Assembly (NCBI GenBank): GCA_946615905.1 | Contig: CAMOIE010000006.1 | Span: 62,001-126,000, forward strand | DNA length: 64,000 bases | Source of the DNA: an uncultured Treponema sp. | Lineage (GTDB): Bacteria; Spirochaetota; Spirochaetia; Treponematales; Treponemataceae | Direction: 5' to 3' | Shown: positions 1 to 64,000 of the stretch, piece after piece | How positions within the stretch are numbered: the stretch's first letter is position 1 | Layout of the letters: each line of letters begins with the position of its first letter | Position numbers and translations under genes: made by a program | Notes under the pieces: model-generated | The model's database searches: none | Told to the model about the DNA's origin: nothing | What the model saw: only the letters and a program-made list of their open reading frames with translations

Positions 1-413
1 GACATTTGAATTGCTGACGCTGACTGCTCATAATAAACCATCTGACTGTCAGGGTCATTTTTGATTTTCCAGCCGTTTTTTTCGTTCAAGGCAGAAGCAG
101 CGTACTTTATCGGATAATTTCCAAGGATTGCAGCTTCAAATCCATGGTTTGGAGTTCCTGTCGCAATAGCCAGGGTCTCTGTTCTGGAAGAAATTCTTTT
201 TGCATCCCCTGTCGATGTCCCGGCAATTTTGGCAAAAGCCTGGGTCACAAAATCTTGATTTCCTTTTACCGGAATGTAAATATACATCGCAGCATCCGAA
301 GAAAGCATAGCCAGAGGATCTACAGCAGGAATATCTGGGGCCGATCTACAGGAAAAAAAGAGGGCACCGCAAATAAGTGCGAGGGTAAAATTTCGTAAGA
401 TTTTTTTATTCAT
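1..413 (-). CDS. Lipoprotein of unknown function, C-terminus outside the window
   Basis: An open frame of 137 codons runs from an ATG at 413 leftwards to the window edge with no stop, so only the N-terminal part is visible. It starts with a basic MNKKILRN stretch and a hydrophobic core, followed by FFSC with Cys22, which fits the relaxed lipobox of spirochaetes. The mature part begins RSAPDIPAVDPL and shows no family I recognise. A TATAAT -10 box lies 9 bp upstream of the ATG and there is no Shine–Dalgarno. The gene is divergent from the CDF transporter. Export and lipidation are inferred from the signal sequence only. Confidence 0.75.
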   Translation of the reverse strand, partial: MNKKILRNFTLALICGALFFSCRSAPDIPAVDPLAMLSSDAAMYIYIPVKGNQDFVTQAFAKIAGTSTGDAKRISSRTETLAIATGTPNHGFEAAILGNYPIKYAASALNEKNGWKIKNDPDSQMVYYEQSASAIQM

Positions 414-422
414 AATCGTAAG

Positions 423-428
423 ATTATA
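423..428 (-). promoter_or_regulatory. -10 box of the lipoprotein gene
   Basis: TATAAT on the minus strand, 9 bp from the ATG at 413. I see no convincing -35. The predicted mRNA would begin about 3 nt before the start codon. Confidence 0.45.
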
Positions 429-461
429 GCACAAAAGATGATAGAATTGGTACGCTTTTAA

Positions 462-489
462 TTGATTTTTATGCTGGAATTTCTATAAT
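462..489 (+). promoter_or_regulatory. Promoter of the CDF transporter (leaderless type)
   Basis: TTGATT (462–467), 16 bp spacer, TATAAT (484–489), then six T residues and the ATG at 496. There is no Shine–Dalgarno, so transcription is expected to start at or next to the start codon. Confidence 0.7.
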
Positions 490-495
490 TTTTTT

Positions 496-1425
496 ATGCA
501 CCGTTCCCGTTCATATTACATCCGCTTAGCCGGAACTATCGCCGCAATCGGAAATTTGATTCTCTGTGCCATAAAACTCCTCTTCGGCTGGAAGACAGGG
601 AGTCTTGCCGTAATCGGCGACGGAATCGACTCCTCAACAGACGTTCTGATTGCCCTCACGGCGATTTTCGTGAGCGGGATTGTCGCCCAACCCGGTGACT
701 CAGACCACCCCTGGGGGCACGGTCGGGCAGAGACAACAGCAACGCTGATTCTCTCCTGCGTAATTTTCTACGCGGGCTTGCAGCTGACAATCACTTCAAT
801 TTCTTCAATAATAAAGGGAAAAATCGCAAGCGAGATTTCCTGGCTTGCGGTGGCGGCGGCCGCAATCTCAATCTGCGGGAAAGCCCTTCTCGCCCTCTCC
901 CAGTTCGCAATCGCGAAAATCTCGGATTCTGAAATCGTCAAGGCCAACGCCGAGAACATGAAAAGCGACATAATCCTGTCAGCCGGAGTTCTCGCGGGTC
1001 TTCTTGCAAGCCACTTTTTCGCTCAGCCCCTGCTAGACCCGATTTGTGCGATTTTGGTCGGTTTTTGGGTAATAAAAAACGCTGTCAGGCTTTTCAAGGA
1101 GATAAACCTGGAGTTGATGGACGGAAACGCTGACAACTCCCTCTACAAAAAGCTTTTCGCGGCGGCATCTTCCGTTCCGGGCGTGAAAAATCCCCACCGG
1201 GCAAGAATCCGTAAAATCGCATCATGCTTTGACATAGATTTGGACATTGAGGTAGACCCGGCCATGACAGTCTACGATGCCCACGAGCTTTGCGAGCAAG
1301 TCGAGGAGGCCGTCATGGAAAAAATCGACAACGTATACGGAATCGTAGTCCACATAGAGCCGGAAGGCTCCGCCGACCACCAGAGGGAAGAGGAATACGG
1401 TCTGACACCGGATGCGGTGAAGTAA
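496..1425 (+). CDS. Cation diffusion facilitator family metal transporter
   Basis: Inner-membrane divalent-metal/proton antiporter of the CDF family (309 aa, usual length). The N-terminal part holds several hydrophobic segments. TM2 has a DxxxD metal site (D45, D49), and HPWGHGRAE at 71–79 is the family hallmark. The C-terminal third is the soluble ferredoxin-like domain (VHIEPEG near the end). The TM5 counterpart reads NxxxD (in NAENMKSD) rather than the HxxxD of zinc exporters, so the metal cannot be assigned; manganese or iron is as likely as zinc. The stop lies 6 bp from the stop of the convergent VanY-like gene. The start is set by the close upstream promoter. Confidence 0.9.
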   Translation: MHRSRSYYIRLAGTIAAIGNLILCAIKLLFGWKTGSLAVIGDGIDSSTDVLIALTAIFVSGIVAQPGDSDHPWGHGRAETTATLILSCVIFYAGLQLTITSISSIIKGKIASEISWLAVAAAAISICGKALLALSQFAIAKISDSEIVKANAENMKSDIILSAGVLAGLLASHFFAQPLLDPICAILVGFWVIKNAVRLFKEINLELMDGNADNSLYKKLFAAASSVPGVKNPHRARIRKIASCFDIDLDIEVDPAMTVYDAHELCEQVEEAVMEKIDNVYGIVVHIEPEGSADHQREEEYGLTPDAVK

Positions 1426-1431
1426 ATCGGG

Positions 1432-2214
1432 CTACTCGGACTTTTTCCAAGCATCGATGAATTCAATCATAAACTGCTGGATGTCGCTGAACCACTTTTT
1501 CTGGAAGGCGCAGGCTTCTTTTCCGATGTAGCGGAAGTGCCAGCATTCCCAGCGGAAGCCGGTCACATCCTCATAGCCCTGTGGGAATGAGAGCGACCAG
1601 CCGTAGTCGGCGGCGTGGGCGTCAAGCCACTTGCACATGCGTGTCTGGGCAAAATCATCGGTGATGGAACCAAAGTCAATCGCGACTCCCAGCTGATGCT
1701 GGCTTGTCCCTGGTCTTGCTGACTCGCGCTCAGCTTCTTTCAAGCCGTCAATGCGGACCCATTTTTCAAAAGTCTTTTTCTGGTACTCGTATGAGCGGTA
1801 GGTCGAAGAGACAAGAAGGGTGATTCCGTCTTTTTTGGCCGCGTCAGACATTTTTACAAGAGCCTCGTAGGAATCCGGCCGGAGGGAGAGGTCATTGCGG
1901 TTGATGTTGAAATGGCTGTTTTTTACCAGCTTGACCAGATCCTTCGGAACATAGTCCGAGCCGACCGAGTGTTTTTTGTCAATCAGATAGTAGAGCGAGA
2001 GGTCATCCTGACGGAAGTTTTTCTCGGCCTCAAGGACTTTATTCAAGTCGGCAATAAATTCCTCAGGCTTTCCGTTCGGAATAGCCGCCTTTGCCCGGTC
2101 TGACATAGACGAGAGAACCCGCCCCAATTTTTCAACGTCAGAGTTTGACTGGGCACATGCCGTAAAAGCGCAGAATGCAAAAAGCGCAAGAGAGAGAAGA
2201 AATATTTTTTTCAT
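1432..2214 (-). CDS. D-alanyl-D-alanine carboxypeptidase, VanY-like (M15B)
   Basis: Zinc-dependent peptidase that trims the terminal D-Ala of peptidoglycan stem peptides. The N-terminus is a signal sequence ending AFTAC (Cys20), so it is probably a lipoprotein on the periplasmic side. The catalytic domain shows PGTSQHQLGVAIDFG (zinc ligands H and D) and, near the C-terminus, WECWHFRYIG (catalytic Glu, zinc His), both diagnostic of VanY/DacB-type M15 enzymes. The 260 aa length is normal. A GAGG motif precedes the ATG by about 6 nt. Nothing nearby suggests vancomycin resistance; a housekeeping wall role is more likely. Confidence 0.88.
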   Translation of the reverse strand: MKKIFLLSLALFAFCAFTACAQSNSDVEKLGRVLSSMSDRAKAAIPNGKPEEFIADLNKVLEAEKNFRQDDLSLYYLIDKKHSVGSDYVPKDLVKLVKNSHFNINRNDLSLRPDSYEALVKMSDAAKKDGITLLVSSTYRSYEYQKKTFEKWVRIDGLKEAERESARPGTSQHQLGVAIDFGSITDDFAQTRMCKWLDAHAADYGWSLSFPQGYEDVTGFRWECWHFRYIGKEACAFQKKWFSDIQQFMIEFIDAWKKSE

Positions 2215-2293
2215 GAAAAGCCTCTAAAAAAATTGTCGCCAGAATTGAAGCTGCTGCCCGCAATTTTACATAAGTTTGGCGGGCGCAATTTTA

Positions 2294-2620
2294 TCAGCCG
2301 ACTTCGGTGACAGAGTGTATGAACAAGAATGTATCAGAAAACCCGGTGTCGTCCAAGGCCTGATGGGCGACAGGAGAGGGGTTCATCAGATAGAGCTTGT
2401 GCTTGTACTCGATTCCGTCGTTGAAGCCGGCCATAATCGTTCCAACCCCGGAGGAGTCAATCGAAGTCACCTGGGACATCTCAAGCACGATGTTGATTTT
2501 TTTTATCTGCTCGTAGATTTTAGTCTGCAACTCAGAGACCGTGTAAGAGTTGATGTCCCCGGCAAGCTCCATAAGCATGTAGTTGGCACCGTTTTTTTCT
2601 GTAATCTGCAATTGGTCCAT
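2294..2620 (-). CDS. STAS-domain anti-sigma factor antagonist (SpoIIAA/RsbV-like)
   Basis: Single STAS domain of 108 aa. The phosphorylation loop DSSGVGTI is intact, with Ser57 in the position phosphorylated in SpoIIAA and RsbV. In known systems the unphosphorylated form binds a kinase/anti-sigma factor, and a PP2C phosphatase restores this form. It is the last gene of an operon with two such phosphatases, 29 bp after the 718-aa one, and has a GGAG ribosome site. No anti-sigma kinase of the RsbW type is visible in the window, so its partner must be elsewhere or the output is not a sigma factor. Confidence 0.9.
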   Translation of the reverse strand: MDQLQITEKNGANYMLMELAGDINSYTVSELQTKIYEQIKKINIVLEMSQVTSIDSSGVGTIMAGFNDGIEYKHKLYLMNPSPVAHQALDDTGFSDTFLFIHSVTEVG

Positions 2621-2648
2621 AATTCACTCCAAATGTAATCTGTCAGTC

Positions 2649-4805
2649 TTACAAACATTTCAGGACGAGGATAGAAACGTCATCCTGAATTTCAGTCGAA
2701 AGGAAGTCAACCATAGAGTCGTACATTGACTGAGCCATTTTCGTGGCCGGATACATTGTGTTTTCCGTGATTGACTTTTGAATTCTGTCCTTTCCGTAGA
2801 CCTCGCCACGAAGCGAGCGGGCATCAATAAGACCGTCCGTGCAGGCGACAATGACATCTCCGGGATTCAGCTTGACCTTCTTAACCTTGAGCAGGGGGAA
2901 AATATTTCTCACAAAGCCAAGAACGCGGCCCTCACCCTGAATTTCGATGACGTTGTTGTATGACCGGGTATAGAGGAAGAGAGCCGGAGTTCCGCAGTTG
3001 ATGTAGTAGAGGGTCTTGTCGCTGAAGTCCAGAAGTCCGAAGAAGCCCTCAAAGAATGTTCCCTTGGGCAGGTTGTCGCGGATAAACTCATTTACACGCT
3101 GGACAAGCTGCTTGAAGTCCTTGGTCTCGTTCAAAAATGAGCGGACGATTGACTTTACGATGACCATGCTCATCGAGGCTGAAATTCCCTTGCCTGAAAG
3201 GTCGCCCAAAACAATTATGTGGCGGTCAGGCGAAAGTTTGATAAAGTCGATGAACTCGCCCCCGATGTTGTGTGATGGAACCATGATATAGCCGGTGTCG
3301 TAGGACTTGTTTTTGATTTTATCCATATTCCGCTGGATTGAGTTGATAATCTGACTTGACATGCGAATCTCGCGGTTGACGGTACCGACAATGGCCTGAT
3401 TACCGATATTTTTCATGTAGTAGCCGAATACGAAGAAGTATGAATAGAGCTTGGAGAAAACCGAATAGTCGTAGTCGTTGTAGATGTTGCCGCCGGCTTT
3501 AGGACCGAGCAAGAGCGCACCGGAAATACGGCGGCCTTCGTTCAAAAGAATAATCGCATCGGAGTGGGTACGGCGGAACGTTTTCTCAAGAGCCTCGCGG
3601 ATAAAGACAAATGTGTGGCCATTCTCGACTACTGAGCGAAGGATGATATTACGGTTTGAGTTCAGTAGCTGGTCAAAAGAGGAATTGCGGATGTCGATTG
3701 TAATTCTGTCCTGTCCTTCCTCGTCGTAGACTGACTCAAGCTCTCCATGACCGTTCTCAATCAAGACCCGCATCTCAGAAAGACCAAGGTTCTGCTTGAA
3801 GATATTCTGCATGTTGCGGACGATTTCCTCAGGCTCGCCGTTGTAGTCCATCTTTGAAAGAGCATGCTCAAAAGGTCCCTCATACTGGACGGAGCGGAAG
3901 CGAGAGACTTTATTGAACAATTTTCTCAGCTGGTAAGAAACCGTAATAGCAAGGGCAACCACAAGCAAAATTGCAAAGATAAAAAGTCTCGGCGAGTCGC
4001 GGTAAATAGGCCACAAGACAGGGAATAAGGCTCCAACCAAAAGTGAAGGAATCACGACAACGACGGCCATCTTCAAGAATCCGCCCAAAAGCAGGAAAAA
4101 ATCAAACAGAGTGTTTGTCGTAATCGAGAAAACCAGCAGGATTTGCATGACGACATAGGCCATCGGGAAAAGGGTGATAAAAAGTGGAACGCGTCCAGTT
4201 GACTTCATCAAAAGCCAGATAATGAACCAAGAAGCCACTAGGGCTATTACATTCAAAATTGACTTTTGCAGGGGCAGACGCTCGTTCGTAGCTTCAGCCT
4301 TAACCTGCATGACTACAGCGCAGATCGCAGGAATAAAGAATCCCAAAAGGAAGCAGTAGAGGTGAAAGAGCGTGTACGGATAGTACATCGTAATCATACC
4401 GGTAAAAATATATCGGGCTGAAACGCGCATACCCAAAAAGTTCGTGACGTTGATAGCCTGAATCTGGGTGAAAACAAAATAAAGTAGCAGGACATCTATT
4501 GCAACGCGGACAATTCTTACCGCCGCAGGATAGCTGAACGAAGGAAAGTACAAAAAGTAAATGCAGACTTCAAGAGCATAGGCCCCGAACAAGAAGAAAG
4601 AAAGTCTCAGGAGAAATAGAGCCAGGCGGACAGGAAGAAAGAAAGAGGCATAAAGGGCAACAGACATGGCAAAGCAGGCCCCGGCTAGAATCAAACTGAG
4701 AACAACAAGAGGATTGTAGTCGACGTTACCGATTTTCTTGTCCGTATAATATGTGTGGAAAAACAAGACCAAAGCAAAAACGAAATTCAGAATACAGTAA
4801 ATCAT
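2649..4805 (-). CDS. Membrane-bound PP2C/SpoIIE-type serine phosphatase with GAF-like sensor region
   Basis: Predicted protein-serine phosphatase (718 aa). Roughly the first 290 residues form eight or so hydrophobic segments, a multi-TM sensor. Residues ~330–480 look GAF-like (LSEMRVLIENGHGELESVYDEEG). The C-terminal ~230 residues are the SpoIIE/PP2C domain with GGEFIDF, LGDLSGKGISA, ACTDGLIDA and a terminal QDDVSILVLK, covering the metal-binding aspartates; the first motif carries Glu where GGDFYD is usual. The ATG at 4805 follows the upstream stop directly with an AAGGGG ribosome site. The STAS protein encoded next is the likely substrate. Confidence 0.9.
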   Translation of the reverse strand: MIYCILNFVFALVLFFHTYYTDKKIGNVDYNPLVVLSLILAGACFAMSVALYASFFLPVRLALFLLRLSFFLFGAYALEVCIYFLYFPSFSYPAAVRIVRVAIDVLLLYFVFTQIQAINVTNFLGMRVSARYIFTGMITMYYPYTLFHLYCFLLGFFIPAICAVVMQVKAEATNERLPLQKSILNVIALVASWFIIWLLMKSTGRVPLFITLFPMAYVVMQILLVFSITTNTLFDFFLLLGGFLKMAVVVVIPSLLVGALFPVLWPIYRDSPRLFIFAILLVVALAITVSYQLRKLFNKVSRFRSVQYEGPFEHALSKMDYNGEPEEIVRNMQNIFKQNLGLSEMRVLIENGHGELESVYDEEGQDRITIDIRNSSFDQLLNSNRNIILRSVVENGHTFVFIREALEKTFRRTHSDAIILLNEGRRISGALLLGPKAGGNIYNDYDYSVFSKLYSYFFVFGYYMKNIGNQAIVGTVNREIRMSSQIINSIQRNMDKIKNKSYDTGYIMVPSHNIGGEFIDFIKLSPDRHIIVLGDLSGKGISASMSMVIVKSIVRSFLNETKDFKQLVQRVNEFIRDNLPKGTFFEGFFGLLDFSDKTLYYINCGTPALFLYTRSYNNVIEIQGEGRVLGFVRNIFPLLKVKKVKLNPGDVIVACTDGLIDARSLRGEVYGKDRIQKSITENTMYPATKMAQSMYDSMVDFLSTEIQDDVSILVLKCL

Positions 4806-4808
4806 CGA

Positions 4809-6215
4809 TTACCCCTTAACCTTGGCAACGAGCATAGTAACATCGTCGCGGAGTTTTTTGTTTCCGTTATACGCCATAACCAGATTGATAATATCGTCAA
4901 TAAAGGCTTGAGGGTCTTTTGAGGCGGATTTTTTGATTGTGTCCGTGAAAAGGTCCGTGTCGCCGAGTTCAACGCCCTTGTCGTTCATGACTTCTGAAAC
5001 ACCATCGGAAGCCATCATGATTAAGTCGCCGGAGAAAAGTCTCTGCTCAGCGACCTCAATGTCATCCAAAGGAATGATTCCGACAATCGAACAGTTGGAC
5101 CCCAAGGACTTGATTCTGTAGCCGTCAGGAGACTTTGTGACGATAATCGGGTCGGACATCGATGCGTTGATGTAGCGGATGGTCATCTTCTCAGTATCAA
5201 CGATTCCCATAAAGAGAACCGTGTACTTGTCCTGCAAGGCCATTCCCTTGATGGCGGAGTCAACAGCATTGATTGCAGCGACCAAGTCTTTCTTGTTGAC
5301 CATCGTCTTTACCGTGTTCATCACCAAACCCATGACCAGAGCGGCCGCCAGACCTTTACCAGAAACGTCTCCCAGCATCAGCAGGGTCTTGTGCTCGTCA
5401 ATCGGAAGAACTGTGTAGTAGTCACCGGAAACGTTAATCAGCGGACGGAAGTAAGCTGCAAGTTTCATGTTCTTGATTTCAGGCATTACCTGTGGAAGGA
5501 ATGAACGCTGGGTGTCAGCAAGGACCTCCCATTCTGTCGTAAGCTCGGAAATCTCAGAAAGTGATGAAATTGTCTGGGCCCGGTTCTGGAAACGTCCGAA
5601 TTCATCGTAAAGTTTAGGATAGATTTCGTTGTCAAAGCGGCGGGCATAGCGGCAGAAAACATAAAGGTGCTGGCCGTTCACCGCAAGAAAAAATCCTCTG
5701 GCATTCTTTGAAGATGAAACAACCCCGTATTCATTGCCAAGGAAATAAAATCCGTCATTCCAAGACACAGGAAAATACTGGGCAAGTTTCTCGATGACAG
5801 CCGGGTTTGAAGTCAGACGGGCGGGAGAAGAATAAAGCGTATAGTTGGTCTTGCGGTCAACATACAAAACCGAGCAGTCAGCCTCTTCCTCCAAAATAGA
5901 TGCGATTGCAGAATAGAAATCTTCCAAAGAATAGCAAAAGCGAAGTTTATTTATAAAACGGGTCAAAAGCTCTGTAGCCCCACCCTCCATCGCTCGTCTT
6001 TCAAGAGAAAGCCGGATTGTTTCATACGTTGTAAATCCGGTTAGCAGCAAAAATCCGAAAAGGACTGCCGTTACAGAAGTCGGAAAAACGTTTGTATACG
6101 TCCTAAAATCGTTGATTTTAATCTGGGGAACCAGCAAAATCGCAAGAATAACGAAAATCACCGCAATAAAAACATAGATAAGCGTGAGAGCAATTCGGCG
6201 CCTGGCCTTGTACAT
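4809..6215 (-). CDS. Membrane-anchored PP2C/SpoIIE-type serine phosphatase
   Basis: First gene of the partner-switching operon (468 aa from this start). Two N-terminal hydrophobic helices anchor the protein, followed by a ~150-residue region that may be a GAF-like sensor. The C-terminal phosphatase domain shows NVSGDYY, LGDVSGKGLAAAL, ASDGVSEV and RDDVTMLVAKV, so all acidic metal ligands appear present. I chose the ATG at 6215 (MYKARRR) because AAGGAG stands 5–6 nt upstream; the longer reading from 6242 starts with TTG inside the presumed -10 box. It differs from the next gene in its sensor part, so the two phosphatases may feed different signals to one STAS protein. Confidence 0.88.
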   Translation of the reverse strand: MYKARRRIALTLIYVFIAVIFVILAILLVPQIKINDFRTYTNVFPTSVTAVLFGFLLLTGFTTYETIRLSLERRAMEGGATELLTRFINKLRFCYSLEDFYSAIASILEEEADCSVLYVDRKTNYTLYSSPARLTSNPAVIEKLAQYFPVSWNDGFYFLGNEYGVVSSSKNARGFFLAVNGQHLYVFCRYARRFDNEIYPKLYDEFGRFQNRAQTISSLSEISELTTEWEVLADTQRSFLPQVMPEIKNMKLAAYFRPLINVSGDYYTVLPIDEHKTLLMLGDVSGKGLAAALVMGLVMNTVKTMVNKKDLVAAINAVDSAIKGMALQDKYTVLFMGIVDTEKMTIRYINASMSDPIIVTKSPDGYRIKSLGSNCSIVGIIPLDDIEVAEQRLFSGDLIMMASDGVSEVMNDKGVELGDTDLFTDTIKKSASKDPQAFIDDIINLVMAYNGNKKLRDDVTMLVAKVKG

Positions 6216-6241
6216 ACGGACTCCTTTTTTAAAATCATACA

Positions 6242-6247
6242 ATTATA
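6242..6247 (-). promoter_or_regulatory. -10 box of the phosphatase–STAS operon
   Basis: TATAAT on the minus strand, 26 bp upstream of the ATG at 6215, leaving room for the AAGGAG ribosome site. No clear -35 is visible. Confidence 0.4.
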
Positions 6248-6285
6248 ACACATTTATCGACAGTATTTAATAGTTTTTTTAGGCA

Positions 6286-6325
6286 AAAAAAATCCGGCCC
6301 TGTTTTTCAGAACCGGATTTTGTAA
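6286..6325 (-). terminator. Intrinsic terminator of the RRM gene
   Basis: Minus-strand hairpin with outer stem AAATCCGG/CCGGATTT and inner CTG-AAAAA-CAG, followed by eight T residues. It lies just after the RRM stop codon. Confidence 0.85.
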
Positions 6326-6335
6326 TTCTTTACAA

Positions 6336-6647
6336 TTAATAGGAATTGTCTTCCTGACGGGGAGCACGGTTGCGGTTGAAATTTCCGTGGGGCTGGCGTG
6401 GGCGGGTTTCTGCGACATTCACGCGGACGCGGCGGCCGTCAATTTCCTTGCCGTTAAGAGTTTCAATTGCTGAGTCGGCCGCTGAATCCTCTGCGAATTC
6501 AACAAATCCGAAACCCTTGGACTGCTCTGTAAAGCGGTCTTTTACGATACGCACAGAAACTATCTCACCGTACTGGCTGAATACGCTGCTCAAGCCTTCT
6601 TCCGTTGTAGAGAAATTCAAGTTTCCGACATACAAATTCTTTGACAT
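6336..6647 (-). CDS. Small RNA-binding protein with one RRM domain
   Basis: A 103-aa protein made of one RNA-recognition motif and a short basic Arg/Asn/Pro-rich tail. RNP2 is LYVGNL (5–10) and RNP1 is KGFGFVEF (44–51), both with the RNA-stacking aromatics. Bacterial single-RRM proteins of this layout occur in cyanobacteria and spirochaetes and bind single-stranded RNA; individual targets are usually unknown. It has its own promoter, an AAGGAA ribosome site and its own terminator, so it is a monocistronic unit. Confidence 0.92.
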   Translation of the reverse strand: MSKNLYVGNLNFSTTEEGLSSVFSQYGEIVSVRIVKDRFTEQSKGFGFVEFAEDSAADSAIETLNGKEIDGRRVRVNVAETRPRQPHGNFNRNRAPRQEDNSY

Positions 6648-6668
6648 ATATTTTCCTTCTGTTCCTTT

Positions 6669-6697
6669 AAGATACAGTTTAGATTTTTTAATGTCAA
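6669..6697 (-). promoter_or_regulatory. Promoter of the RRM gene
   Basis: Minus strand: consensus TTGACA (6692–6697), 17 bp, TATCTT (6669–6674), followed by a 5' UTR of about 20 nt that carries a Shine–Dalgarno. Confidence 0.7.
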
Positions 6698-6770
6698 GTT
6701 TTAAATATTATGTTAGAAAATTGGAGAAGAAAAAATCTTCCTCAGGAGGCCACAGATTTTTTAGGTACGG

Positions 6771-6799
6771 ACGACAAATTTTTACGCTTTTGATATAAT
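6771..6799 (+). promoter_or_regulatory. Promoter of the ArsB/NhaD-like permease
   Basis: ACGACA (6771–6776), 17 bp, TATAAT (6794–6799). The predicted transcript starts near 6806 and has a ~42-nt leader. Confidence 0.6.
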
Positions 6800-6810
6800 G
6801 CGAAAGTCAG

Positions 6811-6833
6811 CCGGGATATTGAGATTCTCCCGG
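6811..6833 (+). promoter_or_regulatory. Hairpin in the permease 5' leader
   Basis: CCGGGA (6811–6816) pairs with TCCCGG (6828–6833) a few nucleotides after the predicted transcription start and just before the AGGAAG ribosome site. It may protect the 5' end or affect translation; no known riboswitch class fits this size. Confidence 0.4.
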
Positions 6834-6847
6834 TCAGGAAGCAAAAA

Positions 6848-7996
6848 ATGCTGTCAAAAATATTTTCGTTTTTTAAAAGGGAGAGCGTCCTCTGCGTCTC
6901 AGGAATGTTGGCTCTCGCCTCATGCTTTTTAGTTCCGCCGTCCGCGAAGTACGCCGAATACATAAACCTCCGCGTCCTCGCCCTTCTTTTTTGCCTTATG
7001 GCTGCGGTCGCGGGAATCAAAAAGGCCGGAGCTTTCGACATTCTCTGTGCCAGGCTACTTTCGGTAAACAAGTCGGAAAAAAGACTTGCCTTTACGCTCA
7101 CCTTTTTCTGCTTTTTCGCCTCAATGTTTTTGACCAACGATGTAACTTTGATTACGGCTGTTCCATTTACGCTTTTAGTCTTTAAAAATCTCGGTGACAC
7201 CCCTAAAAGCACATCGAACCTGATAAACGTCCTTGTTTTGGAGACTGCTGCCGCAAATCTCGGCTCCATGTTAACGCCACTTGGAAACCCTCAGAACCTC
7301 TACCTTTACGCCCGCTACTCAATCGCCCTCAAAGATTTTATTCTTTTGATGCTACCATACACAGTCATTTCGCTCGTCATCTTGCTGGCTATGAGCCTGA
7401 TTTTCGTAAGAGACACAAAGTCTGTGAGTAGAAAGCTCTCTTCATCAACAGGAAAAAAACTTTTAAAGAAGGACTTCGCCTTTCACACAGGACTTTTTTT
7501 GCTCTGCATCCTGTCGGTTGCAAGGCTTATAGACTGGAAGATTCTCTTTTTTGCGGTTCTGCTTTTAACCTTGATTTTTGACCGCAGCGTTCTTAAAAAA
7601 ATCGACTATTTTTTGCTTTTGACATTCTGTTTTTTCTTTATCTTTACTGGAAACCTAGGAAAGATCCCCGTCTTTTCAGAGCTTTTGGCAAAAATACTTA
7701 AAGGCCGAGAACTTTTGATTTCGATTATATCAAGCCAGTTCATAAGCAACGTTCCTGCAGCCCTGCTCCTCTCGTCATTTACGGAAGAAGGCGAAAAACT
7801 CGTAGTCGGAACGAATCTTGGAGGGCTGGGGACTTTAATCGCCTCCATGGCCAGCCTGATTACATACAAATTCTATGCCGCCGAAAAAAAGGCAAACAGC
7901 AAGCGATATTTGGCAGTCTTTACGGCGGCAAACGTATTTTTGCTGCTTGTTCTATATTTTTTCTATATATTTGCTAGTCGCCTGCAAGGTCAGTGA
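6848..7996 (+). CDS. ArsB/NhaD-superfamily anion or Na+/H+ permease
   Basis: Polytopic inner-membrane protein (382 aa) with about ten hydrophobic segments. Typical superfamily features are LLFCLMAAVAGIKKAG in the first half, FLTNDVTLITAVPF, and the repeat-related FISNVPAALLLSSF in the second half; these two Asn-containing re-entrant signatures mark the ion-transporter fold shared by ArsB, NhaD and citrate/dicarboxylate carriers. Substrate cannot be told from sequence. No ars or nha partner genes are near. The ATG at 6848 follows AGGAAG with suitable spacing. Confidence 0.8.
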   Translation: MLSKIFSFFKRESVLCVSGMLALASCFLVPPSAKYAEYINLRVLALLFCLMAAVAGIKKAGAFDILCARLLSVNKSEKRLAFTLTFFCFFASMFLTNDVTLITAVPFTLLVFKNLGDTPKSTSNLINVLVLETAAANLGSMLTPLGNPQNLYLYARYSIALKDFILLMLPYTVISLVILLAMSLIFVRDTKSVSRKLSSSTGKKLLKKDFAFHTGLFLLCILSVARLIDWKILFFAVLLLTLIFDRSVLKKIDYFLLLTFCFFFIFTGNLGKIPVFSELLAKILKGRELLISIISSQFISNVPAALLLSSFTEEGEKLVVGTNLGGLGTLIASMASLITYKFYAAEKKANSKRYLAVFTAANVFLLLVLYFFYIFASRLQGQ

Positions 7997-8017
7997 AAAG
8001 AGAAGCAAAAAAAGCCG

Positions 8018-8172
8018 GGGCGTTGCGGGGGCGGTTCAGGCACAGCCTTTACCGAGACCCGCCTAGAAACTCACCTCGTGAGTTTCTTCGCTTATGTCGG
8101 GCAGCCACCTCCCCCGCAGGGTGGGGTGTGGAGGCAACGAAGTGCCGACCAGGGGCGGGGCTCCGCCCCCCA
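8018..8172. repeat. GC-rich, hairpin-dense intergenic element
   Basis: Lies between the convergent permease and pfk genes. It opens with GGGCGTTGC (8018–8026) and contains a perfect 9-bp hairpin GAAACTCAC-ctc-GTGAGTTTC (8066–8086), an imperfect C/G-rich hairpin (about 8106–8133) and a GGGGCGG/CCGCCCC hairpin (8152–8170). It shares GGCAGCCACC with 45856–45865 and GGGCGTTGC with 62322–62330. None of the hairpins has a T-tract, so they are not classical terminators. Composition is much richer in G+C than the flanking genes. Confidence 0.55.
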
Positions 8173-8174
8173 AA

Positions 8175-9413
8175 TTATATTCCCCTGTCGTCAAAGTAAA
8201 TGTGGCGGGGAAGACCTGAAACGTAAATCGGAGTCAACTCAGCCTGAATAAGGGGCATTGCGTACTCGATAAATGGTGTAAGCATCTGGGTATGGTCGGG
8301 ATTCATCCATTCGAGGGGAACCTTTTTCTCAAGGTTGGCAACTTCTGAAATCGGGTGAAGCTCGGTCGTACACTGGTAGGGGGCGTTTGAAATGCGCTCA
8401 AGAGCCACCATCTCGCCAGAGTGTCCCTCAAATGCGGCTTTTACCGCAGCTCCACCGACCTGATAGGCCTCCGTGATGTCTGTGCGTGAAGTCAAATGGC
8501 CGGCACAACGCTGCAATGTTGAGAGTTCAATCAGACGGGTCTTTGTCTTCATCTCCTTAGCGACCGTATTGCAGAGGAAGCGGGCTGTCCCAGTTAAAGC
8601 CTTGTGGCCGAAAGCGTCAACCGAATGAACATCATCGGCAAGCTCACAGACATAGCGTCCATCGGCAAGCTTTAGTCCCTCGGAGACTGCGATTACGATT
8701 CCTGGCTTTTTCTCCTGCAACTTGCGGACTTTTTCAACAAAATGCACAACATCGAAAGGAACTTCCGGCAAACAAATCATGTCAACGCCTTCACAGTCCT
8801 CGCCCTTGGCAAGAGCGGCGGCAGCGGTAAGCCAACCTGCATTGCGTCCCATGATTTCTACGATTGTAACTTGATTTGTTCCATAAACGGTGGCATCGCG
8901 GATAATCTCCTTCATTACGGCAGCGATGTATTTTGCAGCAGAGCCATAGCCCGGACAGTGGTCGGTAACGCAGAGGTCGTTGTCAATTGTCTTTGGCACC
9001 CCGATAAAGCGGATGTCAGACCCGACGCTCTTTCCGTAGATGGCCAACTTGTTGATTGTGTCCATAGAGTCGTTTCCGCCAATGTAGAAGAAATAACCGA
9101 TATCGAGTTTTTTGAGCAGGGCCATGATTTTCTCGTAAACAGGCTTAGCCTCAGGAGAGTCAAGCTCTGGCAACTTGTAACGGCAGGAGCCAAGGAATGA
9201 CGATGGAGTCCTCTTCAAAAGCTCGATGTCGAGAGAATCCCTGAGCTGTTCGCCCAAATCTATGTATTTTTCCTGGAGAAGTCCCTGGATTCCGTGCACC
9301 ATTCCGAATACATGCTCAGCTCCACGGCCTTTTGCAGCTTCAAAAACACCAGCAAGGCTTGAATTGATTACTGATGTCGGTCCGCCGGACTGACCCACGA
9401 TTGCGTTTTTCAT
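8175..9413 (-). CDS. pfp: 6-phosphofructokinase, PPi-type
   Basis: Glycolytic enzyme phosphorylating fructose-6-phosphate, here most likely with pyrophosphate. The 412-aa protein starts MKNAIVGQSGGPTSVIN, the phosphate-binding loop form seen in the roughly 400-residue PPi-PFKs of clostridia. GGNDSMDT (112–119) stands where ATP enzymes have GGDGS; an acidic or amide residue here blocks ATP use in characterised enzymes. PKTIDND (140–146) carries the catalytic Asp, followed by GYGSAA. An excellent GGAGG ribosome site precedes the ATG. The donor is inferred from motifs and needs assay to be certain. Confidence 0.92.
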   Translation of the reverse strand: MKNAIVGQSGGPTSVINSSLAGVFEAAKGRGAEHVFGMVHGIQGLLQEKYIDLGEQLRDSLDIELLKRTPSSFLGSCRYKLPELDSPEAKPVYEKIMALLKKLDIGYFFYIGGNDSMDTINKLAIYGKSVGSDIRFIGVPKTIDNDLCVTDHCPGYGSAAKYIAAVMKEIIRDATVYGTNQVTIVEIMGRNAGWLTAAAALAKGEDCEGVDMICLPEVPFDVVHFVEKVRKLQEKKPGIVIAVSEGLKLADGRYVCELADDVHSVDAFGHKALTGTARFLCNTVAKEMKTKTRLIELSTLQRCAGHLTSRTDITEAYQVGGAAVKAAFEGHSGEMVALERISNAPYQCTTELHPISEVANLEKKVPLEWMNPDHTQMLTPFIEYAMPLIQAELTPIYVSGLPRHIYFDDRGI

Positions 9414-9540
9414 ATTTCCTCCAAAAATGTGCTATCAGATAATAATTTAATGTTTTATATACAAATATTCTACCATACAATTTATGAAATTTGTAAATAT
9501 TATTTTAATTTTCCTGACTTTTAGGCTGGCGACACGAATA

Positions 9541-9569
9541 TTGAAGTGAATGCGAAAAAGAATTAAACT
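9541..9569 (+). promoter_or_regulatory. Promoter of queD (leaderless type)
   Basis: TTGAAG (9541–9546), 17 bp, TAAACT (9564–9569), then 8 bp to the ATG. No Shine–Dalgarno. Confidence 0.6.
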
Positions 9570-9577
9570 CTTCCATC

Positions 9578-9967
9578 ATGTTTGAAGTAAGAGTTGAGGC
9601 CGATTTTGCGGCCGCCCATTTTTTAAGGGATTATCACGGCAAGTGCGAGAACCTGCACGGCCACAACTATAAAGTATACGCCCACGTCCGCGGAGAAAAT
9701 CTCGATGAGGGCGGTATGTTACTGGACTTTACGATTTTGAAGGCTGCCCTAAAGTCCGCCTGTAAACTTCTTGACCATACCAACCTGAACGACAGGCCGG
9801 AATTCATGCAGAATCCTTCGGCAGAGAGAATCGCAAAATGGATTTTCGACCGAATTCTTGCCGAAACAGCGGAAAAGTCCTGTGACTTGACCGGAAAATT
9901 AGGTCCTCAGCTTTTTGCCGTTGACGTCTTTGAAACAGACCACAACCGAGCCCGCTACAGCCTCTAG
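9578..9967 (+). CDS. queD: 6-carboxy-5,6,7,8-tetrahydropterin synthase QueD
   Basis: Converts 7,8-dihydroneopterin triphosphate to 6-carboxytetrahydropterin in queuosine/7-deazaguanine synthesis. The 129-aa length is standard. His14, His27 and His29 (in CENLHGHNY) are the zinc ligands and Cys23 is the catalytic nucleophile; LLDFTILK and LLDHTNLND carry the other conserved residues. The Cys and its spacing favour QueD over eukaryotic PTPS. No other que genes are in the window, so the rest of the pathway is encoded elsewhere or precursors are imported. Confidence 0.95.
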   Translation: MFEVRVEADFAAAHFLRDYHGKCENLHGHNYKVYAHVRGENLDEGGMLLDFTILKAALKSACKLLDHTNLNDRPEFMQNPSAERIAKWIFDRILAETAEKSCDLTGKLGPQLFAVDVFETDHNRARYSL

Positions 9968-10011
9968 TTCTCTTTTATGACAGGGCACCTCTGTTTTTAA
10001 GATTTCAAACA

Positions 10012-10040
10012 TTGACCTTCACGCAGATTTTTATCATACT
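10012..10040 (+). promoter_or_regulatory. Promoter of the PilZ gene (leaderless type)
   Basis: TTGACC (10012–10017), 17 bp, CATACT (10035–10040), then 7 bp to the ATG. The -10 matches only four of six positions but the spacing is ideal and no ribosome site is present. Confidence 0.5.
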
Positions 10041-10047
10041 CTGACGC

Positions 10048-10434
10048 ATGACTTCTGAATCAAGAAAAGACATTCGTTTTGACGACTTTGGCCGTGTAGA
10101 ATGCCCAGAACTTTGCGTAGTCGGCGGGATCCTCGAAGACGTTTCCTTGAATGGCTGCAGGATTCAATTTAACGCCCCGGTCTCTTTGAACGAAGAAGAA
10201 GATTACGAGCTGAAAGTCCGCTTTTCAAAAAATCCAGGAGCCCCGCTCACCCTGATTTGCCATCCCCAGTGGCAGAAAGTCATTGATGGGCAGACCAACG
10301 AGATAGGATTCGAGATTTTGCATTCACCTGACTCAGGCCGCCTGCACGAATACATAAGCAAGCTTCATTCCGAACAGTCCGAATACAATGACCAAGATAT
10401 AATTCCGGTGGAGACAGAGTGCCAGTTCGTATAG
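10048..10434 (+). CDS. PilZ-domain c-di-GMP-binding protein
   Basis: A 128-aa protein that is almost entirely one PilZ domain. The two c-di-GMP-contacting motifs are recognisable: an N-terminal RKDIRF (degenerate RxxxR) and DVSLNGCRI (D/N-x-S-x-x-G). Such stand-alone proteins act as receptors that change motility or surface behaviour by binding a partner. The gene ends 16 nt inside the methyltransferase gene, so the two are probably co-translated; a functional link is not obvious. The first motif is weaker than consensus, so binding should not be taken as certain. Confidence 0.82.
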   Translation: MTSESRKDIRFDDFGRVECPELCVVGGILEDVSLNGCRIQFNAPVSLNEEEDYELKVRFSKNPGAPLTLICHPQWQKVIDGQTNEIGFEILHSPDSGRLHEYISKLHSEQSEYNDQDIIPVETECQFV

Positions 10435-11405
10435 AAAAAATTCCGGGAACCGCCTTTTTCGCCTTCCCGGAGATGAAAAACCTTTTGATTTCAGAACTTT
10501 CCTCAAGATTTTCATACAATCCCGCCGAACACGGCTCAAAAGAATTCGGCGACTTGCTTTACTGCCCGGACTTCGCCCCGCAAAAAGACCCTTCCGGCCA
10601 GAATCTTCTGCCCTATTGGGCCGCCACATCCCTTTTGGAGCCTTTCAAAATGTCATTCGACTCAATCGGAGATGCAGCAAAGGGACTTTCTCAAATCCAG
10701 CGCAACTGGGCGGGCGGACACTACCAGTTTTTCCGCCGGGCTGAGCTGATTCAAAAAAAACTTCCGTATATAAAGCTCAAAAAAAGAAATTTTCCTTTTG
10801 AGATTCCAGATTCTCCGATGGGCTTTTACACTTTGACCGGAGAAAACGAGATTCTTGCCTCTGCCGCGACATCAAGCGCCCTTCCCTGCGGAATCCTGAC
10901 TTTTGAAGAAGACCATGTAAATCCGCCGAGCCGGGCATATCTCAAAATTCAAGAAAGCCTGACCTTAGCCCGCCAGTTTTTCGGCGTGGACCTTCCCAGC
11001 GAGAATTCAAAATGCTTTGAAGCGGGAGCCTGTCCCGGCGGCTGGACCTGGGTTTTACGACAACTTGGAGCTGAAGTCTTTGCCGTTGACAGGGCACCAC
11101 TCGCCGACTCATTGATGTCCGACCCGAAAGTGAAATTCCTCGCCCACGATGCATTCACGCTGAAACCCCAGGAAATCGGGGAATGCGACTGGGTTTTCTC
11201 GGACGTAATCTGCTATCCTGAACGCCTCTTGGAATGGGTAAAAGTCTGGCTTGACTCTGGACTTACAAAAAAAATGATTTGCACGATAAAAATGCAGGGG
11301 GCAATAGACTGGAGCATAGTCGCAAAGTTCGCCCAGATTCCAAACTCAAAAGTCGTCCACCTGCACTACAACAAGCACGAGCTGACTTGGATTCACTGCG
11401 AGTGA
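10419..11405 (+). CDS. FtsJ/RlmM-like SAM-dependent RNA 2'-O-methyltransferase
   Basis: A 328-aa protein with a C-terminal Rossmann methyltransferase domain. ACPGGWTWVLRQLGAEVFAVD (around residue 200) closely follows the SAM-binding site of RlmM, the 23S rRNA Cm2498 enzyme, with DWVFSDVI and MICTIKMQ supplying the later D and K of the FtsJ K-D-K-E set. The N-terminal half is divergent and may bind RNA. The start is GTG at 10419, preceded by GGTGGAGA and overlapping the PilZ gene by 16 nt; an ATG at 10472 is the alternative. The RNA target is inferred from similarity. Confidence 0.8.
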   Translation: MPVRIEKIPGTAFFAFPEMKNLLISELSSRFSYNPAEHGSKEFGDLLYCPDFAPQKDPSGQNLLPYWAATSLLEPFKMSFDSIGDAAKGLSQIQRNWAGGHYQFFRRAELIQKKLPYIKLKKRNFPFEIPDSPMGFYTLTGENEILASAATSSALPCGILTFEEDHVNPPSRAYLKIQESLTLARQFFGVDLPSENSKCFEAGACPGGWTWVLRQLGAEVFAVDRAPLADSLMSDPKVKFLAHDAFTLKPQEIGECDWVFSDVICYPERLLEWVKVWLDSGLTKKMICTIKMQGAIDWSIVAKFAQIPNSKVVHLHYNKHELTWIHCE

Positions 11406-11424
11406 TTTTTACAGGCGACCGCAT

Positions 11425-12138
11425 CTACACTTTGACGATTAATACAGAAAAATATCCAGTCTCTTTCCCGGCGGAAAGTATTTCCTTTCCGAAAAATATT
11501 TTTTCTTCAGGCAGGCTGACGTTAGAGACCAAATACGAGCTGTCCAAAAGACCTTTTTCTTCAATTAAGCGGACGATTTCCATTAAGTGCCGACCGGCTT
11601 TCATTATGATTTTTGTCCCTGCAAGCGAAAGTTCATTTTGAAATCTTGAATTTTCCCCTTCAAACCAAGCGTCACCGGGAATTATCGCCGCGGACTCGCT
11701 TCCGTCTGCCAGCATTCTCCCGACCGAACAGGCAGAGGCAACAAATGAAGTCACTCCGGGGCAGAATTCCGTCTTAAATCCAGACTTTTCTAAAAAAGCC
11801 GAAATCTTTCCTGCGGTCGAATAAATCGACACGTCACCCAAAGAGACAAAGGCTGCGTCAACTCCAGATTCAAGGACTTTGCGGATTTTCTCGGCAGTTT
11901 TTTCATAGACTTTTTCCTCGCCTCCGCCCATAACAAAAGAGACCGGAATCAGCTTCCGATTTCCACCGCCATCGTGAGCTGTGACAAGCGGGGAAATCGT
12001 CTGCAAGGCGCGGGATTTTCCGCCAGACTCCGGATAAAAAATCGCCCCGCACTTTCTCAAAATCTCGGCGGCACGAAAAGTGAGCAGGTCTCCTGCCCCT
12101 GGCCCTACGCTCATGGCGTAAAATATTCCTTTTTTCAT
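11425..12138 (-). CDS. cbiL: Precorrin-2/cobalt-factor-II C20-methyltransferase CbiL-like
   Basis: SAM-dependent corrin-ring methylase of the tetrapyrrole methylase family (237 aa, normal length). VGPGAGDLLTFRAAEIL (11–27) is the N-terminal signature, SLGDVSIYST (~98) the SAM-pocket motif, and GVTSFVASAC the third conserved block. The Thr/Phe context fits CbiL/CobI rather than CbiF or CysG. No other cobalamin gene is within the window, which is unusual because these genes normally cluster. It starts directly downstream of a close promoter with no ribosome site, divergent from leuB. Confidence 0.85.
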   Translation of the reverse strand: MKKGIFYAMSVGPGAGDLLTFRAAEILRKCGAIFYPESGGKSRALQTISPLVTAHDGGGNRKLIPVSFVMGGGEEKVYEKTAEKIRKVLESGVDAAFVSLGDVSIYSTAGKISAFLEKSGFKTEFCPGVTSFVASACSVGRMLADGSESAAIIPGDAWFEGENSRFQNELSLAGTKIIMKAGRHLMEIVRLIEEKGLLDSSYLVSNVSLPEEKIFFGKEILSAGKETGYFSVLIVKV

Positions 12139-12145
12139 TAAAGAG

Positions 12146-12174
12146 ACTTTAGCCTATTTCCGCCCTTTACTCAA
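12146..12174 (-). promoter_or_regulatory. Promoter of cbiL (leaderless type)
   Basis: Minus strand: TTGAGT (12169–12174), 17 bp, TAAAGT (12146–12151), then 7 bp to the ATG at 12138. No Shine–Dalgarno. Confidence 0.65.
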
Positions 12175-12257
12175 ATGATGTTTTATGCTAAATTAACTTT
12201 ACAAATACTAAAGAAATTTAAGCGGAGTTAAAAACCGCAGGCTTATAGGAGTGAAAT

Positions 12258-13352
12258 ATGGAAAAGAACATTGCTTTGATTCCCGGTGACGGAATCGGCC
12301 CTGATGTAGTTGCGGAAGGCGTAAACGTTTTGAACGCTGTAGCCGAAAAGTACGGCCACAAGTGGAATTACACTAACGTAATCGCCGGAGGAGCCGCAAT
12401 CGACAAGTTCGGAAAGCCCCTGCCGCAGGATCAGCTTGACATCTGTCTCAAGGCGGACTCAGTTCTTTTGGGAGCCGTAGGCGGTCCAAAATGGGACAAC
12501 GTTGCTCCTGAGATTCGCCCTGAAAAAGCCCTGCTCGGCCTGCGCGGCGGAATGAAGGTTTACGCAAACTTGCGCCCGGCCGTAATGTGGCCGCAGCTCC
12601 GCGATGCCTGCCCCCTTAAAGACGAAGTTGTAGGAGACGGCCAGCTTGATATTCTCGTAGTCCGCGAGCTTACAGGCGGAATCTACTTCGGTGAGAGGGG
12701 AACTTCAGAAGACGGAAAGACCGCCTGGGACACAGAAAAATACACTTGGGAAGAAATCGAGAGAATCTGCCGCATGGGATTTGAATTCGCCCAGAAACGC
12801 CGCAAGCACCTCACAGTAGTTGACAAGGCAAACATCCTCAACTCAAGCCGCCTCTGGAGAAAGGTTGCGGAAGAAGTTCACAAAGACTACTCTGACGTAA
12901 CGCTCGACTTTCTCTACATCGACAATGCCTCAATGCAGCTGGTGCGCAACCCAAGACAGTTCGATGTAATCGCCACAAGCAATATGTTCGGCGACATCCT
13001 CACTGACGAGGCAAGCCAGATCACAGGCTCCATCGGAATGCTGGCCTCAGCTTCACTCGGCGACGGAAAAGGACCTGGCCTCTACGAACCGATTCACGGA
13101 ACGGCCCCGGACATCGCCGGAAAAGACCTTGCAAACCCGCTTGCCACAATTCTTTCTGCGGCAATGCTACTCCGCTACGACTTCAAGCTTGAAAAAGAAG
13201 CAAAGGCAATCGAAAACGCCGTAAACGAAGTCCTCAACGAAGGCTGGAGAACGGGCGACATCGCAGGATCTAAAATCGGCGAAATCAAGGCCGCAGGCAA
13301 GCTTGTCGGAACCAAGAAAATGGGAGAGCTTGTTGTAGCGCACCTTAAATAA
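12258..13352 (+). CDS. leuB: 3-isopropylmalate dehydrogenase
   Basis: NAD-dependent oxidative decarboxylation of 3-isopropylmalate, third step of leucine synthesis. The 364-aa sequence has the family start IALIPGDGIGPDVV, the GGPKWD loop, RELTGGIYFGERG, the catalytic-Lys segment VVDKANIL, the metal-binding FGDILTDEAS and the NAD-binding GTAPDIAGKDLANP. An AGGAG ribosome site precedes the ATG. The ~120-bp upstream region contains a GCGG/CCGC hairpin but no intrinsic terminator. leuA lies 34 kb away and leuCD are not in the window, so the pathway is split among several loci. Confidence 0.97.
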   Translation: MEKNIALIPGDGIGPDVVAEGVNVLNAVAEKYGHKWNYTNVIAGGAAIDKFGKPLPQDQLDICLKADSVLLGAVGGPKWDNVAPEIRPEKALLGLRGGMKVYANLRPAVMWPQLRDACPLKDEVVGDGQLDILVVRELTGGIYFGERGTSEDGKTAWDTEKYTWEEIERICRMGFEFAQKRRKHLTVVDKANILNSSRLWRKVAEEVHKDYSDVTLDFLYIDNASMQLVRNPRQFDVIATSNMFGDILTDEASQITGSIGMLASASLGDGKGPGLYEPIHGTAPDIAGKDLANPLATILSAAMLLRYDFKLEKEAKAIENAVNEVLNEGWRTGDIAGSKIGEIKAAGKLVGTKKMGELVVAHLK

Positions 13353-13355
13353 ATT

Positions 13356-13440
13356 CAATCCGTGTAGGGGGGACCAATAAGCTCGCAGAATGCGGGCTTT
13401 GCCCAGACAAGCTCAGCCACTATTTTGCTACTTTTGGTCA
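13356..13440. repeat. GC-rich intergenic element after leuB
   Basis: Between leuB and the next promoter lies a stretch with complementary segments (GCAGAATGCGGGC/GCCC) and GACAAGCTCA, a block related to the TCGACAAGCTC element found at three other places. No T-tract is present. It may be a decayed member of the dispersed repeat family. Confidence 0.35.
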
Positions 13441-13466
13441 ACCCCGAAATTGTCAATTATGAATTG

Positions 13467-13495
13467 TTGTAAATTCTAGGCAGATAAACTAGAAT
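13467..13495 (+). promoter_or_regulatory. Promoter of the 572-aa protein gene (leaderless type)
   Basis: TTGTAA (13467–13472), 17 bp, TAGAAT (13490–13495). The ATG at 13502 is 6 bp downstream, while the earlier ATG at 13496 abuts the -10 box and would lie upstream of the transcription start. Confidence 0.65.
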
Positions 13496-13501
13496 ATGGA
13501 C

Positions 13502-15220
13502 ATGGCTGAAACCAATTCTTTCGACCGGCTTGTTTCCGGCCTTTCCGCAGAAGAACGTAAGGACTTGCTTTCAAAGGTCCACATGATTCATACAACAGAA
13601 GAAAACGAATCTCTCGCCCCCCTCGAAAAACCCGCAGAAAATACGATAGCTATTGCAGAGCAAATCAAACGAAAGCCCCTGATATTCCGCCTTTGGCTCT
13701 GGCTCAAATCCATCATAAGAAACACACCTGCTGAAGAGCTTTTCAACGAATATAAAATCAATACTCTTGCCCGCACTATAGACCGCAACTTTCCTGGACT
13801 AATTGACTACAGACGCAGCTTGTTCAAGTCTGGATTTTATCAAAAACTTAGCGAATTGAAACTCTGCGCTGATTTCTTCCGTCCATGTGTCAGTGCTGCC
13901 GCCACAGATCCGGACAATTTCCTTGTATTTTTAGGTTCCATCTGTATGCCAGACATTGAGGACAAACTTGACAAAGATGTTGACCCCTATTCAAATCCTC
14001 TTAAGGCCGGAGTCCGGTTGGAACTGAGGAGCAAGCTCCTCCACAAAATGGATGAAATCATCACAGGAATTCCAGCCCAGCAAAAGAGCGACATGTATTC
14101 AGCAGTCCGCTCAGTCGAATGGCTGACCCAGTTCTGTACCCTGCCCTTTGCAACTTTTCTCGCATTCTTCTCTGATTTGAACGACACTGCAAAAGTCTGC
14201 TCATTTGGTCAAGTTGAAAACGAGTTTAATGCTTTCGCAAAAGTCTTGTGCAACGGTCTTTCAATTCCAGAAGAAGTTCTAGAAGCCATTTATCTTTTCA
14301 AAGTTAGAATTGAAAAAAAGAATAAGATTCAGACCATCGATGAAAACGCTGAGGATGCCGCTCCCGCTTACGTTGAAAAGGCCCACTCGGAACTTTCCAT
14401 GATGCACACATTCATTGTAAACGTTCCAATGCTCTCTATCGGCCGCGTAATTTACCAAGACTCATCGTGGCAGTCTGCGGAATTCACCGGTGGCGAAAAC
14501 TGGTTTCGCCGCTATCAGGAGACCTGGAAACGCCTTTTTGATCAAAAATGGGAAGCCTGGACCACAGACTGCAAAAAAGAAGCCCTGCGACAGAGCCTAA
14601 AATCAAACTTTAATTTGGAAACATTCCCACTTCTGCCGAACAGACCTTGGACTGACCTTTGGGGTGGGATACCATTCCGCTATGAACTTACTGGGGGCTT
14701 CTTAAACTGGTACTTCAAGGAAAAATTTCCTCAGTTCGAGCTAACTTTAAAAACGATTCTTCTCGAAGGCGACTTCATCTCAAAAGAAGTTCGGCAAAAT
14801 TATTCCGACATGTTCAATATGATGATTCAGATTTCAATCGATTTGACAAATCTGAACAGAAAATGGGAAAGTAGCGGAGAGTCAGGAAGTATATTTACAA
14901 AACTGATTGACGAGCACCAGAGAACACTGCAAGGGCAGACCAAGGCGGAAGGTTTGATTCACGCCGCAGAAAGTGAAATTGGATCCATGATTTACCATTT
15001 CGGGGACGCATGCCGCACATTGACACAAGTTTTGGACGGGATTTTAGGCCTGACGGTCGATATTCATGCAGAGACTTTACGCAACTTTACAAAAATCGGC
15101 GGAAAGGAGAACGACGCTTTTCAGGATAAAGTCCGGAGGGCAAAAACTTCGCTTTCAGAAGCGCACTCCCTTATCAAGGAGCTGGAGCCGATTGACATGC
15201 CGAGCCGGTCAAAAAACTGA
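13502..15220 (+). CDS. Uncharacterised conserved treponemal protein (possibly DUF5312-like)
   Basis: A 572-aa soluble protein without signal peptide or clear membrane segments. It opens with MAETNSFDRLVSGLSAEERKDLL and is rich in predicted helices; I see no catalytic motif. Its general character resembles a family of long, uncharacterised Treponema proteins (I believe DUF5312), but I cannot verify that. I prefer the second ATG (13502), because the first touches the -10 box. pgeF follows after 22 bp without a clear ribosome site, so the two are likely co-transcribed. Function unknown. Confidence 0.7.
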   Translation: MAETNSFDRLVSGLSAEERKDLLSKVHMIHTTEENESLAPLEKPAENTIAIAEQIKRKPLIFRLWLWLKSIIRNTPAEELFNEYKINTLARTIDRNFPGLIDYRRSLFKSGFYQKLSELKLCADFFRPCVSAAATDPDNFLVFLGSICMPDIEDKLDKDVDPYSNPLKAGVRLELRSKLLHKMDEIITGIPAQQKSDMYSAVRSVEWLTQFCTLPFATFLAFFSDLNDTAKVCSFGQVENEFNAFAKVLCNGLSIPEEVLEAIYLFKVRIEKKNKIQTIDENAEDAAPAYVEKAHSELSMMHTFIVNVPMLSIGRVIYQDSSWQSAEFTGGENWFRRYQETWKRLFDQKWEAWTTDCKKEALRQSLKSNFNLETFPLLPNRPWTDLWGGIPFRYELTGGFLNWYFKEKFPQFELTLKTILLEGDFISKEVRQNYSDMFNMMIQISIDLTNLNRKWESSGESGSIFTKLIDEHQRTLQGQTKAEGLIHAAESEIGSMIYHFGDACRTLTQVLDGILGLTVDIHAETLRNFTKIGGKENDAFQDKVRRAKTSLSEAHSLIKELEPIDMPSRSKN

Positions 15221-15242
15221 TCCCCAGTAAGATTCAAAACAA

Positions 15243-16094
15243 ATGAACAGAATCTCGCTTACAGAGAAAATTGACTCGATTGCCCAAAAAGATGGAGAAA
15301 ATCCGCTTTTTATAACAGAATATTTTTATCGTGACGGAAAACCACTATCACAAAGAGCCCCTGTCTGGGGGATGACACTTCGTGAAGCTGGCTCAATGCG
15401 CTTCCGCTGGAATGAAAAAAATCTTCACCGGGAAAAAATGCTCGCAACAATCTGCGGAAAAAAAGAAGCTCTTTCTCTTGAGCTGATTCACTCAAAAATT
15501 GTTTTGGATATTAAAAAGCCAGGAGAAAACAAAAATCAACTGGCCGATGGGATGATTACAACGAACAAGGATTTTGTTCCGGTAGTGACGGTCGCTGACT
15601 GCGTTCCAATTTTTTTATTCTGCCCAGAGACTGGAGTCTTTGCAGCCCTTCACTCTGGCTGGAGAGGAACTGGAATTGCCGCAGAAGCCATAAAAAAAGC
15701 CTGCGAGATTTACGGCGGCCGTCCCGAAGATTTTTGTGCCGCAATCGGCCCACATATCCACAAATGCTGCTATTCGATCGACGGAGAAAGGGCAAAATAC
15801 TTTATAGAAAATTTTGGCTCCGACTGCGTAGAGAAGTCCGAAGCCCCGGAGAATTCCCGCTTTCCATACAGACTTTCACTTGCCCGGGCAAATGAAAATT
15901 TGCTTTTGGACATTGGAATAAAAGAAGAAAATATCATCGTATGCAATGACTGCACATGCTCACAAAAAAATAAAGCCGGAACATTCCCGTTCGGGAGTTT
16001 CCGGCGCGAAGCGGCATTCTTGCCACCAGAAGTCGATGCAGAAAGCCGAAGCAGGTCAATGACCGTGCAAGCGGCCTTCTGCGGTTATCTATAA
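15243..16094 (+). CDS. pgeF: PgeF/YfiH-family multicopper-oxidase-like (laccase domain) protein
   Basis: Member of the DUF152/YfiH family, zinc enzymes acting on purine nucleosides, with a suggested editing role in peptidoglycan synthesis in E. coli. The 283-aa protein holds the signatures VTVADCVPIFLF, ALHSGWRGTG (zinc His), AIGPHIHKCCY (Cys/His ligands) and the terminal FPFGSFRREA. All three presumed zinc ligands (H, C, H) are present. Its stop codon is two bases from that of the convergent ileS. Confidence 0.88.
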   Translation: MNRISLTEKIDSIAQKDGENPLFITEYFYRDGKPLSQRAPVWGMTLREAGSMRFRWNEKNLHREKMLATICGKKEALSLELIHSKIVLDIKKPGENKNQLADGMITTNKDFVPVVTVADCVPIFLFCPETGVFAALHSGWRGTGIAAEAIKKACEIYGGRPEDFCAAIGPHIHKCCYSIDGERAKYFIENFGSDCVEKSEAPENSRFPYRLSLARANENLLLDIGIKEENIIVCNDCTCSQKNKAGTFPFGSFRREAAFLPPEVDAESRSRSMTVQAAFCGYL

Positions 16095-16096
16095 CC

Positions 16097-19000
16097 TTAC
16101 GCTTTCACAATCTTGGCAAGCCACTTTCTGTCACCGGCCTCAATTTCAGAGGCGGCGGAAAGATTGTCTTCCCACGTTATTGAAGCAGTCAAGTTGTCAC
16201 GCTCAATCATGTCCTTGAACATCTCGTAGGCAGCCTTAAGCTCGGCATCGCCTGACAAAGTGAGGTTGATTCTATCGAGGACTGTAAGTCCGGCTTCCTT
16301 GCGGAGGTTTTGTACGCCACGGATAAGGTCGCGCACGTCCCCTTCTTTGTTAAGTTCATCAGTGACCTTCGTGTCCAGACCGACTGTAATCGTTCCCTCG
16401 TTGACAACCTTGAGGTTTTCCTTTTCAGTGCGCTCAACGATGATTTTCTCAGTGTCCAAATCGACTTTCTGCCCCTCAACGTCAACAGTGACCTTGGAGC
16501 CGGAAAGAATCTTTTCGATTGCGTCAGCCTTGAGAGCCTGAATGACAGAGGCTGCTGCCTTCATCTTTTTGCCAAGCTCCTTTCCAAGCGCGCGGAAGTT
16601 AGCCTTTGCGGCATAAGAGACAAGCTCGTCCTCGCGCTCATGGAAAATAACTTTCTTTACGTTAAGCTCCTCGGCGATTGTGTCGCGCATTTCCTCAAGA
16701 ACGGTGCGCTCTTCCTTGTCACGGGTGACAAGCTCCGCTGAGGCAAGAGGCTGACGGTTCTTCAAGTTGAACTGGTTGCGCAAAGACCGTCCCATTGAGA
16801 CTGCGCGCTGAACGATTTCCATGCGGTGCTCCAGTTTCTCATCGCGGAATTTTTCCTCGTAAGCCGGGAAATCCGCCAGGTGTACAGACTCCGGGTCATC
16901 CTTTGTGCGCAGGTTCTGCCACATTGATTCCGTCATGAAGGGAATAAATGGAGCCGCGCAAAGGGTGAATGTGCGGAGGGCAAGGTACAAAGACTCATAA
17001 GCCTCAGTCTTGTCCTTCTTGTCAGTGTTCTCATCGCTTCTTGAGAAGCGCTTGCGTGAGCGGCGGATGTACCAGTTGTTGAGCTGGTCGATGAAGTTAA
17101 TCAGCGGGTCAATCGCGGATGACAGGTCGTAGTCGTCCAAAGCAGCTGAAACGTCCTTGACCATCTTCTGCGTGACGGAGAGAATCCATGCGTCAAGAGG
17201 ATTAGAGGGCTTAACTCCGTCCTCGAAATATTTGCCTGTGGCTGTATAGCCGTCAACATTCGCATAGTTCACAAAGAAGGAATATCCTGACCAAAGAGGA
17301 ATCAGGATATTCTTGAGAACTTCACGGACTCCGTTGTCTGAGTAGCGGAGGTCATCGGCCTTTACAACGGCGGAATGGGTCAAGAAAAGGCGGATTGCGT
17401 CCGCACCGAACTTGTTGATTGCCTCAACAGGATCCGTGTAGTTGCGCAGAGACTTTGACATCTTGCGTCCGTCTTCGGCAAGAACAAGACCGTTGACGAT
17501 ACAGTTTTTGAATGCCGGCTTGTCAAAGAGGTGGCTGGCGAGAATCGTAAGCGTGTAGAACCAACCGCGGGTCTGATCCAAACCTTCCGAAATAAAGTCA
17601 GCGGGGAAGTGCTTTTCAAAGAAGTCCTTGTTCTCAAATGGATAATGGAGCTGGGCGTAAGGCATGGAGCCTGACTCAAACCAACAGTCAAAGACTTCCG
17701 GGATGCGCTTCATCGTCGCTCCGCAAGAGCAGGGAATCGTAATTTTATCTACAAACTGCTTGTGCAAGTCCTCCGGGTAAACGCCGGAAAGGTCTTTCAG
17801 TTCCTGACGGCTTCCGACACAGACAGTCTTTCCGCAGTCATCGCACTTCCAAATTGGAATCGGGTTTCCCCAGTAGCGGTTGCGGGAAATAGCCCAGTCA
17901 CGACTGCCCGCCAGCCATTTACCGAAGCGGCCTTCCTTGATGTGGGCAGGCTGCCACTTAATCTGGCTGTTGGCTTTCAAAAGAGCCTCGTGGTGGTCTG
18001 CGACTTTTACAAACCAGGAGCCGATTCCACGGTAAATCAATGGAGAGCCACATCTCCAACAGTGTGGGTACTGGTGTTTTATCTGGTCGCGCTTTACAAG
18101 TTTTCCCTCTTTTTTGAGGCGGTCCATGATGTCCTTGTCGCAGTCCTTTACGAAGCGGCCGACATAATCAGAGACCTCTTTTGTGAATTTACACTCAGCG
18201 TCAATCGGCTCCACGAAAGGCACTCCGCTTCCTGCGAAAACCTTTGAGTCGTCCTCACCGAATGCAGGGGCGATATGAACGATTCCAGTTCCGTCCTCGG
18301 TTGAAACGTAGTCGGCGTTGAAAAGTCGGAAAGCTCCCTTCTCGCATTTGAGTCCGGTCTGCTCTGCGCAAATTTTCTCGTCCTTCAAAGAGGCGAAATA
18401 GGGGAAAAGAGGCTCGTACTCGCAGTCCAAAAAGTCTTTTCCGGTCTTCTTATAAAGGATTTCGTAGTCTTTTTCGTCTTTGTAGTAGGCGTGCAGGCGG
18501 CTCTCGGCCATGACGTATTTGTCACCTGACTCTTTGTCGAGGATTTTGACGTATTCAATATCCGGTCCCATACAAAGCCCCAAGTTTGAGGGAAGAGTCC
18601 ACGGAGTTGTAGTCCAAGCAAGGAAGTAAGTTTTTCCGTCAGCTAATTCGCTGTCGCCCAGCTTGTCGCCGGCCTTTGTGACCTTAAAGCGGATTGTAAT
18701 CGCAGGATCCTGTTTTTCCTTGTAGCCCTGGGCAAGCTCGTGAGTTGAGAGAACTGTTGAGCAGCGTGGGCAGTAGGGAAGAATGTATTTTCCCTCGTAG
18801 ATGAGGCCTTTTTCCCAAAGAGACTTTGCGACCCACCAGATTGACTCCATAAAGTCAGGGTTCATCGTCTTGTAGTCGTTGTCAAAGTCAACCCAGCGGC
18901 CCATACGGGTAATTGTCTTTCTCCATTCGCCGGTGTATTTCAAAACTGAGGCGCGGCACTTGTCGTTGAAATTCGCAACTCCATAGGCTTCGATTTCGTG

Positions 19001-19315
19001 CTTTGAGTTGATTCCAAGCTCTTTTTCAATCAAGTTTTCCACCGGAAGACCGTGGCAGTCCCATCCGAAACGGCGGGAAACCTTCTTGCCCTTCATAGTC
19101 TGGTAGCGGGGGATAATATCTTTAATTGTAGAAGGAATGAAATGTCCGAAATGAGGAAGTCCCGTTGCAAATGGCGGGCCGTCAAAGAAAATAAATTCCT
19201 CACAGCCTTCACGCTGTGAAACAGATTTTTTGAATGTATCGTCATCTTTCCAGAATTTCAAAACCTCTTCTTCCTGCTTCGGGAAGTCTGTCTTCGGATC
19301 AACTGCCTTATACAA
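16097..19315 (-). CDS. ileS: Isoleucyl-tRNA synthetase (eukaryote-like type)
   Basis: Class I synthetase charging tRNA-Ile, 1072 aa from the chosen start. The HIGH motif appears as HFGH, followed by RRFGWDCHGLPVENLIEKELG, which resembles the eukaryotic/type-2 branch found in spirochaetes and some other bacteria; KMSKS is intact in GRKMSKSLRNY. Editing-domain and anticodon-binding regions are full length. There is no ATG near the family start: TTG at 19315 (giving MYKAVDPKTDFP) has GAGG five bases upstream and is preferred to the TTG at 19366. Type-2 enzymes are often less sensitive to mupirocin, which is an inference here. Confidence 0.96.
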   Translation of the reverse strand: MYKAVDPKTDFPKQEEEVLKFWKDDDTFKKSVSQREGCEEFIFFDGPPFATGLPHFGHFIPSTIKDIIPRYQTMKGKKVSRRFGWDCHGLPVENLIEKELGINSKHEIEAYGVANFNDKCRASVLKYTGEWRKTITRMGRWVDFDNDYKTMNPDFMESIWWVAKSLWEKGLIYEGKYILPYCPRCSTVLSTHELAQGYKEKQDPAITIRFKVTKAGDKLGDSELADGKTYFLAWTTTPWTLPSNLGLCMGPDIEYVKILDKESGDKYVMAESRLHAYYKDEKDYEILYKKTGKDFLDCEYEPLFPYFASLKDEKICAEQTGLKCEKGAFRLFNADYVSTEDGTGIVHIAPAFGEDDSKVFAGSGVPFVEPIDAECKFTKEVSDYVGRFVKDCDKDIMDRLKKEGKLVKRDQIKHQYPHCWRCGSPLIYRGIGSWFVKVADHHEALLKANSQIKWQPAHIKEGRFGKWLAGSRDWAISRNRYWGNPIPIWKCDDCGKTVCVGSRQELKDLSGVYPEDLHKQFVDKITIPCSCGATMKRIPEVFDCWFESGSMPYAQLHYPFENKDFFEKHFPADFISEGLDQTRGWFYTLTILASHLFDKPAFKNCIVNGLVLAEDGRKMSKSLRNYTDPVEAINKFGADAIRLFLTHSAVVKADDLRYSDNGVREVLKNILIPLWSGYSFFVNYANVDGYTATGKYFEDGVKPSNPLDAWILSVTQKMVKDVSAALDDYDLSSAIDPLINFIDQLNNWYIRRSRKRFSRSDENTDKKDKTEAYESLYLALRTFTLCAAPFIPFMTESMWQNLRTKDDPESVHLADFPAYEEKFRDEKLEHRMEIVQRAVSMGRSLRNQFNLKNRQPLASAELVTRDKEERTVLEEMRDTIAEELNVKKVIFHEREDELVSYAAKANFRALGKELGKKMKAAASVIQALKADAIEKILSGSKVTVDVEGQKVDLDTEKIIVERTEKENLKVVNEGTITVGLDTKVTDELNKEGDVRDLIRGVQNLRKEAGLTVLDRINLTLSGDAELKAAYEMFKDMIERDNLTASITWEDNLSAASEIEAGDRKWLAKIVKA

Positions 19316-19407
19316 AATGAACCTCGTCTTTTTCAAAAATATTGAAGATTTTAACAAATAATCCAAAAAGATTCTATAGACACACCAAAGGCTTGCTCAG
19401 ACAAAAG

Positions 19408-19914
19408 TCAAGCCATCGTTTTTTGTAAATCCACGTCCAGTGTGTAAAGGGGCAAATCAATTCGCCTCGCAAGCTCCAGATAAGAAGCGTCATAAAAAGA
19501 AAGACCGAATTCCTCCGCGATATTCTGAGTCCGCATCAGAATATCCAAATCGCTCTTGCCGTCCGCCACAATCGGCAAGTCCTTTGCGTCATACAGAATG
19601 TCGTCAGCCTGACTCCTTGAGATTCTGGCGGGTCTTCCGTCCTTTTTGATCTTTGCCGCGTTCAAAATCACGTTGCCGAATTCATACCAAAAAAGGGCGG
19701 GTACAAAGATAAAGCCGTTCTTGTCGAGAATATCAAGCACAGTTTTTCTAGCCTGCTCAAAGGCCTGCTCGGCTCTGGAGCCAAGCATAAAAGCCGCAAG
19801 AAAGGAAGTGTCCATCACGGCGGCGGGAATTCTTTCCGTAATTATCGTGTCGGCGGGAACCTCCTCGTCAGCATAAGAAAAGTCAGACTCCAAGTTAATA
19901 TTTTCTGCCTTCAC
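19408..19914 (-). CDS. vapC: PIN-domain toxin (VapC family)
   Basis: Putative RNase toxin of a type II toxin–antitoxin pair. The PIN core is present: AVMDTSFLAAFML (first Asp), WYEFGNVI (Glu), GLSFYDASYLELA (Asp) and LYTLDVDL (last Asp), so the acidic metal site looks complete. At 168 aa it is longer than the common ~130–140 aa because of a ~30-residue N-terminal extension that overlaps the antitoxin gene by 20 nt. VapC proteins cut tRNA or rRNA; the target here is unknown. Confidence 0.85.
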   Translation of the reverse strand: MKAENINLESDFSYADEEVPADTIITERIPAAVMDTSFLAAFMLGSRAEQAFEQARKTVLDILDKNGFIFVPALFWYEFGNVILNAAKIKKDGRPARISRSQADDILYDAKDLPIVADGKSDLDILMRTQNIAEEFGLSFYDASYLELARRIDLPLYTLDVDLQKTMA

Positions 19915-20143
19915 TCTTAAGCTCCTTTATTTCAGACAGGGAAAAAGCGGGCAATTTTTCAGCACGGTCGACAATCCGCTTGTAGGCCGCATGATAGCGG
20001 TCATTATTGGCGGAAGCCGCCCCCTGCAAAAGAGCGACAGGCTTTCCGTTTCTCGTGATTGAATAAATCATCCCCTGCTCCACGTTGCGCAAAAGCTCCG
20101 CGAACTTGGTCTTAGCCTCAAATGAACCGACTGCAACCGCCAT
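19895..20143 (-). CDS. Phd/YefM-family antitoxin
   Basis: Small (82 aa) antitoxin with the Phd N-terminal DNA-binding fold: VGSFEAKTKFAELLRNVEQG followed by YSITRNGKPVALLQG. The charged C-terminal tail (LSEIKELKSEGRKY) is the usual toxin-neutralising part. I start at the ATG at 20143 because AGGAGG lies five bases upstream; the GTG six bases earlier overlaps that ribosome site. The promoter contains a perfect inverted repeat, as expected for autoregulation by the antitoxin or the complex. Confidence 0.9.
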   Translation of the reverse strand: MAVAVGSFEAKTKFAELLRNVEQGMIYSITRNGKPVALLQGAASANNDRYHAAYKRIVDRAEKLPAFSLSEIKELKSEGRKY

Positions 20144-20158
20144 AATCACCTCCTTACA

Positions 20159-20192
20159 GTTTAAATATAAGGCATTTAAACCAGTCTGTCAA
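20159..20192 (-). promoter_or_regulatory. Antitoxin–toxin promoter with palindromic operator
   Basis: Minus strand: TTGACA (20187–20192), 17 bp, TATATT (20164–20169). A perfect 8-bp inverted repeat, GTTTAAAT (20159–20166) and ATTTAAAC (20174–20181), overlaps the -10 box and the spacer. This is an ideal site for repression by a Phd-type dimer. Confidence 0.75.
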
Positions 20193-20246
20193 CCAGTTTT
20201 TTTTTAATTATTTTCCAATCCGCCTTTCCAAGCAAAATTTCCACCG

Positions 20247-20275
20247 TTGTTAAAAGTCTTGATTCATACTAAAAT
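20247..20275 (+). promoter_or_regulatory. Promoter of aroB (leaderless type)
   Basis: TTGTTA (20247–20252), 17 bp, TAAAAT (20270–20275), then 6 bp to the ATG at 20282. No Shine–Dalgarno. Confidence 0.7.
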
Positions 20276-20281
20276 AAACTT

Positions 20282-21433
20282 ATGAATTTCAAGGAAAAGT
20301 CAGTCGTCTACCCATCTGTTCATCCGGGGACAGAAAAAAGCCTCGTTCGTTTTTACTCAGGCAAAGTCGATTTGAAGTCAGTTTTTTATGATTCTGAATC
20401 AGAAAATAAAGTCAAAAGAATTTTCGTCACGGACACAACGGTCGCGAATTTGGACGGAACAAAAGAATTTTTCAGCCTTTTCAAGGACGGCTCCTACCAA
20501 AATGACATCTTGGTGACGCTCGGCTCTGGCGAAAAATTCAAGACGATTGAGTCAGTCCTCAAAATCGTGGAAGAGGCCATCAAGGCAAACGCCCAACGGA
20601 ATTCAATTTTTGTCGGAATCGGCGGAGGGGTCATCACGGACATGACTGCATTCGCCGCGTCAATCTTCAAGCGAAGTGCGCATCTTGAGCTGGTTCCAAC
20701 AACCCTTCTTTCGATGGTCGATGCGGCCGTGGGCGGAAAAACAGGCTGTGATTTTGACTCTTACAAAAACATGATCGGCTCCTTTTTCCCGGCGGAAAAA
20801 ATCCACGTCTTTCCCCAGTTCGTGCAGACTCTTCCATTGAGTGAATACAGGTCTGGAATGGCGGAAGTCGTGAAAACCGCCTTGCTATACGACAAAGGCC
20901 TCTTTGAAAAGCTGGAGGCAAATCCCCAGATTCTGAACGACAGAAAATCAGAAAGCGCGAAGTTATTAATAGAAGAAATGATTCAGATTTGCGTGAGTGC
21001 GAAAGGCCGGGTCGTCGAGGAAGACTTCACCGAAAAAGGAATCAGGATGCAGCTCAATCTCGGACACACATTCGGACACGCCCTTGAAAGTCAGGCAGGA
21101 CTTGGAAGCGTCAGCCATGGGGATGCTGTCGCCTGGGGAATCGGCAGGGCCGCGGTTCTCGCCCAGAAAATGGGCTTATGCACAGCTGACTACACGATAC
21201 GGGTCAAAAAAATGCTCTCTTCATTCACATGGGAATCCGGGGCAGTCCACAGCGCGATGAAGGCCTCATGCCCGGACAAAAATGAAGCGGCGCAAAAACT
21301 TTACGCCGCGATGAAAAAAGACAAAAAGAACGCCACAAACAAAATCCGCTTTGTATTGCAGAAGGACTTGGAATCAACGGTGATCTGTGAGGCAGAGGAA
21401 AGCGACGTGCTTTTTGCCCTGACAGAAGATTAA
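20282..21433 (+). CDS. aroB: 3-dehydroquinate synthase
   Basis: Second step of the shikimate pathway, converting DAHP to 3-dehydroquinate with NAD and a divalent metal. The 383-aa protein shows GIGGGVITDMTAFAAS (NAD site), VPTTLLSMVDAAVGGKTGCDF (substrate/NAD loop), the metal-ligand Glu in MAEVVKTALL, and LNLGHTFGHALE with HGDAVAWG supplying the metal-binding histidines. A cysteine desulfurase gene starts 17 bp downstream with its own strong ribosome site, so the two probably form an operon. No other aro genes are in the window. Confidence 0.95.
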   Translation: MNFKEKSVVYPSVHPGTEKSLVRFYSGKVDLKSVFYDSESENKVKRIFVTDTTVANLDGTKEFFSLFKDGSYQNDILVTLGSGEKFKTIESVLKIVEEAIKANAQRNSIFVGIGGGVITDMTAFAASIFKRSAHLELVPTTLLSMVDAAVGGKTGCDFDSYKNMIGSFFPAEKIHVFPQFVQTLPLSEYRSGMAEVVKTALLYDKGLFEKLEANPQILNDRKSESAKLLIEEMIQICVSAKGRVVEEDFTEKGIRMQLNLGHTFGHALESQAGLGSVSHGDAVAWGIGRAAVLAQKMGLCTADYTIRVKKMLSSFTWESGAVHSAMKASCPDKNEAAQKLYAAMKKDKKNATNKIRFVLQKDLESTVICEAEESDVLFALTED

Positions 21434-21450
21434 ATTAAAAGGAGAGTTTT

Positions 21451-22635
21451 ATGAACGACATTGATTTTATCCACTATTTTGACTGGGCGGCCACAGCACC
21501 GTCCGATGAAGACATTCTCCGCGAGTCGCTGGACGCATCATTCGGTTCTTTCGCAAACCCTTCGTCAGAGCACGTTGAGGGAAAATTCGCCCGCCGTGCC
21601 TTTGAGGGCGCAAGGCAGAGAGCGGCAGCGGCAATGGGAGTAAAGCCTGAGCAGATTTTCTTCACATCAGGCGGAACAGAAAGCGACCAAATCGCCCTGC
21701 TTTCAATGCTGACCCGGCCGGAGCGCGGAAGAATCTTGATTTCGTCAATCGAACACCCTGCGATGCGGGAGCAGGCGGCAAAATTAAAAAAGCTGGGCTT
21801 TGAGGTCGTCTCAATTCCGGCGGACAAGGAGGGCTTTATAAAGCCTTCATCAGTCGTAAAAAAACTGACAAGTGACACAATGCTCGTCTCCGTCATGGCT
21901 GTCAACAACGAGACCGGCTGCGTGCAGGACATAGAAGGAATCGCAAAGGCAATCGCAGAGAACTCAAAGGGGCGAAAACCTTTCTTCCACTGTGACTGCG
22001 TTCAAGCGGCTGGAAAAATTCCATTCGACTTTGAGAAATCCGGCGTGGACTCAGCTGCCCTCTCAGCCCATAAAATCGGAGGTCCAAGAGGCTCCGGCAT
22101 TCTCTTTGTAAAAAAGCCCGCTTCATTCACGCCATTTTTGCTTGGCGGTGGACAAGAAAGCGGAATCCGCAGCGGCACGGAAAATCTATTCGCGGCAATC
22201 GCATTCTCAAAATGCCTTGAGAAATACTGGCTTTCTCCGATGAATCCGCACAGTGAAAAAATGCTGGAAAATCAAAAGGCACTGACGAAAAATTTCATCG
22301 AAAAAGTCAAAGAAATAAAGGGCTGTTCGATTGTTCCGCCGACCCGTGACGGCAGCGAGGACGAAAGCAAATTCTCCCCCTGGGTTCTTCAAGTCGCTTT
22401 CGAGGGAATTCCTGGTCAGGTGATGGCCAGGGCGCTCGATGAAAAAGGATTTTGCATATCAACAGGCTCGGCATGTTCTGCAAAAAAGCAGGGGCGGCCG
22501 GTTCTCGCCGCTATGCATACCCCAAAGGACATTCAGGAGTCGGCAGTCCGCTTCTCTTTCGGTCGCTTTACAACAGAAGAGGGAATGAGAGATTTGCTCA
22601 AGGCTCTCGGAGAAGTCACAAAGGACTTTAATTAG
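21451..22635 (+). CDS. Cysteine desulfurase (NifS/IscS-like)
   Basis: PLP enzyme that takes sulfur from cysteine for Fe–S clusters or thiolation. In 394 aa it shows FTSGGTESDQIAL, the His/Asp region HCDCVQAAGKIPFDF, the PLP-lysine motif SAHKIGGPRGSGIL and the mobile active-site loop GSACSAKK with the nucleophilic Cys. AAGGAG stands eight bases before the ATG. No scaffold (IscU/NifU) gene is adjacent, so its sulfur acceptor cannot be deduced. It lies in an operon with aroB, probably for convenience of transcription. Confidence 0.92.
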   Translation: MNDIDFIHYFDWAATAPSDEDILRESLDASFGSFANPSSEHVEGKFARRAFEGARQRAAAAMGVKPEQIFFTSGGTESDQIALLSMLTRPERGRILISSIEHPAMREQAAKLKKLGFEVVSIPADKEGFIKPSSVVKKLTSDTMLVSVMAVNNETGCVQDIEGIAKAIAENSKGRKPFFHCDCVQAAGKIPFDFEKSGVDSAALSAHKIGGPRGSGILFVKKPASFTPFLLGGGQESGIRSGTENLFAAIAFSKCLEKYWLSPMNPHSEKMLENQKALTKNFIEKVKEIKGCSIVPPTRDGSEDESKFSPWVLQVAFEGIPGQVMARALDEKGFCISTGSACSAKKQGRPVLAAMHTPKDIQESAVRFSFGRFTTEEGMRDLLKALGEVTKDFN

Positions 22636-22638
22636 AGT

Positions 22639-23343
22639 TCAGCTAGCGGATTTCTGACATAGTTTCAATGCGGCGGCAGGATTCTCAAAGACAGAGCCGC
22701 AATTCTCCACAATTTTTTCGATTCGCTGTCGGTCAGAAAGGGGCGGCTCGGTGATTTCCTCGGTTGACTTGTCATAAATCACCGCAAGCGGAAAGCCCGC
22801 CCCAGCCGCAGTCCTTATGGCGTGCAGGGCATCCTCAAAAATCACAGTCTCGGAGACCTTTGCCCCGGCAAGTCTTGCGGCCTCCTCAAAAATAAAGGGG
22901 GAGGACTTTGATGTGCCCAGCTCCATGCAGGTCAAAATCCGGGAAAAATATTTTTCGATGTCCAACCGCTTAAAACATGAGAGGACGCAGCGTCTTTCGG
23001 TCGCAGTCGCCAAAACGCAGGGAATTTTTCTTTCATTCAAAAAGCGCAAAAGCTCCCGCGCCCCCTCCTTGAGCTGCAATTCATTTTCATAATAATAAGA
23101 AATCTTGTCCTCGATGATTTTGCAGATTTCATCCACGGTCATTTTTACGCCGTAATAATCGATAAAATACCGGGCGGTTTCTGTCGAAGTCAGACGCTTA
23201 ACCTTGTCCCAGACATCTTTTTCAGGTTCAAATCCGTATTCCCGGAGGATGATTTCAGTCATATTGTGCCACATGGGCATGGAGTCCAAAATAGTGCCGT
23301 CCATGTCAAAAACGGCAGCCTTCATTTTTGTAAAGTCAATCAT
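22639..23343 (-). CDS. HAD-superfamily hydrolase (beta-phosphoglucomutase-like)
   Basis: A 234-aa phosphatase/phosphomutase. Motif I is FDMDGTILDS (nucleophile and acid/base Asp), motif II the ATATERR segment, motif III the Lys around GTSKSSPFIF, and motif IV VIFEDALHAIRTA. A helical cap follows motif I, as in subfamily I. The substrate is not predictable; phosphosugars are typical. Its ATG overlaps the uvrD stop (TGATG), which indicates translational coupling. Confidence 0.85.
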   Translation of the reverse strand: MIDFTKMKAAVFDMDGTILDSMPMWHNMTEIILREYGFEPEKDVWDKVKRLTSTETARYFIDYYGVKMTVDEICKIIEDKISYYYENELQLKEGARELLRFLNERKIPCVLATATERRCVLSCFKRLDIEKYFSRILTCMELGTSKSSPFIFEEAARLAGAKVSETVIFEDALHAIRTAAGAGFPLAVIYDKSTEEITEPPLSDRQRIEKIVENCGSVFENPAAALKLCQKSAS

Positions 23344-25625
23344 CAGTCTTTCACCACCATCAAAGCCCCTTCCTGATATTTCGGAAGGAATCTTTTTATC
23401 CCGCCATTCTCAAACCTGATTGTGACGACATACTCTCCCTCATCCGAGACGTGGCCGCTTGTAATTATTCCGTAGCCGTAGTCATCGTGGTAGATTTTAG
23501 CCCCACGCGAATATTTTTTCATCAGAGGGTCGGCGTTCAAGTCCGGATTGGAAAGCCCCATTCCGCCAAAGTCGCCACCGTGAAAGCCTCCTCCCATAAA
23601 AGAAGATGGCTTGTGGCCGATAATCTTGACGTTATCCTGCCCCATCTCAAGCAAAAAGGGTGACGGAGTTGAGTATTCGTTTCTGCCGTACATGCGCCGC
23701 TGGGAACACGAGGTAAAGTAAAGCTCGTTCTGCGCCCGCGTGATTCCGACGTAGAAAAGCCGCCTCTCCTCCTCCAAGTCCCCGCCTGTCTTGTCCTGTC
23801 TGGGGAATACGCCAAGCTCCATGCCGGTAATCACAACGCGTGGGAACTCAAGACCCTTTGTGTTGTGGAGGGTAATCAAAGTCACACGGTCAGTCTCATC
23901 CGTAGAGTCAGTTTTTTCAAGAGTCCGGTCAAGCTCTATGTGGTCAAGGAACTCCAAAAGACCTTCCCGCGTACATGGGTAGAGAACAGCGGAGTTGGCA
24001 AGCTCCTGCATGTTGGCAGCCCTCTGGGTGCCTGAAATCTCGTCCTGGTCTTTGTGGTATTCCAAGAGACCGGACTTTTCGGAAATCGCCTCGACAAGCT
24101 CCGAAAGTTTTGCCGTATCCGAGCCAGAAGAATCAGCTGTCTTGAGCAGTCCTTGAACAGCATCGAATGCCTGCAAAAAAGTCTCGCCGCCCTCACGGGC
24201 TTTTTTTGAAAAATCAGGAATAATCTCCCTCATTTTCTCAGTGATTGAAGTCTCTTCTCCGGCGGCAAATGCCTCCCGCGCCGCATCTATGATTTTCTCC
24301 TGACTTGTAAGACCGATTCCACGGGCAGGCTTGTTGACGATTCTGCGGAAAGCGATTTCGTCCCTGGGATTTGCAATCAGCGAAAGATATGAGAGCAAGT
24401 CCTTGATTTCCTCCCTCTCGTAGAATTTCAAAGAGCCGACGATTTCATAAGGAATCTTTCTGTGCAAAAACTCCGACTCAAACTCAAGGGACTGTGCGTT
24501 CATTCTGTATAAGACAGCCCAGTCAGAATAGGGCACGCCCATCTTGTGGGTCTCCTCAATCAAATCCCCGGTGAACTCGGCCTCCTGCTCCTGGTTCTGC
24601 AAAAATGCGAGGACGGGCTTTTTGCCTTTTCCCCGCTCGGAGCGAAGATTTTTTCCAAGCCGTCCGCCGTTATTGGAGACCACGGAATCTGCGACACGGA
24701 GGATTTCCTCAGTGGACCGGTAGTTTCTTTCCAGGCGTATTATGTCAGTCCCAGGGAATTTGTCCTTAAAGGTGAGGATATTTTTGATTTCAGCCCCGCG
24801 GAATTTGTAGATTGACTGGTCATCGTCACCGACAACGCAGACGTAAGTCCCGCTCCCCTCCTCCGCGCCTGAGAGAGCCTGCAAAAGTTTGAACTGGGCG
24901 GTATTGGAGTCCTGGTACTCGTCGACCATAATGACCTGAAAGCGCCTCTGGGTTCTCGCCCTGAGATTGGGATTATTTTTAAGGGCCAGATATGGCAGCA
25001 TAATCAAGTCACCGAAGTCGCAGTTGCCGGTCTCCCGCAGACGCTTTTCGTAAGCCCTGTAGATTCCGGGAAATTCCGGGTCAGAGTCCAAATCTGCTGT
25101 CTCCGGGTCGTCCGGCAGCAGGCAGTAATCTTTTGCAAGGGAGATTTTGTGGGCGTATTTTGAGGACTGACCTTTTGTAAGACCTACGACAGCTTTTGAG
25201 AGCAGAGTCACAGAGTCATCGTCATCGTAGACCGTGAAATTCGGGTCTACTCCAGCGGCCTCGGCGTTCACGCGCAGAAAATAAGCCCCGAAAGAGTGAA
25301 ATGTCCGAATCTGGGCGTCAGCGGCAAGAGGCTCCAAGGCGACAGCCCTCTCCCTCATCTCATCGGCCGCTTTTTTGGTGAAAGTGACTGCGAGAATCGA
25401 GCGGGGATTGACATTTTTCTGCCCGATTAAATATGCGATTTTTGTGGTGATTACGCGGGTCTTTCCCGATCCGGCACCTGCCAAAATCAAAAGGGACTTT
25501 CCTTCATGGACGACAGCCTGATACTGCTCTGGATTCAGAACATCAAGATAAGAAGGCTTTTGCTCAAGCGTGTCGTATTTTTTTTCAATGGACTTAATCG
25601 GGTCAAATTCCTGCTCGTTTTGCAT
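23343..25625 (-). CDS. UvrD/PcrA/Rep-type superfamily 1 DNA helicase
   Basis: 3'–5' ATP-dependent DNA helicase for repair or replication restart (760 aa). Motifs in order: YQAVVHEGKSLLILAGAGSGKTRVITTKI (Q motif and Walker A), TFTKKAADEMR (Ia), DEYQDSNTAQ (II), GDDDQSIYKFRGA (III), RLERNYRST (IV), ITLHNTKGLEFPRVVITG (V) and RRLFYVGITRAQNELYFT (VI). The C-terminal ~60 residues resemble the PcrA Tudor-like tail. The promoter starts inside the end of rimO and puts the -10 box 6 bp before the ATG. Confidence 0.94.
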   Translation of the reverse strand: MQNEQEFDPIKSIEKKYDTLEQKPSYLDVLNPEQYQAVVHEGKSLLILAGAGSGKTRVITTKIAYLIGQKNVNPRSILAVTFTKKAADEMRERAVALEPLAADAQIRTFHSFGAYFLRVNAEAAGVDPNFTVYDDDDSVTLLSKAVVGLTKGQSSKYAHKISLAKDYCLLPDDPETADLDSDPEFPGIYRAYEKRLRETGNCDFGDLIMLPYLALKNNPNLRARTQRRFQVIMVDEYQDSNTAQFKLLQALSGAEEGSGTYVCVVGDDDQSIYKFRGAEIKNILTFKDKFPGTDIIRLERNYRSTEEILRVADSVVSNNGGRLGKNLRSERGKGKKPVLAFLQNQEQEAEFTGDLIEETHKMGVPYSDWAVLYRMNAQSLEFESEFLHRKIPYEIVGSLKFYEREEIKDLLSYLSLIANPRDEIAFRRIVNKPARGIGLTSQEKIIDAAREAFAAGEETSITEKMREIIPDFSKKAREGGETFLQAFDAVQGLLKTADSSGSDTAKLSELVEAISEKSGLLEYHKDQDEISGTQRAANMQELANSAVLYPCTREGLLEFLDHIELDRTLEKTDSTDETDRVTLITLHNTKGLEFPRVVITGMELGVFPRQDKTGGDLEEERRLFYVGITRAQNELYFTSCSQRRMYGRNEYSTPSPFLLEMGQDNVKIIGHKPSSFMGGGFHGGDFGGMGLSNPDLNADPLMKKYSRGAKIYHDDYGYGIITSGHVSDEGEYVVTIRFENGGIKRFLPKYQEGALMVVKD

Positions 25626-25631
25626 GCAGCC

Positions 25632-25660
25632 ATTATAAAAAATTTACAGGGCTTGGGCAA
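25632..25660 (-). promoter_or_regulatory. Promoter of the helicase gene (leaderless type)
   Basis: Minus strand: TTGCCC (25655–25660), 17 bp, TATAAT (25632–25637), then 6 bp to the ATG at 25625. The -35 box lies within the last codons of rimO. Confidence 0.7.
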
Positions 25661-27149
25661 ATTTTAGAGAGGTCTTTTTGATTTTCGCGTTAAGCTCACT
25701 GTCTCCGATAAAGTCCCCGTTCAAGTCAACGTCACCGGAAGAGTGGACATGGACTTTCACAAGGCGGCCGGATTTAACAGCCTCAAGGGCGTTTTTGTCG
25801 CTTCTGTCATAGCTTACGACCACAGAGCCGTCAACTTCCGGTGCCTGGAACCAAGCGCGTCCAATCGCAAGGCCTTCATCCGGAGCCTCGGGATTTTCGG
25901 CAAGGACTTCTTCAATCAAAACGTTGTAGTCTTTTCCAGTGCGGCTAGAAAGGCGTTCTTTTGTGATGTCAGCCTGCATTTGAGTCAGTGCGTCAGCGCG
26001 TTTTTGGGCTGTTTTTTCGTCAACTTGATTTTCAAAATCGTATGCCGGAGTGTCGTCTTCCTTTGAATAGGGAAAGCAGCCCGACCAGTCAGGGCTGAGT
26101 TTTTTCAAAAATTCAAGGGAATTGGCGGCAGCCTCATCGTCCTCTCCGGGGAAGCCGGTCAAAAAAGTCGTGCGGAGGGCAACTTCCGGGAAGAATTCGC
26201 GGATTTTTGAGACAAGAGCAAGATATTTTTCCTGACTTCCGACCCGGCGCATTGATTTGATGATTTTGTCATCCCCGGATTGGAAGGGAATGTCAAAATA
26301 CGGAAGGATTCTGGAATCTGCCTTGATTACTGGCAGAATGTCATCGTTAAAATGGTCAGGGTGAATATAAAGCAGGCGGATTCTGAACTCGCCAGAAATC
26401 TTGCTGATTTCCTTTAAAAGTCGGCAGAGGGCTGATTCCTTTTGCGTATGATTTTCGTCCGCGATTCCGACAGAACCCGGAGTTCCAGCGGGAAGCATAG
26501 CCCGTCCGTCACCAAAAACATTGTCGCCAGCTCCGGTTCCATAGGCTGCCAAATCCTGACCGATTAAGTTCAGCTCAAATACACCATTTTCAACCAAAAG
26601 CTTGATTTCATCGATAATATCAGATGCAGACCGACTGCGTAAGTCGCCTCGGATAATCGGAATGGCGCAGAAAGCACAGCGGTTGTTGCATCCCTCGGTG
26701 ATTTTCACGTATGCAGAGCCGGGGAATGAAAGGAAGAGATTTCTGTCAGAGCAGCAGACTCCCTTTTGCTCAGGAACCAAGACAGGTCTTTCGTCAGCGG
26801 AAAGTCCGTCGATTATAGAGTCGATTTTTGACAGGTCTCCGTTACCAAAAACTCCATCGGCTTCAGGTAGATTTTCGTGCAACTCATCGGCGTAACGCTG
26901 GGCAAGGCAGCCCGCCAAAAGGATTTTCGCCTTAGGATAGGTCTGGCGGGCAGAGATAACTGCGTTGATGCTCTCAGTCTTTGCGGATTCGATAAAACCA
27001 CATGAGTTGACGATGATTAAATCTGCTTTTTCTGCGTCAAAAGTCTGCTCAAGTCCTTTTTTTGTCAGCAGGTTGATGATAATTTCGCCGTCAATCTGAT
27101 TTTTTGCGCAACCGTGCTGGTCGATAAAAAATTTCAAAAGTCTAGTCAA
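25644..27149 (-). CDS. rimO: Ribosomal protein S12 methylthiotransferase RimO
   Basis: Radical-SAM enzyme that methylthiolates an Asp of ribosomal protein S12. N-terminal UPF0004 domain: FFIDQHGCAKNQIDGE and later conserved Cys; radical-SAM motif EGCNNRCAFCAIPIIRG (CxxxCxxC). A C-terminal TRAM-like region follows. At 501 aa it is longer than the ~440 aa norm; the extra sequence includes an insertion after LIGQDLAAYG (Gly-rich, ~35 residues). The start is TTG at 27149, overlapping the rodZ stop; a second TTG at 27137 gives the more usual N-terminus. It is the third gene of a lolA–rodZ–rimO operon. Confidence 0.93.
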   Translation of the reverse strand: MTRLLKFFIDQHGCAKNQIDGEIIINLLTKKGLEQTFDAEKADLIIVNSCGFIESAKTESINAVISARQTYPKAKILLAGCLAQRYADELHENLPEADGVFGNGDLSKIDSIIDGLSADERPVLVPEQKGVCCSDRNLFLSFPGSAYVKITEGCNNRCAFCAIPIIRGDLRSRSASDIIDEIKLLVENGVFELNLIGQDLAAYGTGAGDNVFGDGRAMLPAGTPGSVGIADENHTQKESALCRLLKEISKISGEFRIRLLYIHPDHFNDDILPVIKADSRILPYFDIPFQSGDDKIIKSMRRVGSQEKYLALVSKIREFFPEVALRTTFLTGFPGEDDEAAANSLEFLKKLSPDWSGCFPYSKEDDTPAYDFENQVDEKTAQKRADALTQMQADITKERLSSRTGKDYNVLIEEVLAENPEAPDEGLAIGRAWFQAPEVDGSVVVSYDRSDKNALEAVKSGRLVKVHVHSSGDVDLNGDFIGDSELNAKIKKTSLKFAQAL

Positions 27150-28227
27150 GATCCATCACCACAACTTTATACTTGCCGTCAGTATCTTTAATCCACTTGA
27201 TGTCCATGGCCTGAACTTCACCGGCCTTTCCAACGCTCAAATCAAAGGTTCGACCGTTCGCAATAATCTGGAATTTGACAGTGTTTCCGTCAGAATCCCA
27301 AACACGGATTCCATTGGAGGCTGTCATCGTGATTGTCTCGCCAGATTCGTAATAATCTTCCGTAATTTCCTTGCGGTCTGGTCTCCAGCGGAAAAGACAG
27401 CCACCACGGAAAGTAACCTGCAATGTGAAGGGGTAAGCCCTCGTGTCCTCAAATACGACAGTCTTCTGCTTATCTTTAGGCAATTCCTCTGCTTCTGGAA
27501 TGTCTGCATCATTCGTCTCAATTGCGATATTGGCCTTGTCCTTAAGTAAAATGCGGACTTCAACACCACGGTCAAGATTTTCCTTAGAAACGTCAGAAAC
27601 GTAGACAATCAGCTCAGGCTTTGAGTCGCCGTCAACATCAATTTCTCGCTCCTCGCTAAGCTCCACGAGCTGGACTCCGGCTGGAGTTTCCAAGCCAAAA
27701 GAGCCGATGGTTTGTGAAGCAGTCAGAATAATGTTTCCACCTGCTGACCCCATTATGAGCTGGTCTCCCTTATAAAGGCGACCTGCAAAGGGCTTTTCAG
27801 AAAGCTGATATTTCTTTGAAATTGAATTCTTGGAAACAGCTGCCAGAGCGTCAGGATTCGCCGCAGCCTTTTTTTTGAGGACGACAAAAGTCGTAATTCC
27901 GCCTGCGACCAAAAGGACGAACAATGCCGCCAGAGAAATCTTTAAAATCGGAAGTCTTTTCCTTGCAGTAAGCTCGCGCGGAACGGGAGACTCCTGAATC
28001 ATCTTCGCATGATAGAGGGAAATCAGCTTGGCAGAATCCAAGCCCAAATACTCAGCGTAATTCTTTAAAAATCCTACGAGGTATGGCTCTCCTGGAAAGG
28101 CGACCGTATTTTCTTCCTCAAGAGCCTCAAGATACTGGCGGGTAATCGTCGTGTCGCGTGAGATAGTTTCAAAATCTAGCCCCTGATTGATGCGGGCTGT
28201 TTTTAGGTGTTCACCGTAACTTTCCAT
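27142..28227 (-). CDS. rodZ: RodZ-like cytoskeletal membrane protein
   Basis: Bitopic inner-membrane protein linking the cell-shape apparatus to the envelope. Residues 1–90 are the HTH_25 domain (YGEHLKTARINQGLDFETISRDT, then FLKNYAEYLGLD), which binds MreB in other bacteria. A basic patch (RKRLP) precedes one TM helix (~129–152). The periplasmic region is beta-rich and ends in a DUF4115-like domain. The length (361 aa) is typical. It lies between lolA (6 bp upstream) and rimO (overlapping). Confidence 0.88.
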   Translation of the reverse strand: MESYGEHLKTARINQGLDFETISRDTTITRQYLEALEEENTVAFPGEPYLVGFLKNYAEYLGLDSAKLISLYHAKMIQESPVPRELTARKRLPILKISLAALFVLLVAGGITTFVVLKKKAAANPDALAAVSKNSISKKYQLSEKPFAGRLYKGDQLIMGSAGGNIILTASQTIGSFGLETPAGVQLVELSEEREIDVDGDSKPELIVYVSDVSKENLDRGVEVRILLKDKANIAIETNDADIPEAEELPKDKQKTVVFEDTRAYPFTLQVTFRGGCLFRWRPDRKEITEDYYESGETITMTASNGIRVWDSDGNTVKFQIIANGRTFDLSVGKAGEVQAMDIKWIKDTDGKYKVVVMDLD

Positions 28228-28233
28228 TTTTTA

Positions 28234-28905
28234 TTATTGCTCCGAAAAGAGAAAATTATTGTAGTTATTTGCAGAGGACGGCGGATCGTAAACGAAACGC
28301 TGCTCAGGAATTCCCTGATTTATCGCATAATTCGTAAAGTCAAAGCGGAATGACTCGCCCTGCGGGGTAAAGGCATCGATTCGTCGAATCATTTTTGTGT
28401 CAGGGTTGACAGCCATTTTAATATAGCGGAAGGCTTCTGTCGTATTCCTGCGACCGAGTATTAGTTTTACAACCATTTCCTCAGAACCTTCTTCCAAAAA
28501 CTCCGGATCCTGACCATTTTCATAAGCGATAGTGTAATAACGGCTCAAAAGTGAAAGTCCCTGGGGAGTCGCCATATTTGCAGAAGATTTTGAGTCATTT
28601 TGAACGGACTGATTCAAAATCGCGTCCGAGCCAGGAATGTAAATCGTCAGCATGTCGCCGTTAAAGCAAATAACCTGCTCTGCCGGGGACGAAAAATCAA
28701 TTCGCAACAAGTCAGGTCTCTTGAAAGAAACCCTTCCCTGCATATTCTGTGAGGCTGCCTTAATAGCAAGATTTGCCTCATAATCCTGAATTTGCCCGTA
28801 CTGGGCTGAAACTTGCTGAAAAAAATCACGTGCAGTCAAAATGCTCTGTGCATACAAAAAAGAGCCTGCTAAAATCAACGCAGACAAAAGAGCAAAGCGT
28901 CTCAT
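28234..28905 (-). CDS. lolA: Outer-membrane lipoprotein carrier protein LolA
   Basis: Periplasmic chaperone moving lipoproteins from the inner to the outer membrane. The 223-aa precursor has a cleavable signal peptide ending ...GSFLYAQS. The LolA fold is indicated by FFQQVSAQYGQIQDYEANLAIK, GRVSFKRPDLLRIDFSSPAEQVICFNGDMLTIYIPG and a C-terminal PEQRFVYDPPSSANNYN. A GAGGG ribosome site and a canonical promoter precede it. It heads the operon with rodZ and rimO. The presence of many lipoproteins in this window fits its role. Confidence 0.9.
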   Translation of the reverse strand: MRRFALLSALILAGSFLYAQSILTARDFFQQVSAQYGQIQDYEANLAIKAASQNMQGRVSFKRPDLLRIDFSSPAEQVICFNGDMLTIYIPGSDAILNQSVQNDSKSSANMATPQGLSLLSRYYTIAYENGQDPEFLEEGSEEMVVKLILGRRNTTEAFRYIKMAVNPDTKMIRRIDAFTPQGESFRFDFTNYAINQGIPEQRFVYDPPSSANNYNNFLFSEQ

Positions 28906-28938
28906 ATTCCCTCGATTTTCGGATGATTGTTCTTTCGT

Positions 28939-28967
28939 ATTTTAGTTTAGTTAGGTCTGACAGTCAA
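28939..28967 (-). promoter_or_regulatory. Promoter of the lolA–rodZ–rimO operon
   Basis: Minus strand: TTGACT (28962–28967), 17 bp, TAAAAT (28939–28944), followed by about 25 nt of leader with a Shine–Dalgarno. This is a conventional leadered unit. Confidence 0.75.
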
Positions 28968-28991
28968 CATGTGATTTTGGAGATTTTGCAC

Positions 28992-30113
28992 CTACAATTT
29001 GAATTCCACATAGACAGGAATCGACCAGTCGCTTTCCCATTCATTCTTGGAAACTTCTTTTTTTCCGTACTTAAAGCCTGCCGAAATCGTCGTTTTTTTG
29101 CTCTGGAACCAGAGTCGGGGGTAAAATTCCCATGCCTTTCGAGAATTCTCACCATCCTCGCGGTCAATAGCCGCATAATAGAAGAACCTCGGCTTAAAAA
29201 AGAGGTATTTCGGCGCGAGAGGAATCAAAAGCTGACTTCCGGCATAATATGGGTAGAGGTCCGAATCCTTCGACTTTCCACCTTCACCCTCAAAAATCAA
29301 CTGAACCCGCCAAAAGGAAAATTTCAAATTGACAGAAGCAAAGTCAGAACGTCCTATGTCCTTATAATTCGACAGGAATTTAAAAGTCGTGTTCCCGGCA
29401 TAAGGAGTGGAATTATGGGTGAACGCCGCAAAAAAAGAAAATCCGTTGAAAATTCCAGAGAACTTGGGCCTCGTGTTCAGCGAGGCTGTCCATGAAAAGT
29501 CATGATTTTTTTCTTCAGTCTTGGTGTCTTTTTCAAATTCATAAAGGCAGGAAAATCCAGGCTCCACAGGAATTCCAAAAATCTTGGCAAAGTCATAGGA
29601 AATTCCACCTGAAACGTCCCATTCTTTTGAATAGACTTCATAAGACTCGCTGGCTCCAGTCGCAGCTCCAAAAGTCAGCCCGTAAAATTCAGATTTTACT
29701 CCGGCTCCGGTCTTTCCCCAGCGGGAGACTCCAGTATAGCTTTCAGACAGTGAGAAAAATCCTCCCGGCAGGTAATAAGAATAGAGCTTTCCTATCGCGC
29801 CCTCAAAAATCTCATTTCCGAAAGGCCTCACTTTCACAAAGGCCTTCTTCAGCTCAAGCTTGCGCTCGGTCTCGTCAGCCTTTGAAGTAGAATTGACCCT
29901 GTAATAGACTTTCGCCCCGACCGTGATTTTTTCAGCAGAAAGCTCCCCGTCAAAAAGGGTGTAGGCTCCGCCGAACTCCCGTCCGGAGTCAGTCTCCGAG
30001 TTTTTCTGGACAGGCGTGCAGCCAAAAGTCACGTTCGCCTTGTCCGCCGCAAAAGCCCCTGCCCCGCAAAAAAAAAGCAGGGCCGCAAGTATTTTTAACT
30101 TGGGATTTTTCAT
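28992..30113 (-). CDS. Putative outer-membrane beta-barrel protein
   Basis: A 373-aa exported protein. The N-terminus (MKNPKLKILAALLFFCGAGAFAADKAN) is a standard signal peptide with AFA cleavage. The mature part alternates aromatic and polar residues in short strands, has Gly/Asp-rich turns and ends in EFKL after VYVE, as in beta-barrels with a hydrophobic terminal strand. No family motif is recognised. It follows the U32 peptidase gene after 54 bp in the same direction. Confidence 0.65.
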   Translation of the reverse strand: MKNPKLKILAALLFFCGAGAFAADKANVTFGCTPVQKNSETDSGREFGGAYTLFDGELSAEKITVGAKVYYRVNSTSKADETERKLELKKAFVKVRPFGNEIFEGAIGKLYSYYLPGGFFSLSESYTGVSRWGKTGAGVKSEFYGLTFGAATGASESYEVYSKEWDVSGGISYDFAKIFGIPVEPGFSCLYEFEKDTKTEEKNHDFSWTASLNTRPKFSGIFNGFSFFAAFTHNSTPYAGNTTFKFLSNYKDIGRSDFASVNLKFSFWRVQLIFEGEGGKSKDSDLYPYYAGSQLLIPLAPKYLFFKPRFFYYAAIDREDGENSRKAWEFYPRLWFQSKKTTISAGFKYGKKEVSKNEWESDWSIPVYVEFKL

Positions 30114-30167
30114 AATTTTTTTTACCTTTTTTATTTTTTAATTTCGCATTGACTTAGACCGCTACGA

Positions 30168-31592
30168 TTATTCATTTTTAATTCTAATCAGAGTTCCTTC
30201 AATCAAGTCTGCCTTCGTGTAAATCGCGCAGTCGTGGTCAGGATTTATCCAGTCACGCAAGGCTCCAGTCCTTGGATTCACAAAATCATAGTCGCCACCA
30301 GAAAGTTTTTCGCACAGAACGTCCGGGGAAATCGCCTCAAGCTCCTCGCCTGAGTCAACCTTGTTCATCGGATTCAAAAGATAGAGCTTCCAGCCTTCCT
30401 TGAATTTGGCGGGAACGAACCTCTTCTCCGGGTGGGCTTCCTCGTCCTTCAAAGCCGCCTCCCTCGCCGCAGGATGCATCCCTGCAAGTTCCGCCTGCCG
30501 GTCAGAGTAAGTCTTTTCGGCCAAATCAAAAATCCTCGCCGCCTCATCCGTCGCAAAAGCCCGGCCTACAGTTCCAGCAAGTTTTCTCTCGCTGGTGGAC
30601 TCGCCAGAAGTCGTCTTGTCAGCGTCTGTCCTGGAATAATAAAAACCTGTCGTGGATTCCCGGTGGGGGACCTCATCCAAAGTCTCTATAAATGGCTCAG
30701 CTTCCCCGGAAGTGATTTTTCCGTCAAGAGCGTCCAAAGCCTTTCTGTATGCGCGGGTCACCATGGCGACATAGTAAATAGACTTCATCCGCCCCTCGAT
30801 TTTCAGGGAGTCAACGCCCGCCTTCTTGAGGTCGTCCAGATGGCGTATCATGTTCAAGTCCTTGCTGGACAAAACCGCCGTAAAATCGTCCCCCTCGTAA
30901 ACCGGGAAATACTCGCCCGGCCTTGATTTTTCCTGCAAGACCATAGCCCCGCTCTCAGCCACCGCCTTTGCCTTCGCCGGATCGGCCAGAACATCGTAAT
31001 CCCAGCGGCATGTATGTGTGCAAAGACCTGCCTGCGCGGAACGGCCCGTAAGATATGCGGACATCAGGCAGCGGCCGGAATATGCGATGCACATAGCCCC
31101 GTGGACAAAAGTCTCAATCTCAATGTCAGGCACCGCATCCTTAATCTCGCGGATTTCACGAAGAGAGCACTCGCGCCCCAAAACCACGCGGGAAAATCCC
31201 AAACTTTTGTACATTTTCACGGCTTCACGGTTCATGCAGGAGGCCTGTGTAGAGACGTGCAGCTCCGCATTCGGAAAATTCTTCTGCATAATGGGCACGA
31301 TTCCCAAATCCTGGATTATAAAAGCGTCAATCGGATACTGCTTAAAATAGTCGAGGTTCGCCAGAAGATTGTCGATGTCCCGGTTGTGGAAGGAGATGTT
31401 CAGCGCGCAGTGGAGGCGGCGGCCGGGGTACTTTTTTTTCAACTCGCAGACTTTTTTGTACTCGTCCTCGTAAAAATTGTCGGCCTTGACCCTCAAAGAA
31501 AATTTTTTCAGTCCGATGTAAGCCGCGTCAGCCCCGTAAGCGTAAGCGTACTCAAGTTTCTCGACGTTTCCCGCCGGTGACAGTAATTCCAT
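30168..31592 (-). CDS. U32-family peptidase-like protein (tRNA/rRNA hydroxylation type)
   Basis: Member of peptidase family U32 (474 aa from this start). It begins MELLSPAGNVEKLEYAYAYGADAAYIG, the family's N-terminal signature, and has the Cys-rich segment MCIAYSGRCLMSAYLTGRSAQAGLCTHTCRW that likely binds an Fe–S cluster. Relatives RlhA and TrhP in E. coli hydroxylate 23S rRNA and tRNA uridine/cytidine, so RNA modification is more likely than proteolysis. I prefer the ATG at 31592, six bases after GGAG, over the ATG at 31604. Confidence 0.88.
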   Translation of the reverse strand: MELLSPAGNVEKLEYAYAYGADAAYIGLKKFSLRVKADNFYEDEYKKVCELKKKYPGRRLHCALNISFHNRDIDNLLANLDYFKQYPIDAFIIQDLGIVPIMQKNFPNAELHVSTQASCMNREAVKMYKSLGFSRVVLGRECSLREIREIKDAVPDIEIETFVHGAMCIAYSGRCLMSAYLTGRSAQAGLCTHTCRWDYDVLADPAKAKAVAESGAMVLQEKSRPGEYFPVYEGDDFTAVLSSKDLNMIRHLDDLKKAGVDSLKIEGRMKSIYYVAMVTRAYRKALDALDGKITSGEAEPFIETLDEVPHRESTTGFYYSRTDADKTTSGESTSERKLAGTVGRAFATDEAARIFDLAEKTYSDRQAELAGMHPAAREAALKDEEAHPEKRFVPAKFKEGWKLYLLNPMNKVDSGEELEAISPDVLCEKLSGGDYDFVNPRTGALRDWINPDHDCAIYTKADLIEGTLIRIKNE

Positions 31593-31619
31593 AAGCTTCT
31601 CCATTTTTCTTTTTTGGGC

Positions 31620-31870
31620 GCGAAATTTATTTGCAAGCGGCTTTCCGTGGTTCGGTAACCCTCATTCGTCCGCTACGCTCCCGAACGCCTCCGGCGCCCC
31701 TACAATCCGTGCGCAGTCCTTTTCCAAAAGAACATCCGTTTTTCTCAGCGCGAGTTTTTCAGACTTCAAAGTCGCTCCCCGGTTTTGCGGGGGCAAAACC
31801 GAGACTCGCTAAAATCGCTCATTCAATCGCGATTTTCTGGCTTGGGCAAAGCCCCTGCCGTCGCTCCCTA
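31620..31870. repeat. GC-rich intergenic repeat region
   Basis: About 250 bp between the U32 peptidase and esterase genes. It contains GCTTTCCGTGGTTC (31640–31653, exact copy at 60445–60458), TTCGGTAACCCTCATTCG (31651–31668, near copy at 62357–62373), CCTACAATCCG (31699–31709, partial copy at 62423–62431) and a perfect hairpin CGGTTTTGC-gggg-GCAAAACCG around 31783–31804. I see no credible gene here. Confidence 0.55.
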
Positions 31871-31879
31871 CCTACCGCT

Positions 31880-32866
31880 TCAGACCGCGAAGTCGCTTTT
31901 CTCTAGCTCCAGGCCTATATTCCGCTCGGAGTCAGCCTCGCCGTACTTCTGGGCGGTGATCAACTTTCCGGCTTTCTCAAGGGCGAGGTGAGCCTGGGGA
32001 AGATACTCGTCAGCCATTTGGAACATGTGCATCATGTCAGGCCAGACATCGATGACGCAGGAGCCGCCGGCGTTCTCCAAAAGGCTCTTGTATTTTTTAA
32101 CGTCGTCCAGCAAAAGCTCTTTTTCCCCCATCTGGATAAAAACCGGAGGAAAGCCCGCCAGCTGCTCGTCAGTCGCCTTGAGCGGAGAGACGTACGGGCT
32201 AGACCGGTTGTCAGCGTAAGTGTAAAAATCAGCGGCCCGGTTCATGTTCTCTGCCGAAAGAACCTCGTCAGAAACTTTTTTCTGGGTAAATTTTGGCGAG
32301 TCAGGGGACAAGTCAAGCCAGGGTGAAAAAAGCAGGACGTGTGAAATCGCCTCACGGTATTTGTCCTTGAGGCTCAAAACCAAGGCAAGGGCAATCGAAG
32401 CCCCCGCCCCGTCAGCGGCAAGAATTATCTCAGGCTGGGCATCAGGATTCTCAAGAGACTTCGCTATCTGCTCCTCGGTGTACACGTAGCGGAAAACCTG
32501 CTGCAAGTCCTCTAAGGCCGCGGGAGATGGATGGGCAGGAGCCAACCTGTACTCAGGCAGGACTGTCCTGCATGAAGTGGCGTTCGCAAGAGAGGCGACA
32601 AAATTCCTGTAGGCTTTCTTTGATCCGCCGACAAAAGAGCCTCCGTGGACGTAAATCATCATTCTCCCGGAAGCGTACATGGTCGGATTCAAAATATCGC
32701 AGTCAACAACCCCGTATCTTCTTTTTGACGACTCAACCCCATTCGGCAAAAAAACAGTTGAAAAAGCCTCGTCAATTTTTTCCCGGTAGTCTTCGATGGA
32801 AATTTTTGGAGTAAGCGCAAATCTACGCAATATTTTTACAGCCTTGCGGCGGTCGCTCGAATTCAT
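31880..32866 (-). CDS. Hormone-sensitive-lipase-type alpha/beta hydrolase, nucleophile replaced
   Basis: A 328-aa alpha/beta-hydrolase of the HSL/acetyl-esterase group. The oxyanion-hole motif is present as VHGGSF (73–78), with YRLAPAHPSPAALEDL typical of the family, and the C-terminal MMHMFQ carries the expected His. The nucleophile elbow, normally GDSAGG, reads ADGAGA (151–156), placing Gly153 (codon GGG) where Ser should be. The protein may therefore be catalytically inactive or use another residue. Its promoter is leaderless and back-to-back with that of metA, 46 bp separating the two start codons. Confidence 0.82.
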   Translation of the reverse strand: MNSSDRRKAVKILRRFALTPKISIEDYREKIDEAFSTVFLPNGVESSKRRYGVVDCDILNPTMYASGRMMIYVHGGSFVGGSKKAYRNFVASLANATSCRTVLPEYRLAPAHPSPAALEDLQQVFRYVYTEEQIAKSLENPDAQPEIILAADGAGASIALALVLSLKDKYREAISHVLLFSPWLDLSPDSPKFTQKKVSDEVLSAENMNRAADFYTYADNRSSPYVSPLKATDEQLAGFPPVFIQMGEKELLLDDVKKYKSLLENAGGSCVIDVWPDMMHMFQMADEYLPQAHLALEKAGKLITAQKYGEADSERNIGLELEKSDFAV

Positions 32867-32873
32867 AAATGCT

Positions 32874-32879
32874 ACTATA
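32874..32879 (-). promoter_or_regulatory. -10 box of the esterase-like gene (leaderless type)
   Basis: TATAGT on the minus strand, 7 bp before the ATG at 32866. The -35 region is weak. Confidence 0.45.
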
Positions 32880-32900
32880 GCAAAAAGGGAAATTTTTTAC

Positions 32901-32906
32901 TATATT
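32901..32906 (+). promoter_or_regulatory. -10 box of metA (leaderless type)
   Basis: TATATT, 6 bp before the ATG at 32913. A partial -35 (TAGCAA, 32878–32883) is 17 bp upstream and overlaps the divergent -10 box. No ribosome site is present. Confidence 0.5.
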
Positions 32907-32912
32907 ATTTTT

Positions 32913-33824
32913 ATGCCGATAAAGATTCAGTCAGGCCTGCCGGCCCAGTCAATCCTCGAAAAAGAAAATATCTTCGTAATGACCGAAGGCCGTGCCAAAA
33001 GTCAGGATATCCGCCCGCTTAAAATCGCGATTATCAACCTGATGCCGGCAAAGGAGACCACGGAGACCCAGCTTCTCCGCGTTCTCGCCAACACGCCACT
33101 GCAAATCGACATTTCCCTCGTCAGGATGGAAAATCACGTCTCAAAGCACGTCTCGCTGAATCATTTGGAAAAATTCTACATTCCATCAGGCGACATCTTC
33201 AAGCGCAAATTCGACGGCATGATTATCACAGGTGCGCCGGTCGAACAAATGCCCTTCGAGGACGTGGACTACTGGTCAGAGCTTTGCGACATCATGGACT
33301 ACTGCAAGGAAAATATTTTCTCCACACTTTACATCTGCTGGGGAGCGCAGGCAGGTCTCTACCACAACTACGGAATCAAAAAAATCCCGCTGGACAAAAA
33401 AATGTTCGGACTTTTTGACTGCGTTCAGACCACAATGGACGATCCTCTGCTCCGGGGCTTCAACGACATCTTCCAAGTCCCGATTTCCCGCCACACGACA
33501 GTCTCAACGTCAGCGGTCAGCCGTGTAAAAGACTTGAAGATTCTCGCAAAAACCCAGAGTGACGACCTGATTCTCGCAAAATCCTCAGACAACCGCTCGA
33601 TTTTCATGACCGGCCACTTGGAATACGACACCGACACCCTTTCAAACGAATACTGGAGAGACAAAAACAAGAATCTCCCGATTGACCTGCCCAAAAACTA
33701 TTTTCCGGGCAACAATCCTGAGTCAAAGCCATCAAACATCTGGCGGTCAACAGCCCACCTATTTTACTCCAACTGGCTCAACTACTACGTCTATCAGGAG
33801 ACCCCCTACTCTTTCGTAAATTAA
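32913..33824 (+). CDS. metA: Homoserine O-acyltransferase MetA (predicted acetyl-CoA type)
   Basis: First committed step of methionine synthesis. Starting at MPIKIQSGLPAQSIL (303 aa), the numbering matches characterised enzymes: Cys142 (ICWGAQAGLY) is the acyl nucleophile and Glu111 (TGAPVEQMPF) is present. In the Bacillus cereus enzyme Glu111 goes with acetyl-CoA use, while E. coli has Gly and uses succinyl-CoA, so this protein is predicted to make O-acetylhomoserine. The longer upstream reading frame would run through the divergent promoter and is unlikely. A bidirectional terminator follows. Confidence 0.94.
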   Translation: MPIKIQSGLPAQSILEKENIFVMTEGRAKSQDIRPLKIAIINLMPAKETTETQLLRVLANTPLQIDISLVRMENHVSKHVSLNHLEKFYIPSGDIFKRKFDGMIITGAPVEQMPFEDVDYWSELCDIMDYCKENIFSTLYICWGAQAGLYHNYGIKKIPLDKKMFGLFDCVQTTMDDPLLRGFNDIFQVPISRHTTVSTSAVSRVKDLKILAKTQSDDLILAKSSDNRSIFMTGHLEYDTDTLSNEYWRDKNKNLPIDLPKNYFPGNNPESKPSNIWRSTAHLFYSNWLNYYVYQETPYSFVN

Positions 33825-33828
33825 AAGC

Positions 33829-33883
33829 ATCCAAAAGAAAGCGGCACCTTTTCAAAAAGGTTCCTCTTTCTTCTGGACTTTTT
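33829..33883. terminator. Bidirectional terminator between metA and cimA
   Basis: Long hairpin: outer stem CCAAAAGAAAG (33831–33841)/CTTTCTTCTGG (33865–33875), inner ACCTTTT/AAAAGGT, followed by a T-run on the plus strand. The convergent genes share it. Confidence 0.75.
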
Positions 33884-33896
33884 TCTCTTCCAAAAT

Positions 33897-35501
33897 CTAA
33901 ATAAATTTATGGTACTTTTTCTCAATATCCTTAATCAGCTTGTACTCAAACGAATCGACCAAAGCCAGATAAGAAGCCTCCATAACGTCGCTTGAAACCC
34001 CGATTGTCGTCCAGTCGTCAGTTCCGTCGCTAGACTCAATCAATACGCGGACGCTTGAGGCAGTCGCAGTCTTTCCGTCCAAAACACGGACTTTGTAATC
34101 CGTCAGGTGAATCTGCTTTACGCTCGGATAGAACTCCTCCAAGGCCTTACGCAGGGCAACGTCCAAGGCGTTTACAGGGCCGTCCCCCTCGCCCGCCGTA
34201 ACAACATCCGCCCCGTCAACATCAAGCTTGACCTGGGCAAAAGCGCACTGTCCGTCAGAGATTCTCGGAAATTCACCAGAAGTCTTGTAATAATGCAAAT
34301 TGAAGAAAGGCTGGTACTTTCCGATTGCCTTGCGCACCAAAAGCTCAAATGAACCGTCAGCCCCCTCAAACTGGTAGCCGTGGAATTCCATCTCCTTAAC
34401 TTTTTTGACGATTTCAGCCACAATCGGAGAGTTTTTCGTAATCGAAGAGTCAAATGTCTGGATTTTCTCAAAGACAAGGCTTCTTCCGGCGACCTCGCTC
34501 ATAAGGAATGTTCTCTCGTTTCCGACCATCTCCGGTGGAATATGCTCGTAAGCCGCAGGATTCTTTATCACAGCATCGATATGCATTCCGGCCTTGTGGG
34601 CAAAGGCGTTTCCACCGACATAAGGCATTCCTGGCTCTAAAGAAATATTCGTGATTTCCGCAATTCTTTTGCAAATCGGAGTCAACATTTTCATATTCTC
34701 AGGCGGTATGCACTCATAGCCCATCTTAAGCTGCAAGTCCGCGATTATCGTAGAAAGATTGGCATTTCCAGTCCGCTCTCCAAAACCAAGCAAAACTCCC
34801 TGAACATGAGTCGCCCCGGCCTCCACAGCCAAAAGGGAGTTTGCGACCGCAAGACCAGAGTCATTGTGTGTGTGGATTCCGATTGAGGCGGCCTTTCCAA
34901 ATTTTTCGACAACAGCTCCCGTAATCCTGCTGCATTCTCCGGGCATGGCACCGCCCTTTGTCTCGCACAAATTAAGGCAGACAGCTCCGCCGTCGACCGC
35001 CGCCTGCAAGGTTTTCATCGCGTATTCAGGATTTTCCTTGTAGCCTGTAAAAAAATGCTCCGCGTCATAAATGACCTGCTTTCCGCGCTTGGTCAGGTAT
35101 GAAACCGAGTCGCGAATCATCTCAAGGTTCTCAGCAAGAGTCGCGTGAATTATGTCCGTCACCTGAAAATCCCAGGACTTTCCGAAAATACAAACAAAAT
35201 CCGTCCCAGCTGACAAAATAGACTGTAAATTCACGTCCTCAACAGCAGAATTGTCCTTGCGCCGCGTGGAGCCAAAGGCGACCAGCTTTGAATTTTTTAG
35301 TTGCAGTTTTTTAGCCTCAGCAAAAAATTCCATGTCCTTGGGGTTAGAGCCAGGATTTCCGGCCTCGATAAAATCAATTCCCAGCTCATCCAAAGCGCGC
35401 ACAATATTGAGCTTGTCCTGAACTGAATAGGAAATTCCCTCTCCCTGCGAACCGTCGCGCAAGGTTGAATCAAACATCTGAACTTTTTTTGCTGAACTCA
35501 T
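33897..35501 (-). CDS. cimA: (R)-citramalate synthase
   Basis: Condenses pyruvate and acetyl-CoA to citramalate, the threonine-independent route to 2-ketobutyrate and isoleucine. The 534-aa sequence begins MFDSTLRDGSQGEGISYSVQDKLNI with the RDG metal/substrate motif, and has IEAGNPGSNPKD, IHTHNDSGLAVANSL, GFGERTGNANLSTI and the C-terminal LeuA-type regulatory domain. The NPGSNPKD region and SYSVQDK are characteristic of the long CimA class rather than LeuA. Isoleucine feedback through the C-terminal domain is expected. The ATG lies 6 bp from an excellent -10 box. Confidence 0.95.
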   Translation of the reverse strand: MSSAKKVQMFDSTLRDGSQGEGISYSVQDKLNIVRALDELGIDFIEAGNPGSNPKDMEFFAEAKKLQLKNSKLVAFGSTRRKDNSAVEDVNLQSILSAGTDFVCIFGKSWDFQVTDIIHATLAENLEMIRDSVSYLTKRGKQVIYDAEHFFTGYKENPEYAMKTLQAAVDGGAVCLNLCETKGGAMPGECSRITGAVVEKFGKAASIGIHTHNDSGLAVANSLLAVEAGATHVQGVLLGFGERTGNANLSTIIADLQLKMGYECIPPENMKMLTPICKRIAEITNISLEPGMPYVGGNAFAHKAGMHIDAVIKNPAAYEHIPPEMVGNERTFLMSEVAGRSLVFEKIQTFDSSITKNSPIVAEIVKKVKEMEFHGYQFEGADGSFELLVRKAIGKYQPFFNLHYYKTSGEFPRISDGQCAFAQVKLDVDGADVVTAGEGDGPVNALDVALRKALEEFYPSVKQIHLTDYKVRVLDGKTATASSVRVLIESSDGTDDWTTIGVSSDVMEASYLALVDSFEYKLIKDIEKKYHKFI

Positions 35502-35507
35502 AAAATA

Positions 35508-35536
35508 ATTATAAAAGATTGGCCGATTACTGACAA
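35508..35536 (-). promoter_or_regulatory. Promoter of cimA (leaderless type)
   Basis: Minus strand: TTGTCA (35531–35536), 17 bp, consensus TATAAT (35508–35513), then 6 bp to the ATG at 35501. This is the strongest example of the leaderless layout in the window. Confidence 0.8.
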
Positions 35537-35559
35537 GATTTCTTTTCTTAATTCGGCTG

Positions 35560-35720
35560 CCCCCGCCTCCGGCGGGTCACTACGTTCCGCCCTCACTCGA
35601 AACTTCGCACTTCGTGCTTGTTGTGATTACGCCTCATCCGGCTCATTCGCAGTGATCTCGACAAGCTCAATCGCCGCGAACTCCAGGGCTACACATCGCT
35701 GGCAGTCAGAAGCTGCGTGT
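35560..35720. repeat. GC-rich intergenic element with TCGACAAGCTC
   Basis: Between the cimA promoter and the tRNA terminator. It contains CCGCC-tc-CGGCGG and GCAC-ttc-GTGC hairpins, a CCCTCACTCG block similar to CCCTCATTCG at 31659 and 62364, and CTCGACAAGCTCAA (35657–35670). No gene is evident. Confidence 0.45.
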
Positions 35721-35734
35721 CAAAATGGAGGCAT

Positions 35735-35765
35735 AAAAAAAAGGCACTGATACCAGTGCCTTTTA
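35735..35765 (-). terminator. Intrinsic terminator of tRNA-Val
   Basis: Minus strand hairpin AAAAGGCACTG-gtat-CAGTGCCTTTT ending in a T-run, starting two bases after the tRNA 3' end. Confidence 0.9.
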
Positions 35766-35766
35766 G

Positions 35767-35840
35767 TGCGGGATACTAGAGTCGAACTAGTGACCCCAAG
35801 CGTGTCATGCTTGTACTCTAACCAACTGAGCTAATCCCGC
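35767..35840 (-). tRNA. tRNA-Val (anticodon GAC)
   Basis: A 74-nt cloverleaf on the minus strand. Acceptor stem GCGGGAT/ATCCCGC (7 bp), D-arm GCTC-AGTTGGTTA-GAGT, anticodon stem CAAGC/GCTTG with loop ATGACAC giving anticodon GAC, T-arm ACTAG-TTCGACT-CTAGT, discriminator A. CCA is not encoded. It reads GUC and GUU codons and has its own terminator. Confidence 0.96.
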
Positions 35841-35964
35841 ATTGCTTGAATGCGAATAAGAGAATAACAAAATAGCCCTATTTGGTCAAGAGCATAATTG
35901 ACTAAATTCTCAATTTTTTTCGTTTTTTTTAGCTCCGCCCTCCTAATTTTGAAGGGCGATTCTT

Positions 35965-36399
35965 TTATTTTACAGCAGCACCAATGCGCTCAAGAACCTT
36001 CTTGCGGTCAAGAGGTTTGATGATGTAGTTTTTGGCACCAAGAAGAAGTGATTTTTTAACCAACTCTTCCTTACCGAGAGCAGAAACCATTACGACCTTA
36101 GCGTTTTTGTCAAAAGCCATAATCTGCTCAAGGGCGGTAATACCGTCCATTCTCGGCATAGTGATATCCATAGTAACCAAGTCTACATTCGGGCAGAGTT
36201 CCTTGTACTTGTCAACTCCGTCCTTTCCATCAACTGCAGTTGCCACGACTTCATATCCTTCACTGGTCAGAATCTGACCAAGCTGTTTTGCAACGAAGAT
36301 AGAGTCATCTACAATAAGAACGCGAACTTTAGAGCCGTCTCCCTTGACCCCCTCCGGCGGACGCTCGTTGATTGAAGGAAAATCTTGTTTTGTTTTCAT
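35965..36399 (-). CDS. cheY: Chemotaxis response regulator CheY
   Basis: Single receiver domain (144 aa) with a ~22-residue N-terminal extension. The acidic pocket is D31/D32 with phospho-acceptor Asp78 (VTMDITMPRMDG), followed by VMVSALG (Ser switch) and NYIIKPLD (Lys). When phosphorylated by CheA it binds the flagellar switch. Last gene of cheA–cheW–cheX–cheY, the order I recall from Treponema pallidum and T. denticola. A hairpin downstream has its T-run on the wrong strand, so the operon's terminator is not identified. Confidence 0.95.
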   Translation of the reverse strand: MKTKQDFPSINERPPEGVKGDGSKVRVLIVDDSIFVAKQLGQILTSEGYEVVATAVDGKDGVDKYKELCPNVDLVTMDITMPRMDGITALEQIMAFDKNAKVVMVSALGKEELVKKSLLLGAKNYIIKPLDRKKVLERIGAAVK

Positions 36400-36414
36400 T
36401 TCTGCACCCCTTAA

Positions 36415-36897
36415 TTACATGCGTTCGCGAATTGCGACGTTTACTTCTACTTTTCCACATTCCGTAATAAGCGGAACAATCAAAGCCTCAACACTCTGTG
36501 TACTACCACCGAGTGAAGCAATTTCCATCTTTTCACCAGAGAAAAGTGCTGGAGGCGTAAGATCGAATTTAAAACCAAGTTCATGCAACTTAGTGACAGC
36601 CTGAGCTGTAATCAAGTTTGCAAGTTCACTGATTGTAGCCTTCGCCAAATCGTCAAACTGGGTAAGAGTTTCACCGTTCATCTTTGAAGCGATATTGAGC
36701 GCTGTCTCAAGCGTCATATCAAAAAGAACACGGCCTTCAACATCGCCAGCAAGACCGACCAACGCAGCCACTCCCATAACCGGCATTGCTGTCGATTTTA
36801 AATATAAGTCTCCGCGTTTAACATCGGCACCGCCAAGCACTTCTTTCAAAATCTGATAAGAAGTTTCTACGAACGGGTTAATGTACTCTACTCTCAT
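36415..36897 (-). CDS. cheX: CheY-P phosphatase CheX
   Basis: CheX (160 aa) dephosphorylates CheY-P in bacteria lacking CheZ, including spirochaetes. The catalytic helix motif ExxN appears in ATISELANLI (Glu and Asn), and the DVEGRVLFDMTLETALNIASKMNG block matches the CheC/CheX fold. Lies between cheW and cheY with short gaps, so it should be made in a fixed ratio with them. A TACTCC-like complement just ahead of the ATG provides an AGGAG ribosome site. Confidence 0.94.
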   Translation of the reverse strand: MRVEYINPFVETSYQILKEVLGGADVKRGDLYLKSTAMPVMGVAALVGLAGDVEGRVLFDMTLETALNIASKMNGETLTQFDDLAKATISELANLITAQAVTKLHELGFKFDLTPPALFSGEKMEIASLGGSTQSVEALIVPLITECGKVEVNVAIRERM

Positions 36898-36922
36898 GGT
36901 TTTTACTCCTCATGTATGGTAT

Positions 36923-38347
36923 TTACTGTTTATTATACAATTTAACCGAGCCGGAAGATTTCTCAGCCCAAAGTTTATTGTCTGCAAGCGATTCATTCTG
37001 ACCAAGCAAGACTATTCCATTACCCTTCAGTTTCTCACCGAAGTCCGCAATAAGAGTATTCTGTGCATTTACAGGCAAGAATGAAACCAAATCCCTAGAG
37101 AATATTATGTCACACACCGGCAGTGCATTTGTATTTGCACAGTCATGGTACTCAAACATAATACTATCTTTAATCTCTTTAGTAAACGTTAATTCGCCGT
37201 TCGTCTTCTTAGTCAAGAAGGGCGCATACCAATCGCCAGAAAGTTCCTTCGGAACAGAAAGCAAAGGTGCATTTGAAACGCTCAAGAGATCTGTATCGTG
37301 GGCATAAATTCTTATCTTAGCCTCTGGATAACGTTTCTTAAGCAGACAAGCCAAAGAATAAGTTTCAGTTCCCTTTCCACAGCCTGGATTCCAGACGACA
37401 ATCTGTTTAGCCGTGTTATCAGGAAGAATCTTAAAGATTGCATCCGCATAATCTTTTTTCCACCATTCTCCGTTATACTGAGAATAGAAAGGCTTCAAGA
37501 ACTCATCTGCATCCGCAGGTTGCTGGAATTGAACCTTATCCTTACCGCGAGATTTCTTCCAATCACCATAACGACTTTTAACCCAAGCCTGATTGACAGA
37601 AGAAACTGCAAATTTTCTCAACGATAAGAGAGACTCAACAATAAACTTGTAGTCAACTTCCGTTGACGGATCCTTTACAGCTGAAGGAGCCGGAGCATTT
37701 TTAGGCGGAGCAGAAACTTTTGGCGGAGCAGAAACCTGAACAGTCGCACGAGCCATCATGCTTTTTGTAGCATCCTCTTCGAGCTGTTTTACATCAGCCT
37801 TCGCACCAAAAATACGTTCAACATCAAGCAAAATATAAAGACAGTTATTTGCTTCAATAACACCCTTGATATACTTTACGTTAATGTCTCCGAACAAAGG
37901 ATGCGGCGGCTGAATGGAAGATTTTTGGATTCCGACAACTTTGTCGATAGCATCCACAACGACACCGAATTTCTGTTCTCCCACACGAACAATAAGCATA
38001 TTCTCCATGTGGTCTTTTGTTCTCTGAGGAATATCAATATTAAAGAACAAGCGAAGGTCAATAATAGAAATAATCTCACCGCGCAAATTATATACGCCAA
38101 GAACGAAGGGCAACGTGTTTGGAACATAAGTAAACTGATTTGCCTTTACAATTTCCACAACCTGCATGATGTCCAAAGCATAATCTTTTCCCGCAAGCGA
38201 GAATGTGACCATCTTATAGTCAACCTGAGCAACCTGTTCCTTTCTCTCTCCAGCCGCATCAACAGCCTTAGTAGCATAAGCTCCGAGATTTTCAGCAAGC
38301 TGAGCGTTAATATTTTTTGTCTGACTATCTGTATTTTCCATACTCAT
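36923..38347 (-). CDS. cheW: CheW coupling protein fused to a CheR-like domain
   Basis: A 474-aa fusion. Residues ~43–190 are a CheW domain (YKMVTFSLAGKDYALDIMQVVEIVK ... GVYNLRGEIISIIDLR). After an Ala/Pro linker, residues ~225–474 resemble the CheR methyltransferase: WNPGCGKGTETYSLA corresponds to the SAM-binding GCSTGEEPYSLA, then YAHDTD and DIIFSRDLVSFLP. Several consensus residues differ (GKGTET for STGEEP; RDL for RNV), so activity is doubtful. Published work on T. denticola describes such a CheW–CheR-like protein in unusual receptor arrays. It sits 3 bp downstream of cheA. Confidence 0.93.
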   Translation of the reverse strand: MSMENTDSQTKNINAQLAENLGAYATKAVDAAGERKEQVAQVDYKMVTFSLAGKDYALDIMQVVEIVKANQFTYVPNTLPFVLGVYNLRGEIISIIDLRLFFNIDIPQRTKDHMENMLIVRVGEQKFGVVVDAIDKVVGIQKSSIQPPHPLFGDINVKYIKGVIEANNCLYILLDVERIFGAKADVKQLEEDATKSMMARATVQVSAPPKVSAPPKNAPAPSAVKDPSTEVDYKFIVESLLSLRKFAVSSVNQAWVKSRYGDWKKSRGKDKVQFQQPADADEFLKPFYSQYNGEWWKKDYADAIFKILPDNTAKQIVVWNPGCGKGTETYSLACLLKKRYPEAKIRIYAHDTDLLSVSNAPLLSVPKELSGDWYAPFLTKKTNGELTFTKEIKDSIMFEYHDCANTNALPVCDIIFSRDLVSFLPVNAQNTLIADFGEKLKGNGIVLLGQNESLADNKLWAEKSSGSVKLYNKQ

Positions 38348-38350
38348 TCC

Positions 38351-40834
38351 TTACCTTTCTCCCGGAACGCTTCCAACGCCCCGTGCTTGAATTTCCTGAC
38401 GCACACCAAGTTCCAACAACTGGGAAACATCGATAATCAAAGAAACGGAACCGTCACCCAAGATGGATGCACCTGCAATCGCAGGAGACTGGGTAAACTG
38501 GTCTTTCAACGGCTTAATAACAACATCTTCCTCACCGATAAGAGCGTCAACCATAACACCGATTTTCTTATTCTGTGAGCCTACAATTACAACGAAGCAA
38601 TAGTCGCCCTCATCTTCCGTCTCGATATTGAAGAGTCTGCTCAAACGCAAAACCGAAATAACTTCGTTGCGGACGTTCAGAACTTCATAATTATCGATTG
38701 TATTAATCTCTTCCTTCTTGATACGGACGCTTTCAATAACCGATGCAATAGGAATTGAATAGGTTTCTCCGCCAACGCGAACCAGCAAGCCCTGAATAAT
38801 AGCGAGTGTAAGAGGCAACTTGATGCTGAATTTAGACCCCTTTCCGTGTTCTGATGTAACAGAAACTGTACCGTTGAGCTTTTCAACCATCGTACGGACT
38901 ACATCCAAACCTACACCGCGTCCAGAAACGTTCGTGATTTTTTCCGATGTAGAGAATCCGGCCATAAAGATAAGGTTAAAGGCTTCCTGATCCGAGAGAA
39001 CCTTGTTCGGATGAATAAGTCCCTTATTGATAGCCTTCTGTTTGACGGCATTGACATCGATACCAGCACCATCGTCAACAACATCGATGATAATCATGTT
39101 GCCTTCGTTGGCAGCCTTAAGAAGAACAGTTCCCTGCTCGTCCTTTCCGGCGGCCTTACGCTCTTCTGGAGACTCAATACCATGGTCGACAGAGTTACGG
39201 ACACAGTGCATAATCGGATCCATAAGGTCGTCAACAACAGTCTTATCAAGTTCTGTTTCAGCACCCTCGATAAGGAGCTTTACTTTTTTCCCCAAGTCTT
39301 TCTGCAAGTCGCGGACAACACGAGGGAAGCGGTCGAAAATCTGACTGATAGGAACCATGCGGATTTTCATTACGCCTTCCTGCAACTCACCGGCAATGCG
39401 ACCGAGATTTTGGGTAGAAGAATGAAATTTTGTATTTAAGTCCTTGAAGCGAGCCTCAAAGACATCGAAATAGCTAGACAAGCCACCGAATTCCTGCAAG
39501 ATATCAGCCTTAATATCCTTGACTGACACCCCGTTCTGAATCTGCTCAAGATACTGTGGCAACTGTTCGAACATCTTGCGCATTTTTTCCTTGAATGAAG
39601 AATCCAAAGACTGGAACTGAACCAGCATGTCGGCTTGACGTTGGGCGCTCTGATTAAAAGCTGCCTTTGTAATGACAGTTTCTGAAACCAAATTGAGAAG
39701 ATTGTCAATACGACGTGAATCCACGCGCAAGATAGAAGACTGCTGTGCATGGCCTGTTGCTGGTGCTGTTTTTTGGGCAGTTTTTGCTGGAGCCGCAGAC
39801 TTATCCTCTTCTTTTTTTGCTTCCGCAGGAGCGGCGGCAGGTGCAGGAGTCTCAGCAGGGGCAGGACTTGCAGGTGCTGTCTGGGCAACCGGCGCAGGCT
39901 CTTCTTTTTGTGGAGCCGGAGCTGGAGTTGGTGCCGCAGGAGCAGGAGCCGCAGGGGCGGGTGCCGGTGCGGCAGCTTGCGGAGCCGGAACACTTTCAGA
40001 ATCAGCAGCAACAGCATTTGTCAAATCACGGGCATCTACAGAAAGAGTAACATCGTCAAGGAAAGCGACATCCTCAATTTCTTCCTGACTTGAGCTAGAT
40101 GCGACAAAATAAACTACACTCTTATGAAATTCATCTTCATAAAGGGCGTCAAAATCTGGAGTTGTCTTGAGGACTGTTCCGACAGCCTTAAGGGCCGCAA
40201 AAACCTGAATTCCTCCGACAGTATTCATCGGATTGTTTTCATCAAATTCAATGTAAACGCCCCAAAGCTTTTGTCCACCTGTGCAACTCTGCTTTAATTC
40301 TACAAGCTCAAATTCATTAAGATCAACCTTAGGTCTCTCCGCAGAAGGAGCCGGACTTGCGGCAGCTGTGGGAGTAGCCGGAGCCGGTTGAGCGGGCGCA
40401 GGAGCCGCGGTTTGAGGAGCAGCAGCCTTACCTTTACCATCACCAAAAAACGAACGGAGTCGGCCAGAAATTTCATCAGTGTTTTCACCATAAATTGAGC
40501 CTGACTTTCGGGACTCCATCATAGCCTTTATAACATCAAGGGCAGTCAAAAGGACATCGATAACATCCTCTGTAACTTTTACACGATCTGAACGAATTTC
40601 ATCGAGCAAATCTTCCATCGTGTGTGCAAAAGTAGAAATTTCGGAGAATTCTACTGCGGCAGAATTTCCTTTGAGGGTATGCGCTGCACGGAAAATTTCA
40701 TCAATAGCGTCATGATTATTCGGGTCATTCTCAATTGCAAGGATATTGCTTTCAAGATTTTCGATCATCATTTCTGCTTCAGAAAAGTAGTCTTTGAGAA
40801 GCTCTTCATTGTCCACATCAAGAAAATCACTCAT
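38351..40834 (-). CDS. cheA: Chemotaxis histidine kinase CheA
   Basis: Large CheA (827 aa). P1: HPt with phospho-His52 in AAHTLKGNSAA. Ala/Pro linker. A P2-like CheY-binding domain (~170–275). A second, very Ala/Pro-rich linker (~285–365). P3 dimerisation helices that are longer than usual, with ~95 residues between ITKAAFNQ and LGRIAGELQEGVMKIRMVPI. P4 kinase: HCVRNSVDHGIE (N box), VVDDGAGID (G1), GRGVGLDVV (G2). P5: CheW-like regulatory domain at the C-terminus. It heads the che operon and its ATG is 7 bp from the -10 box. The extended P3 agrees with the atypical spirochaete arrays described in the literature. Confidence 0.96.
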   Translation of the reverse strand: MSDFLDVDNEELLKDYFSEAEMMIENLESNILAIENDPNNHDAIDEIFRAAHTLKGNSAAVEFSEISTFAHTMEDLLDEIRSDRVKVTEDVIDVLLTALDVIKAMMESRKSGSIYGENTDEISGRLRSFFGDGKGKAAAPQTAAPAPAQPAPATPTAAASPAPSAERPKVDLNEFELVELKQSCTGGQKLWGVYIEFDENNPMNTVGGIQVFAALKAVGTVLKTTPDFDALYEDEFHKSVVYFVASSSSQEEIEDVAFLDDVTLSVDARDLTNAVAADSESVPAPQAAAPAPAPAAPAPAAPTPAPAPQKEEPAPVAQTAPASPAPAETPAPAAAPAEAKKEEDKSAAPAKTAQKTAPATGHAQQSSILRVDSRRIDNLLNLVSETVITKAAFNQSAQRQADMLVQFQSLDSSFKEKMRKMFEQLPQYLEQIQNGVSVKDIKADILQEFGGLSSYFDVFEARFKDLNTKFHSSTQNLGRIAGELQEGVMKIRMVPISQIFDRFPRVVRDLQKDLGKKVKLLIEGAETELDKTVVDDLMDPIMHCVRNSVDHGIESPEERKAAGKDEQGTVLLKAANEGNMIIIDVVDDGAGIDVNAVKQKAINKGLIHPNKVLSDQEAFNLIFMAGFSTSEKITNVSGRGVGLDVVRTMVEKLNGTVSVTSEHGKGSKFSIKLPLTLAIIQGLLVRVGGETYSIPIASVIESVRIKKEEINTIDNYEVLNVRNEVISVLRLSRLFNIETEDEGDYCFVVIVGSQNKKIGVMVDALIGEEDVVIKPLKDQFTQSPAIAGASILGDGSVSLIIDVSQLLELGVRQEIQARGVGSVPGER

Positions 40835-40841
40835 ATATCTT

Positions 40842-40869
40842 ATTTTAACCGTTCTTTTTTCTAAGTCAA
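40842..40869 (-). promoter_or_regulatory. Promoter of the che operon (leaderless type)
   Basis: Minus strand: TTGACT (40864–40869), 16 bp, TAAAAT (40842–40847), then 7 bp to the cheA ATG. It is sigma-70-like, not a flagellar sigma-28 promoter. Confidence 0.75.
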
Positions 40870-41046
40870 GGGAAAAATATAAAATCTAATTTAAGAATAA
40901 CCCTATATTATTTATACAAACCTTAAACTTGGAGTTTTTTAAAGGCTTTTTTCTATATTTAAAGATTGTTCTGATTTTGTCCGATACTTGAAACGACATT
41001 GGCTTTAATTTTCTAAATTCCGATTTTTTGATATTTGGAGTTCAAA

Positions 41047-42321
41047 ATGAACAAAAGAAGTTTGATTGCTCTCTCGCTTTTACTAGGCCCTGCTATTTCT
41101 ATAAATGCCCTCACCGCAAAAGGTTTTTCATCTGATTTTGGACTTTACGGAATCGCCTCCTCTGATTCAACCCAAGACACTTTCTCTCCGGTCGGAGGCC
41201 TGATTTCATATTTTGACGGACAATTAAACATCACGAACAACCTGATGGTCCGTGGAGACTTTCAATTTTTGACGGATGGAGACATTATAAAGAAGGATGC
41301 TTTCAGCGAAACTGACTCAAAATTCAAAATCAACGGGGCGTCCGCAACATTTCTTTTTAAGTCTGTCGGAGCCTCCCACTTTGTTTCTGCATACGGGGGA
41401 ATTTTCGAGCCAGTCGGGACTGACTCTTTTTTACAGCGGCAGTTTGGAATCACCGGAGTCCACTCCCTTTTGACCGAATCAAGGATGGGGGAAAATGGTC
41501 CTTCTGCATACAGCATCGATGGAAAAGGCGGTTCATATCTCGTAAACTACAATAAGATTCCTCTTGCGGCAGGCCTTTACGTTTACAAAACAGACAAGGA
41601 AATCGAAGAAGAAGTCACCACAACTAATGCTACAGGGACAACAACCGTCAAGGAAACCCACGACAGGGACTTGATGAACGTAGACATCAGGCTTGCGACA
41701 GCCTTTCGGTACCTGACAATTGATATTCTCGGCGGAGGTGCCGCAATAATAAACACCGAAGACTCAAACGGTGACAAGGTTTTTCTTCTTGTAGACACCC
41801 TTTACCTCCACTGTGGGGCTGAAATTCTTTTGGGACCGAGAAGGGGGCCCTCCCTTTTTATCCAGACAGGATTTGACAACTGGAAAGTAAAAAAGGGTGA
41901 CGGTCATGACTTCGACAAGGACTATCTGTACGCTTTGATTGAGCCAAGGCTCTTTTACAATGATGTAATGCTGACGGGAAGTCTCTTCTTCTTTCCTGAT
42001 GACACCGCAAAAAAACTAGCTTTCGTAGACAATCAACTGGGGGTAAACGGCTCTCTGTCAACAAAACGACTGCCATTTATAAACAAGGACATAGAGTGTG
42101 GACTTCACGTTACGTCTTCAATCAGTAAAAAAAATCTCTACGATTTGAAGGATTTGAAAGACTTTAAAAAAGATTTTGAACTACAAGTGACTCCCTTCTG
42201 CAACTTCGGTCTCTTTGACGGAACAGCAAAAACGATGTTTTCAATCAACATGACAAAGGCAAAAAGGGATTCTTTCAAACACGCATTCAAGCTGACACTT
42301 GGCTACACGACTAGACTGTAA
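41047..42321 (+). CDS. Putative outer-membrane beta-barrel protein
   Basis: A 424-aa exported protein beginning MNKRSLIALSLLLGPAISINALTAKGF, a signal peptide with NALT cleavage region. The rest shows alternating hydrophobic/polar strands separated by Gly/Asp/Asn-rich turns and ends HAFKLTLGYTTRL, with an aromatic-containing terminal strand as in outer-membrane barrels. I use the ATG at 41047 because TGGAG lies at good distance; the in-frame codon at 41035 precedes this site. No family assignment is possible. It is monocistronic with a terminator directly after. Confidence 0.65.
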   Translation: MNKRSLIALSLLLGPAISINALTAKGFSSDFGLYGIASSDSTQDTFSPVGGLISYFDGQLNITNNLMVRGDFQFLTDGDIIKKDAFSETDSKFKINGASATFLFKSVGASHFVSAYGGIFEPVGTDSFLQRQFGITGVHSLLTESRMGENGPSAYSIDGKGGSYLVNYNKIPLAAGLYVYKTDKEIEEEVTTTNATGTTTVKETHDRDLMNVDIRLATAFRYLTIDILGGGAAIINTEDSNGDKVFLLVDTLYLHCGAEILLGPRRGPSLFIQTGFDNWKVKKGDGHDFDKDYLYALIEPRLFYNDVMLTGSLFFFPDDTAKKLAFVDNQLGVNGSLSTKRLPFINKDIECGLHVTSSISKKNLYDLKDLKDFKKDFELQVTPFCNFGLFDGTAKTMFSINMTKAKRDSFKHAFKLTLGYTTRL

Positions 42322-42334
42322 TAGAAAAAACATT

Positions 42335-42372
42335 AAAAAAGTCCGCCGGAATATTAGGCGGACTTTTTTTTT
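42335..42372. terminator. Bidirectional terminator between the barrel protein and dapL
   Basis: AAAAAAGTCCGCC-ggaatatta-GGCGGACTTTTTT with T-runs on both strands; serves both convergent genes. Confidence 0.9.
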
Positions 42373-42398
42373 ATTTTAAATCAACTCGCTTGAAAATC

Positions 42399-43628
42399 TT
42401 ACAAAGTCAAGGCGGAAAGACGCTTGCAGGCCTCTTCGATGTCGGCGCGGTGACCGAAAGATGAGAAGCGGATAAAGCTCTCACCGGCAGGGCCGAATCC
42501 GGAGCCTGGGGTCGTGACGATATTGCACTTGTCAAGAATCAGGTCGAAGACTTCCCAGCTTTTGCGGCCGGGGAATTTCGCCCAGACGTAGGGGCCGTTT
42601 CCAGTGAAGTAGACCTCTACACCGGCCTTTTTGAATTCACCGCCGCGCAAAGTTTCGCTGATGATTCTGCCGTTCTCAAGGTAGTAGTCGACAGCCTCCT
42701 TCATGTCCTTCAAGCCCTGCTCATCCAAGGCGGCAAGTCCTCCGGCCTGGGCGATATTTGAGGCCCCGTTGAAAAGGGTTGTGTTTACGCGGTTCCAGTC
42801 CTTGTTGACAAGACTTCCGTCAGCAAATTTCAAATCATTCGGAACGACTGACCAGCCAAGGCGGACTCCGGTGAATCCAGCGGGCTTTGAGAATGAATTG
42901 ACCTCAATCGCGCAAGTGCGGGAGCCGGGAATCTCGAAAATAGTCTTGGGCAATTTCTCGTCGCGGATAAAGGCGAAATAAGCGGCATCGTAGACGATTA
43001 TGCAGCCGTGCGCATTGGCAAAATCAACGAGTTTTGTAAGCTCCTCGCGTGTTGAGGCGGCTCCGGTCGGATTGTTTGGTGAGCAGAAGTAAATCACCGT
43101 GTTGTCCTCGATTTTTGAGAGGTCGGGGAAGAAATTGTTCTCAGGAATACAGGGAAGATAAGTCACTCCCTCATAGCCTGTTCCGTCAGCCTTGGCGGAA
43201 GAAGCGGCTCCAGTGACCACAGAACCGTCAACATAAACCGGGTAAGCCGGATCCTGAACGGCGATTTTCACATGGGAGCCGAACAAGGTCTGGATACGGG
43301 CGATGTCGCATTTTGCGCCGTCTGAGACAAAAACCTCGCTCTCATCCGCCATACCTTTATAGAAGGTTTCGGCGATTTTTTTGCGGAGGTCAGAATTTCC
43401 CTGCTCGTCCCCGTAGCCGGAATAGCCGGCGGCAGTCGCAAGGCCGAGGGCATAGTCAGACATGGCTTTCGCGATATGCTTTGAGAGGGGTTCTGTCGTG
43501 TTTCCGATTCCGAGACTGATTATCCTTGCGTCCGGATGGGAGGCCGCATACTCACGGCGGCGGCGGGCAATCTCCGGGAAAAGGTACCCGGCTGTCAAAT
43601 TGGCGAATCCTGTGTTTCTTGTAATCAT
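42399..43628 (-). CDS. dapL: LL-diaminopimelate aminotransferase
   Basis: Converts tetrahydrodipicolinate directly to LL-diaminopimelate, the short lysine/peptidoglycan route used by spirochaetes, plants and chlamydiae. The 409-aa PLP protein has GYLFPEIARRRREYAASHPDARIISLGIGNTTEPL, YGDEQGNSDLR, CSPNNPTGAAST, IVYDAAYFAFI and the PLP-Lys region SFSKPAGFTGVRLGWSV. These segments distinguish DapL from ordinary aspartate aminotransferases. Its promoter is of the leaderless kind. No other lysine-pathway gene is nearby. Confidence 0.95.
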   Translation of the reverse strand: MITRNTGFANLTAGYLFPEIARRRREYAASHPDARIISLGIGNTTEPLSKHIAKAMSDYALGLATAAGYSGYGDEQGNSDLRKKIAETFYKGMADESEVFVSDGAKCDIARIQTLFGSHVKIAVQDPAYPVYVDGSVVTGAASSAKADGTGYEGVTYLPCIPENNFFPDLSKIEDNTVIYFCSPNNPTGAASTREELTKLVDFANAHGCIIVYDAAYFAFIRDEKLPKTIFEIPGSRTCAIEVNSFSKPAGFTGVRLGWSVVPNDLKFADGSLVNKDWNRVNTTLFNGASNIAQAGGLAALDEQGLKDMKEAVDYYLENGRIISETLRGGEFKKAGVEVYFTGNGPYVWAKFPGRKSWEVFDLILDKCNIVTTPGSGFGPAGESFIRFSSFGHRADIEEACKRLSALTL

Positions 43629-43634
43629 AGGCTA

Positions 43635-43664
43635 ATTTTACTGAAAACACAGGCTTGTTTTCAA
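43635..43664 (-). promoter_or_regulatory. Promoter of dapL (leaderless type)
   Basis: Minus strand: TTGAAA (43659–43664), 18 bp, TAAAAT (43635–43640), then 6 bp to the ATG at 43628. Confidence 0.7.
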
Positions 43665-43687
43665 GTGATTTTTTTAACAGGACTTAA

Positions 43688-44974
43688 TTATGGCAGCGTG
43701 ACTGTAAATTCAGCCCACTCGCCTTCCTTGCTGTCAACAGAAATCGTCCCGTGGTGATTTTTGACGATTGACTGGGCTATTGAAAGTCCGAGGCCGTAGC
43801 CGCCTGTCTGTCTTGCGCGCGAATAATCTGACCGGTAGAAGCGCAGGAAGATTTTCTCCAAATCATCACGTGAGATTCCCCGTCCGGAATTCCAAACCTT
43901 TACGACATGCCTGTCGCGGTCAAGGTAGGCCGACACACGGATTACGGCATCCTTTTCAGAATTTTTAATTGCGTTGTCCACGAGAATAGAGACGACCTGC
44001 TCAATCTGCTGACGGTCTCCGGTGCAAAGCATTCCGGTCTGGATGTCAGTCTCAAGTTTCTTGCCATCTTCAAATATCACGCTTTCAAAAGGAAGGGCTG
44101 CTGCGTTTACTGATGCCGTAAAATCAAAATCTTCGATGTGCATAATTACCCTCTCCGCGTCATCGCGGGCAAGGTAGAGTAGGTCCTTTACAAGACGGCT
44201 CATGCGGTCATTTCCATCCTTTATATAAGTCAGCCACCGGTTTTCACCGATTTCAGAGGAAAGGACATCAACATTGGCACCGATTACGGCAATCGGAGTC
44301 TTCAGCTCATGTCCTGCATCGGCGACAAAGCGTTTTTGCCTCTCAAAAGCCTCCTGAACAGGCATAACGATTTTTCCAGAAAAGAACCATGAGCATAGGA
44401 AGGCAACGGCAATGCTAATCAAAAGAATCGCACCGGAATACAAAAAAAGCCTGTGAATGACATCAAGTTCTCCATTCATGTTCAAAATGCAAACCAGGCG
44501 GGCAGCCCCCTGATACTCATGAAGATAGAACATAGACTCCCGGTAGATTCCAGTTTTATTGCCGGTCGCTAGAATTTCAGACACAAGTTTTTCAATTTCC
44601 AGCATCGAGTAATTTATCGGAAAATCTCGGATAACTTTTTGAACGACTCCGTTTTCACCTATTACGACCGAAAAATAATTTCTGAAATTTTTTGAGTCAA
44701 AATGAATTTCAAAGGGCATGGGATTTTCGGCCTCGAAGTTTGGATAGTCGCCCTTGTTCATGGGGCTTACATGATAGCCGCCTTCCTTTAGCTCCATCGG
44801 ACGAGGCAGATGTCCGTCGTTATCAGCGATAAGCTCCAAAAAATTTCTGGCCTTGACGTATTCAAAGCGGGCAAGTGAAAAATTTAAAATTATCAGAATA
44901 AATGCGAGCACGGAAAACAGGACTGCAATAATTGCAATCATAATCCGTGTTCGTAGTCGGTTGATAACGTCCAT
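43688..44974 (-). CDS. Membrane sensor histidine kinase
   Basis: Partner of the adjacent response regulator (428 aa). TM1 (~10–32), a periplasmic sensor of ~140 residues with no recognised fold, and TM2 (~178–202). The kinase core shows FVADAGHELKTPIAVIGANVDVL (phospho-His), NAIKNSEKDA (N box), VWNSGRGISRDDLEKIFLRFYR and GYGLGLSIAQSIVKNHHG (G boxes). The family resembles EnvZ/PhoR-class kinases. The signal is unknown. It starts 6 bp after the regulator's stop. Confidence 0.92.
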   Translation of the reverse strand: MDVINRLRTRIMIAIIAVLFSVLAFILIILNFSLARFEYVKARNFLELIADNDGHLPRPMELKEGGYHVSPMNKGDYPNFEAENPMPFEIHFDSKNFRNYFSVVIGENGVVQKVIRDFPINYSMLEIEKLVSEILATGNKTGIYRESMFYLHEYQGAARLVCILNMNGELDVIHRLFLYSGAILLISIAVAFLCSWFFSGKIVMPVQEAFERQKRFVADAGHELKTPIAVIGANVDVLSSEIGENRWLTYIKDGNDRMSRLVKDLLYLARDDAERVIMHIEDFDFTASVNAAALPFESVIFEDGKKLETDIQTGMLCTGDRQQIEQVVSILVDNAIKNSEKDAVIRVSAYLDRDRHVVKVWNSGRGISRDDLEKIFLRFYRSDYSRARQTGGYGLGLSIAQSIVKNHHGTISVDSKEGEWAEFTVTLP

Positions 44975-44980
44975 ACGGGG

Positions 44981-45661
44981 CTACCGGGTTTCGTCTTCCA
45001 ATGAATAGCCGATTCCACGGGCAGTACGGATTCTCACATGAACGTGAAGGTTCTCAATCTTTTTGCGGATAAATGAAATGTAGACTTCTACATTGTTGTA
45101 CTCAGCGTTTGAGTCGCCGCCCCAGATTTTTTCGATGATGCGCTCCTTGACGATAATCTGGTGGGGATTTTCAAAGAGGAGGTCGAGAATCTGGTATTCT
45201 TTTAGAGAAAGTTTTACGGCAAGACCGCTTGCTGACTGAAGCTCGCAGTTTTTCTTGCTCAACGTGAGGTCTCCAAAAGTGCGGTCGTCCTCGCGAATGT
45301 CACCCTTGCGGCGGGTAAGGGCACGGACACGTGCAAGAAGCTCGTCTGTTGAGAAGGGCTTTGTCATGTAGTCATCTGCGCCGAGGTCAAGGCCGTTAAC
45401 CTTGTCTGAGATTTCGTCCTTGGCAGTGAGAAGAAGTACCGGAACATTGTTGTGTTCTTCGCGGAGTTTTTTAAGAAGCGAAAGGCCGTCAATTCCGGGA
45501 ATCATTATGTCGAGTACGATTGCGTCGTAAATGCCAGACTGTGCATACTCGAGACCATCGGTACCGTTCAATACAGCGTCAACGCCGATACGGTTTTTCT
45601 TAAAAATTTCAACGAGAGCCTGAGAAAGGCGTTCTTCGTCTTCAACAAGTAATATTCTCAT
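44981..45661 (-). CDS. OmpR/PhoB-family response regulator
   Basis: A 226-aa regulator: receiver domain beginning MRILLVEDEERLSQAL with phospho-acceptor Asp in AIVLDIMIPGIDG and Lys in YMTKPF, then a winged-helix DNA-binding domain (SLKEYQILDLLFENPHQIIVKERI ... NNVEVYISFIRKKIENL). The ATG at 45661 is preferred over the GTG at 45676, which overlaps the -10 box. With its kinase it forms a two-gene operon. No target promoter can be named; the leaderless start suggests simple autoregulation is possible but not shown. Confidence 0.93.
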   Translation of the reverse strand: MRILLVEDEERLSQALVEIFKKNRIGVDAVLNGTDGLEYAQSGIYDAIVLDIMIPGIDGLSLLKKLREEHNNVPVLLLTAKDEISDKVNGLDLGADDYMTKPFSTDELLARVRALTRRKGDIREDDRTFGDLTLSKKNCELQSASGLAVKLSLKEYQILDLLFENPHQIIVKERIIEKIWGGDSNAEYNNVEVYISFIRKKIENLHVHVRIRTARGIGYSLEDETR

Positions 45662-45667
45662 AATACT

Positions 45668-45673
45668 ATTATA
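45668..45673 (-). promoter_or_regulatory. -10 box of the two-component operon (leaderless type)
   Basis: Consensus TATAAT on the minus strand, 6 bp before the ATG at 45661. No good -35 is visible, as is common for activator-dependent promoters. Confidence 0.55.
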
Positions 45674-45829
45674 CACCCTGTTAAGAAAAAATTCTTAAAT
45701 TTATATAGATATTACCTTAAATAACGCGGTTTTATTTAAAAAATCATCAAGAATCGGTTAAAAGTATAAAAAGGTTGGACTTTCTGAATTTTATTTTAAA
45801 AGAAGACTGGCGGGAATTTGAAAATGAAT

Positions 45830-45950
45830 TGCGCAAGGGCTGGAGCCATGCCGGAGGCAGCCACCGCAGCTTGAGCAGAGCGAAAGCGAGGAGGCCGCGC
45901 GTTAGCAAGTGGCGGAAGGCCGTGGGGCAAAAAAAGTTTGCGCCCGAAAA
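45830..45950. repeat. GC-rich intergenic element upstream of leuA
   Basis: The 332-bp gap between the response regulator and the leu leader holds this GC-rich block. It includes GGCAGCCACC (45856–45865, also at 8100–8109) and a GGGGCAAA/TTTGCGCCC hairpin near 45924–45945. Short reading frames here lack ribosome sites and family resemblance. The flanking DNA is AT-rich, so the block looks inserted. Confidence 0.45.
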
Positions 45951-45958
45951 AAAATGAC

Positions 45959-45987
45959 TTGACTTTAATTATACTTCAGTTTATGTT
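45959..45987 (+). promoter_or_regulatory. Promoter of the leu leader and leuA (leaderless type)
   Basis: TTGACT (45959–45964), 17 bp, TATGTT (45982–45987). The leader-peptide ATG at 45994 lies 6 bp downstream, at the expected transcription start. Confidence 0.7.
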
Positions 45988-45993
45988 GTATTT

Positions 45994-46047
45994 ATGAAGT
46001 TTTTATCACTACTAGCACTAACCTTCTCCTCAAGAGCCGAAGCTTAA
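45994..46047 (+). CDS. leuL: Leucine leader peptide of the leuA attenuator
   Basis: Seventeen-codon frame encoding MKFLSLLALTFSSRAEA. Four of 17 codons are leucine (TTA, CTA, CTA, CTA), within seven residues, and CTA/TTA are choices seldom used in the neighbouring genes. There is no Shine–Dalgarno; the ATG is at the predicted transcription start. It is followed by an imperfect hairpin and a perfect intrinsic terminator before leuA. This is the layout of ribosome-mediated attenuation: stalling at scarce Leu-tRNA would prevent terminator formation. Too short for automatic gene callers. Confidence 0.75.
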   Translation: MKFLSLLALTFSSRAEA

Positions 46048-46055
46048 GGTAAGTG
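46016..46055 (+). promoter_or_regulatory. Leader hairpin overlapping the last Leu codon
   Basis: CACTAACCTT (46016–46025) pairs with AAGGTAAGTG (46046–46055), nine of ten positions, enclosing the leader stop codon. This is the expected 1:2 hairpin of an attenuator. I could not assign a certain antiterminator fold. Confidence 0.5.
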
Positions 46056-46086
46056 GTGTAAAAATTCTTTTAAAGAGTACACAATG

Positions 46087-46120
46087 AGACCTGTTGCTTT
46101 GGCGGCGGGTCTTTTTTTTT
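46087..46120 (+). terminator. leuA attenuator terminator
   Basis: AGACCTGTTGC (46087–46097), loop TTTG, GCGGCGGGTCT (46102–46112): eleven contiguous pairs counting G·U, directly followed by a run of nine T (46112–46120). It lies 22 bp upstream of the leuA ATG with no gene in between except the leader peptide. Confidence 0.88.
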
Positions 46121-46141
46121 ATTTAAAAGGAGCGAAAATTT

Positions 46142-47827
46142 ATGAAAGCACACATGGACGCAAGCAAGTACAAGCCGATTGCAGACATCCCCCTGACAAA
46201 CCGCAAGTGGCCGGCCGCGAAAATCACGAAAGCCCCGGTCTGGTGTTCGGTCGACCTCCGCGATGGAAATCAGGCCTTAATCGACCCGATGGGAATCGAG
46301 ACAAAGCTGGCATTTTTTGACCTCCTTGTGAAAATCGGTTTTAAAGAGCTTGAAATCGGTTTTCCGTCAGCATCCGACACCGAGTATGAGTTCTGCCGCC
46401 GCTTGATTGAAGAAAATAGGATTCCTGAGGACGTTACGATTCAGGTTCTCTGCCAGGCCCGCGAAAAGCTGGTCAAAAAGACAATGGAGGCAATCAAGGG
46501 GGCGCCCGGAGTAATCTTCCATATATACAACTCGACTTCTCCGGCACAGAGAAAATACACTTTCGGAAAATCCAAGGAAGAAATCATAAAAATCGCGGTT
46601 GACGGCGTGAAATGCATCCAGGACTGCATGAAGGACTTGAGCGAGGACGAGAGAAAGAAAATCCGCCTTGAGTATTCGCCAGAGAGCTTTTCAATGACCG
46701 AGATTGACTATGCGGTTGAGATTTGCGAGGCGGTGAAAAACCAGTGGGGCTGCTCGCCCGACAATAAAATTATCCTGAACCTGCCGACAACGGTTGAATG
46801 CGCGACTCCAAACGTCTACGCTGACCAGATTGAGTATTTCGCAAGCCATATAACAAACCGGGACTCCGTGATTATCTCGACCCACTGCCACAATGACCGG
46901 GGAACGGGAGTCGCCTCCTGCGAGCTTGGTCTTATGGCCGGGGCTGACAGGGTTGAGGGCTGTCTTTTCGGAAACGGTGAGCGAACTGGAAACCTCGACA
47001 TCGTTACCGTCGCATTGAACATGTTCAGCCAGGGAGTTGACCCGGAGCTTGACTTCCACAACCTGCCTGACCTTGCGGACGCATATATGGAATTCACCAA
47101 GATGGAGATTTTCCCCCGCACCCCTTACGCGGGAGGACTGGCCTACACTGCCCTCTCAGGCGGACACCAGGACGCAATCGCCAAGGGATTTGCCGCCCGC
47201 TCCAAAATGGACAAAAACGCAGTCTGGGACGTTCCATACCTGCTGATTGACCCCCACGACATAGGCCGCAAATACGAGGGAATCATCAGAATCAACTCAC
47301 AGTCAGGAAAAGGCGGAGCTTCATTTATCCTTGAGCACAACTACGGTTACGCGATTCCGAAGACCATGCAGCCTGCCATCGGGGATTTGGTCAAGGCAGC
47401 CTCAGACAAGGCCCAGCGAGAGCTTAAAACCGATGAGATTTTGGACCTGTTCAAATCTCAGTGGCTGGGCAAAAAATCACCGCTTGCAATCATCGATTTG
47501 GCGGAGACCCACTTGGAGGGAGGCTCCAAACCCAACGAGAACGTCGCCTGCCGCGGCGTAATCAGCTGGAACGGGGAGAAGATTTCTATCGGAGGAAAGG
47601 GAAACGGTCCTTTGGATTCATTCTGCTCAGCCTTAAAGGCGACTCCGGCTCCCAAATTCTCAATCACAGCCTTCCACGAGCATTCCGTCGGTCAGGGAAA
47701 CGACACGTCTGCCGTGGCATACGTCCAGATTGAAAAAGATGGCGGAGAGATGGTCTGGGGTGTAGGCCAGTCATCGAACGTTGGCAGGGCAGGTATTGAC
47801 GCGGTTGTCTCCGCGCTGAACCAGTAA
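46142..47827 (+). CDS. leuA: 2-isopropylmalate synthase
   Basis: First step of leucine synthesis: 2-ketoisovalerate plus acetyl-CoA. The 561-aa protein is the long (type 2) form known from actinobacteria and E. coli-distant lineages: it begins SKYKPIADIPLTNRKWPAAKITKAPVW, then SVDLRDGNQALIDPM, IEIGFPSASDTEYEF-like and ISTHCHNDRGTGVASCELGL (HxH metal ligands), NGERTGNLDIVT, and ends in the regulatory domain. AAGGAG precedes the ATG by about nine bases. Expression is predicted to be set by the leucine attenuator upstream. Confidence 0.96.
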   Translation: MKAHMDASKYKPIADIPLTNRKWPAAKITKAPVWCSVDLRDGNQALIDPMGIETKLAFFDLLVKIGFKELEIGFPSASDTEYEFCRRLIEENRIPEDVTIQVLCQAREKLVKKTMEAIKGAPGVIFHIYNSTSPAQRKYTFGKSKEEIIKIAVDGVKCIQDCMKDLSEDERKKIRLEYSPESFSMTEIDYAVEICEAVKNQWGCSPDNKIILNLPTTVECATPNVYADQIEYFASHITNRDSVIISTHCHNDRGTGVASCELGLMAGADRVEGCLFGNGERTGNLDIVTVALNMFSQGVDPELDFHNLPDLADAYMEFTKMEIFPRTPYAGGLAYTALSGGHQDAIAKGFAARSKMDKNAVWDVPYLLIDPHDIGRKYEGIIRINSQSGKGGASFILEHNYGYAIPKTMQPAIGDLVKAASDKAQRELKTDEILDLFKSQWLGKKSPLAIIDLAETHLEGGSKPNENVACRGVISWNGEKISIGGKGNGPLDSFCSALKATPAPKFSITAFHEHSVGQGNDTSAVAYVQIEKDGGEMVWGVGQSSNVGRAGIDAVVSALNQ

Positions 47828-47840
47828 GTCTATTTAAGAT

Positions 47841-47884
47841 AAAAAAAACGGTGGTTTCGACAAGCTCAACCACCGTTTTTTTTT
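47841..47884. terminator. Bidirectional terminator between leuA and the SPOR protein, with repeat in the loop
   Basis: AAAACGGTGGTT (47845–47856) pairs with AACCACCGTTTT (47868–47879), with A/T-runs on either side. The loop contains TCGACAAGCTC, a block that also occurs at 35658 and 62384. Confidence 0.9.
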
Positions 47885-47894
47885 GTTTTTGCTT

Positions 47895-49442
47895 TTATTT
47901 TATTTTTCTTGTGAAGGCATCTTTGAATCCGAACGCTTTGAAACGCTCAAGGACTGTTCCGTACTCGTCTCCTGAAAGGGGGCCGACCATAACCTGCTTT
48001 GCGGAGCCGGACTTGTTTGGAACGACTGCCATCGGATATTTTTCCGCATAGCGGCTTAAAACCTGGGAGATATTCTCATCGTCCTTAAGGCTTGCAATCT
48101 GCACATAATAGGAGGATCTTTTAAGGTCATCGAGAGAGGCGACCGTAAAATCCTCGACCTTGAAAGAGCCGCTTGAAGGCAGGGCGACGATTTCCTTTGC
48201 TGGGGCTGCCGTTGTTACGACAGGAGCTTCCACGACAGTTTTTGCGGCGACAACCTCTTCCTCAACTACGGGAGAGTCTTCCGCAGGAGGATTTGGCTGG
48301 GCGGGTATCAAAGAAATAGCCTGATAGCCATCTGATGAAGCTGGCTCCTCTTCTGCAATGGCAGGAGTTTCCTCAACAAAGGCCTCGTGTTCCTCCGTCA
48401 CCTCAGCGGGAATTTCTGCGACAAAGGAGTCAGACTCAGCTTCTGCCGGAGTTTTTGCAAGGGGGACCAAGTTTTCCGTAGATGGAATCTCTACAATTTT
48501 TTCCTCAGAAGATTCCTCTGCAAACGGGGCTTGGGTAACTTCGATTTCAGACTCCTCAGCGGCGGGGAATTCCTCAGCGGAACTTTCAGCAATTGCAGGA
48601 CTTTCTTCTACCAAAGGCTCGGCAGGCCCTGGAGCTTCGATGGCAACTTCTTCGCCTGGCTGGGGAATTTCAACGATTTTTTCGAGGACTGGCTCTTCTT
48701 CCAGACTTTCATCAATGGGAGCCTTTGCAAGAGCCTCTGTATTTTCCTCAGCGGGAATATTCATAAGGGCTTGCTCTACCTCTGGTTCTTTTTTATCATT
48801 TTCGGTTGAGACAACTGATGATGCGACAGCGAGTCCAACAGGTTCAGGCTCTGTTTCCGCAGCGGCAAGCGCCCCCTCATCAATTGAAAAATCTTCCGCC
48901 GGATTTTGACTAGGTGCGTCAATGGCAACCTCTTCAGCAGGATTTTCCGCAAGAGCGGCTCTTTCTTCTACAGGAGCTTCCTCGGCAGGGCTTTCCACTG
49001 GGGCAGGCTCAGCTTTTGCTAATGAAGACTCTGAAGGAATGGCGGAAATATCAGAAATCTCGTCCTGTTCCCCGCCCTCAGCGACAATCGCAGTTCCAGA
49101 AACTGACTCGTCAAGAGAACCTGTACGCTTTGTGATTTTTACCTGGGCATTTGTGTCTTTTGTGATGTCAAGCTGGTCAGCGGCTTCAGGCGAAAGGAGA
49201 ATTGCAACACCTTCGCTTGCATCAATGGAGCCAAGAACTAAAACAGAAACTGTCGTACCTGTCGCAGGATTAGTAACAGCAACTGAATCACCTGGCAAAT
49301 ATCCAACAGTTCTGGCAAAAAGCCCCTTGGGCATATCACCCGTTTCGGCAACCAAGGCTCTTCCGTCCAGAGAAGGACGTGCAGCTGCAAAGACTGTGGC
49401 AGCTGTCACAAGAGTCGCAAAAAAAACGAAAAATTTCTTCAT
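47895..49442 (-). CDS. Exported protein with RlpA-like N-terminal and SPOR C-terminal domains
   Basis: A 515-aa periplasmic protein. A signal peptide (MKKFFVFFATLVTAATVFAAARP) leads into a ~95-residue region resembling the double-psi barrel of RlpA (VGYLPGDSVAVTNPATGTTVSVLVLG ... LSPEAADQLDI), but the DRGPF catalytic segment of RlpA is not seen. The middle ~300 residues are a low-complexity Glu/Ala/Pro/Ser linker. The last ~75 residues form a SPOR domain (SYYVQIASLKDDENISQVL ... QVMVGPLS) that binds denuded peptidoglycan at division sites. I use the ATG at 49442, five bases after GGGGG. A structural septal role is more likely than enzyme activity. Confidence 0.8.
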   Translation of the reverse strand: MKKFFVFFATLVTAATVFAAARPSLDGRALVAETGDMPKGLFARTVGYLPGDSVAVTNPATGTTVSVLVLGSIDASEGVAILLSPEAADQLDITKDTNAQVKITKRTGSLDESVSGTAIVAEGGEQDEISDISAIPSESSLAKAEPAPVESPAEEAPVEERAALAENPAEEVAIDAPSQNPAEDFSIDEGALAAAETEPEPVGLAVASSVVSTENDKKEPEVEQALMNIPAEENTEALAKAPIDESLEEEPVLEKIVEIPQPGEEVAIEAPGPAEPLVEESPAIAESSAEEFPAAEESEIEVTQAPFAEESSEEKIVEIPSTENLVPLAKTPAEAESDSFVAEIPAEVTEEHEAFVEETPAIAEEEPASSDGYQAISLIPAQPNPPAEDSPVVEEEVVAAKTVVEAPVVTTAAPAKEIVALPSSGSFKVEDFTVASLDDLKRSSYYVQIASLKDDENISQVLSRYAEKYPMAVVPNKSGSAKQVMVGPLSGDEYGTVLERFKAFGFKDAFTRKIK

Positions 49443-49463
49443 ATATTCCCCCAACCGCATATT

Positions 49464-49979
49464 TTACTTTTGTTTTTTTAATCCGGCATTCAACTGACTG
49501 GCAACAAGACTTGCGAATTCAGAAATGCCACTCTCGTTATTGTTATTTTGGTCAACCTTTGGCGGTTTTCCGGAACCGGAAGAAATCTCCTTCCCAGAAG
49601 CCACCGAATAGTTAGTCCAAGACACCTTTTTGATATTTGAAAGAAGCAAGGCCTCAGGGTTCGTAAGGTCTTCCGCTTCGTTAAAATCAACTTGGACCCG
49701 GCAAAGGATGTCCATTCCCCCGTCAGAATTTTCCTGCAAGGACCGGTGCAACTCATCGGCGTCTTTTTTATCTGAAGAGCTGATGTAAACCGGAGAATTT
49801 GTGACTATATGACCGTTTTCAAAAAAGAAATCGATTATTGACTGCTCAAAAAGATAAGAGGCCGCGCAGACTTTTTCTGGCTGAGCCGGATTATTTTGGA
49901 TTATCTGGATTGCGATAGAGCCTGCGAAGACCCCGTGGATGGCAAAAAAAGAAGCCAAAAGGCAGATGATTTTTTTCAT
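49464..49979 (-). CDS. Small exported protein of unknown function
   Basis: A 171-aa protein with a clear signal peptide (MKKIICLLASFFAIHGVFAGS). The mature part contains ASYLFEQSIIDFFFENGHIVTNSPVY, which recalls nucleotide- or lipoprotein-like periplasmic folds only vaguely, and a Ser/Gly/Asn-rich stretch (SSGSGKPPK ... NNNNES) before the C-terminus. No family is recognised. It lies 21 bp upstream of the SPOR protein gene and is probably co-transcribed with it, so an envelope role is plausible. Confidence 0.7.
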   Translation of the reverse strand: MKKIICLLASFFAIHGVFAGSIAIQIIQNNPAQPEKVCAASYLFEQSIIDFFFENGHIVTNSPVYISSSDKKDADELHRSLQENSDGGMDILCRVQVDFNEAEDLTNPEALLLSNIKKVSWTNYSVASGKEISSGSGKPPKVDQNNNNESGISEFASLVASQLNAGLKKQK

Positions 49980-50083
49980 TATCCCGCTCCCGAAAAAAAT
50001 TAGGAAAACCGAATTTTACGGTCTCTCTTTTTATTTATCGGATTTTGAGCGGAATAATTTAGAAATTTAATGCTGTCAAAAAA

Positions 50084-51706
50084 TTACTTTTTAAAAGCCC
50101 CTTTATATGAACAACGGATTGCAATCGCATGGAAAGAGAGTCCTTTCACATTCTTTTTGACAAGGTAGCTGTCAGACTGCTGAAAAAGAGGGATTACAGC
50201 CGCTTCCTGCATGATAAATTTTTCAGCAGTTTTGAGGGCAACCCACCTCTCTGAAGGCATTCTGGCATAATCCCCAGAGGTACATGCTTTTATTATCGAG
50301 TCATAGGCGACATCCGACCAACGGCCGTAATTGTTTGGATTGTTCGTCTCCCACAGGCCTAGATAAGTCATCGGGTCGGCATAGTCAGGTCCCCAGCGGG
50401 TGATTCCCATCTGGTAGAGACCAGCATCCAAAAGGGTGTTGCGATTTTTCTTCGTTTCTACATGAATTTTAATCTTGAGTCCTTTTAGATTTTCTTCAAG
50501 CTGCCTTTTTATAGTTTCTGCAATTTTCTGCTGGAGGGGGGCTTCTTCAACCAAAAGCTCAAGTTCAAATTCATTTTTTCCCAACTCTTTCTTGGCCAAA
50601 TCAAAAAATTCCAGTCCTCTGGCGGGCTTGTAGCTACAATATTCATGGAATTCAGTCTTGCGAAGAGAAAAATCCTTGCCCTTTTCATTAAAAACGACTT
50701 GTGACGGAACAAGAGAATAACAGGCCAAAGAACCGTCCTTTAGAATATCCTCAACGATTTTTTGCCGGTTGATTGCAAAAGTTATAGCCCGGCGAAAATT
50801 TCTATTTTGCAACTCTGGAACATTTTTTATCATCAGGCTGATGTAGCAGAGTTTGCCAGCCCCGAAAGACAAGAATTCATCCTCACTTTTGAGGGCAGCA
50901 ACCTGAACACCGGAAAGCTTTATCACGTCAAGCTCGTCATTACAATAGGAAAGATGGGCTTTTTCAGGATCCGTGTAGACTTTATAATTCAGCCCATCCA
51001 ATTTGATTTTTTCCGCATCGTAATAATATGGATTCTTTCTAAGCGAATATGACAAAGAGCCGGGCTTAAATTCCGTAATTTGAAAAGCCCCGTTTGAAAG
51101 AACAGAATCCGCACTTGTGGCATAAGAGTCTCCGCATTTTTTTGCAAAAGTCCTGTTGACCGGATAAAAAATCGGGAAGTACAAAAGGTCGTCAAAAAAA
51201 GCGACTGGGACTTCAAGGGTGACTTCAAGCGTTTTTTCGCCAAGGGCACGGACTCCAAGCTCTTCGACAGGAAGGAGACCTGAAACTATCTTCGAGGCGT
51301 TTTTAATCTGGCCGATGTCGCTGAGCATAAAGGCATAGACGGAAGCGGTCTTTGGGTCGATAGCCCGCTGCCAGCCGTAAACAAAATCGTCAGCGGTCAC
51401 CGGGTCGCCATTAGACCAGTTGGCATCGTCCCTAAGTTCAAAAGTATAGACAAGACCATCCTTGCTGACCTTCTCATTTTTGCAGATTGCGTTTACCGTT
51501 GCCCCATCATCATCCATCTGCTTCAATCCGTCAGTAAAATTCGCAATAAATTCAAAAGTCGTGATGTCTATTGTCTGGGTCGGATCCAGGGTCATGACTT
51601 CGGACTCAATCATGACATTCAAAATTCCACCAGGCTTTTTGGAATCAGTGCAGGCTGTAAAAAAAATCAGAAGAATTGACAAGAAAACGACAAGGAACCT
51701 ATTCAT
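50084..51706 (-). CDS. oppA: Oligopeptide ABC transporter substrate-binding lipoprotein (OppA-like)
   Basis: Family 5 extracellular solute-binding protein (540 aa). The N-terminal lipobox is IFFTAC with Cys19. Typical segments are LDPTQTIDITTFEFIANFTDGL, YTFELRDDANWSNGDPVTADDFVYGWQRAIDP, and GPDYADPMTYLGLWETNNPNNYGRW. This class binds peptides and feeds an OppBCDF permease, none of which is encoded here; the gene is a single unit with its own promoter. Orphan OppA paralogues are common in spirochaetes. Confidence 0.92.
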   Translation of the reverse strand: MNRFLVVFLSILLIFFTACTDSKKPGGILNVMIESEVMTLDPTQTIDITTFEFIANFTDGLKQMDDDGATVNAICKNEKVSKDGLVYTFELRDDANWSNGDPVTADDFVYGWQRAIDPKTASVYAFMLSDIGQIKNASKIVSGLLPVEELGVRALGEKTLEVTLEVPVAFFDDLLYFPIFYPVNRTFAKKCGDSYATSADSVLSNGAFQITEFKPGSLSYSLRKNPYYYDAEKIKLDGLNYKVYTDPEKAHLSYCNDELDVIKLSGVQVAALKSEDEFLSFGAGKLCYISLMIKNVPELQNRNFRRAITFAINRQKIVEDILKDGSLACYSLVPSQVVFNEKGKDFSLRKTEFHEYCSYKPARGLEFFDLAKKELGKNEFELELLVEEAPLQQKIAETIKRQLEENLKGLKIKIHVETKKNRNTLLDAGLYQMGITRWGPDYADPMTYLGLWETNNPNNYGRWSDVAYDSIIKACTSGDYARMPSERWVALKTAEKFIMQEAAVIPLFQQSDSYLVKKNVKGLSFHAIAIRCSYKGAFKK

Positions 51707-51740
51707 TTTTGCCTCGCAAAAAAAATCATATTTTATTTTG

Positions 51741-51768
51741 ATTTTAATATGAAAAAATCTGACTGCAA
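51741..51768 (-). promoter_or_regulatory. Promoter of the oppA-like gene
   Basis: Minus strand: TTGCAG (51763–51768), 16 bp, TAAAAT (51741–51746), then a ~30-nt leader with GAGG ahead of the ATG. Confidence 0.6.
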
Positions 51769-51771
51769 ATG

Positions 51772-51802
51772 AAAAAAAAATCCCCGGCCAGTTGACCGAG
51801 GA
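51772..51802 (-). terminator. Intrinsic terminator of rpsD
   Basis: Minus strand TCCTCGG-tcaactgg-CCGGGGA followed by a T-run of nine, just after the rpsD stop. Confidence 0.88.
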
Positions 51803-51819
51803 CTTTCCAAAATTACAGA

Positions 51820-52413
51820 CTATTTAGAGTAGTACTCAACGACCATGTTGTCGTTAATCTGTACAGGGATTTCTGAGCGTTCGGGCAAGCGTGAGAGTTT
51901 GCCAGAGAAGTTAGCCTCATCGCGCTCGATGTAGTCCAACTTGAGTTTTGAGTCAGAAAGCCAGTTGTTCTTAATCTGCTCGTTTTTGCGAGATTTCTCA
52001 ACCAAAGAAATTGTCTGTCCGACTTTCACGGCGAATGACGGAATGTTTACCTTTTTGCCGTCAACTTCGATGTGGCGGTGGCTTACCAGCTGGCGAGCCA
52101 TGCGGATTGAATTTGCGAATCCGAGGCGGTATACCATGTTGTCCAAGCGGGTCTCAAGCAACTGAAGAAGAACTTCACCTGTTTTGCCCTCTTTTTTAGA
52201 GGCGCTCTCAAAGTAGCGGCGAAGCTGCTTTTCCATAATTCCGTAGTAAGCGCGAACCTTCTGTTTTTCGATAAGGTGCTGACCGTAGTCAGAAAGTTTC
52301 TTTGTTCTTTTGAACGCGGGTGCGCCAGCGCGATCCATAGCTTTGGGATCACCGCAAACGTTGACACCGAGTCTCCTGCATACTCTAAAGCGGGGGCTTC
52401 TGTTTGTAGCCAT
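51820..52413 (-). CDS. rpsD: 30S ribosomal protein S4
   Basis: Primary 16S rRNA-binding protein that starts assembly of the 30S body (197 aa). Conserved parts are [35 protein letters not shown] and the S4 domain [45 protein letters not shown]. Only two cysteines remain in the N-terminal region, so it is probably the zinc-free form. It stands alone rather than in the alpha operon. A GGAG ribosome site and a good promoter precede it. Confidence 0.97.
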
Positions 52414-52447
52414 TTTTTGCTCCTAGAAATAATTTTTTGTGTAAGGG

Positions 52448-52476
52448 AATATATCATTTTGCGTGATTCGTTTCAA
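52448..52476 (-). promoter_or_regulatory. Promoter of rpsD
   Basis: Minus strand: TTGAAA (52471–52476), 17 bp, TATATT (52448–52453), with a leader of about 28 nt containing a Shine–Dalgarno. Confidence 0.7.
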
Positions 52477-52537
52477 GTCTTTTCTTTTAGCTTTCATGAT
52501 GTTATAATTTTACGGATAAAAAAGGGGATAATTGAAA

Positions 52538-54073
52538 ATGATGCAAAGGGCAGAGTCACGTCTTTACATCATCGGTGCCGGTTTCGCCGGTCAGATGATT
52601 GCGGAGGACTTGAAGCGCAAAAAGATTTTCGGAACAGTCGCGGCATTTTTAGACGATGACAAAAAGCTGATCGGCACGGAAATCGATGGCGTTCCTGTGT
52701 TGGGACCGATTGAGGCGGCGGCAAAACTCATCCGCTGCGATGCGACAGACGAGGCCATAATAGCGATTCCGTCAGCCTCCCCGCAAAAAATCCGTGAAAT
52801 CTATTCTATATTGAAGTCAACAGGTTTCCTCCATATAAGGATTCTTCCGTCTGTAAGCCAGATTGTCGAGGGAAAGGCTCATTTTGTCCAAACCCGCGAA
52901 ATCGACCCCTTAGACATCCTTGGCCGCGCCCCTGTGATTATTCAGCTGACAGAAAGCCTGAAATATCTTCGCGGAAAGAGGGTTTTGATTACCGGCGCGG
53001 GAGGCTCCATTGGAAGCGAGCTTGCCCGCCAGCTGCTTTCAGGCGGGGCTGAGAGGCTCTACCTTTTCGGCCATGGGGAAAACTCAATAGTAAGCATTTA
53101 CCGGGAGCTGAACGTCCTGCAAAACGAGGGAGTCGGCGAAAAGGCTTCCGTTGTTCCGATTATCGGGGACATGAAGGACCGGGCCTATATGGACTATATC
53201 ATAAGGCAGACAAGGGCTGACGTGATTTTCCACTGCGCGGCCTACAAGCACGTTCCAATGATGGAAGAAAATCCTGTGGCGGCGATTGAGAACAACGTCT
53301 TCGGCACAAAAAATCTTTTGGACGCATGTCTCAAGCACGGAGTCCAGCGTTTTGTGCTGATTTCCACGGACAAGGCAGTAAATCCTGTCTCGGTCTACGG
53401 GGCAAGCAAAATGCTCTCTGAAAAACTTGTCTTGCAGGCGGCGAAAAAAGCCTCAGCCGGGCAGGACTTTATGTTCGTCAGGTTCGGGAACGTCCTAGGC
53501 TCCAGAGGCTCCATTCTGCCGATTTTCATGAACCAGATTAAAAACGGCGGTCCTGTCACGGTGACTGACCCGAAAATGGAGAGATTTTTCATGACAATTC
53601 CCGAGGCCTGCTCACTGGTCTTGAAGACTGGCGGAGTCGGCGAGAACGGACGCTCATACCTTTTGGACATGGGAGAGCCGGTGAAAATCATCGATTTGGC
53701 TGAGCAGATTATAAAATTCTCAGGTCTGGAGCCAGGAAAGGACATACAGATTAAGATAATCGGTCCGCGAGAAGGTGAGCGGCTTGTGGAGCCGTTATGG
53801 CTTGAGGAGGAAAATCCCCAGCCGACGAAATATGAGAAAATCATGCAGCTCAAAAATCTTGAGATGGACGATGAGATTTTGGACGACCTGCTTGAAAAAC
53901 TCTCTCCGGTCTGCCTGCCACCGAAAAACGATGAGGACGCTGACCTCTACCGCGACAAAAAGGAGCTTATCTCGCTTTTACGAGACGCAGTTCCCTCTCT
54001 CGATGCCTTTTACGAGGAGACAAAGGACGTGAGAATCGACCGCGAGACAAACCTTACGAAAGTCACCCTGTAA
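52538..54073 (+). CDS. NDP-sugar 4,6-dehydratase/epimerase of the CapD/FlaA1 family, soluble form
   Basis: Acts on a UDP-N-acetylhexosamine to open the path to diamino- or deoxy-sugars (511 aa). Residues 8–130 form a first Rossmann-like domain (IIGAGFAG); the SDR domain has TGAGGSIG (152–159), AAYKHVPMMEENPVAAIENNVFGTKN and STDKAVNP. Unlike PglF or WbpM there are no N-terminal TM helices. The catalytic triad reads Ser276, Tyr287, Lys291: the Tyr sits where inverting dehydratases of this family usually have Met. Start: ATG at 52538; a TTG six bases earlier is closer to the GGGG ribosome site. First gene of a five-gene operon. Confidence 0.88.
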   Translation: MMQRAESRLYIIGAGFAGQMIAEDLKRKKIFGTVAAFLDDDKKLIGTEIDGVPVLGPIEAAAKLIRCDATDEAIIAIPSASPQKIREIYSILKSTGFLHIRILPSVSQIVEGKAHFVQTREIDPLDILGRAPVIIQLTESLKYLRGKRVLITGAGGSIGSELARQLLSGGAERLYLFGHGENSIVSIYRELNVLQNEGVGEKASVVPIIGDMKDRAYMDYIIRQTRADVIFHCAAYKHVPMMEENPVAAIENNVFGTKNLLDACLKHGVQRFVLISTDKAVNPVSVYGASKMLSEKLVLQAAKKASAGQDFMFVRFGNVLGSRGSILPIFMNQIKNGGPVTVTDPKMERFFMTIPEACSLVLKTGGVGENGRSYLLDMGEPVKIIDLAEQIIKFSGLEPGKDIQIKIIGPREGERLVEPLWLEEENPQPTKYEKIMQLKNLEMDDEILDDLLEKLSPVCLPPKNDEDADLYRDKKELISLLRDAVPSLDAFYEETKDVRIDRETNLTKVTL

Positions 54074-54104
54074 AAGTAAAAAGACAAAAAAGAAGGAAAA
54101 AACA

Positions 54105-55316
54105 ATGGCAGAAAATAAAGAGGAAAAATCAGAAAATAAAATTCTAGTTCCATTTTTCAAACCCCAGATTGGCGAGGAAGAAAAAAAGGCCGTCATGGAA
54201 GTCATGTCATCGGGCTGGCTTACGACCGGCAAAGTGACCAAGGCTTTTGAGGATGAATTCGCAGCCTTCACCGGTGCAAGATTCGCGCTTGCCGTGAACT
54301 CAAACACTTCCGGCATGATTTTGGCGATGGAAGCCTGCGGGGTCAAGGCGGGAAAGGCCGTAATCACGACCCCATACACATTCGTCTCCACCGCAGCCTG
54401 CGCCCGACATTTGGGGGCTGACGTTTATTTTGCCGACATCGAAAAGGATTCATACTCAATCGACCCGGATAAAATCGAGGAAATCCTTAAAAATAACTCG
54501 GAAAAAATCGCGGCGATTGTCCCGGTCCATATAGCAGGAAACGTCTGCGATATGGAGAAAATCTGCGCCCTTGCAAAAAAATATTCGACTCCGAATCACA
54601 AAATCTACGTGATTGAGGATGCGGCCCACTCTTTTCCGGCAAGGACGAAATCAGGAATGGCGGGAACCTTGGGGGATGCGGGAGTCTTCTCTTTTTATGC
54701 GACCAAAACGATTACGACCGGAGAAGGCGGCATGGTCACAACAGGCGATGAGTCTCTTGCCAAACGGATGGGCGTAATGCGCCTGCACGGAATGAACAGG
54801 TCAGCCTGGGACCGCTACACTTCCCCGAAGGCCTCATGGGAATACGACATAATCGACTGCGGTTTCAAGTGCAACCTGCCGGACGTATTGAGCGCAATCG
54901 GCCGGCAGCAGCTGAAAAAGGCGGACGGATTTTTAAAAAGCCGGACAAAAACAGCACAGCGGTATAACGAGGCATTCAAGGACTGCGACTTTCTGACTCT
55001 TCCGCCAAATCAGGATGGAAACGCATGGCACCTTTACTTGATCCGAATAAATCCTGAAAAACTCGACTGCTCACGCGATGAGTTCGCGAAGGAACTGCAG
55101 AATCGTGGACTTGGAATCTCCATGCATTTTATCGCGCTATTTAAATTCTCCTACTGGAAAAAACTCTATCCAGACTTCACGGCAGAGAATTACCCCAACG
55201 CAGCCGACCACACAGAGAGAACAATCACCCTCCCCTTCTATCCAGGAATGACAAGAGATGAAGAGGAGACCGTAATCAGAATCGTCAAGGAATGCGGAGC
55301 CGCCCACCATGTCTGA
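54105..55316 (+). CDS. DegT/DnrJ/EryC1/StrS-family sugar aminotransferase
   Basis: PLP enzyme that aminates a 4-keto-sugar nucleotide, the natural next step after the upstream dehydratase (403 aa). Conserved parts are FFKPQIGEEEKKAVMEVMSSGWLTTG, EDAAHSF (Asp172, PLP ring) and FSFYATKTITTGEGGM with Lys201 as the Schiff-base residue. It resembles PglE/ArnB-type enzymes that make UDP-4-amino sugars. Its last 8 nt overlap the next gene, which means tight translational coupling to an apparently unrelated oxidoreductase. Confidence 0.93.
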   Translation: MAENKEEKSENKILVPFFKPQIGEEEKKAVMEVMSSGWLTTGKVTKAFEDEFAAFTGARFALAVNSNTSGMILAMEACGVKAGKAVITTPYTFVSTAACARHLGADVYFADIEKDSYSIDPDKIEEILKNNSEKIAAIVPVHIAGNVCDMEKICALAKKYSTPNHKIYVIEDAAHSFPARTKSGMAGTLGDAGVFSFYATKTITTGEGGMVTTGDESLAKRMGVMRLHGMNRSAWDRYTSPKASWEYDIIDCGFKCNLPDVLSAIGRQQLKKADGFLKSRTKTAQRYNEAFKDCDFLTLPPNQDGNAWHLYLIRINPEKLDCSRDEFAKELQNRGLGISMHFIALFKFSYWKKLYPDFTAENYPNAADHTERTITLPFYPGMTRDEEETVIRIVKECGAAHHV

Positions 55317-57720
55317 AAAAGAGAGCAAAACGGAAGTAATGAGCGAAGAAAAAGAGTCCCCAAAGAAAAAACGGACTGTGGCAAAAGAAAGAGCAACAAA
55401 AAGCCGCAAGAGTCCGCAAAATTCAAGACTCCTTTTCTCAAATGAATTTTATTCAGACCTGACTTCCGATGAGACTCTTTACTGCGCCCTAGTGAGAAAT
55501 TCCTTCTCAAAGGGAATCATCACGGACGTTACGATTCCAGATTTGCCTGAGGGCTACCACTTTTACTCGACCGCTGACATTCCGGGCAAAAATCAATTTG
55601 ACACTCTTGGAACCAAAATTCCGGTCTTTTATTCTGGAAAAATCCGCTACAAGGGAGAGCCGCTTGGGATTCTTGCAGGCCCTGACTATGAGGAAGTCCA
55701 GGAACTTGCGAAAAAGGCGAAAATCACACTAGACGGGACAGAGCTTTTATCCGCGGCAAAAAAATTCGAGGATAGCCCCTCCCTTCACATAGAGGGCTTT
55801 AAAAGAGAAGAGAATCAGAGTCCATCCGAAAATCAAGAAAGGGTGGCAAATCCTGACACAAGCAAAGTCCTGCGTTTTGAGCGAAAAATTGAGTCGGGAC
55901 TTAGTGGCGAAGACTTTGAAAAATGCTTTGACCTGGCCACAATCGAAGGAAAATGGAAGAGCGGCCTTCATATCCACTGCGCAAGCGAAACAGCAGGAGC
56001 CTTTTCTTTTGTAAAGAACGGCATTCTCCACGTCATGACACCCAGCCGCTGGATAAAAAATCTGCGGACAGCCCTTTCAAGCGTGACAAAATTTCCGCCT
56101 GAAAAAATCGTAATCACAAGGACAAAAACATCCGCCGCAAAACCAAATCTTTGGAAAAGTACGGCTCTCGCCTGTCAGGCGGCGGTCGCGGCGGTAAATT
56201 CAGGAAAAGCCGTAAAACTCGTCTTGACCCGCGAGGAAGAAGAGACTTTTATAGAAAATCCCCTTTCCGTTGAATTTTTTTATAAAACAGCTGTCTGGCC
56301 TGACGGAAGAATCGAGGCCGCAGATGTGGACATCAGTCTGGATGTAGGGGCGGAAAATCCTTTCGCGGAGGAAATCATAAACAGACTCTGCATTTCCTGC
56401 CTCGGCCCTTACGCGATTCCCAACGTGCGGATAAGGGCAAGGGCGTATTCGTCTGACTCCGTGCCGTCATCGCTAAAAATCGAGGCCGCAGACTATCAGG
56501 CCTCCTACGCAATTGAAAACCAGATGGAAAAAATCGCTGACTCAATCGGAGTCGACCCCCTTTCCTTGAGGGTAACGAACGCGGGAACAAAAACGACATT
56601 GAGCCGGCAAAAAGTAAAATTCGCCCCGTCACACGTTTTTGAGACCCTCAACGCCGTCTGCGTAAAATCCGACTTTTTGCGGAAATACACGACTTACCGC
56701 ATGAACAAGGAAAACGAGTACCTCCGCGACAACATCTCCCCCTTTGCCCCGCCCCTGAGGGGAATTTCCCTTGTCTCGGCAGCAGCCGGCTCTTTTTTCT
56801 ACGGAACGATTTTTTCTATAAAAGACGTTTTTATGGAAGTCGCCACACAAAAAGACGGCAGTTTGAAAATCAACAGTATCCCCCCGTCACCAGTGATTCA
56901 AAAAATCTGGACAAAAATCGCCGCATCAATTCTTGGGCTGGACGAGGGCAAAATCACATTCGCCTCGGAATTTGCGGAAGACCCGGAAGGGCCTGAGAAT
57001 ATTTCCTCGAACGTGGCCCTGAACACAATGCTACTGAAAAAATGCTGCGAAACCTTAAAACGCAAAAAGGTCGCTTCCGGTCAATGCGTCAGCGTGAAAA
57101 AAGGACTTTCCCCGGCGCAGAAAAAACTCTGGAACAAGGAAGATTTTTCAGGCACCCCCTTTTACTCAACGTCGTTCGCCTCTATGGTCTTAGAGCTTTC
57201 CTACAATCCGGCGACTTACCACGAGACGGTCAACGGGATTTGGATTGTGGTTGACGGGGGCCGGCTTCTTGACAGCAAAACAGCCGAGTCTTCGATAAAA
57301 AAATCAATCCGTCAGGCTCTGTCATCCCTGGTGGAAAATTCCGATGTACCATGCAAAAACATCACGGTTCAGTTCGTCCAGTCTGAAGACGAACCTAAGC
57401 AAATCGGGGAAATAGCCCTGTCACTGCTTCCTGCTGCCTACACAGCTGCCCTCTCCCAGGCTTTGGCCTCGACAGTCTCAACCCTGCCGCTTAAAAACGA
57501 CTCCCTGTTTAAAATCAGCGAGGAAGAGGCGGAGCGAGAAAAGGTCGAGTTCGAGGAGCAGATTCTTCTGGAAAAAGTTAAGGATGAGAAAAAGGACGAA
57601 AAAGATGCTTCTCCTGACGAAGACAAAAAGTCCGAAGCCCTGTCTCAAAACTCCACTCCGGAGGAAGACGAAATCACGGACATCATTGAAGAAATCCAGA
57701 ATTCTGGAGGCGAAATTTGA
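55309..57720 (+). CDS. Xanthine-dehydrogenase-like large subunit with lost molybdopterin motifs
   Basis: An 803-aa protein with the overall layout of molybdenum hydroxylase large subunits (XdhA/CoxL): KIRYKGEPLGILAG, HIHCASETAGAF, VKLVLTREEEETF, LGPYAIPNVRIRA, a matching ASILGLDEGKIT block and a C-terminal IGEIALSLLPAAYTAAL with Glu701 in the position of the catalytic Glu. The cofactor motifs are absent: GGGFGGK is replaced by RTKTSAAKPN (271–280), RGFG by SSLKIEAADYQ (387–397) and GQG-T by PPSPVIQKIWT. The N-terminus (~1–40) is strongly basic and the last ~65 residues strongly acidic, both extra to the family. It probably does not bind molybdopterin in the known way. Confidence 0.82.
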   Translation: MSEKESKTEVMSEEKESPKKKRTVAKERATKSRKSPQNSRLLFSNEFYSDLTSDETLYCALVRNSFSKGIITDVTIPDLPEGYHFYSTADIPGKNQFDTLGTKIPVFYSGKIRYKGEPLGILAGPDYEEVQELAKKAKITLDGTELLSAAKKFEDSPSLHIEGFKREENQSPSENQERVANPDTSKVLRFERKIESGLSGEDFEKCFDLATIEGKWKSGLHIHCASETAGAFSFVKNGILHVMTPSRWIKNLRTALSSVTKFPPEKIVITRTKTSAAKPNLWKSTALACQAAVAAVNSGKAVKLVLTREEEETFIENPLSVEFFYKTAVWPDGRIEAADVDISLDVGAENPFAEEIINRLCISCLGPYAIPNVRIRARAYSSDSVPSSLKIEAADYQASYAIENQMEKIADSIGVDPLSLRVTNAGTKTTLSRQKVKFAPSHVFETLNAVCVKSDFLRKYTTYRMNKENEYLRDNISPFAPPLRGISLVSAAAGSFFYGTIFSIKDVFMEVATQKDGSLKINSIPPSPVIQKIWTKIAASILGLDEGKITFASEFAEDPEGPENISSNVALNTMLLKKCCETLKRKKVASGQCVSVKKGLSPAQKKLWNKEDFSGTPFYSTSFASMVLELSYNPATYHETVNGIWIVVDGGRLLDSKTAESSIKKSIRQALSSLVENSDVPCKNITVQFVQSEDEPKQIGEIALSLLPAAYTAALSQALASTVSTLPLKNDSLFKISEEEAEREKVEFEEQILLEKVKDEKKDEKDASPDEDKKSEALSQNSTPEEDEITDIIEEIQNSGGEI

Positions 57721-58193
57721 AAATTCCCCTGACTTTGAACGGTGAAAAAATCATTTTGGACTGCAAGGCCGATGAGCCGCTGATTGAAATCTTGCGCAAG
57801 CGGGGACTTTTTTCCGTAAAAAACGGCTGCGGTAAGGGAATTTGTGGCTCCTGCACTGTTTTATTGGACGGAAAAGCGGTTTCCTCCTGCAAAATCCCGG
57901 TCGGAATAGTCCGGGACTCAAAGATTGAGACATTGGAGCATTTCGAAAAAAATCCAGCATACGATGACATAATCAGTGGCTTTAACAAGGCCGGAATCAG
58001 CCTCTGCGGTTTCTGCAACGCCGCGAGGATTTTGCTGACCCACGATTTAATCAGCCACGTCTACAGACCGACAAAAGACCAGCTAGACCACGTTGCCGCA
58101 TCAGTAAAATGCTCCTGCACAGAAAAAGGAATCTTTGAGAACGGAATTTTGTATGCAGTGGCAAACAAACATTCGCGCGAAGGGAGAAAATAA
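57717..58193 (+). CDS. 2Fe-2S subunit of the xanthine-dehydrogenase-like complex
   Basis: Small iron–sulfur subunit (158 aa). The plant-type cluster site has Cys38, Cys43, Cys46 and Cys58 (NGCGKGICGSCTVLLDGKAVSSC pattern) and the proximal cluster Cys97, Cys100, Cys132 and Cys134, so all eight ligands are kept. The segment after CGFC reads NAAR in place of TPGM, where a nearby Gln/Gly normally touches the pterin. The start is TTG at 57717, six bases after GGAGG, overlapping the large-subunit stop. It should carry electrons even if the large subunit lacks molybdenum. Confidence 0.9.
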   Translation: MKIPLTLNGEKIILDCKADEPLIEILRKRGLFSVKNGCGKGICGSCTVLLDGKAVSSCKIPVGIVRDSKIETLEHFEKNPAYDDIISGFNKAGISLCGFCNAARILLTHDLISHVYRPTKDQLDHVAASVKCSCTEKGIFENGILYAVANKHSREGRK

Positions 58194-58984
58194 TGTCGTC
58201 AATACTGTATGCGAAAAATCTTCAGGATGTCTTCTACCAGATTAAGACAGTCCAAGGTCTGCAAATCACGGGCGGCTGCACGAGCGTAAACCCTCTGCCT
58301 CCAAAATTCTTGTCAATCCGAAATGTCGCGGAACTGAAAGCAATCGACAAGCACGAGCGGTATTTTGACTTCGGACCGGCAGTAACGATTGACGAATTAG
58401 AGGCAATCGGGGAAAAACTCCCGCCGGTTCTCTCTCAGGCCGTAAAATCAGTGGGAAACGCCCGCATAAAAAACATGGGGACTTTGGGCGGAAACATCTG
58501 CCAGCCGGAAGTAAAAGGAACCCTCTATGCCCCCCTTTTAGCTCTCGACGCAAAACTTGAATACAAAAATGAATTTGAAAGTGTTTTTATTCCGCTGACA
58601 AAAGTGGAAACAGCTCCAAAAGATTCAGTTCTGACAAAAATCAGAGTTCCGATTCAAAACTGGGAAGTCGAAGACTTCAAGAGGGTCGGCCCATACAGGA
58701 CCCTCACGGAGGATTCCGCCTCATTCGCTTTTTTGGCTGACACGCAGTCGGGAATTCTTACGACAATCAGAATTGCATTCGCAGGCTCTGTCTTTTTCAG
58801 AAGCCTGGAAGCGGAAAATGCCCTGCTCGGTTCTAGACTGCCATTGCATTCCGTCACGATTTTGCAAATTTTGGAAAAGGCGGCAGACCAGTTTGACCTA
58901 GCGGCAAAAGACAGGGAGCTGAATCCTGTCCTACGGAACCGATTTTTGAACCTGCTGAAATACTCCCTTGAGCAGTTAACTTAA
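58193..58984 (+). CDS. FAD-binding subunit of the xanthine-dehydrogenase-like complex
   Basis: Medium subunit (263 aa) of the CoxM/XdhB family. The first FAD loop is QITGGCTSVNPLP (family AGGTDL), the second is KNMGTLGGNICQPEVKG, and the CO-dehydrogenase flavoprotein C-terminal domain follows. The FAD loops are degenerate at a few positions but the GTLGGN core is intact. It overlaps the previous stop (TAATG) and closes the five-gene operon. Confidence 0.88.
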   Translation: MSSILYAKNLQDVFYQIKTVQGLQITGGCTSVNPLPPKFLSIRNVAELKAIDKHERYFDFGPAVTIDELEAIGEKLPPVLSQAVKSVGNARIKNMGTLGGNICQPEVKGTLYAPLLALDAKLEYKNEFESVFIPLTKVETAPKDSVLTKIRVPIQNWEVEDFKRVGPYRTLTEDSASFAFLADTQSGILTTIRIAFAGSVFFRSLEAENALLGSRLPLHSVTILQILEKAADQFDLAAKDRELNPVLRNRFLNLLKYSLEQLT

Positions 58985-58991
58985 AAAAAAA

Positions 58992-59019
58992 TTGACTTTT
59001 TATAATTTCGTGCTAGGCT
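58992..59019 (+). promoter_or_regulatory. Possible promoter of the ABC transporter operon
   Basis: TTGACT (58992–58997), 16 bp, TAGGCT (59014–59019). A TATAAT at 59001–59006 inside the spacer is an alternative -10 that would include the whole downstream hairpin in the mRNA. Confidence 0.45.
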
Positions 59020-59022
59020 TGT

Positions 59023-59062
59023 AAAAGACAGTTTAAACAAATTGTTAGAAAAGCTGTCTTTT
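59023..59062 (+). promoter_or_regulatory. Inverted repeat abutting the ribosome site of the ABC operon
   Basis: AAAAGACAG (59023–59031) and CTGTCTTTT (59054–59062) form a perfect 9-bp inverted repeat with a 22-nt interval. The GGAGG ribosome site begins at the next base (59063). It could be an operator or an mRNA hairpin controlling translation. Confidence 0.55.
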
Positions 59063-59072
59063 GGAGGTCTTT

Positions 59073-60395
59073 ATGAAAAAACTACTTGCAGCCGGCTCGA
59101 TTTTGCTGACTCTCGGAATTTTGGCTGGATGTTCAAAAAAAGAAACTGTTCAACTTTCGCCTGTCGACAAAATCATTGCCGAAGCTCAGGGGATGAGCCT
59201 TGAGGAATTGGCGAAAAAGGCCATCGAGGAATCAAAAGGAGCGACTTTCTACGGAGTCGGAAACTCTTCCCGCGGAAAATCAGCCCTTCCCCTCTTCATC
59301 GACTACTTGAAGTCAATTGACCCCAGCTACACGCTGAACTTTGAATGGCAGCAGCCTAAAAACAACAAGATTTTCGACCAGCTGACCGCAGACGCCCAGA
59401 AAGAGACAGGCACTTTCGCCATGACCCTTATCCAGGACGGAAACCAGATTCAGACAAAAATGGTCGACACAAATATCCTGAAACGCTTCGTCCCAAAAGA
59501 ATGGGCTGAGGCAAACGGAACAACAGCCGAAAAATTCACAGAATTCCTTCCATTGCAGACTTTGAACAAGGTTTTCATGTTCAACTCAACTGGAAGCAAA
59601 AAATACGCTAACTGCTGGGATTTCGTCGCGGAAGGCCAGCACTCACTCTACATGGACATCGACTCAGAGCTTGTCGGAAAGAACTTCCTCTACATGCTCA
59701 CAAAAGACGAATACGCCAACTGGCTCAAGGATGCCTATGACAAGCTCGATGCGGGAACAAAAGCCTACGTTGACAAATTTGTGAACGCAGTCGCAAATGA
59801 CGCAAAAGACTTCGGTCTCGGAGCAAACGGAAAATACGCCCTCGCATGGATTAAAATGTGGGTTGAGTCATACTCAGCGCAGACTGACGACGGCCCGATC
59901 TGCAACACACTCGTCTCAAAGTCAGCGAAAGACCAGTCAGGACTTCTCGTATACTCAAAGCTCCGCTCTGTAAAGGAGTCATCAGAGGTCTCTGTCAACA
60001 ACATCAAGGTCGCGGCCTATGAGGACGGCTATCAGGGAATCGGCGGCTACGGCTACAAGCACTACCTCTTTGTCACAAAGAACTCCCCTCTTCCGTGGAC
60101 ATCATGCGCCTTTATCGCTTACATGACATGTACAAAAGAAGGATTCCAGGCTTGGGGTAAGGACATGGGCGGCTACTCAGGAAACCCGAACGTCGCAAAG
60201 GCGACAGAGGAAGCCTACCACCACTCAACAGGCGGAAACAAAGACGGCGTTACAGTATTCCCGGCAAAGAACGACCGTGGCTACGACTGGTGGACGACAA
60301 GCGGCAAACTGGTTCTCGAAGACCCTGCTTACTGCGCGTCAGTCGCATTCACAGTCGGCTCTTGGATTGAGCTTTTGACAAAATACAGCAACTAA
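59073..60395 (+). CDS. ABC transporter substrate-binding lipoprotein (Fe3+/polyamine-type)
   Basis: Extracellular solute-binding protein of the family 1/6 group (440 aa). The signal ends LGILAGC, a normal lipobox. The mature part begins after a charged stretch and contains ATFYGVGNSSRGKSALPLFIDYLK and YAALAWIKMW-like segments; aromatic and Asp residues are frequent, but no iron-binding Tyr pair can be named from sequence. The partner permease with two fused domains and the PotA/FbpC-type ATPase suggest uptake of Fe3+, polyamine, thiamine or phosphonate. Start at 59073, five bases after GGAGG. Confidence 0.85.
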   Translation: MKKLLAAGSILLTLGILAGCSKKETVQLSPVDKIIAEAQGMSLEELAKKAIEESKGATFYGVGNSSRGKSALPLFIDYLKSIDPSYTLNFEWQQPKNNKIFDQLTADAQKETGTFAMTLIQDGNQIQTKMVDTNILKRFVPKEWAEANGTTAEKFTEFLPLQTLNKVFMFNSTGSKKYANCWDFVAEGQHSLYMDIDSELVGKNFLYMLTKDEYANWLKDAYDKLDAGTKAYVDKFVNAVANDAKDFGLGANGKYALAWIKMWVESYSAQTDDGPICNTLVSKSAKDQSGLLVYSKLRSVKESSEVSVNNIKVAAYEDGYQGIGGYGYKHYLFVTKNSPLPWTSCAFIAYMTCTKEGFQAWGKDMGGYSGNPNVAKATEEAYHHSTGGNKDGVTVFPAKNDRGYDWWTTSGKLVLEDPAYCASVAFTVGSWIELLTKYSN

Positions 60396-60404
60396 TAATT
60401 GACT

Positions 60405-60470
60405 AATTTGGGCGTTCCGCCGTTCGTCTTGCGAGCGGCGGCGCGCTTTCCGTGGTTCCGCAGCCACTTT
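60405..60470. repeat. GC-rich repeat element inside the ABC operon (first copy)
   Basis: Between binding-protein and permease genes. It begins GGGCGTTCC (60410–60418), then GCCGTTCG/CGAGCGGC-like dyad, then GCTTTCCGTGGTTC (60445–60458), identical to 31640–31653. No T-tract. The permease ribosome site follows directly. Confidence 0.6.
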
Positions 60471-60490
60471 TACGAGGAGAGGAGCTTTTT

Positions 60491-62317
60491 ATGAGTTCAA
60501 ATGAAAAATCTTTGAGCAAAAGTCTCATTTTTAAATACAAACTGAAAACATTCTTTTCAAAACCGCAAAACATAATCCTGCTCGCATTTGGAATTGTGCT
60601 GACATTTTCCACGGTAGCTCCGATTATCGCAATCGTCCGGGACACGTTGGAAATTCACCCCGGTACAATCGACCAGCATTTGACCGGCCGGGTCGCCGGA
60701 TTCACAGTCGTAAACTACATAGACCTTTTCACAAGCAAGCTTGCCATGACAAACCTCTGGAAGCCGCTTATAAACACCCTTGCGCTCTCAATCTCCACCT
60801 GTTTTATCTCAATCGTATACGGTGGATTTTTCGCCTTTTTGGTGACGCGAACCAATCTTCCTTTCAAAAAATATCTTTCGTCAATATTCATATTTCCATA
60901 TATCATGCCCCAGTGGACACTCGCCGTCGTCTGGCAGAACATGTTCAACTCCAACGCGGTCTGCGGCACTGCCGACGGACTTTTAGCCTCCCTCTTTGGA
61001 ATCAACATGCCCCACTGGTGGTGCATGGGAATTTTCCCGTCAGCGGTAGTCCTCGGCCTTCACTACGCCCCTTTCGCCTACATTCTGATTGGCGGAATCT
61101 TCAAGAACATGGACGCTAACCTTGAGGAGGCCGCCACGATTCTGGACACGCCAAAATACAAAATCATGCTCAGAATCACAGTCCCGATGATAAAGCCCGC
61201 GATTCTCTCGACGATTCTTCTGGTCTTCGGCTCGGCCATGGGTTCTTATCCGGTTCCTCATTACTTGAATTTAACGACCCTCTCCACAAAATATATTTCG
61301 ATGAACGCAAAGTACACAGGCGAGGCCTCTGTCCTTGCAATCATCATGATGCTTTTCGGAGTCGCGATTTTGGGTCTGAACCAAATGTCCCTCAAGTCCC
61401 GCAAAAACTACACGACCGTCACCGGAAAGTCAGGTCAGCTGAGCAAAATCAACCTTGGAAAAATCGGCAAGTACATTTTCGGAGTGGCCTTTATCCTGCT
61501 CACCTTCTTCACGTCAATCTGGCCGATTATCCTCTTCGCCCTTGAGACCTTCCTACCCAACCCCGGCGACTATTCATTCTTGTATACTCTCGACCCGCAG
61601 AATCTGACATCAAAATGGTGGATGACGGCGGAAAACCTCACGGAAAACGGCCTCTACGGTCAGAAGGGAATTTTCTTCAACAACACAATCTGGCACGCAT
61701 TCCGTGGAACCCTCCTGCTCTCATTCGCCTGCGCCCTGATTGCAGGAACAATCGGAACTCTGATCGGTTATGCGGTCTCCAAAAACAGGCGGTCAAAGTG
61801 GGCGAACTACGTCAACAACGTGGCCTTCCTTCCATATCTAATGCCGTCTTTGGCTGTCGGTGCCGCCTTCTTCATACTCTTCTCGAACAAGCACATCAAT
61901 CTGTTCAACACCTACTGGCTTTTGATTATCGCGGGTGTGGTAAAATACATCCCCTTCGCAAGCCGTGCCTCCCTGAACTCAATGCTGCAGATTTCGGGAG
62001 AACTTGAGGAAGCCGCCGTAATCCAGAACATTCCCTGGTTCAAGCGGATGATAAAAATCATTATCCCGATTCAAAAGTCGTCCATAATCTCAGGCTACAC
62101 CCTGCCCTTTATGACCTGCCTCCGAGAACTTTCGCTCTTCTTGCTTTTGTGTACCCAGGGCTTCATTCTCTCAACGACGCTGGACTACTTCGACGAGATG
62201 GGTCTGTACGCATTCTCAAGCGCAATCAACCTGATTTTGATTGTGACGATTTTGTTCTTCAACACACTGGTAAATAAAGTGACCGGGGCCAGCCTCGACT
62301 CTGGAATCGGAAAATAA
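60491..62317 (+). CDS. ABC transporter permease with two fused transmembrane domains
   Basis: A 608-aa inner-membrane protein carrying two copies of the binding-protein-dependent permease domain, as in FbpB/ThiP. EAA loops that contact the ATPase are ANLEEAATILDTPKYKIML in the first half and GELEEAAVIQNIPWFKRMI in the second. About twelve hydrophobic helices are visible. The ATG at 60491 is used because AGGAG lies eight bases upstream; the longer reading extends into the repeat element. It should pair with the preceding lipoprotein and following ATPase. Confidence 0.92.
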   Translation: MSSNEKSLSKSLIFKYKLKTFFSKPQNIILLAFGIVLTFSTVAPIIAIVRDTLEIHPGTIDQHLTGRVAGFTVVNYIDLFTSKLAMTNLWKPLINTLALSISTCFISIVYGGFFAFLVTRTNLPFKKYLSSIFIFPYIMPQWTLAVVWQNMFNSNAVCGTADGLLASLFGINMPHWWCMGIFPSAVVLGLHYAPFAYILIGGIFKNMDANLEEAATILDTPKYKIMLRITVPMIKPAILSTILLVFGSAMGSYPVPHYLNLTTLSTKYISMNAKYTGEASVLAIIMMLFGVAILGLNQMSLKSRKNYTTVTGKSGQLSKINLGKIGKYIFGVAFILLTFFTSIWPIILFALETFLPNPGDYSFLYTLDPQNLTSKWWMTAENLTENGLYGQKGIFFNNTIWHAFRGTLLLSFACALIAGTIGTLIGYAVSKNRRSKWANYVNNVAFLPYLMPSLAVGAAFFILFSNKHINLFNTYWLLIIAGVVKYIPFASRASLNSMLQISGELEEAAVIQNIPWFKRMIKIIIPIQKSSIISGYTLPFMTCLRELSLFLLLCTQGFILSTTLDYFDEMGLYAFSSAINLILIVTILFFNTLVNKVTGASLDSGIGK

Positions 62318-62450
62318 ATTCGGGCGTTGCACGCTTTCGCGTGCCGCTCACTAGGTTTCGGTGCCCTCATTCGCGACAGGCTTTCGACAAGCTCCAGCCC
62401 ATCGCGAACAGCTCCGCCGCCACTACAATCGCTAACGCATTTGCAAAACA
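62318..62450. repeat. GC-rich repeat element inside the ABC operon (second copy)
   Basis: Contains GGGCGTTGC (62322–62330), a GCACGC/GCGTGC dyad, TTCGGTGCCCTCATTCG (62357–62373, near copy of 31651–31668), TTTCGACAAGCTC (62382–62394) and CTACAATCG (62423–62431). It separates permease and ATPase genes without an intrinsic terminator, so the operon could still be read through. Confidence 0.6.
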
Positions 62451-62460
62451 GGAGATTTTT

Positions 62461-64000
62461 ATGCCGGCAATTAAACTTTCAAATATCACAAAAAGATGGG
62501 GAAAATTCTTCGGAGTAGACAACGTTTCTCTCGATATCCCCGACAACTCATTCATCACACTTCTGGGACCTTCCGGCTGCGGAAAGACCACGATTCTCCG
62601 CATGATTGCGGGTCTTGAGACCCCGACCGAGGGAAAAATTGAAATCGGCGGCCGAGTGGTCTTCGACTCCTCAAAGGGAATCAACATTCCGGCCAACAAG
62701 CGCAAAGTCGGCTTCCTTTTCCAAAACTACGCCCTCTGGCCCAACATGACCGTCTACCAGAATATTTCTTTCGGACTCAAAAACGTCAAGGAAGAGCTGC
62801 CCCTGATAGACGCTACAGCCCTGCAAATTTCAGATGAAATCCGCGTATTGAAATTCGCCGGAGAAGTAGCCGACGAAATCAACGCCTGCAAGGACAAGAC
62901 TGGAAAAATCGACTCGACAAAGGCCTGCCTAAAGCTGATTGACGACTTCTCAATCTCGATGTTCACGGCAAAGAAAATCCTGGCCCTCAATTTGCAGGTA
63001 GAGCCGAAGGCCTCGATAAAGGGCAACGCGGAAATAAACGCTCTGGAAGCTGAACTCAAAAAAATCACAGAGGGCTGGAAAGCCAAGGGCATGGACTTGA
63101 ACGACAAGTGCGAGGTCACGCAAAACGGACAAGTCGTCCGAAAAGTCCGCAGGCTGACAGCAGAGGAAATCGATCTGAAAGTCCGACAATGCTCCAAAGT
63201 CGTAAAAATCGGCATGTTCATGGACAGGTATCCGGCAGAGCTTTCTGGCGGTCAGCAGCAGCGCGTCGCAATCGCAAGAACCCTAGCTCCAAGCCCCGAA
63301 GTCCTCTTTATGGACGAGCCGCTCTCAAACCTTGACGCAAAGCTCCGCCTTGAGATGCGCTATGAGCTACAGCGTCTGCACGTTGAGACCGGCGCGACTT
63401 TCGTCTACGTCACCCACGACCAGATGGAAGCCATGACGCTGGCGACAAAAATCTGCCTTATGAACAACGGCGTTCTCCAGCAGTACGATGCCCCCCTTAC
63501 AGTCTACAAGGAACCGGTCAACCTTTTTGCGGCGGACTTCGTAGGAAATCCGTCAATCAACTTCATCGAGGCAAAGGCCAGCCAAGAAGGGGACGGTTCT
63601 GTCAAAGTGAAGATTTTCGACAAAATGGAGGCGAAATTCGTCCCGAACGAAAAGCTCGACTTGGCCGCATGGTTTGCAAAACGGGACTCAGAGGCACAGG
63701 CGAAAAATCAGGCGGAAACAGAGCGTCTTAAGGTCAAGGGAGCCGTAGAAAAGGCAAACAAGGATGAGGTTTTCAAGCCGAGAATCCAAAAGGTCGAGGA
63801 AGTTGACTATTCAGTTTTGGACGACGGGGAAGTCACAAACGAGGATTTGATTCTGGCAGTCCGGCCGGAACATCTTACGATTGAGGACGGGGGAAAATTC
63901 CCGGCAACAATCTACGGAACCATGCCTACGGGTATGGAATCAACCCTCAAATTCAACGTGAACGGCTACCTGCTCACCGGTGTTGAATTCGGCTCGGCCG
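62461..64000 (+). CDS. ABC transporter ATPase with a large insertion, 3' end outside the window
   Basis: FbpC/PotA-type ATP-binding subunit; 513 residues are visible and the gene continues. Walker A GPSGCGKT (36–43), Q-loop Gln88 (FLFQNYALWPNMTVYQN), signature LSGGQ (261–265), Walker B VLFMDEP (281–287) and H-loop His319. The Q-loop-to-signature distance is 173 residues, against about 52 in MalK, because of a ~120-residue insertion (about 112–245). A second, charged insertion of ~60 residues lies in the C-terminal TOBE region before VRPEHL. The catalytic core seems intact. GGAG precedes the ATG. Confidence 0.9.
   Translation, partial: MPAIKLSNITKRWGKFFGVDNVSLDIPDNSFITLLGPSGCGKTTILRMIAGLETPTEGKIEIGGRVVFDSSKGINIPANKRKVGFLFQNYALWPNMTVYQNISFGLKNVKEELPLIDATALQISDEIRVLKFAGEVADEINACKDKTGKIDSTKACLKLIDDFSISMFTAKKILALNLQVEPKASIKGNAEINALEAELKKITEGWKAKGMDLNDKCEVTQNGQVVRKVRRLTAEEIDLKVRQCSKVVKIGMFMDRYPAELSGGQQQRVAIARTLAPSPEVLFMDEPLSNLDAKLRLEMRYELQRLHVETGATFVYVTHDQMEAMTLATKICLMNNGVLQQYDAPLTVYKEPVNLFAADFVGNPSINFIEAKASQEGDGSVKVKIFDKMEAKFVPNEKLDLAAWFAKRDSEAQAKNQAETERLKVKGAVEKANKDEVFKPRIQKVEEVDYSVLDDGEVTNEDLILAVRPEHLTIEDGGKFPATIYGTMPTGMESTLKFNVNGYLLTGVEFGSA

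Follow-up and report, generated by a model that had tools for sequence, protein, structure and literature searches.

The window analysed here is a 64-kb stretch of contig C6 from a 2.96-Mb Treponema genome (G000), whose close relatives, as judged by a LeuA similarity search, are rumen and gut Treponema. The putative attenuator region is flanked by a divergent response-regulator gene and by leuA, and no co-directional gene adjoins leuA in the window. The leuA product scored 708 bits against NCBIfam TIGR00970 (cut-off 697) and 770 bits against PRK03739. Upstream of the gene lie a promoter, a short leucine-rich reading frame, and an intrinsic terminator, together with several strands capable of pairing with one another (Table 1). 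The leucine codons occupy codons 4, 6, 7, and 9 of the frame; a preliminary description had noted a 17-residue leader with four leucines in seven positions, and the cluster is in fact slightly denser, with four in six. The 11-pair terminator with nine T that it had placed before leuA was located at the same positions, as the stem-loop AGACCTGTTGC-TTTG-GCGGCGGGTCT (46087–46112), three of the pairs being G-U. A GC-rich repeat (45815–45945) adjoins the 5′ side of the promoter, and five partial copies of it (70–100% identity) are found elsewhere in the genome.

Table 1. Features of the leuA leader region (window coordinates) and related leaders elsewhere (coordinates within the locus named)
Feature	Position	Strand	Basis
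Promoter: −35 TTGACT (45959–45964), 17-nt spacer, −10 TATGTT (45982–45987)	45959–45987	+	Sequence
Leader peptide frame, MKFLSLLALTFSSRAEA, 17 codons, stop TAA (46045–46047)	45994–46047	+	Sequence, comparison
Leader Leu codons	TTA 46003–46005; CTA 46009–46011, 46012–46014, 46018–46020	+	
TTCTC element	46024–46028	+	Nucleotide conservation across leaders
Protector strand 1, includes Leu codons, pairs with 46052–46066	45998–46013	+	Minimum-energy fold of free leader RNA
Protector strand 2, AGTGGTGTAAAAATT	46052–46066	+	Fold and cognate pairing
Antiterminator 5′ arm, GCCGAAGC, last leader codons	46036–46043	+	Folding with upstream masked; covariation
Antiterminator 3′ arm, GCTTTGGC, terminator top and loop	46096–46103	+	Folding; covariation
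Small hairpin nested in antiterminator	46056–46082	+	Folding
Intrinsic terminator: 46087–46097 × 46102–46112, loop TTTG, T tract 46112–46120	46087–46120	+	
leuA Shine–Dalgarno sequence, AAGGAG	46127–46132	+	Sequence
leuA, 2-isopropylmalate synthase, 561 amino acids, ATG at 46142	46142–47827	+	NCBIfam TIGR00970, PRK03739
His leader, L087	211–330		
His leader, L089	2086–2205	−	
Leu leaders outside the family: L201, L204, L206, L212, L214, L215, L216, L219, L221			

As a chance baseline, 666 mini-frames of 8–40 codons on both strands of the window were used. Four leucines in seven codons occurred in 13 of these, the leader frame included, and a consensus promoter at leaderless distance was present for the leader frame only (1 among 666). 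The fold of the leader transcript outscored 199 of 200 dinucleotide shuffles (z = −3.3).

The LeuA similarity search yielded 23 relatives with DNA upstream of leuA; 20 shared the layout, and three (L005, L008, and L026) were without a leader. A covariance model was built from 21 leaders, and the search of other Treponema that had been recommended in the preliminary description was carried out with it, giving matches in 133 of 200 genomes of the genus; LeuA was found in 183 of 196 genus genomes. At the level of the family Treponemataceae, 150 of 274 genomes and 7 of 20 genera contained a match, and all 40 matches in a phylum sample fell inside this family. Among 113 matches examined, 108 stand directly before leuA, the other five being a pair of His leaders, an additional Leu leader, and two false matches. 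Weak matches such as L058 and, in G017, L086 were rejected as leaders. The model undercounts, because five of 20 leuA regions from genomes with no match still have divergent leaders (L180, L181, L184, L187, and L188). Loss of the Leu codons or the terminator among relatives had been named beforehand as grounds for giving up the attenuator; both are kept before leuA in more than 100 genomes. As judged from these sequences, more than a hundred Treponema species have the leucine-leader design upstream of leuA, and the cultured rumen strain Treponema ruminis RU1 has the element (L012) with the leader MKTLSLLLLFDFLSK.

Some Treponema leuA genes have no leader at all. In three of these (L189, L190, and L193), a −10-like GATAAAGT lies a few nucleotides 5′ of the leuA ATG, so near that leuA itself may be leaderless there. 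Three other loci (L003, L022, and L084) carry a repeat insert, GGAGGCAT...CATGCAACGCCGCTAACGCGGAG, between terminator and leuA, which supplies its own GGAG near leuA. The source genome gave no second match to the covariance model, and no attenuator of this type was found in it before hisG, trpE, or the ilvD–ilvB operon.

For detailed analysis, 110 leaders were parsed. In each, a cluster of Leu codons lies within an intact ATG frame that stops close to the antiterminator arm, the stop codon itself varying (45 TAG, 37 TAA, and 28 TGA). CTA, the rarest Leu codon, with a share of Leu codons in genes of 3.2% in the window and 1.5% in relatives, accounts for 315 of the 542 Leu codons (58%) in leaders, and 103 of 108 Leu leaders contain two or more. 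A rare codon combined with a scarce tRNA would make a sensitive sensor, and the preference may be due in part to pairing with the protector strand. CTA is nevertheless kept in L042 and L046, whose protector helix has its anchor at the start codon (ATGAATTG × CAATTCAT).

A −35/−10 pair ends 5–8 nt before the leader ATG in 104 of the 110 leaders; counted over all 110, the distance is 6 nt in 66, as in the window, and 7 nt in 31, and the promoter spacer is 17 nt in 86. The corresponding promoter score level was reached by 95% of real upstream DNA and by 14% of shuffled upstream DNA. These values agree with the earlier placement of the peptide ATG at the predicted transcription start. Because the promoter is so close, transcription is predicted to start at the leader ATG, and the leader mRNA should be leaderless, its 5′ end lying at or within ~2 nt of that ATG. 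In another spirochaete, Leptospira interrogans, mRNAs without a leader are common (PMC5243855).

An alternative, to which we assign a low probability, is that the leader is functional but its mRNA starts farther upstream, which would place the frame behind a conventional 5′ UTR. Four leaders (L109, L117, L135, and L142) fit such an arrangement, having no close promoter but a Shine–Dalgarno-like GGAG or GAGG before the ATG, and L180 and L184 resemble them; the attenuator can thus work with a normal UTR, and the leaderless start is usual, not essential. Against the alternative as a general description, nearly all of the 104 leaders with a close promoter, and likewise the leader in the window, lack a Shine–Dalgarno sequence. 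The leaders without a close promoter are L109, L117, L135, L142, L180, L184, and L187, most of them with a Shine–Dalgarno-like sequence, which suggests that certain lineages have switched from a leaderless start to conventional initiation.

Folding of the leader RNA identified an antiterminator that had not been named in the preliminary description, in which GCCGAAGC pairs with GCTTTGGC, so that the helix overlaps both the end of the frame and the terminator loop. The hairpin described earlier upstream of the terminator does exist and is probably the one at 46056–46082, best drawn as GTGT-(AAAA)-ATTCTT/AAGAGT-ACAC, with 10 pairs and a 4-nt bulge. It is compatible with the terminator and was ruled out as the antiterminator, a role that belongs instead to 46036–46043 × 46096–46103. 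Very different arms still pair with each other (GCCGAAGC/GCTTTGGC, CCGTAACTG/CAGTTGCGG, and GCCGTTTG/CAAACGGC), and the arm pairs co-vary between lineages (GCYGAAAGC/GCTTTTGGC, GCTAAAAGC/GCATTTTAGC, and GCTGCAAGCG/CCTTGCGGC). For tests of pairing, 80 divergent leaders were picked as representatives. Cognate antiterminator arms gave a duplex of −16.6 kcal/mol versus −13.4 kcal/mol for non-cognate arms (shuffled arms averaged −10.3), a difference that exceeds all 20,000 permutations; this result is strong but is not a calibrated probability, since the sequences are related and not independent. The protector duplex behaved similarly (−16.1 versus −12.6 kcal/mol), and in 104 of the 110 leaders the best protector duplex includes bases of a regulatory codon. 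In the terminator, three pairs show changes on both sides among 21 aligned sequences.

The switch was tested by folding truncated transcripts, their 3′ end lying just past the terminator loop. When the ribosome was placed at the middle Leu codon, the antiterminator was predicted in 109 of the 110 truncated transcripts, and when it was placed at the stop codon, in 15. For the window, the antiterminator (−25.2) was the preferred fold of RNA beginning at 46036, and the terminator that of RNA beginning at 46046 or 46054. Both folding and covariation indicate that the two structures are mutually exclusive. The geometry is that of an attenuator: a median of 19 nt separates the last regulatory codon from the start of the arm, and from there to the last base of the stop codon the median is 13 nt, so that the arm is covered by a ribosome at the stop but left exposed by one at the regulatory codons. 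As a switch test, equilibrium folding of complete transcripts was uninformative, as the terminator nearly always wins, and truncated transcripts were used in its place. With complete transcripts, the terminator forms in 90 of 110 leaders despite a stalled ribosome, so the antiterminator must form first, during transcription. In free RNA ending 3 nt past the loop, the antiterminator forms in 74 of 110 leaders, the window included, and the protector is thus not always favoured; termination without translation may for this reason be weak.

From these parts, whose conservation, covariation, and geometry come from the sequence and its comparison with relatives, we infer where transcription starts, that the frame is translated, that the ribosome stalls, and that leuA responds to leucine. 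It is highly likely that the region is a ribosome-mediated transcription attenuator, through which the supply of charged leucyl-tRNA determines whether leuA is transcribed. Once transcription has begun at or next to the leader ATG, a ribosome would initiate on the leaderless 5′ end. With ample Leu-tRNA, it would reach the stop and cover 46036–46043, the terminator would form, and transcription would end at ~46120. With Leu-tRNA scarce, the ribosome would stall on the rare CTA codons and leave 46036–46043 free; this strand could then pair with newly made 46096–46103, blocking the terminator so that leuA is transcribed. If the leader were not translated, the strand with the Leu codons would pair with 46052–46066, shutting off the antiterminator arm and favouring termination. 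The comparative evidence is the main support for this mechanism: Leu frame, terminator, antiterminator, and promoter spacing are all kept before leuA, which favours the interpretation as ribosome-mediated attenuation first offered for the window alone.

An unbiased count of 5-mers in the distal leader gave TTCTC as the most enriched, with occurrences in 58 of 70 divergent representatives versus 3.4 expected; YCTC was present in 67 of the 70. Over the full set, TTCTC is found in 91 of 110 leaders (leaders within L028–L143 among them), in three of the four Shine–Dalgarno-type leaders, and, by eye, in the His leader L087. It appears in all three reading frames (33, 26, and 32 of the 91 leaders) and is therefore conserved as nucleotides. 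Its offset from the leader ATG is 34 ± 2 nt in relatives and 30 nt in the window, and its distance to the ATG is the tightest, the standard deviations being 2.9 to the Leu run, 5.3 to the antiterminator arm, 6.6 to the stop, and 8.7 to the terminator. TTCTC may pair with the antiterminator arm in free RNA (CTTC × GAAG in the window), but this was rejected as the full reason for its conservation, the arm varying between lineages while TTCTC is constant. One possibility is that RNA polymerase pauses at TTCTC, giving a ribosome time to engage the leaderless 5′ end; we know of no ribosome-loading coupling device of this kind described for attenuators.

Variants were also found within the family. 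In genus g17 of the Treponemataceae, His leaders of the same layout, MTEIRLHLHHHLFSA and MTELRLHLHRHLFSA, stand before hisG–hisB (L087 and L089). In G069, a second Leu leader with a terminator (L084, 413–540) precedes a PhnW-like aminotransferase and a cytidylyltransferase gene, and this arrangement adjoins the 5′ side of the usual leader and leuA. The His leaders weigh against a reading in which the hairpins serve a non-translational RNA or protein sensor (a leucine riboswitch, a T-box, or a protein-controlled terminator) and the mini-frame is incidental. Strong covariation of the RNA folds would suit such a sensor, as would TTCTC, which is kept as nucleotides rather than codons and could bind something. 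However, Rfam searches at gathering and permissive thresholds gave no credible match, the best sub-threshold matches being scattered (best leader family Thr_leader, 21 bits against a gathering score of 55), the ATG frame with its Leu cluster is kept in 110 leaders despite differing stops, and the replacement of Leu by His codons before hisG is simply explained only by a codon reader. We regard a sensor of this type as very improbable. A constitutive partial terminator accompanied by a chance Leu-rich frame, with no regulation, would agree with the preference of the complete RNA for the terminator, which most leaders show regardless of where the ribosome sits, but is scarcely credible in view of the cognate covariation of antiterminator and protector, the enrichment of rare codons, and the wide conservation.

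Leucine-rich leaders that could belong to attenuators also occur outside the Treponemataceae, in other families of spirochaetes, where 9 of 27 leuA regions contain a terminator and a frame in which four or more of seven codons are Leu; several of the nine have a promoter at near-leaderless distance. Their sequences are unlike the Treponema leaders, and they are best taken as unrelated-looking analogues. In family f36, leuA is preceded by short frames whose last residues before the stop are LYLLPRL or ILLLLPRL (L209, L211, and L225), and in L209 and L211 a long hairpin with no T tract follows the frame; these could represent a different, translational control by leucine. The broader proposal that leaderless leuA attenuation is phylum-wide in spirochaetes, with TTCTC (~35–39 nt after the start) pausing polymerase or timing ribosome loading, is offered tentatively and is on the whole doubtful.

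The attenuator proposed here would extend leader-peptide attenuation to the Spirochaetota, in which it appears to be common and no curiosity. More than 100 putative attenuators with a frame at the predicted transcription start would form a natural set for studying the timely loading of ribosomes on nascent transcripts that lack a 5′ leader, and the element would offer a simple entry point to the leucine supply of treponemes in rumen and gut. In a 2010 survey (PMC2965389), Firmicutes were added to the Proteobacteria and Actinobacteria, until then the only groups with known leader-peptide systems. Our search of open-licence papers found no report of a leader-peptide attenuator in a spirochaete. 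Since the element is general in the Treponemataceae and has analogues elsewhere in the phylum, the missing description of a spirochaete leucine leader points to a lack of study.

Several known systems share single traits with the Treponema leader. The ilvB (WRC-14-1) motif, found in Leptospira only (7 sequences) and not named as an upstream-frame candidate (PMC8632094), is likewise a structured RNA at a branched-chain amino acid gene of a spirochaete, but it stands before ilvB. In the actinobacterial LEU element, a run of Leu codons before leuA also pairs with downstream RNA, in that case the leuA Shine–Dalgarno sequence, with a pseudoknot possible and no terminator described (PMC1262725); the Treponema leader was ruled out as a LEU element, its Leu run pairing with 46052–46066 and a terminator being present. 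The likeness to actinobacterial leaderless leu leaders drawn in the preliminary description is apt for Streptomyces lividans, in which leuL1, before leuA, and leuL2, before leuS, are both leaderless and a terminator is present for leuL2 but absent for leuL1 (PMC8079986). As predicted for Treponema, the leuL1 frame begins at the transcription start and carries a Leu run before leuA, but no sequence relation was seen to leuL1, leuL2, or trpL1 of that species (PMC8079986). The same applies to the leaderless trp leader of S. meliloti, trpL (PMC7298713), which senses Trp. With the trp, his, leu, and ilv attenuators of Proteobacteria, the Treponema leader has in common the short frame rich in regulatory codons, a putative protector, the antiterminator and terminator, and presumably the decisive position of the ribosome; it differs in its spirochaete host, its sequence, which matches no Rfam leader family, its predicted leaderless start, the single gene leuA that it precedes, its run of rare CTA codons, and TTCTC. 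As judged from sequence, it is very probably a functional leucine attenuator working by a mechanism known from other bacteria, and what is new is the phylum and the TTCTC element, which is explained by neither the codons nor the known hairpins.

Follow-up and report, generated by a model that had tools for sequence, protein, structure and literature searches.

The window analyzed here, a stretch of 64,000 nucleotides from the genome of an uncultured Treponema sp., encodes a large subunit (LSU), a 2Fe-2S (FeS) subunit and a FAD subunit that probably belong to an XO-family lineage which lost the molybdenum cofactor (Moco) once, at the base of its class, and which has since been maintained, also in T. 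pallidum, as a flavo-iron-sulfur complex that is free of Moco, carries tryptophan in a remodelled site and serves a new function. The loss of Moco as such, which an earlier note on this DNA had proposed, is strongly supported: the motifs of the pterin-binding shell are gone throughout the clade, the host genome is without MoaC, MoeA_N and the C-terminal domain of MoaA, and purifying selection acts on the LSU.

The three genes stand in tandem on the plus strand behind a CapD-like and a DegT-like gene (Table 1), and the reading frames overlap by 8 bases between DegT and LSU, by 4 between LSU and FeS, where the TTG start lies over the LSU stop, and by 1 between FeS and FAD. The order CapD-DegT-LSU-FeS-FAD, preceded by a NusG/RfaH-like antiterminator, recurs in most examined families of the class, often flanked by ligA or secA on one side and by queA-ruvB-ruvA or dnaE-yggT-recG on the other (flanking genes were named by reading representative sequences); the antiterminator is absent from the window locus. 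On the 3' side of the operon, at 59061-62317, lies a probable binding-protein-dependent transporter, composed of a lipoprotein-like protein of 444 aa with no significant Pfam match followed by a two-domain permease-like protein; it is absent from this place in most relatives. On the minus strand, a conserved gene pair with no assigned function (47898-49460 and 49467-49979; clusters 5 and 7) runs divergently to the CapD operon at roughly half of the compared loci.

Table 1. Genes of the operon and residues of the LSU discussed in the text, in window coordinates.
Feature	Position	Strand	Remark
CapD-like soluble nucleotide-sugar 4,6-dehydratase, STDKAVNPVSVYGASK	52532..54073	+	operon neighbour, separable module
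DegT/PseC-like aminotransferase, PLP lysine present, FYATKTITTGEGG	54105..55316	+	operon neighbour
XO-family large subunit (LSU), 803 aa	55309..57720	+	pterin-binding motifs lost
LSU Trp248 (TQW)	56050..56052	+	W in 91% of 117 degenerate relatives, Cys in 11/11 intact sisters
LSU residues 275-282, GGGFGGKE-H place	56131..56154	+	glycine loop gone, family-typical Trp282
LSU residues 391-394 (IEAA), RGFG place	56479..56490	+	Arg in 0/91 degenerate relatives
LSU residues 525-529 (PPSPV), GQG loop place	56881..56895	+	alignment to intact homologues
LSU Glu701, catalytic-Glu place	57409..57411	+	Glu in only 40/91 degenerate relatives
2Fe-2S (FeS) subunit, 158 aa, TTG start	57717..58193	+	eight cluster cysteines present, NAA for TPG
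FAD subunit, 263 aa	58193..58984	+	flavin motifs TGGCT and GTLGGN

Membership of the XO family could be judged from profile matches and from a structural model. In Pfam, the LSU matched MoCoBD_1 with 109.6 bits, and MoCoBD_2 (23.3 bits) and Ald_Xan_dh_C (18.4 bits) below their cut-offs; the FeS subunit matched Fer2, with Fer2_2 just below the cut-off, and the FAD subunit matched FAD_binding_5 with 75.2 bits. The NCBIfam matches of all three subunits lie far under every equivalog cut-off, and the solved chain closest to the LSU by sequence is that of nicotinate dehydrogenase (3hrd_A). As predicted by AlphaFold2 from 57 sequences (pLDDT 87, pTM 0.85; low confidence in residues 1-30, approximately 156-182 and parts of the tail), the XO-family fold of the LSU is intact: Foldseek and VIA-align matched the model to the XO family across its whole body, and the comparison with aldehyde oxidoreductase 1dgj gave a Z of 38.6 over 635 residues (rmsd 3.2, 18% identity). 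The profile scores and the fold match rule out an annotation artefact or a chance similarity. The basic head and acidic tail that had been described for the LSU are borne out by residue counts, with 13 K/R versus 7 D/E in residues 1-40 and 26 D/E versus 10 K/R in residues 735-803; both extensions are partly of low confidence in the model and mostly absent in distant relatives.

In XO-family enzymes glycine-rich loops hold the pterin. Aligned with intact XO-family proteins from other spirochaetes, the LSU of the window shows SAAKPN-L (275-281) in place of GGGFGGK, IEAA in place of RGFG and PPSPV in place of GQG, and the FeS subunit reads NAA where TPG is expected; the loss of these four motifs had been claimed in the earlier note. 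The RGFG arginine is kept in none of the 91 degenerate relatives, and this arginine, the glycine pair and the GQG glutamine are jointly absent in 84 of them, whereas 17 intact proteins mostly have them. A residue comparison of 117 degenerate LSUs with 11 intact sisters, in the numbering of sister L125, showed that R350, C206, E240 (the position of bovine E802), G475-Q476-G477, G610/Q611 and G666/G669 are down to 0-6% in the degenerate set, and that G614 and P667, also invariant in the sisters, are nearly gone from it; the residues behaving in this way make up the glycine-rich loops and their surroundings. Other positions mark the degenerate LSUs and are absent in the sisters, namely W248 (91%), E355, W534 and P593, with C580 nearly so, and W282 is found in 83 of 91 degenerate LSUs. 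The glutamate at the catalytic position, which had been taken as kept, is indeed present in the window as Glu701; with Glu in 40 of 91 relatives it is not a trait of the family, and its presence does not by itself indicate a kept catalytic site.

Could the complex nevertheless still be a molybdoenzyme, one that binds Moco in an unusual manner and obtains it from an external source or by some unrecognized pathway? The overall LSU fold is intact in the model, the window has Glu701, and there are genomes with intact XO proteins and no MoaC, all of which would be compatible with such an enzyme. We nevertheless regard it as highly improbable, given that the glycine-rich pterin loops, the RGFG arginine and the GQG glutamine have been lost together and that bulky or charged residues stand in their place.

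The distribution of the Moco pathway was surveyed at several levels. A check for Moco genes in the window genome (G000; 2.96 Mb in 47 contigs, 96% complete), as the earlier note had recommended, found MoaC, MoeA_N and the MoaA C-terminal domain all to be absent, and the sole MoCoBD_1 protein of this genome is the window LSU. An LSU homologue is encoded in 192 of the 195 genomes of the window's family, including 124 of the 124 of good quality, and MoCoBD_1 is found in 190 of the 195; MoaC occurs in 22 (13 of the 124 good ones) and MoeA_N in nine (5 of the 124), and across the wider class 99 of 297 genomes have MoaC. Some genomes with intact-motif XO proteins have neither MoaC nor MoaA-C (G417, G453, G455, G430 and G043), so that absence of MoaC does not prove absence of Moco; it was dropped as a stand-alone argument, and the evidence from the motifs therefore outweighs that from the missing pathway. 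Together with the loci L179 and L180, these genomes represent a second case of orphan molybdoproteins, with intact motifs and no detectable MoaC or MoaA-C. Furthermore, MoaC and a strong, intact-type MoCoBD_1 match are found without any MoeA_N match in G033, G050, G057, G064, G071, G121, G140, G175 and G183, and the genomes that do have MoeA_N are without the strong MoCoBD_1 matches.

In a quick maximum-likelihood tree all intact sequences fall on one side of a branch with an SH-aLRT of 99. Given the diversity of XO-family types in the intact set, the degenerate sequences are most readily taken as a single clade that goes back to one loss, and the tree is consistent with a single origin of the motif loss; loci sampled outside the class (L217-L222) carry intact motifs. 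A scan of 84,980 species genomes returned 79 loci, every one of them from Spirochaetota by title, a result bounded by the two short patterns with which the scan was made. We favor the view, with some reserve, that the trio was inherited vertically from an enzyme of the xanthine-dehydrogenase type, and that Moco was abandoned near the base of the class Spirochaetia. Its genes are not decaying: pairwise dN/dS of the LSU is 0.05-0.11 in 14 of 15 close pairs and 0.22 in the remaining one, with similar values for the FeS and FAD subunits, and these low ratios together with the open frames rule out pseudogenes. Given that the Moco site was lost while the genes were clearly kept, the complex must do something else. 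Among the distant degenerate LSUs, those at L104, L147, L150 and L155 are preceded by a 270-aa gene (cluster 29), which occupies the place of CapD/DegT.

The remaining redox centers are present in the window as had been described: the FeS subunit has all eight Fe-S cysteines (C38, C43, C46, C58, C97, C100, C132 and C134) and the FAD subunit has GTLGGN. By alignment, 138 of about 155 FeS rows retain all four N-terminal cluster cysteines together with three or more of the C-terminal ones, and a Treponema subset (g1) has CC for the C-x-C of cluster I. Judged from the alignments, no other feature has lasted as well as the FAD motif, which is kept almost everywhere, and its GG was found in 144 of 158 rows and in all examined members of genus g20. 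In this genus, to which the probable T. pallidum belongs, the cluster II residues are wholly or partly lost (loci L165, L075, L233, L236 and L237), and the CxxC...CxC of cluster I and the FAD motifs are kept; the four N-terminal cysteine places read HNSY in G020 (L165) and YNSC in G033 (L075), and G043, G064 and G071 have at most three of the four cysteines. Cluster II cysteines are also wholly or partly lost in g10 and g9 and in part in G010 and G029, and nearly all cluster cysteines are lost in G220 and at L147, where the genes remain and are open. In known XO structures cluster II is the bridge between FAD and cluster I, and some members of g20 therefore probably have an interrupted chain. 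The proposal that selection acts on electron transfer is thus only partly supported and depends on the lineage: it fits the window and most relatives, which keep the eight cysteines, but fits less well g20, with its whole or partial loss of cluster II residues, and G220 and L147, with their loss of nearly all cysteines.

This stepwise loss invites another reading, that of a pseudo-enzyme which persists in a scaffolding or binding role, with redox centers that are relics and disappear one by one. Both the order of the losses (the Moco site everywhere, then cluster II in g20, g10 and g9, then nearly all cysteines in G220 and L147) and the presence of open genes despite the lost cofactor sites would suit it. 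We consider it rather unlikely, as a scaffold needs neither cluster cysteines, which most of the approximately 155 FeS subunits have kept long after the loss of the Moco motifs, nor the FAD GG retained in those 144 of 158 rows. Under the preferred reading of a Moco-free flavo-iron-sulfur complex, the subunits would assemble without Moco, FAD would take electrons from NAD(P)H, or the reaction would run in the reverse direction, and electrons would pass via cluster II and then cluster I, at the interface with the large subunit; the role of the Mo site may have gone to a partner protein or to a substrate within the reshaped pocket. Some lineages appear to have trimmed the chain further, probably to flavin alone or to no redox activity.

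The association with DegT is a feature of the degenerate proteins. DegT lies directly upstream of 55 of 64 degenerate named LSUs at loci with enough DNA, versus 0 of 12 intact ones, and of 26 of 45 LSUs in a second set that was oversampled for flagellin-less genomes. This linkage, and the 8-base overlap of DegT with the LSU in the window, raise the question of whether the trio serves CapD and DegT as redox partner in a nucleotide-sugar pathway and supplies electrons for an amino-sugar step, in the way that E3 supplies E1 during ascarylose synthesis. Such a role seems to us improbable. In the flagellin-less f12 and f15-g38 the trio persists in its degenerate form at the ancestral place with no CapD/DegT, as seen in the examined f12 genomes, where this place is mostly the ancestral one, and in G230 of f15; CapD occurs in G206 and G225, which have no full LSU or trio; in G033 and G043 CapD is far from the LSU; and DegT has the PLP lysine, which is missing from E1-type dehydratases, with K201 present in 93% or more of 78 DegT sequences. 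Because each occurs without the other, CapD-DegT and the trio are separable modules, and an obligate partnership was ruled out; E1/E3-like sugar deoxygenation was ruled out by the PLP lysine.

The distribution of CapD itself follows that of flagellin. With an orthologue threshold of at least 430 bits, CapD was found in 33 of 39 flagellin-bearing and 0 of 20 flagellin-less genomes among 59 sampled Spirochaetia (Fisher p 8e-11, which ignores kinship, the 20 flagellin-less genomes being three lineages: f12, f13 and one f15 genus). In T. denticola the flagellins carry a 450.2-Da glycan which is required for filament assembly (PMC9481697). The soluble CapD orthologue is a candidate enzyme for initiating the flagellin glycan of spirochaetes, a role for CapD/DegT that we put forward as a side hypothesis. 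Glycosylation of flagellin by the trio itself was ruled out, as the trio is still present in f12 and f15-g38, which have no flagellin, and only CapD tracks flagellin.

A genome of 1,139,633 bp in our dataset (G020), which we take to be that of T. pallidum, has the order CapD-DegT-LSU-FeS-FAD. That similar genes lie beside capD-like genes in T. pallidum had been stated in the earlier note, and the statement proved correct, both from G020 and from the prediction of TPASS_0079 and TPASS_0081 as xanthine dehydrogenase (PMC4403809); among the papers searched, nothing beyond this one was found on the T. pallidum genes. TPASS_0079-0081 probably constitute the operon orthologous to that of the window, from which they differ by the loss of the cluster II cysteines as well.

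Hundreds of organisms have orphan molybdoproteins of the XO or DMSOR family and no complete Moco pathway; orphan XO-family proteins are common, and the question of whether Mo-independent forms exist has been asked, with no sequence feature found that would mark them (PMC6147048). For one group of orphan molybdoproteins we can now name sequence features: the loss of all three pterin motifs, the clade-typical tryptophans and a conserved gene order. The annotation of a T. pallidum “xanthine dehydrogenase” is thereby turned into a testable statement, namely that no molybdenum is involved, in an organism whose genome is so reduced that every complex it has kept is informative. Its lineages also form a natural series of steps in the loss of redox cofactors from a single complex.

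With the members of the XO family (XdhABC, 3hrd, quinoline 2-oxidoreductase 1t3q and 1dgj/1sij) the trio shares the fold and the division into large, FeS and FAD subunits, and, in the window, the eight Fe-S cysteines and the FAD motifs; unlike them, it has no GGGFGGK, RGFG, GQG or TPG and no Glu at the E802 place, and most of its host genomes in the window's family are without a Moco pathway. The nearest XO-family sequences among those sampled form an intact-motif sister clade in Spirochaetota (L125, L178, L179, L180 and L217-L222), which has SDFxRKYxxY-like and GEPxGxLVGPD stretches in common with the degenerate LSUs, but whose pterin motifs are intact and which is never found beside CapD/DegT in the loci examined. 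In the E1/E3 deoxysugar system, which pairs a DegT-type dehydratase with a 2Fe-2S reductase, the dehydratase has His for the PLP lysine, whereas the DegT of this operon keeps Lys. An analogy of working may be drawn with NuoG, the Mo-independent homologue of the DMSO reductase family (PMC6147048), to which the trio would be the XO-family parallel: in both cases a molybdoenzyme scaffold would have been kept for electron transfer after the loss of Moco, but NuoG has the DMSO-reductase fold and works within respiratory complex I, whereas the trio matches the XO family by sequence and by fold.
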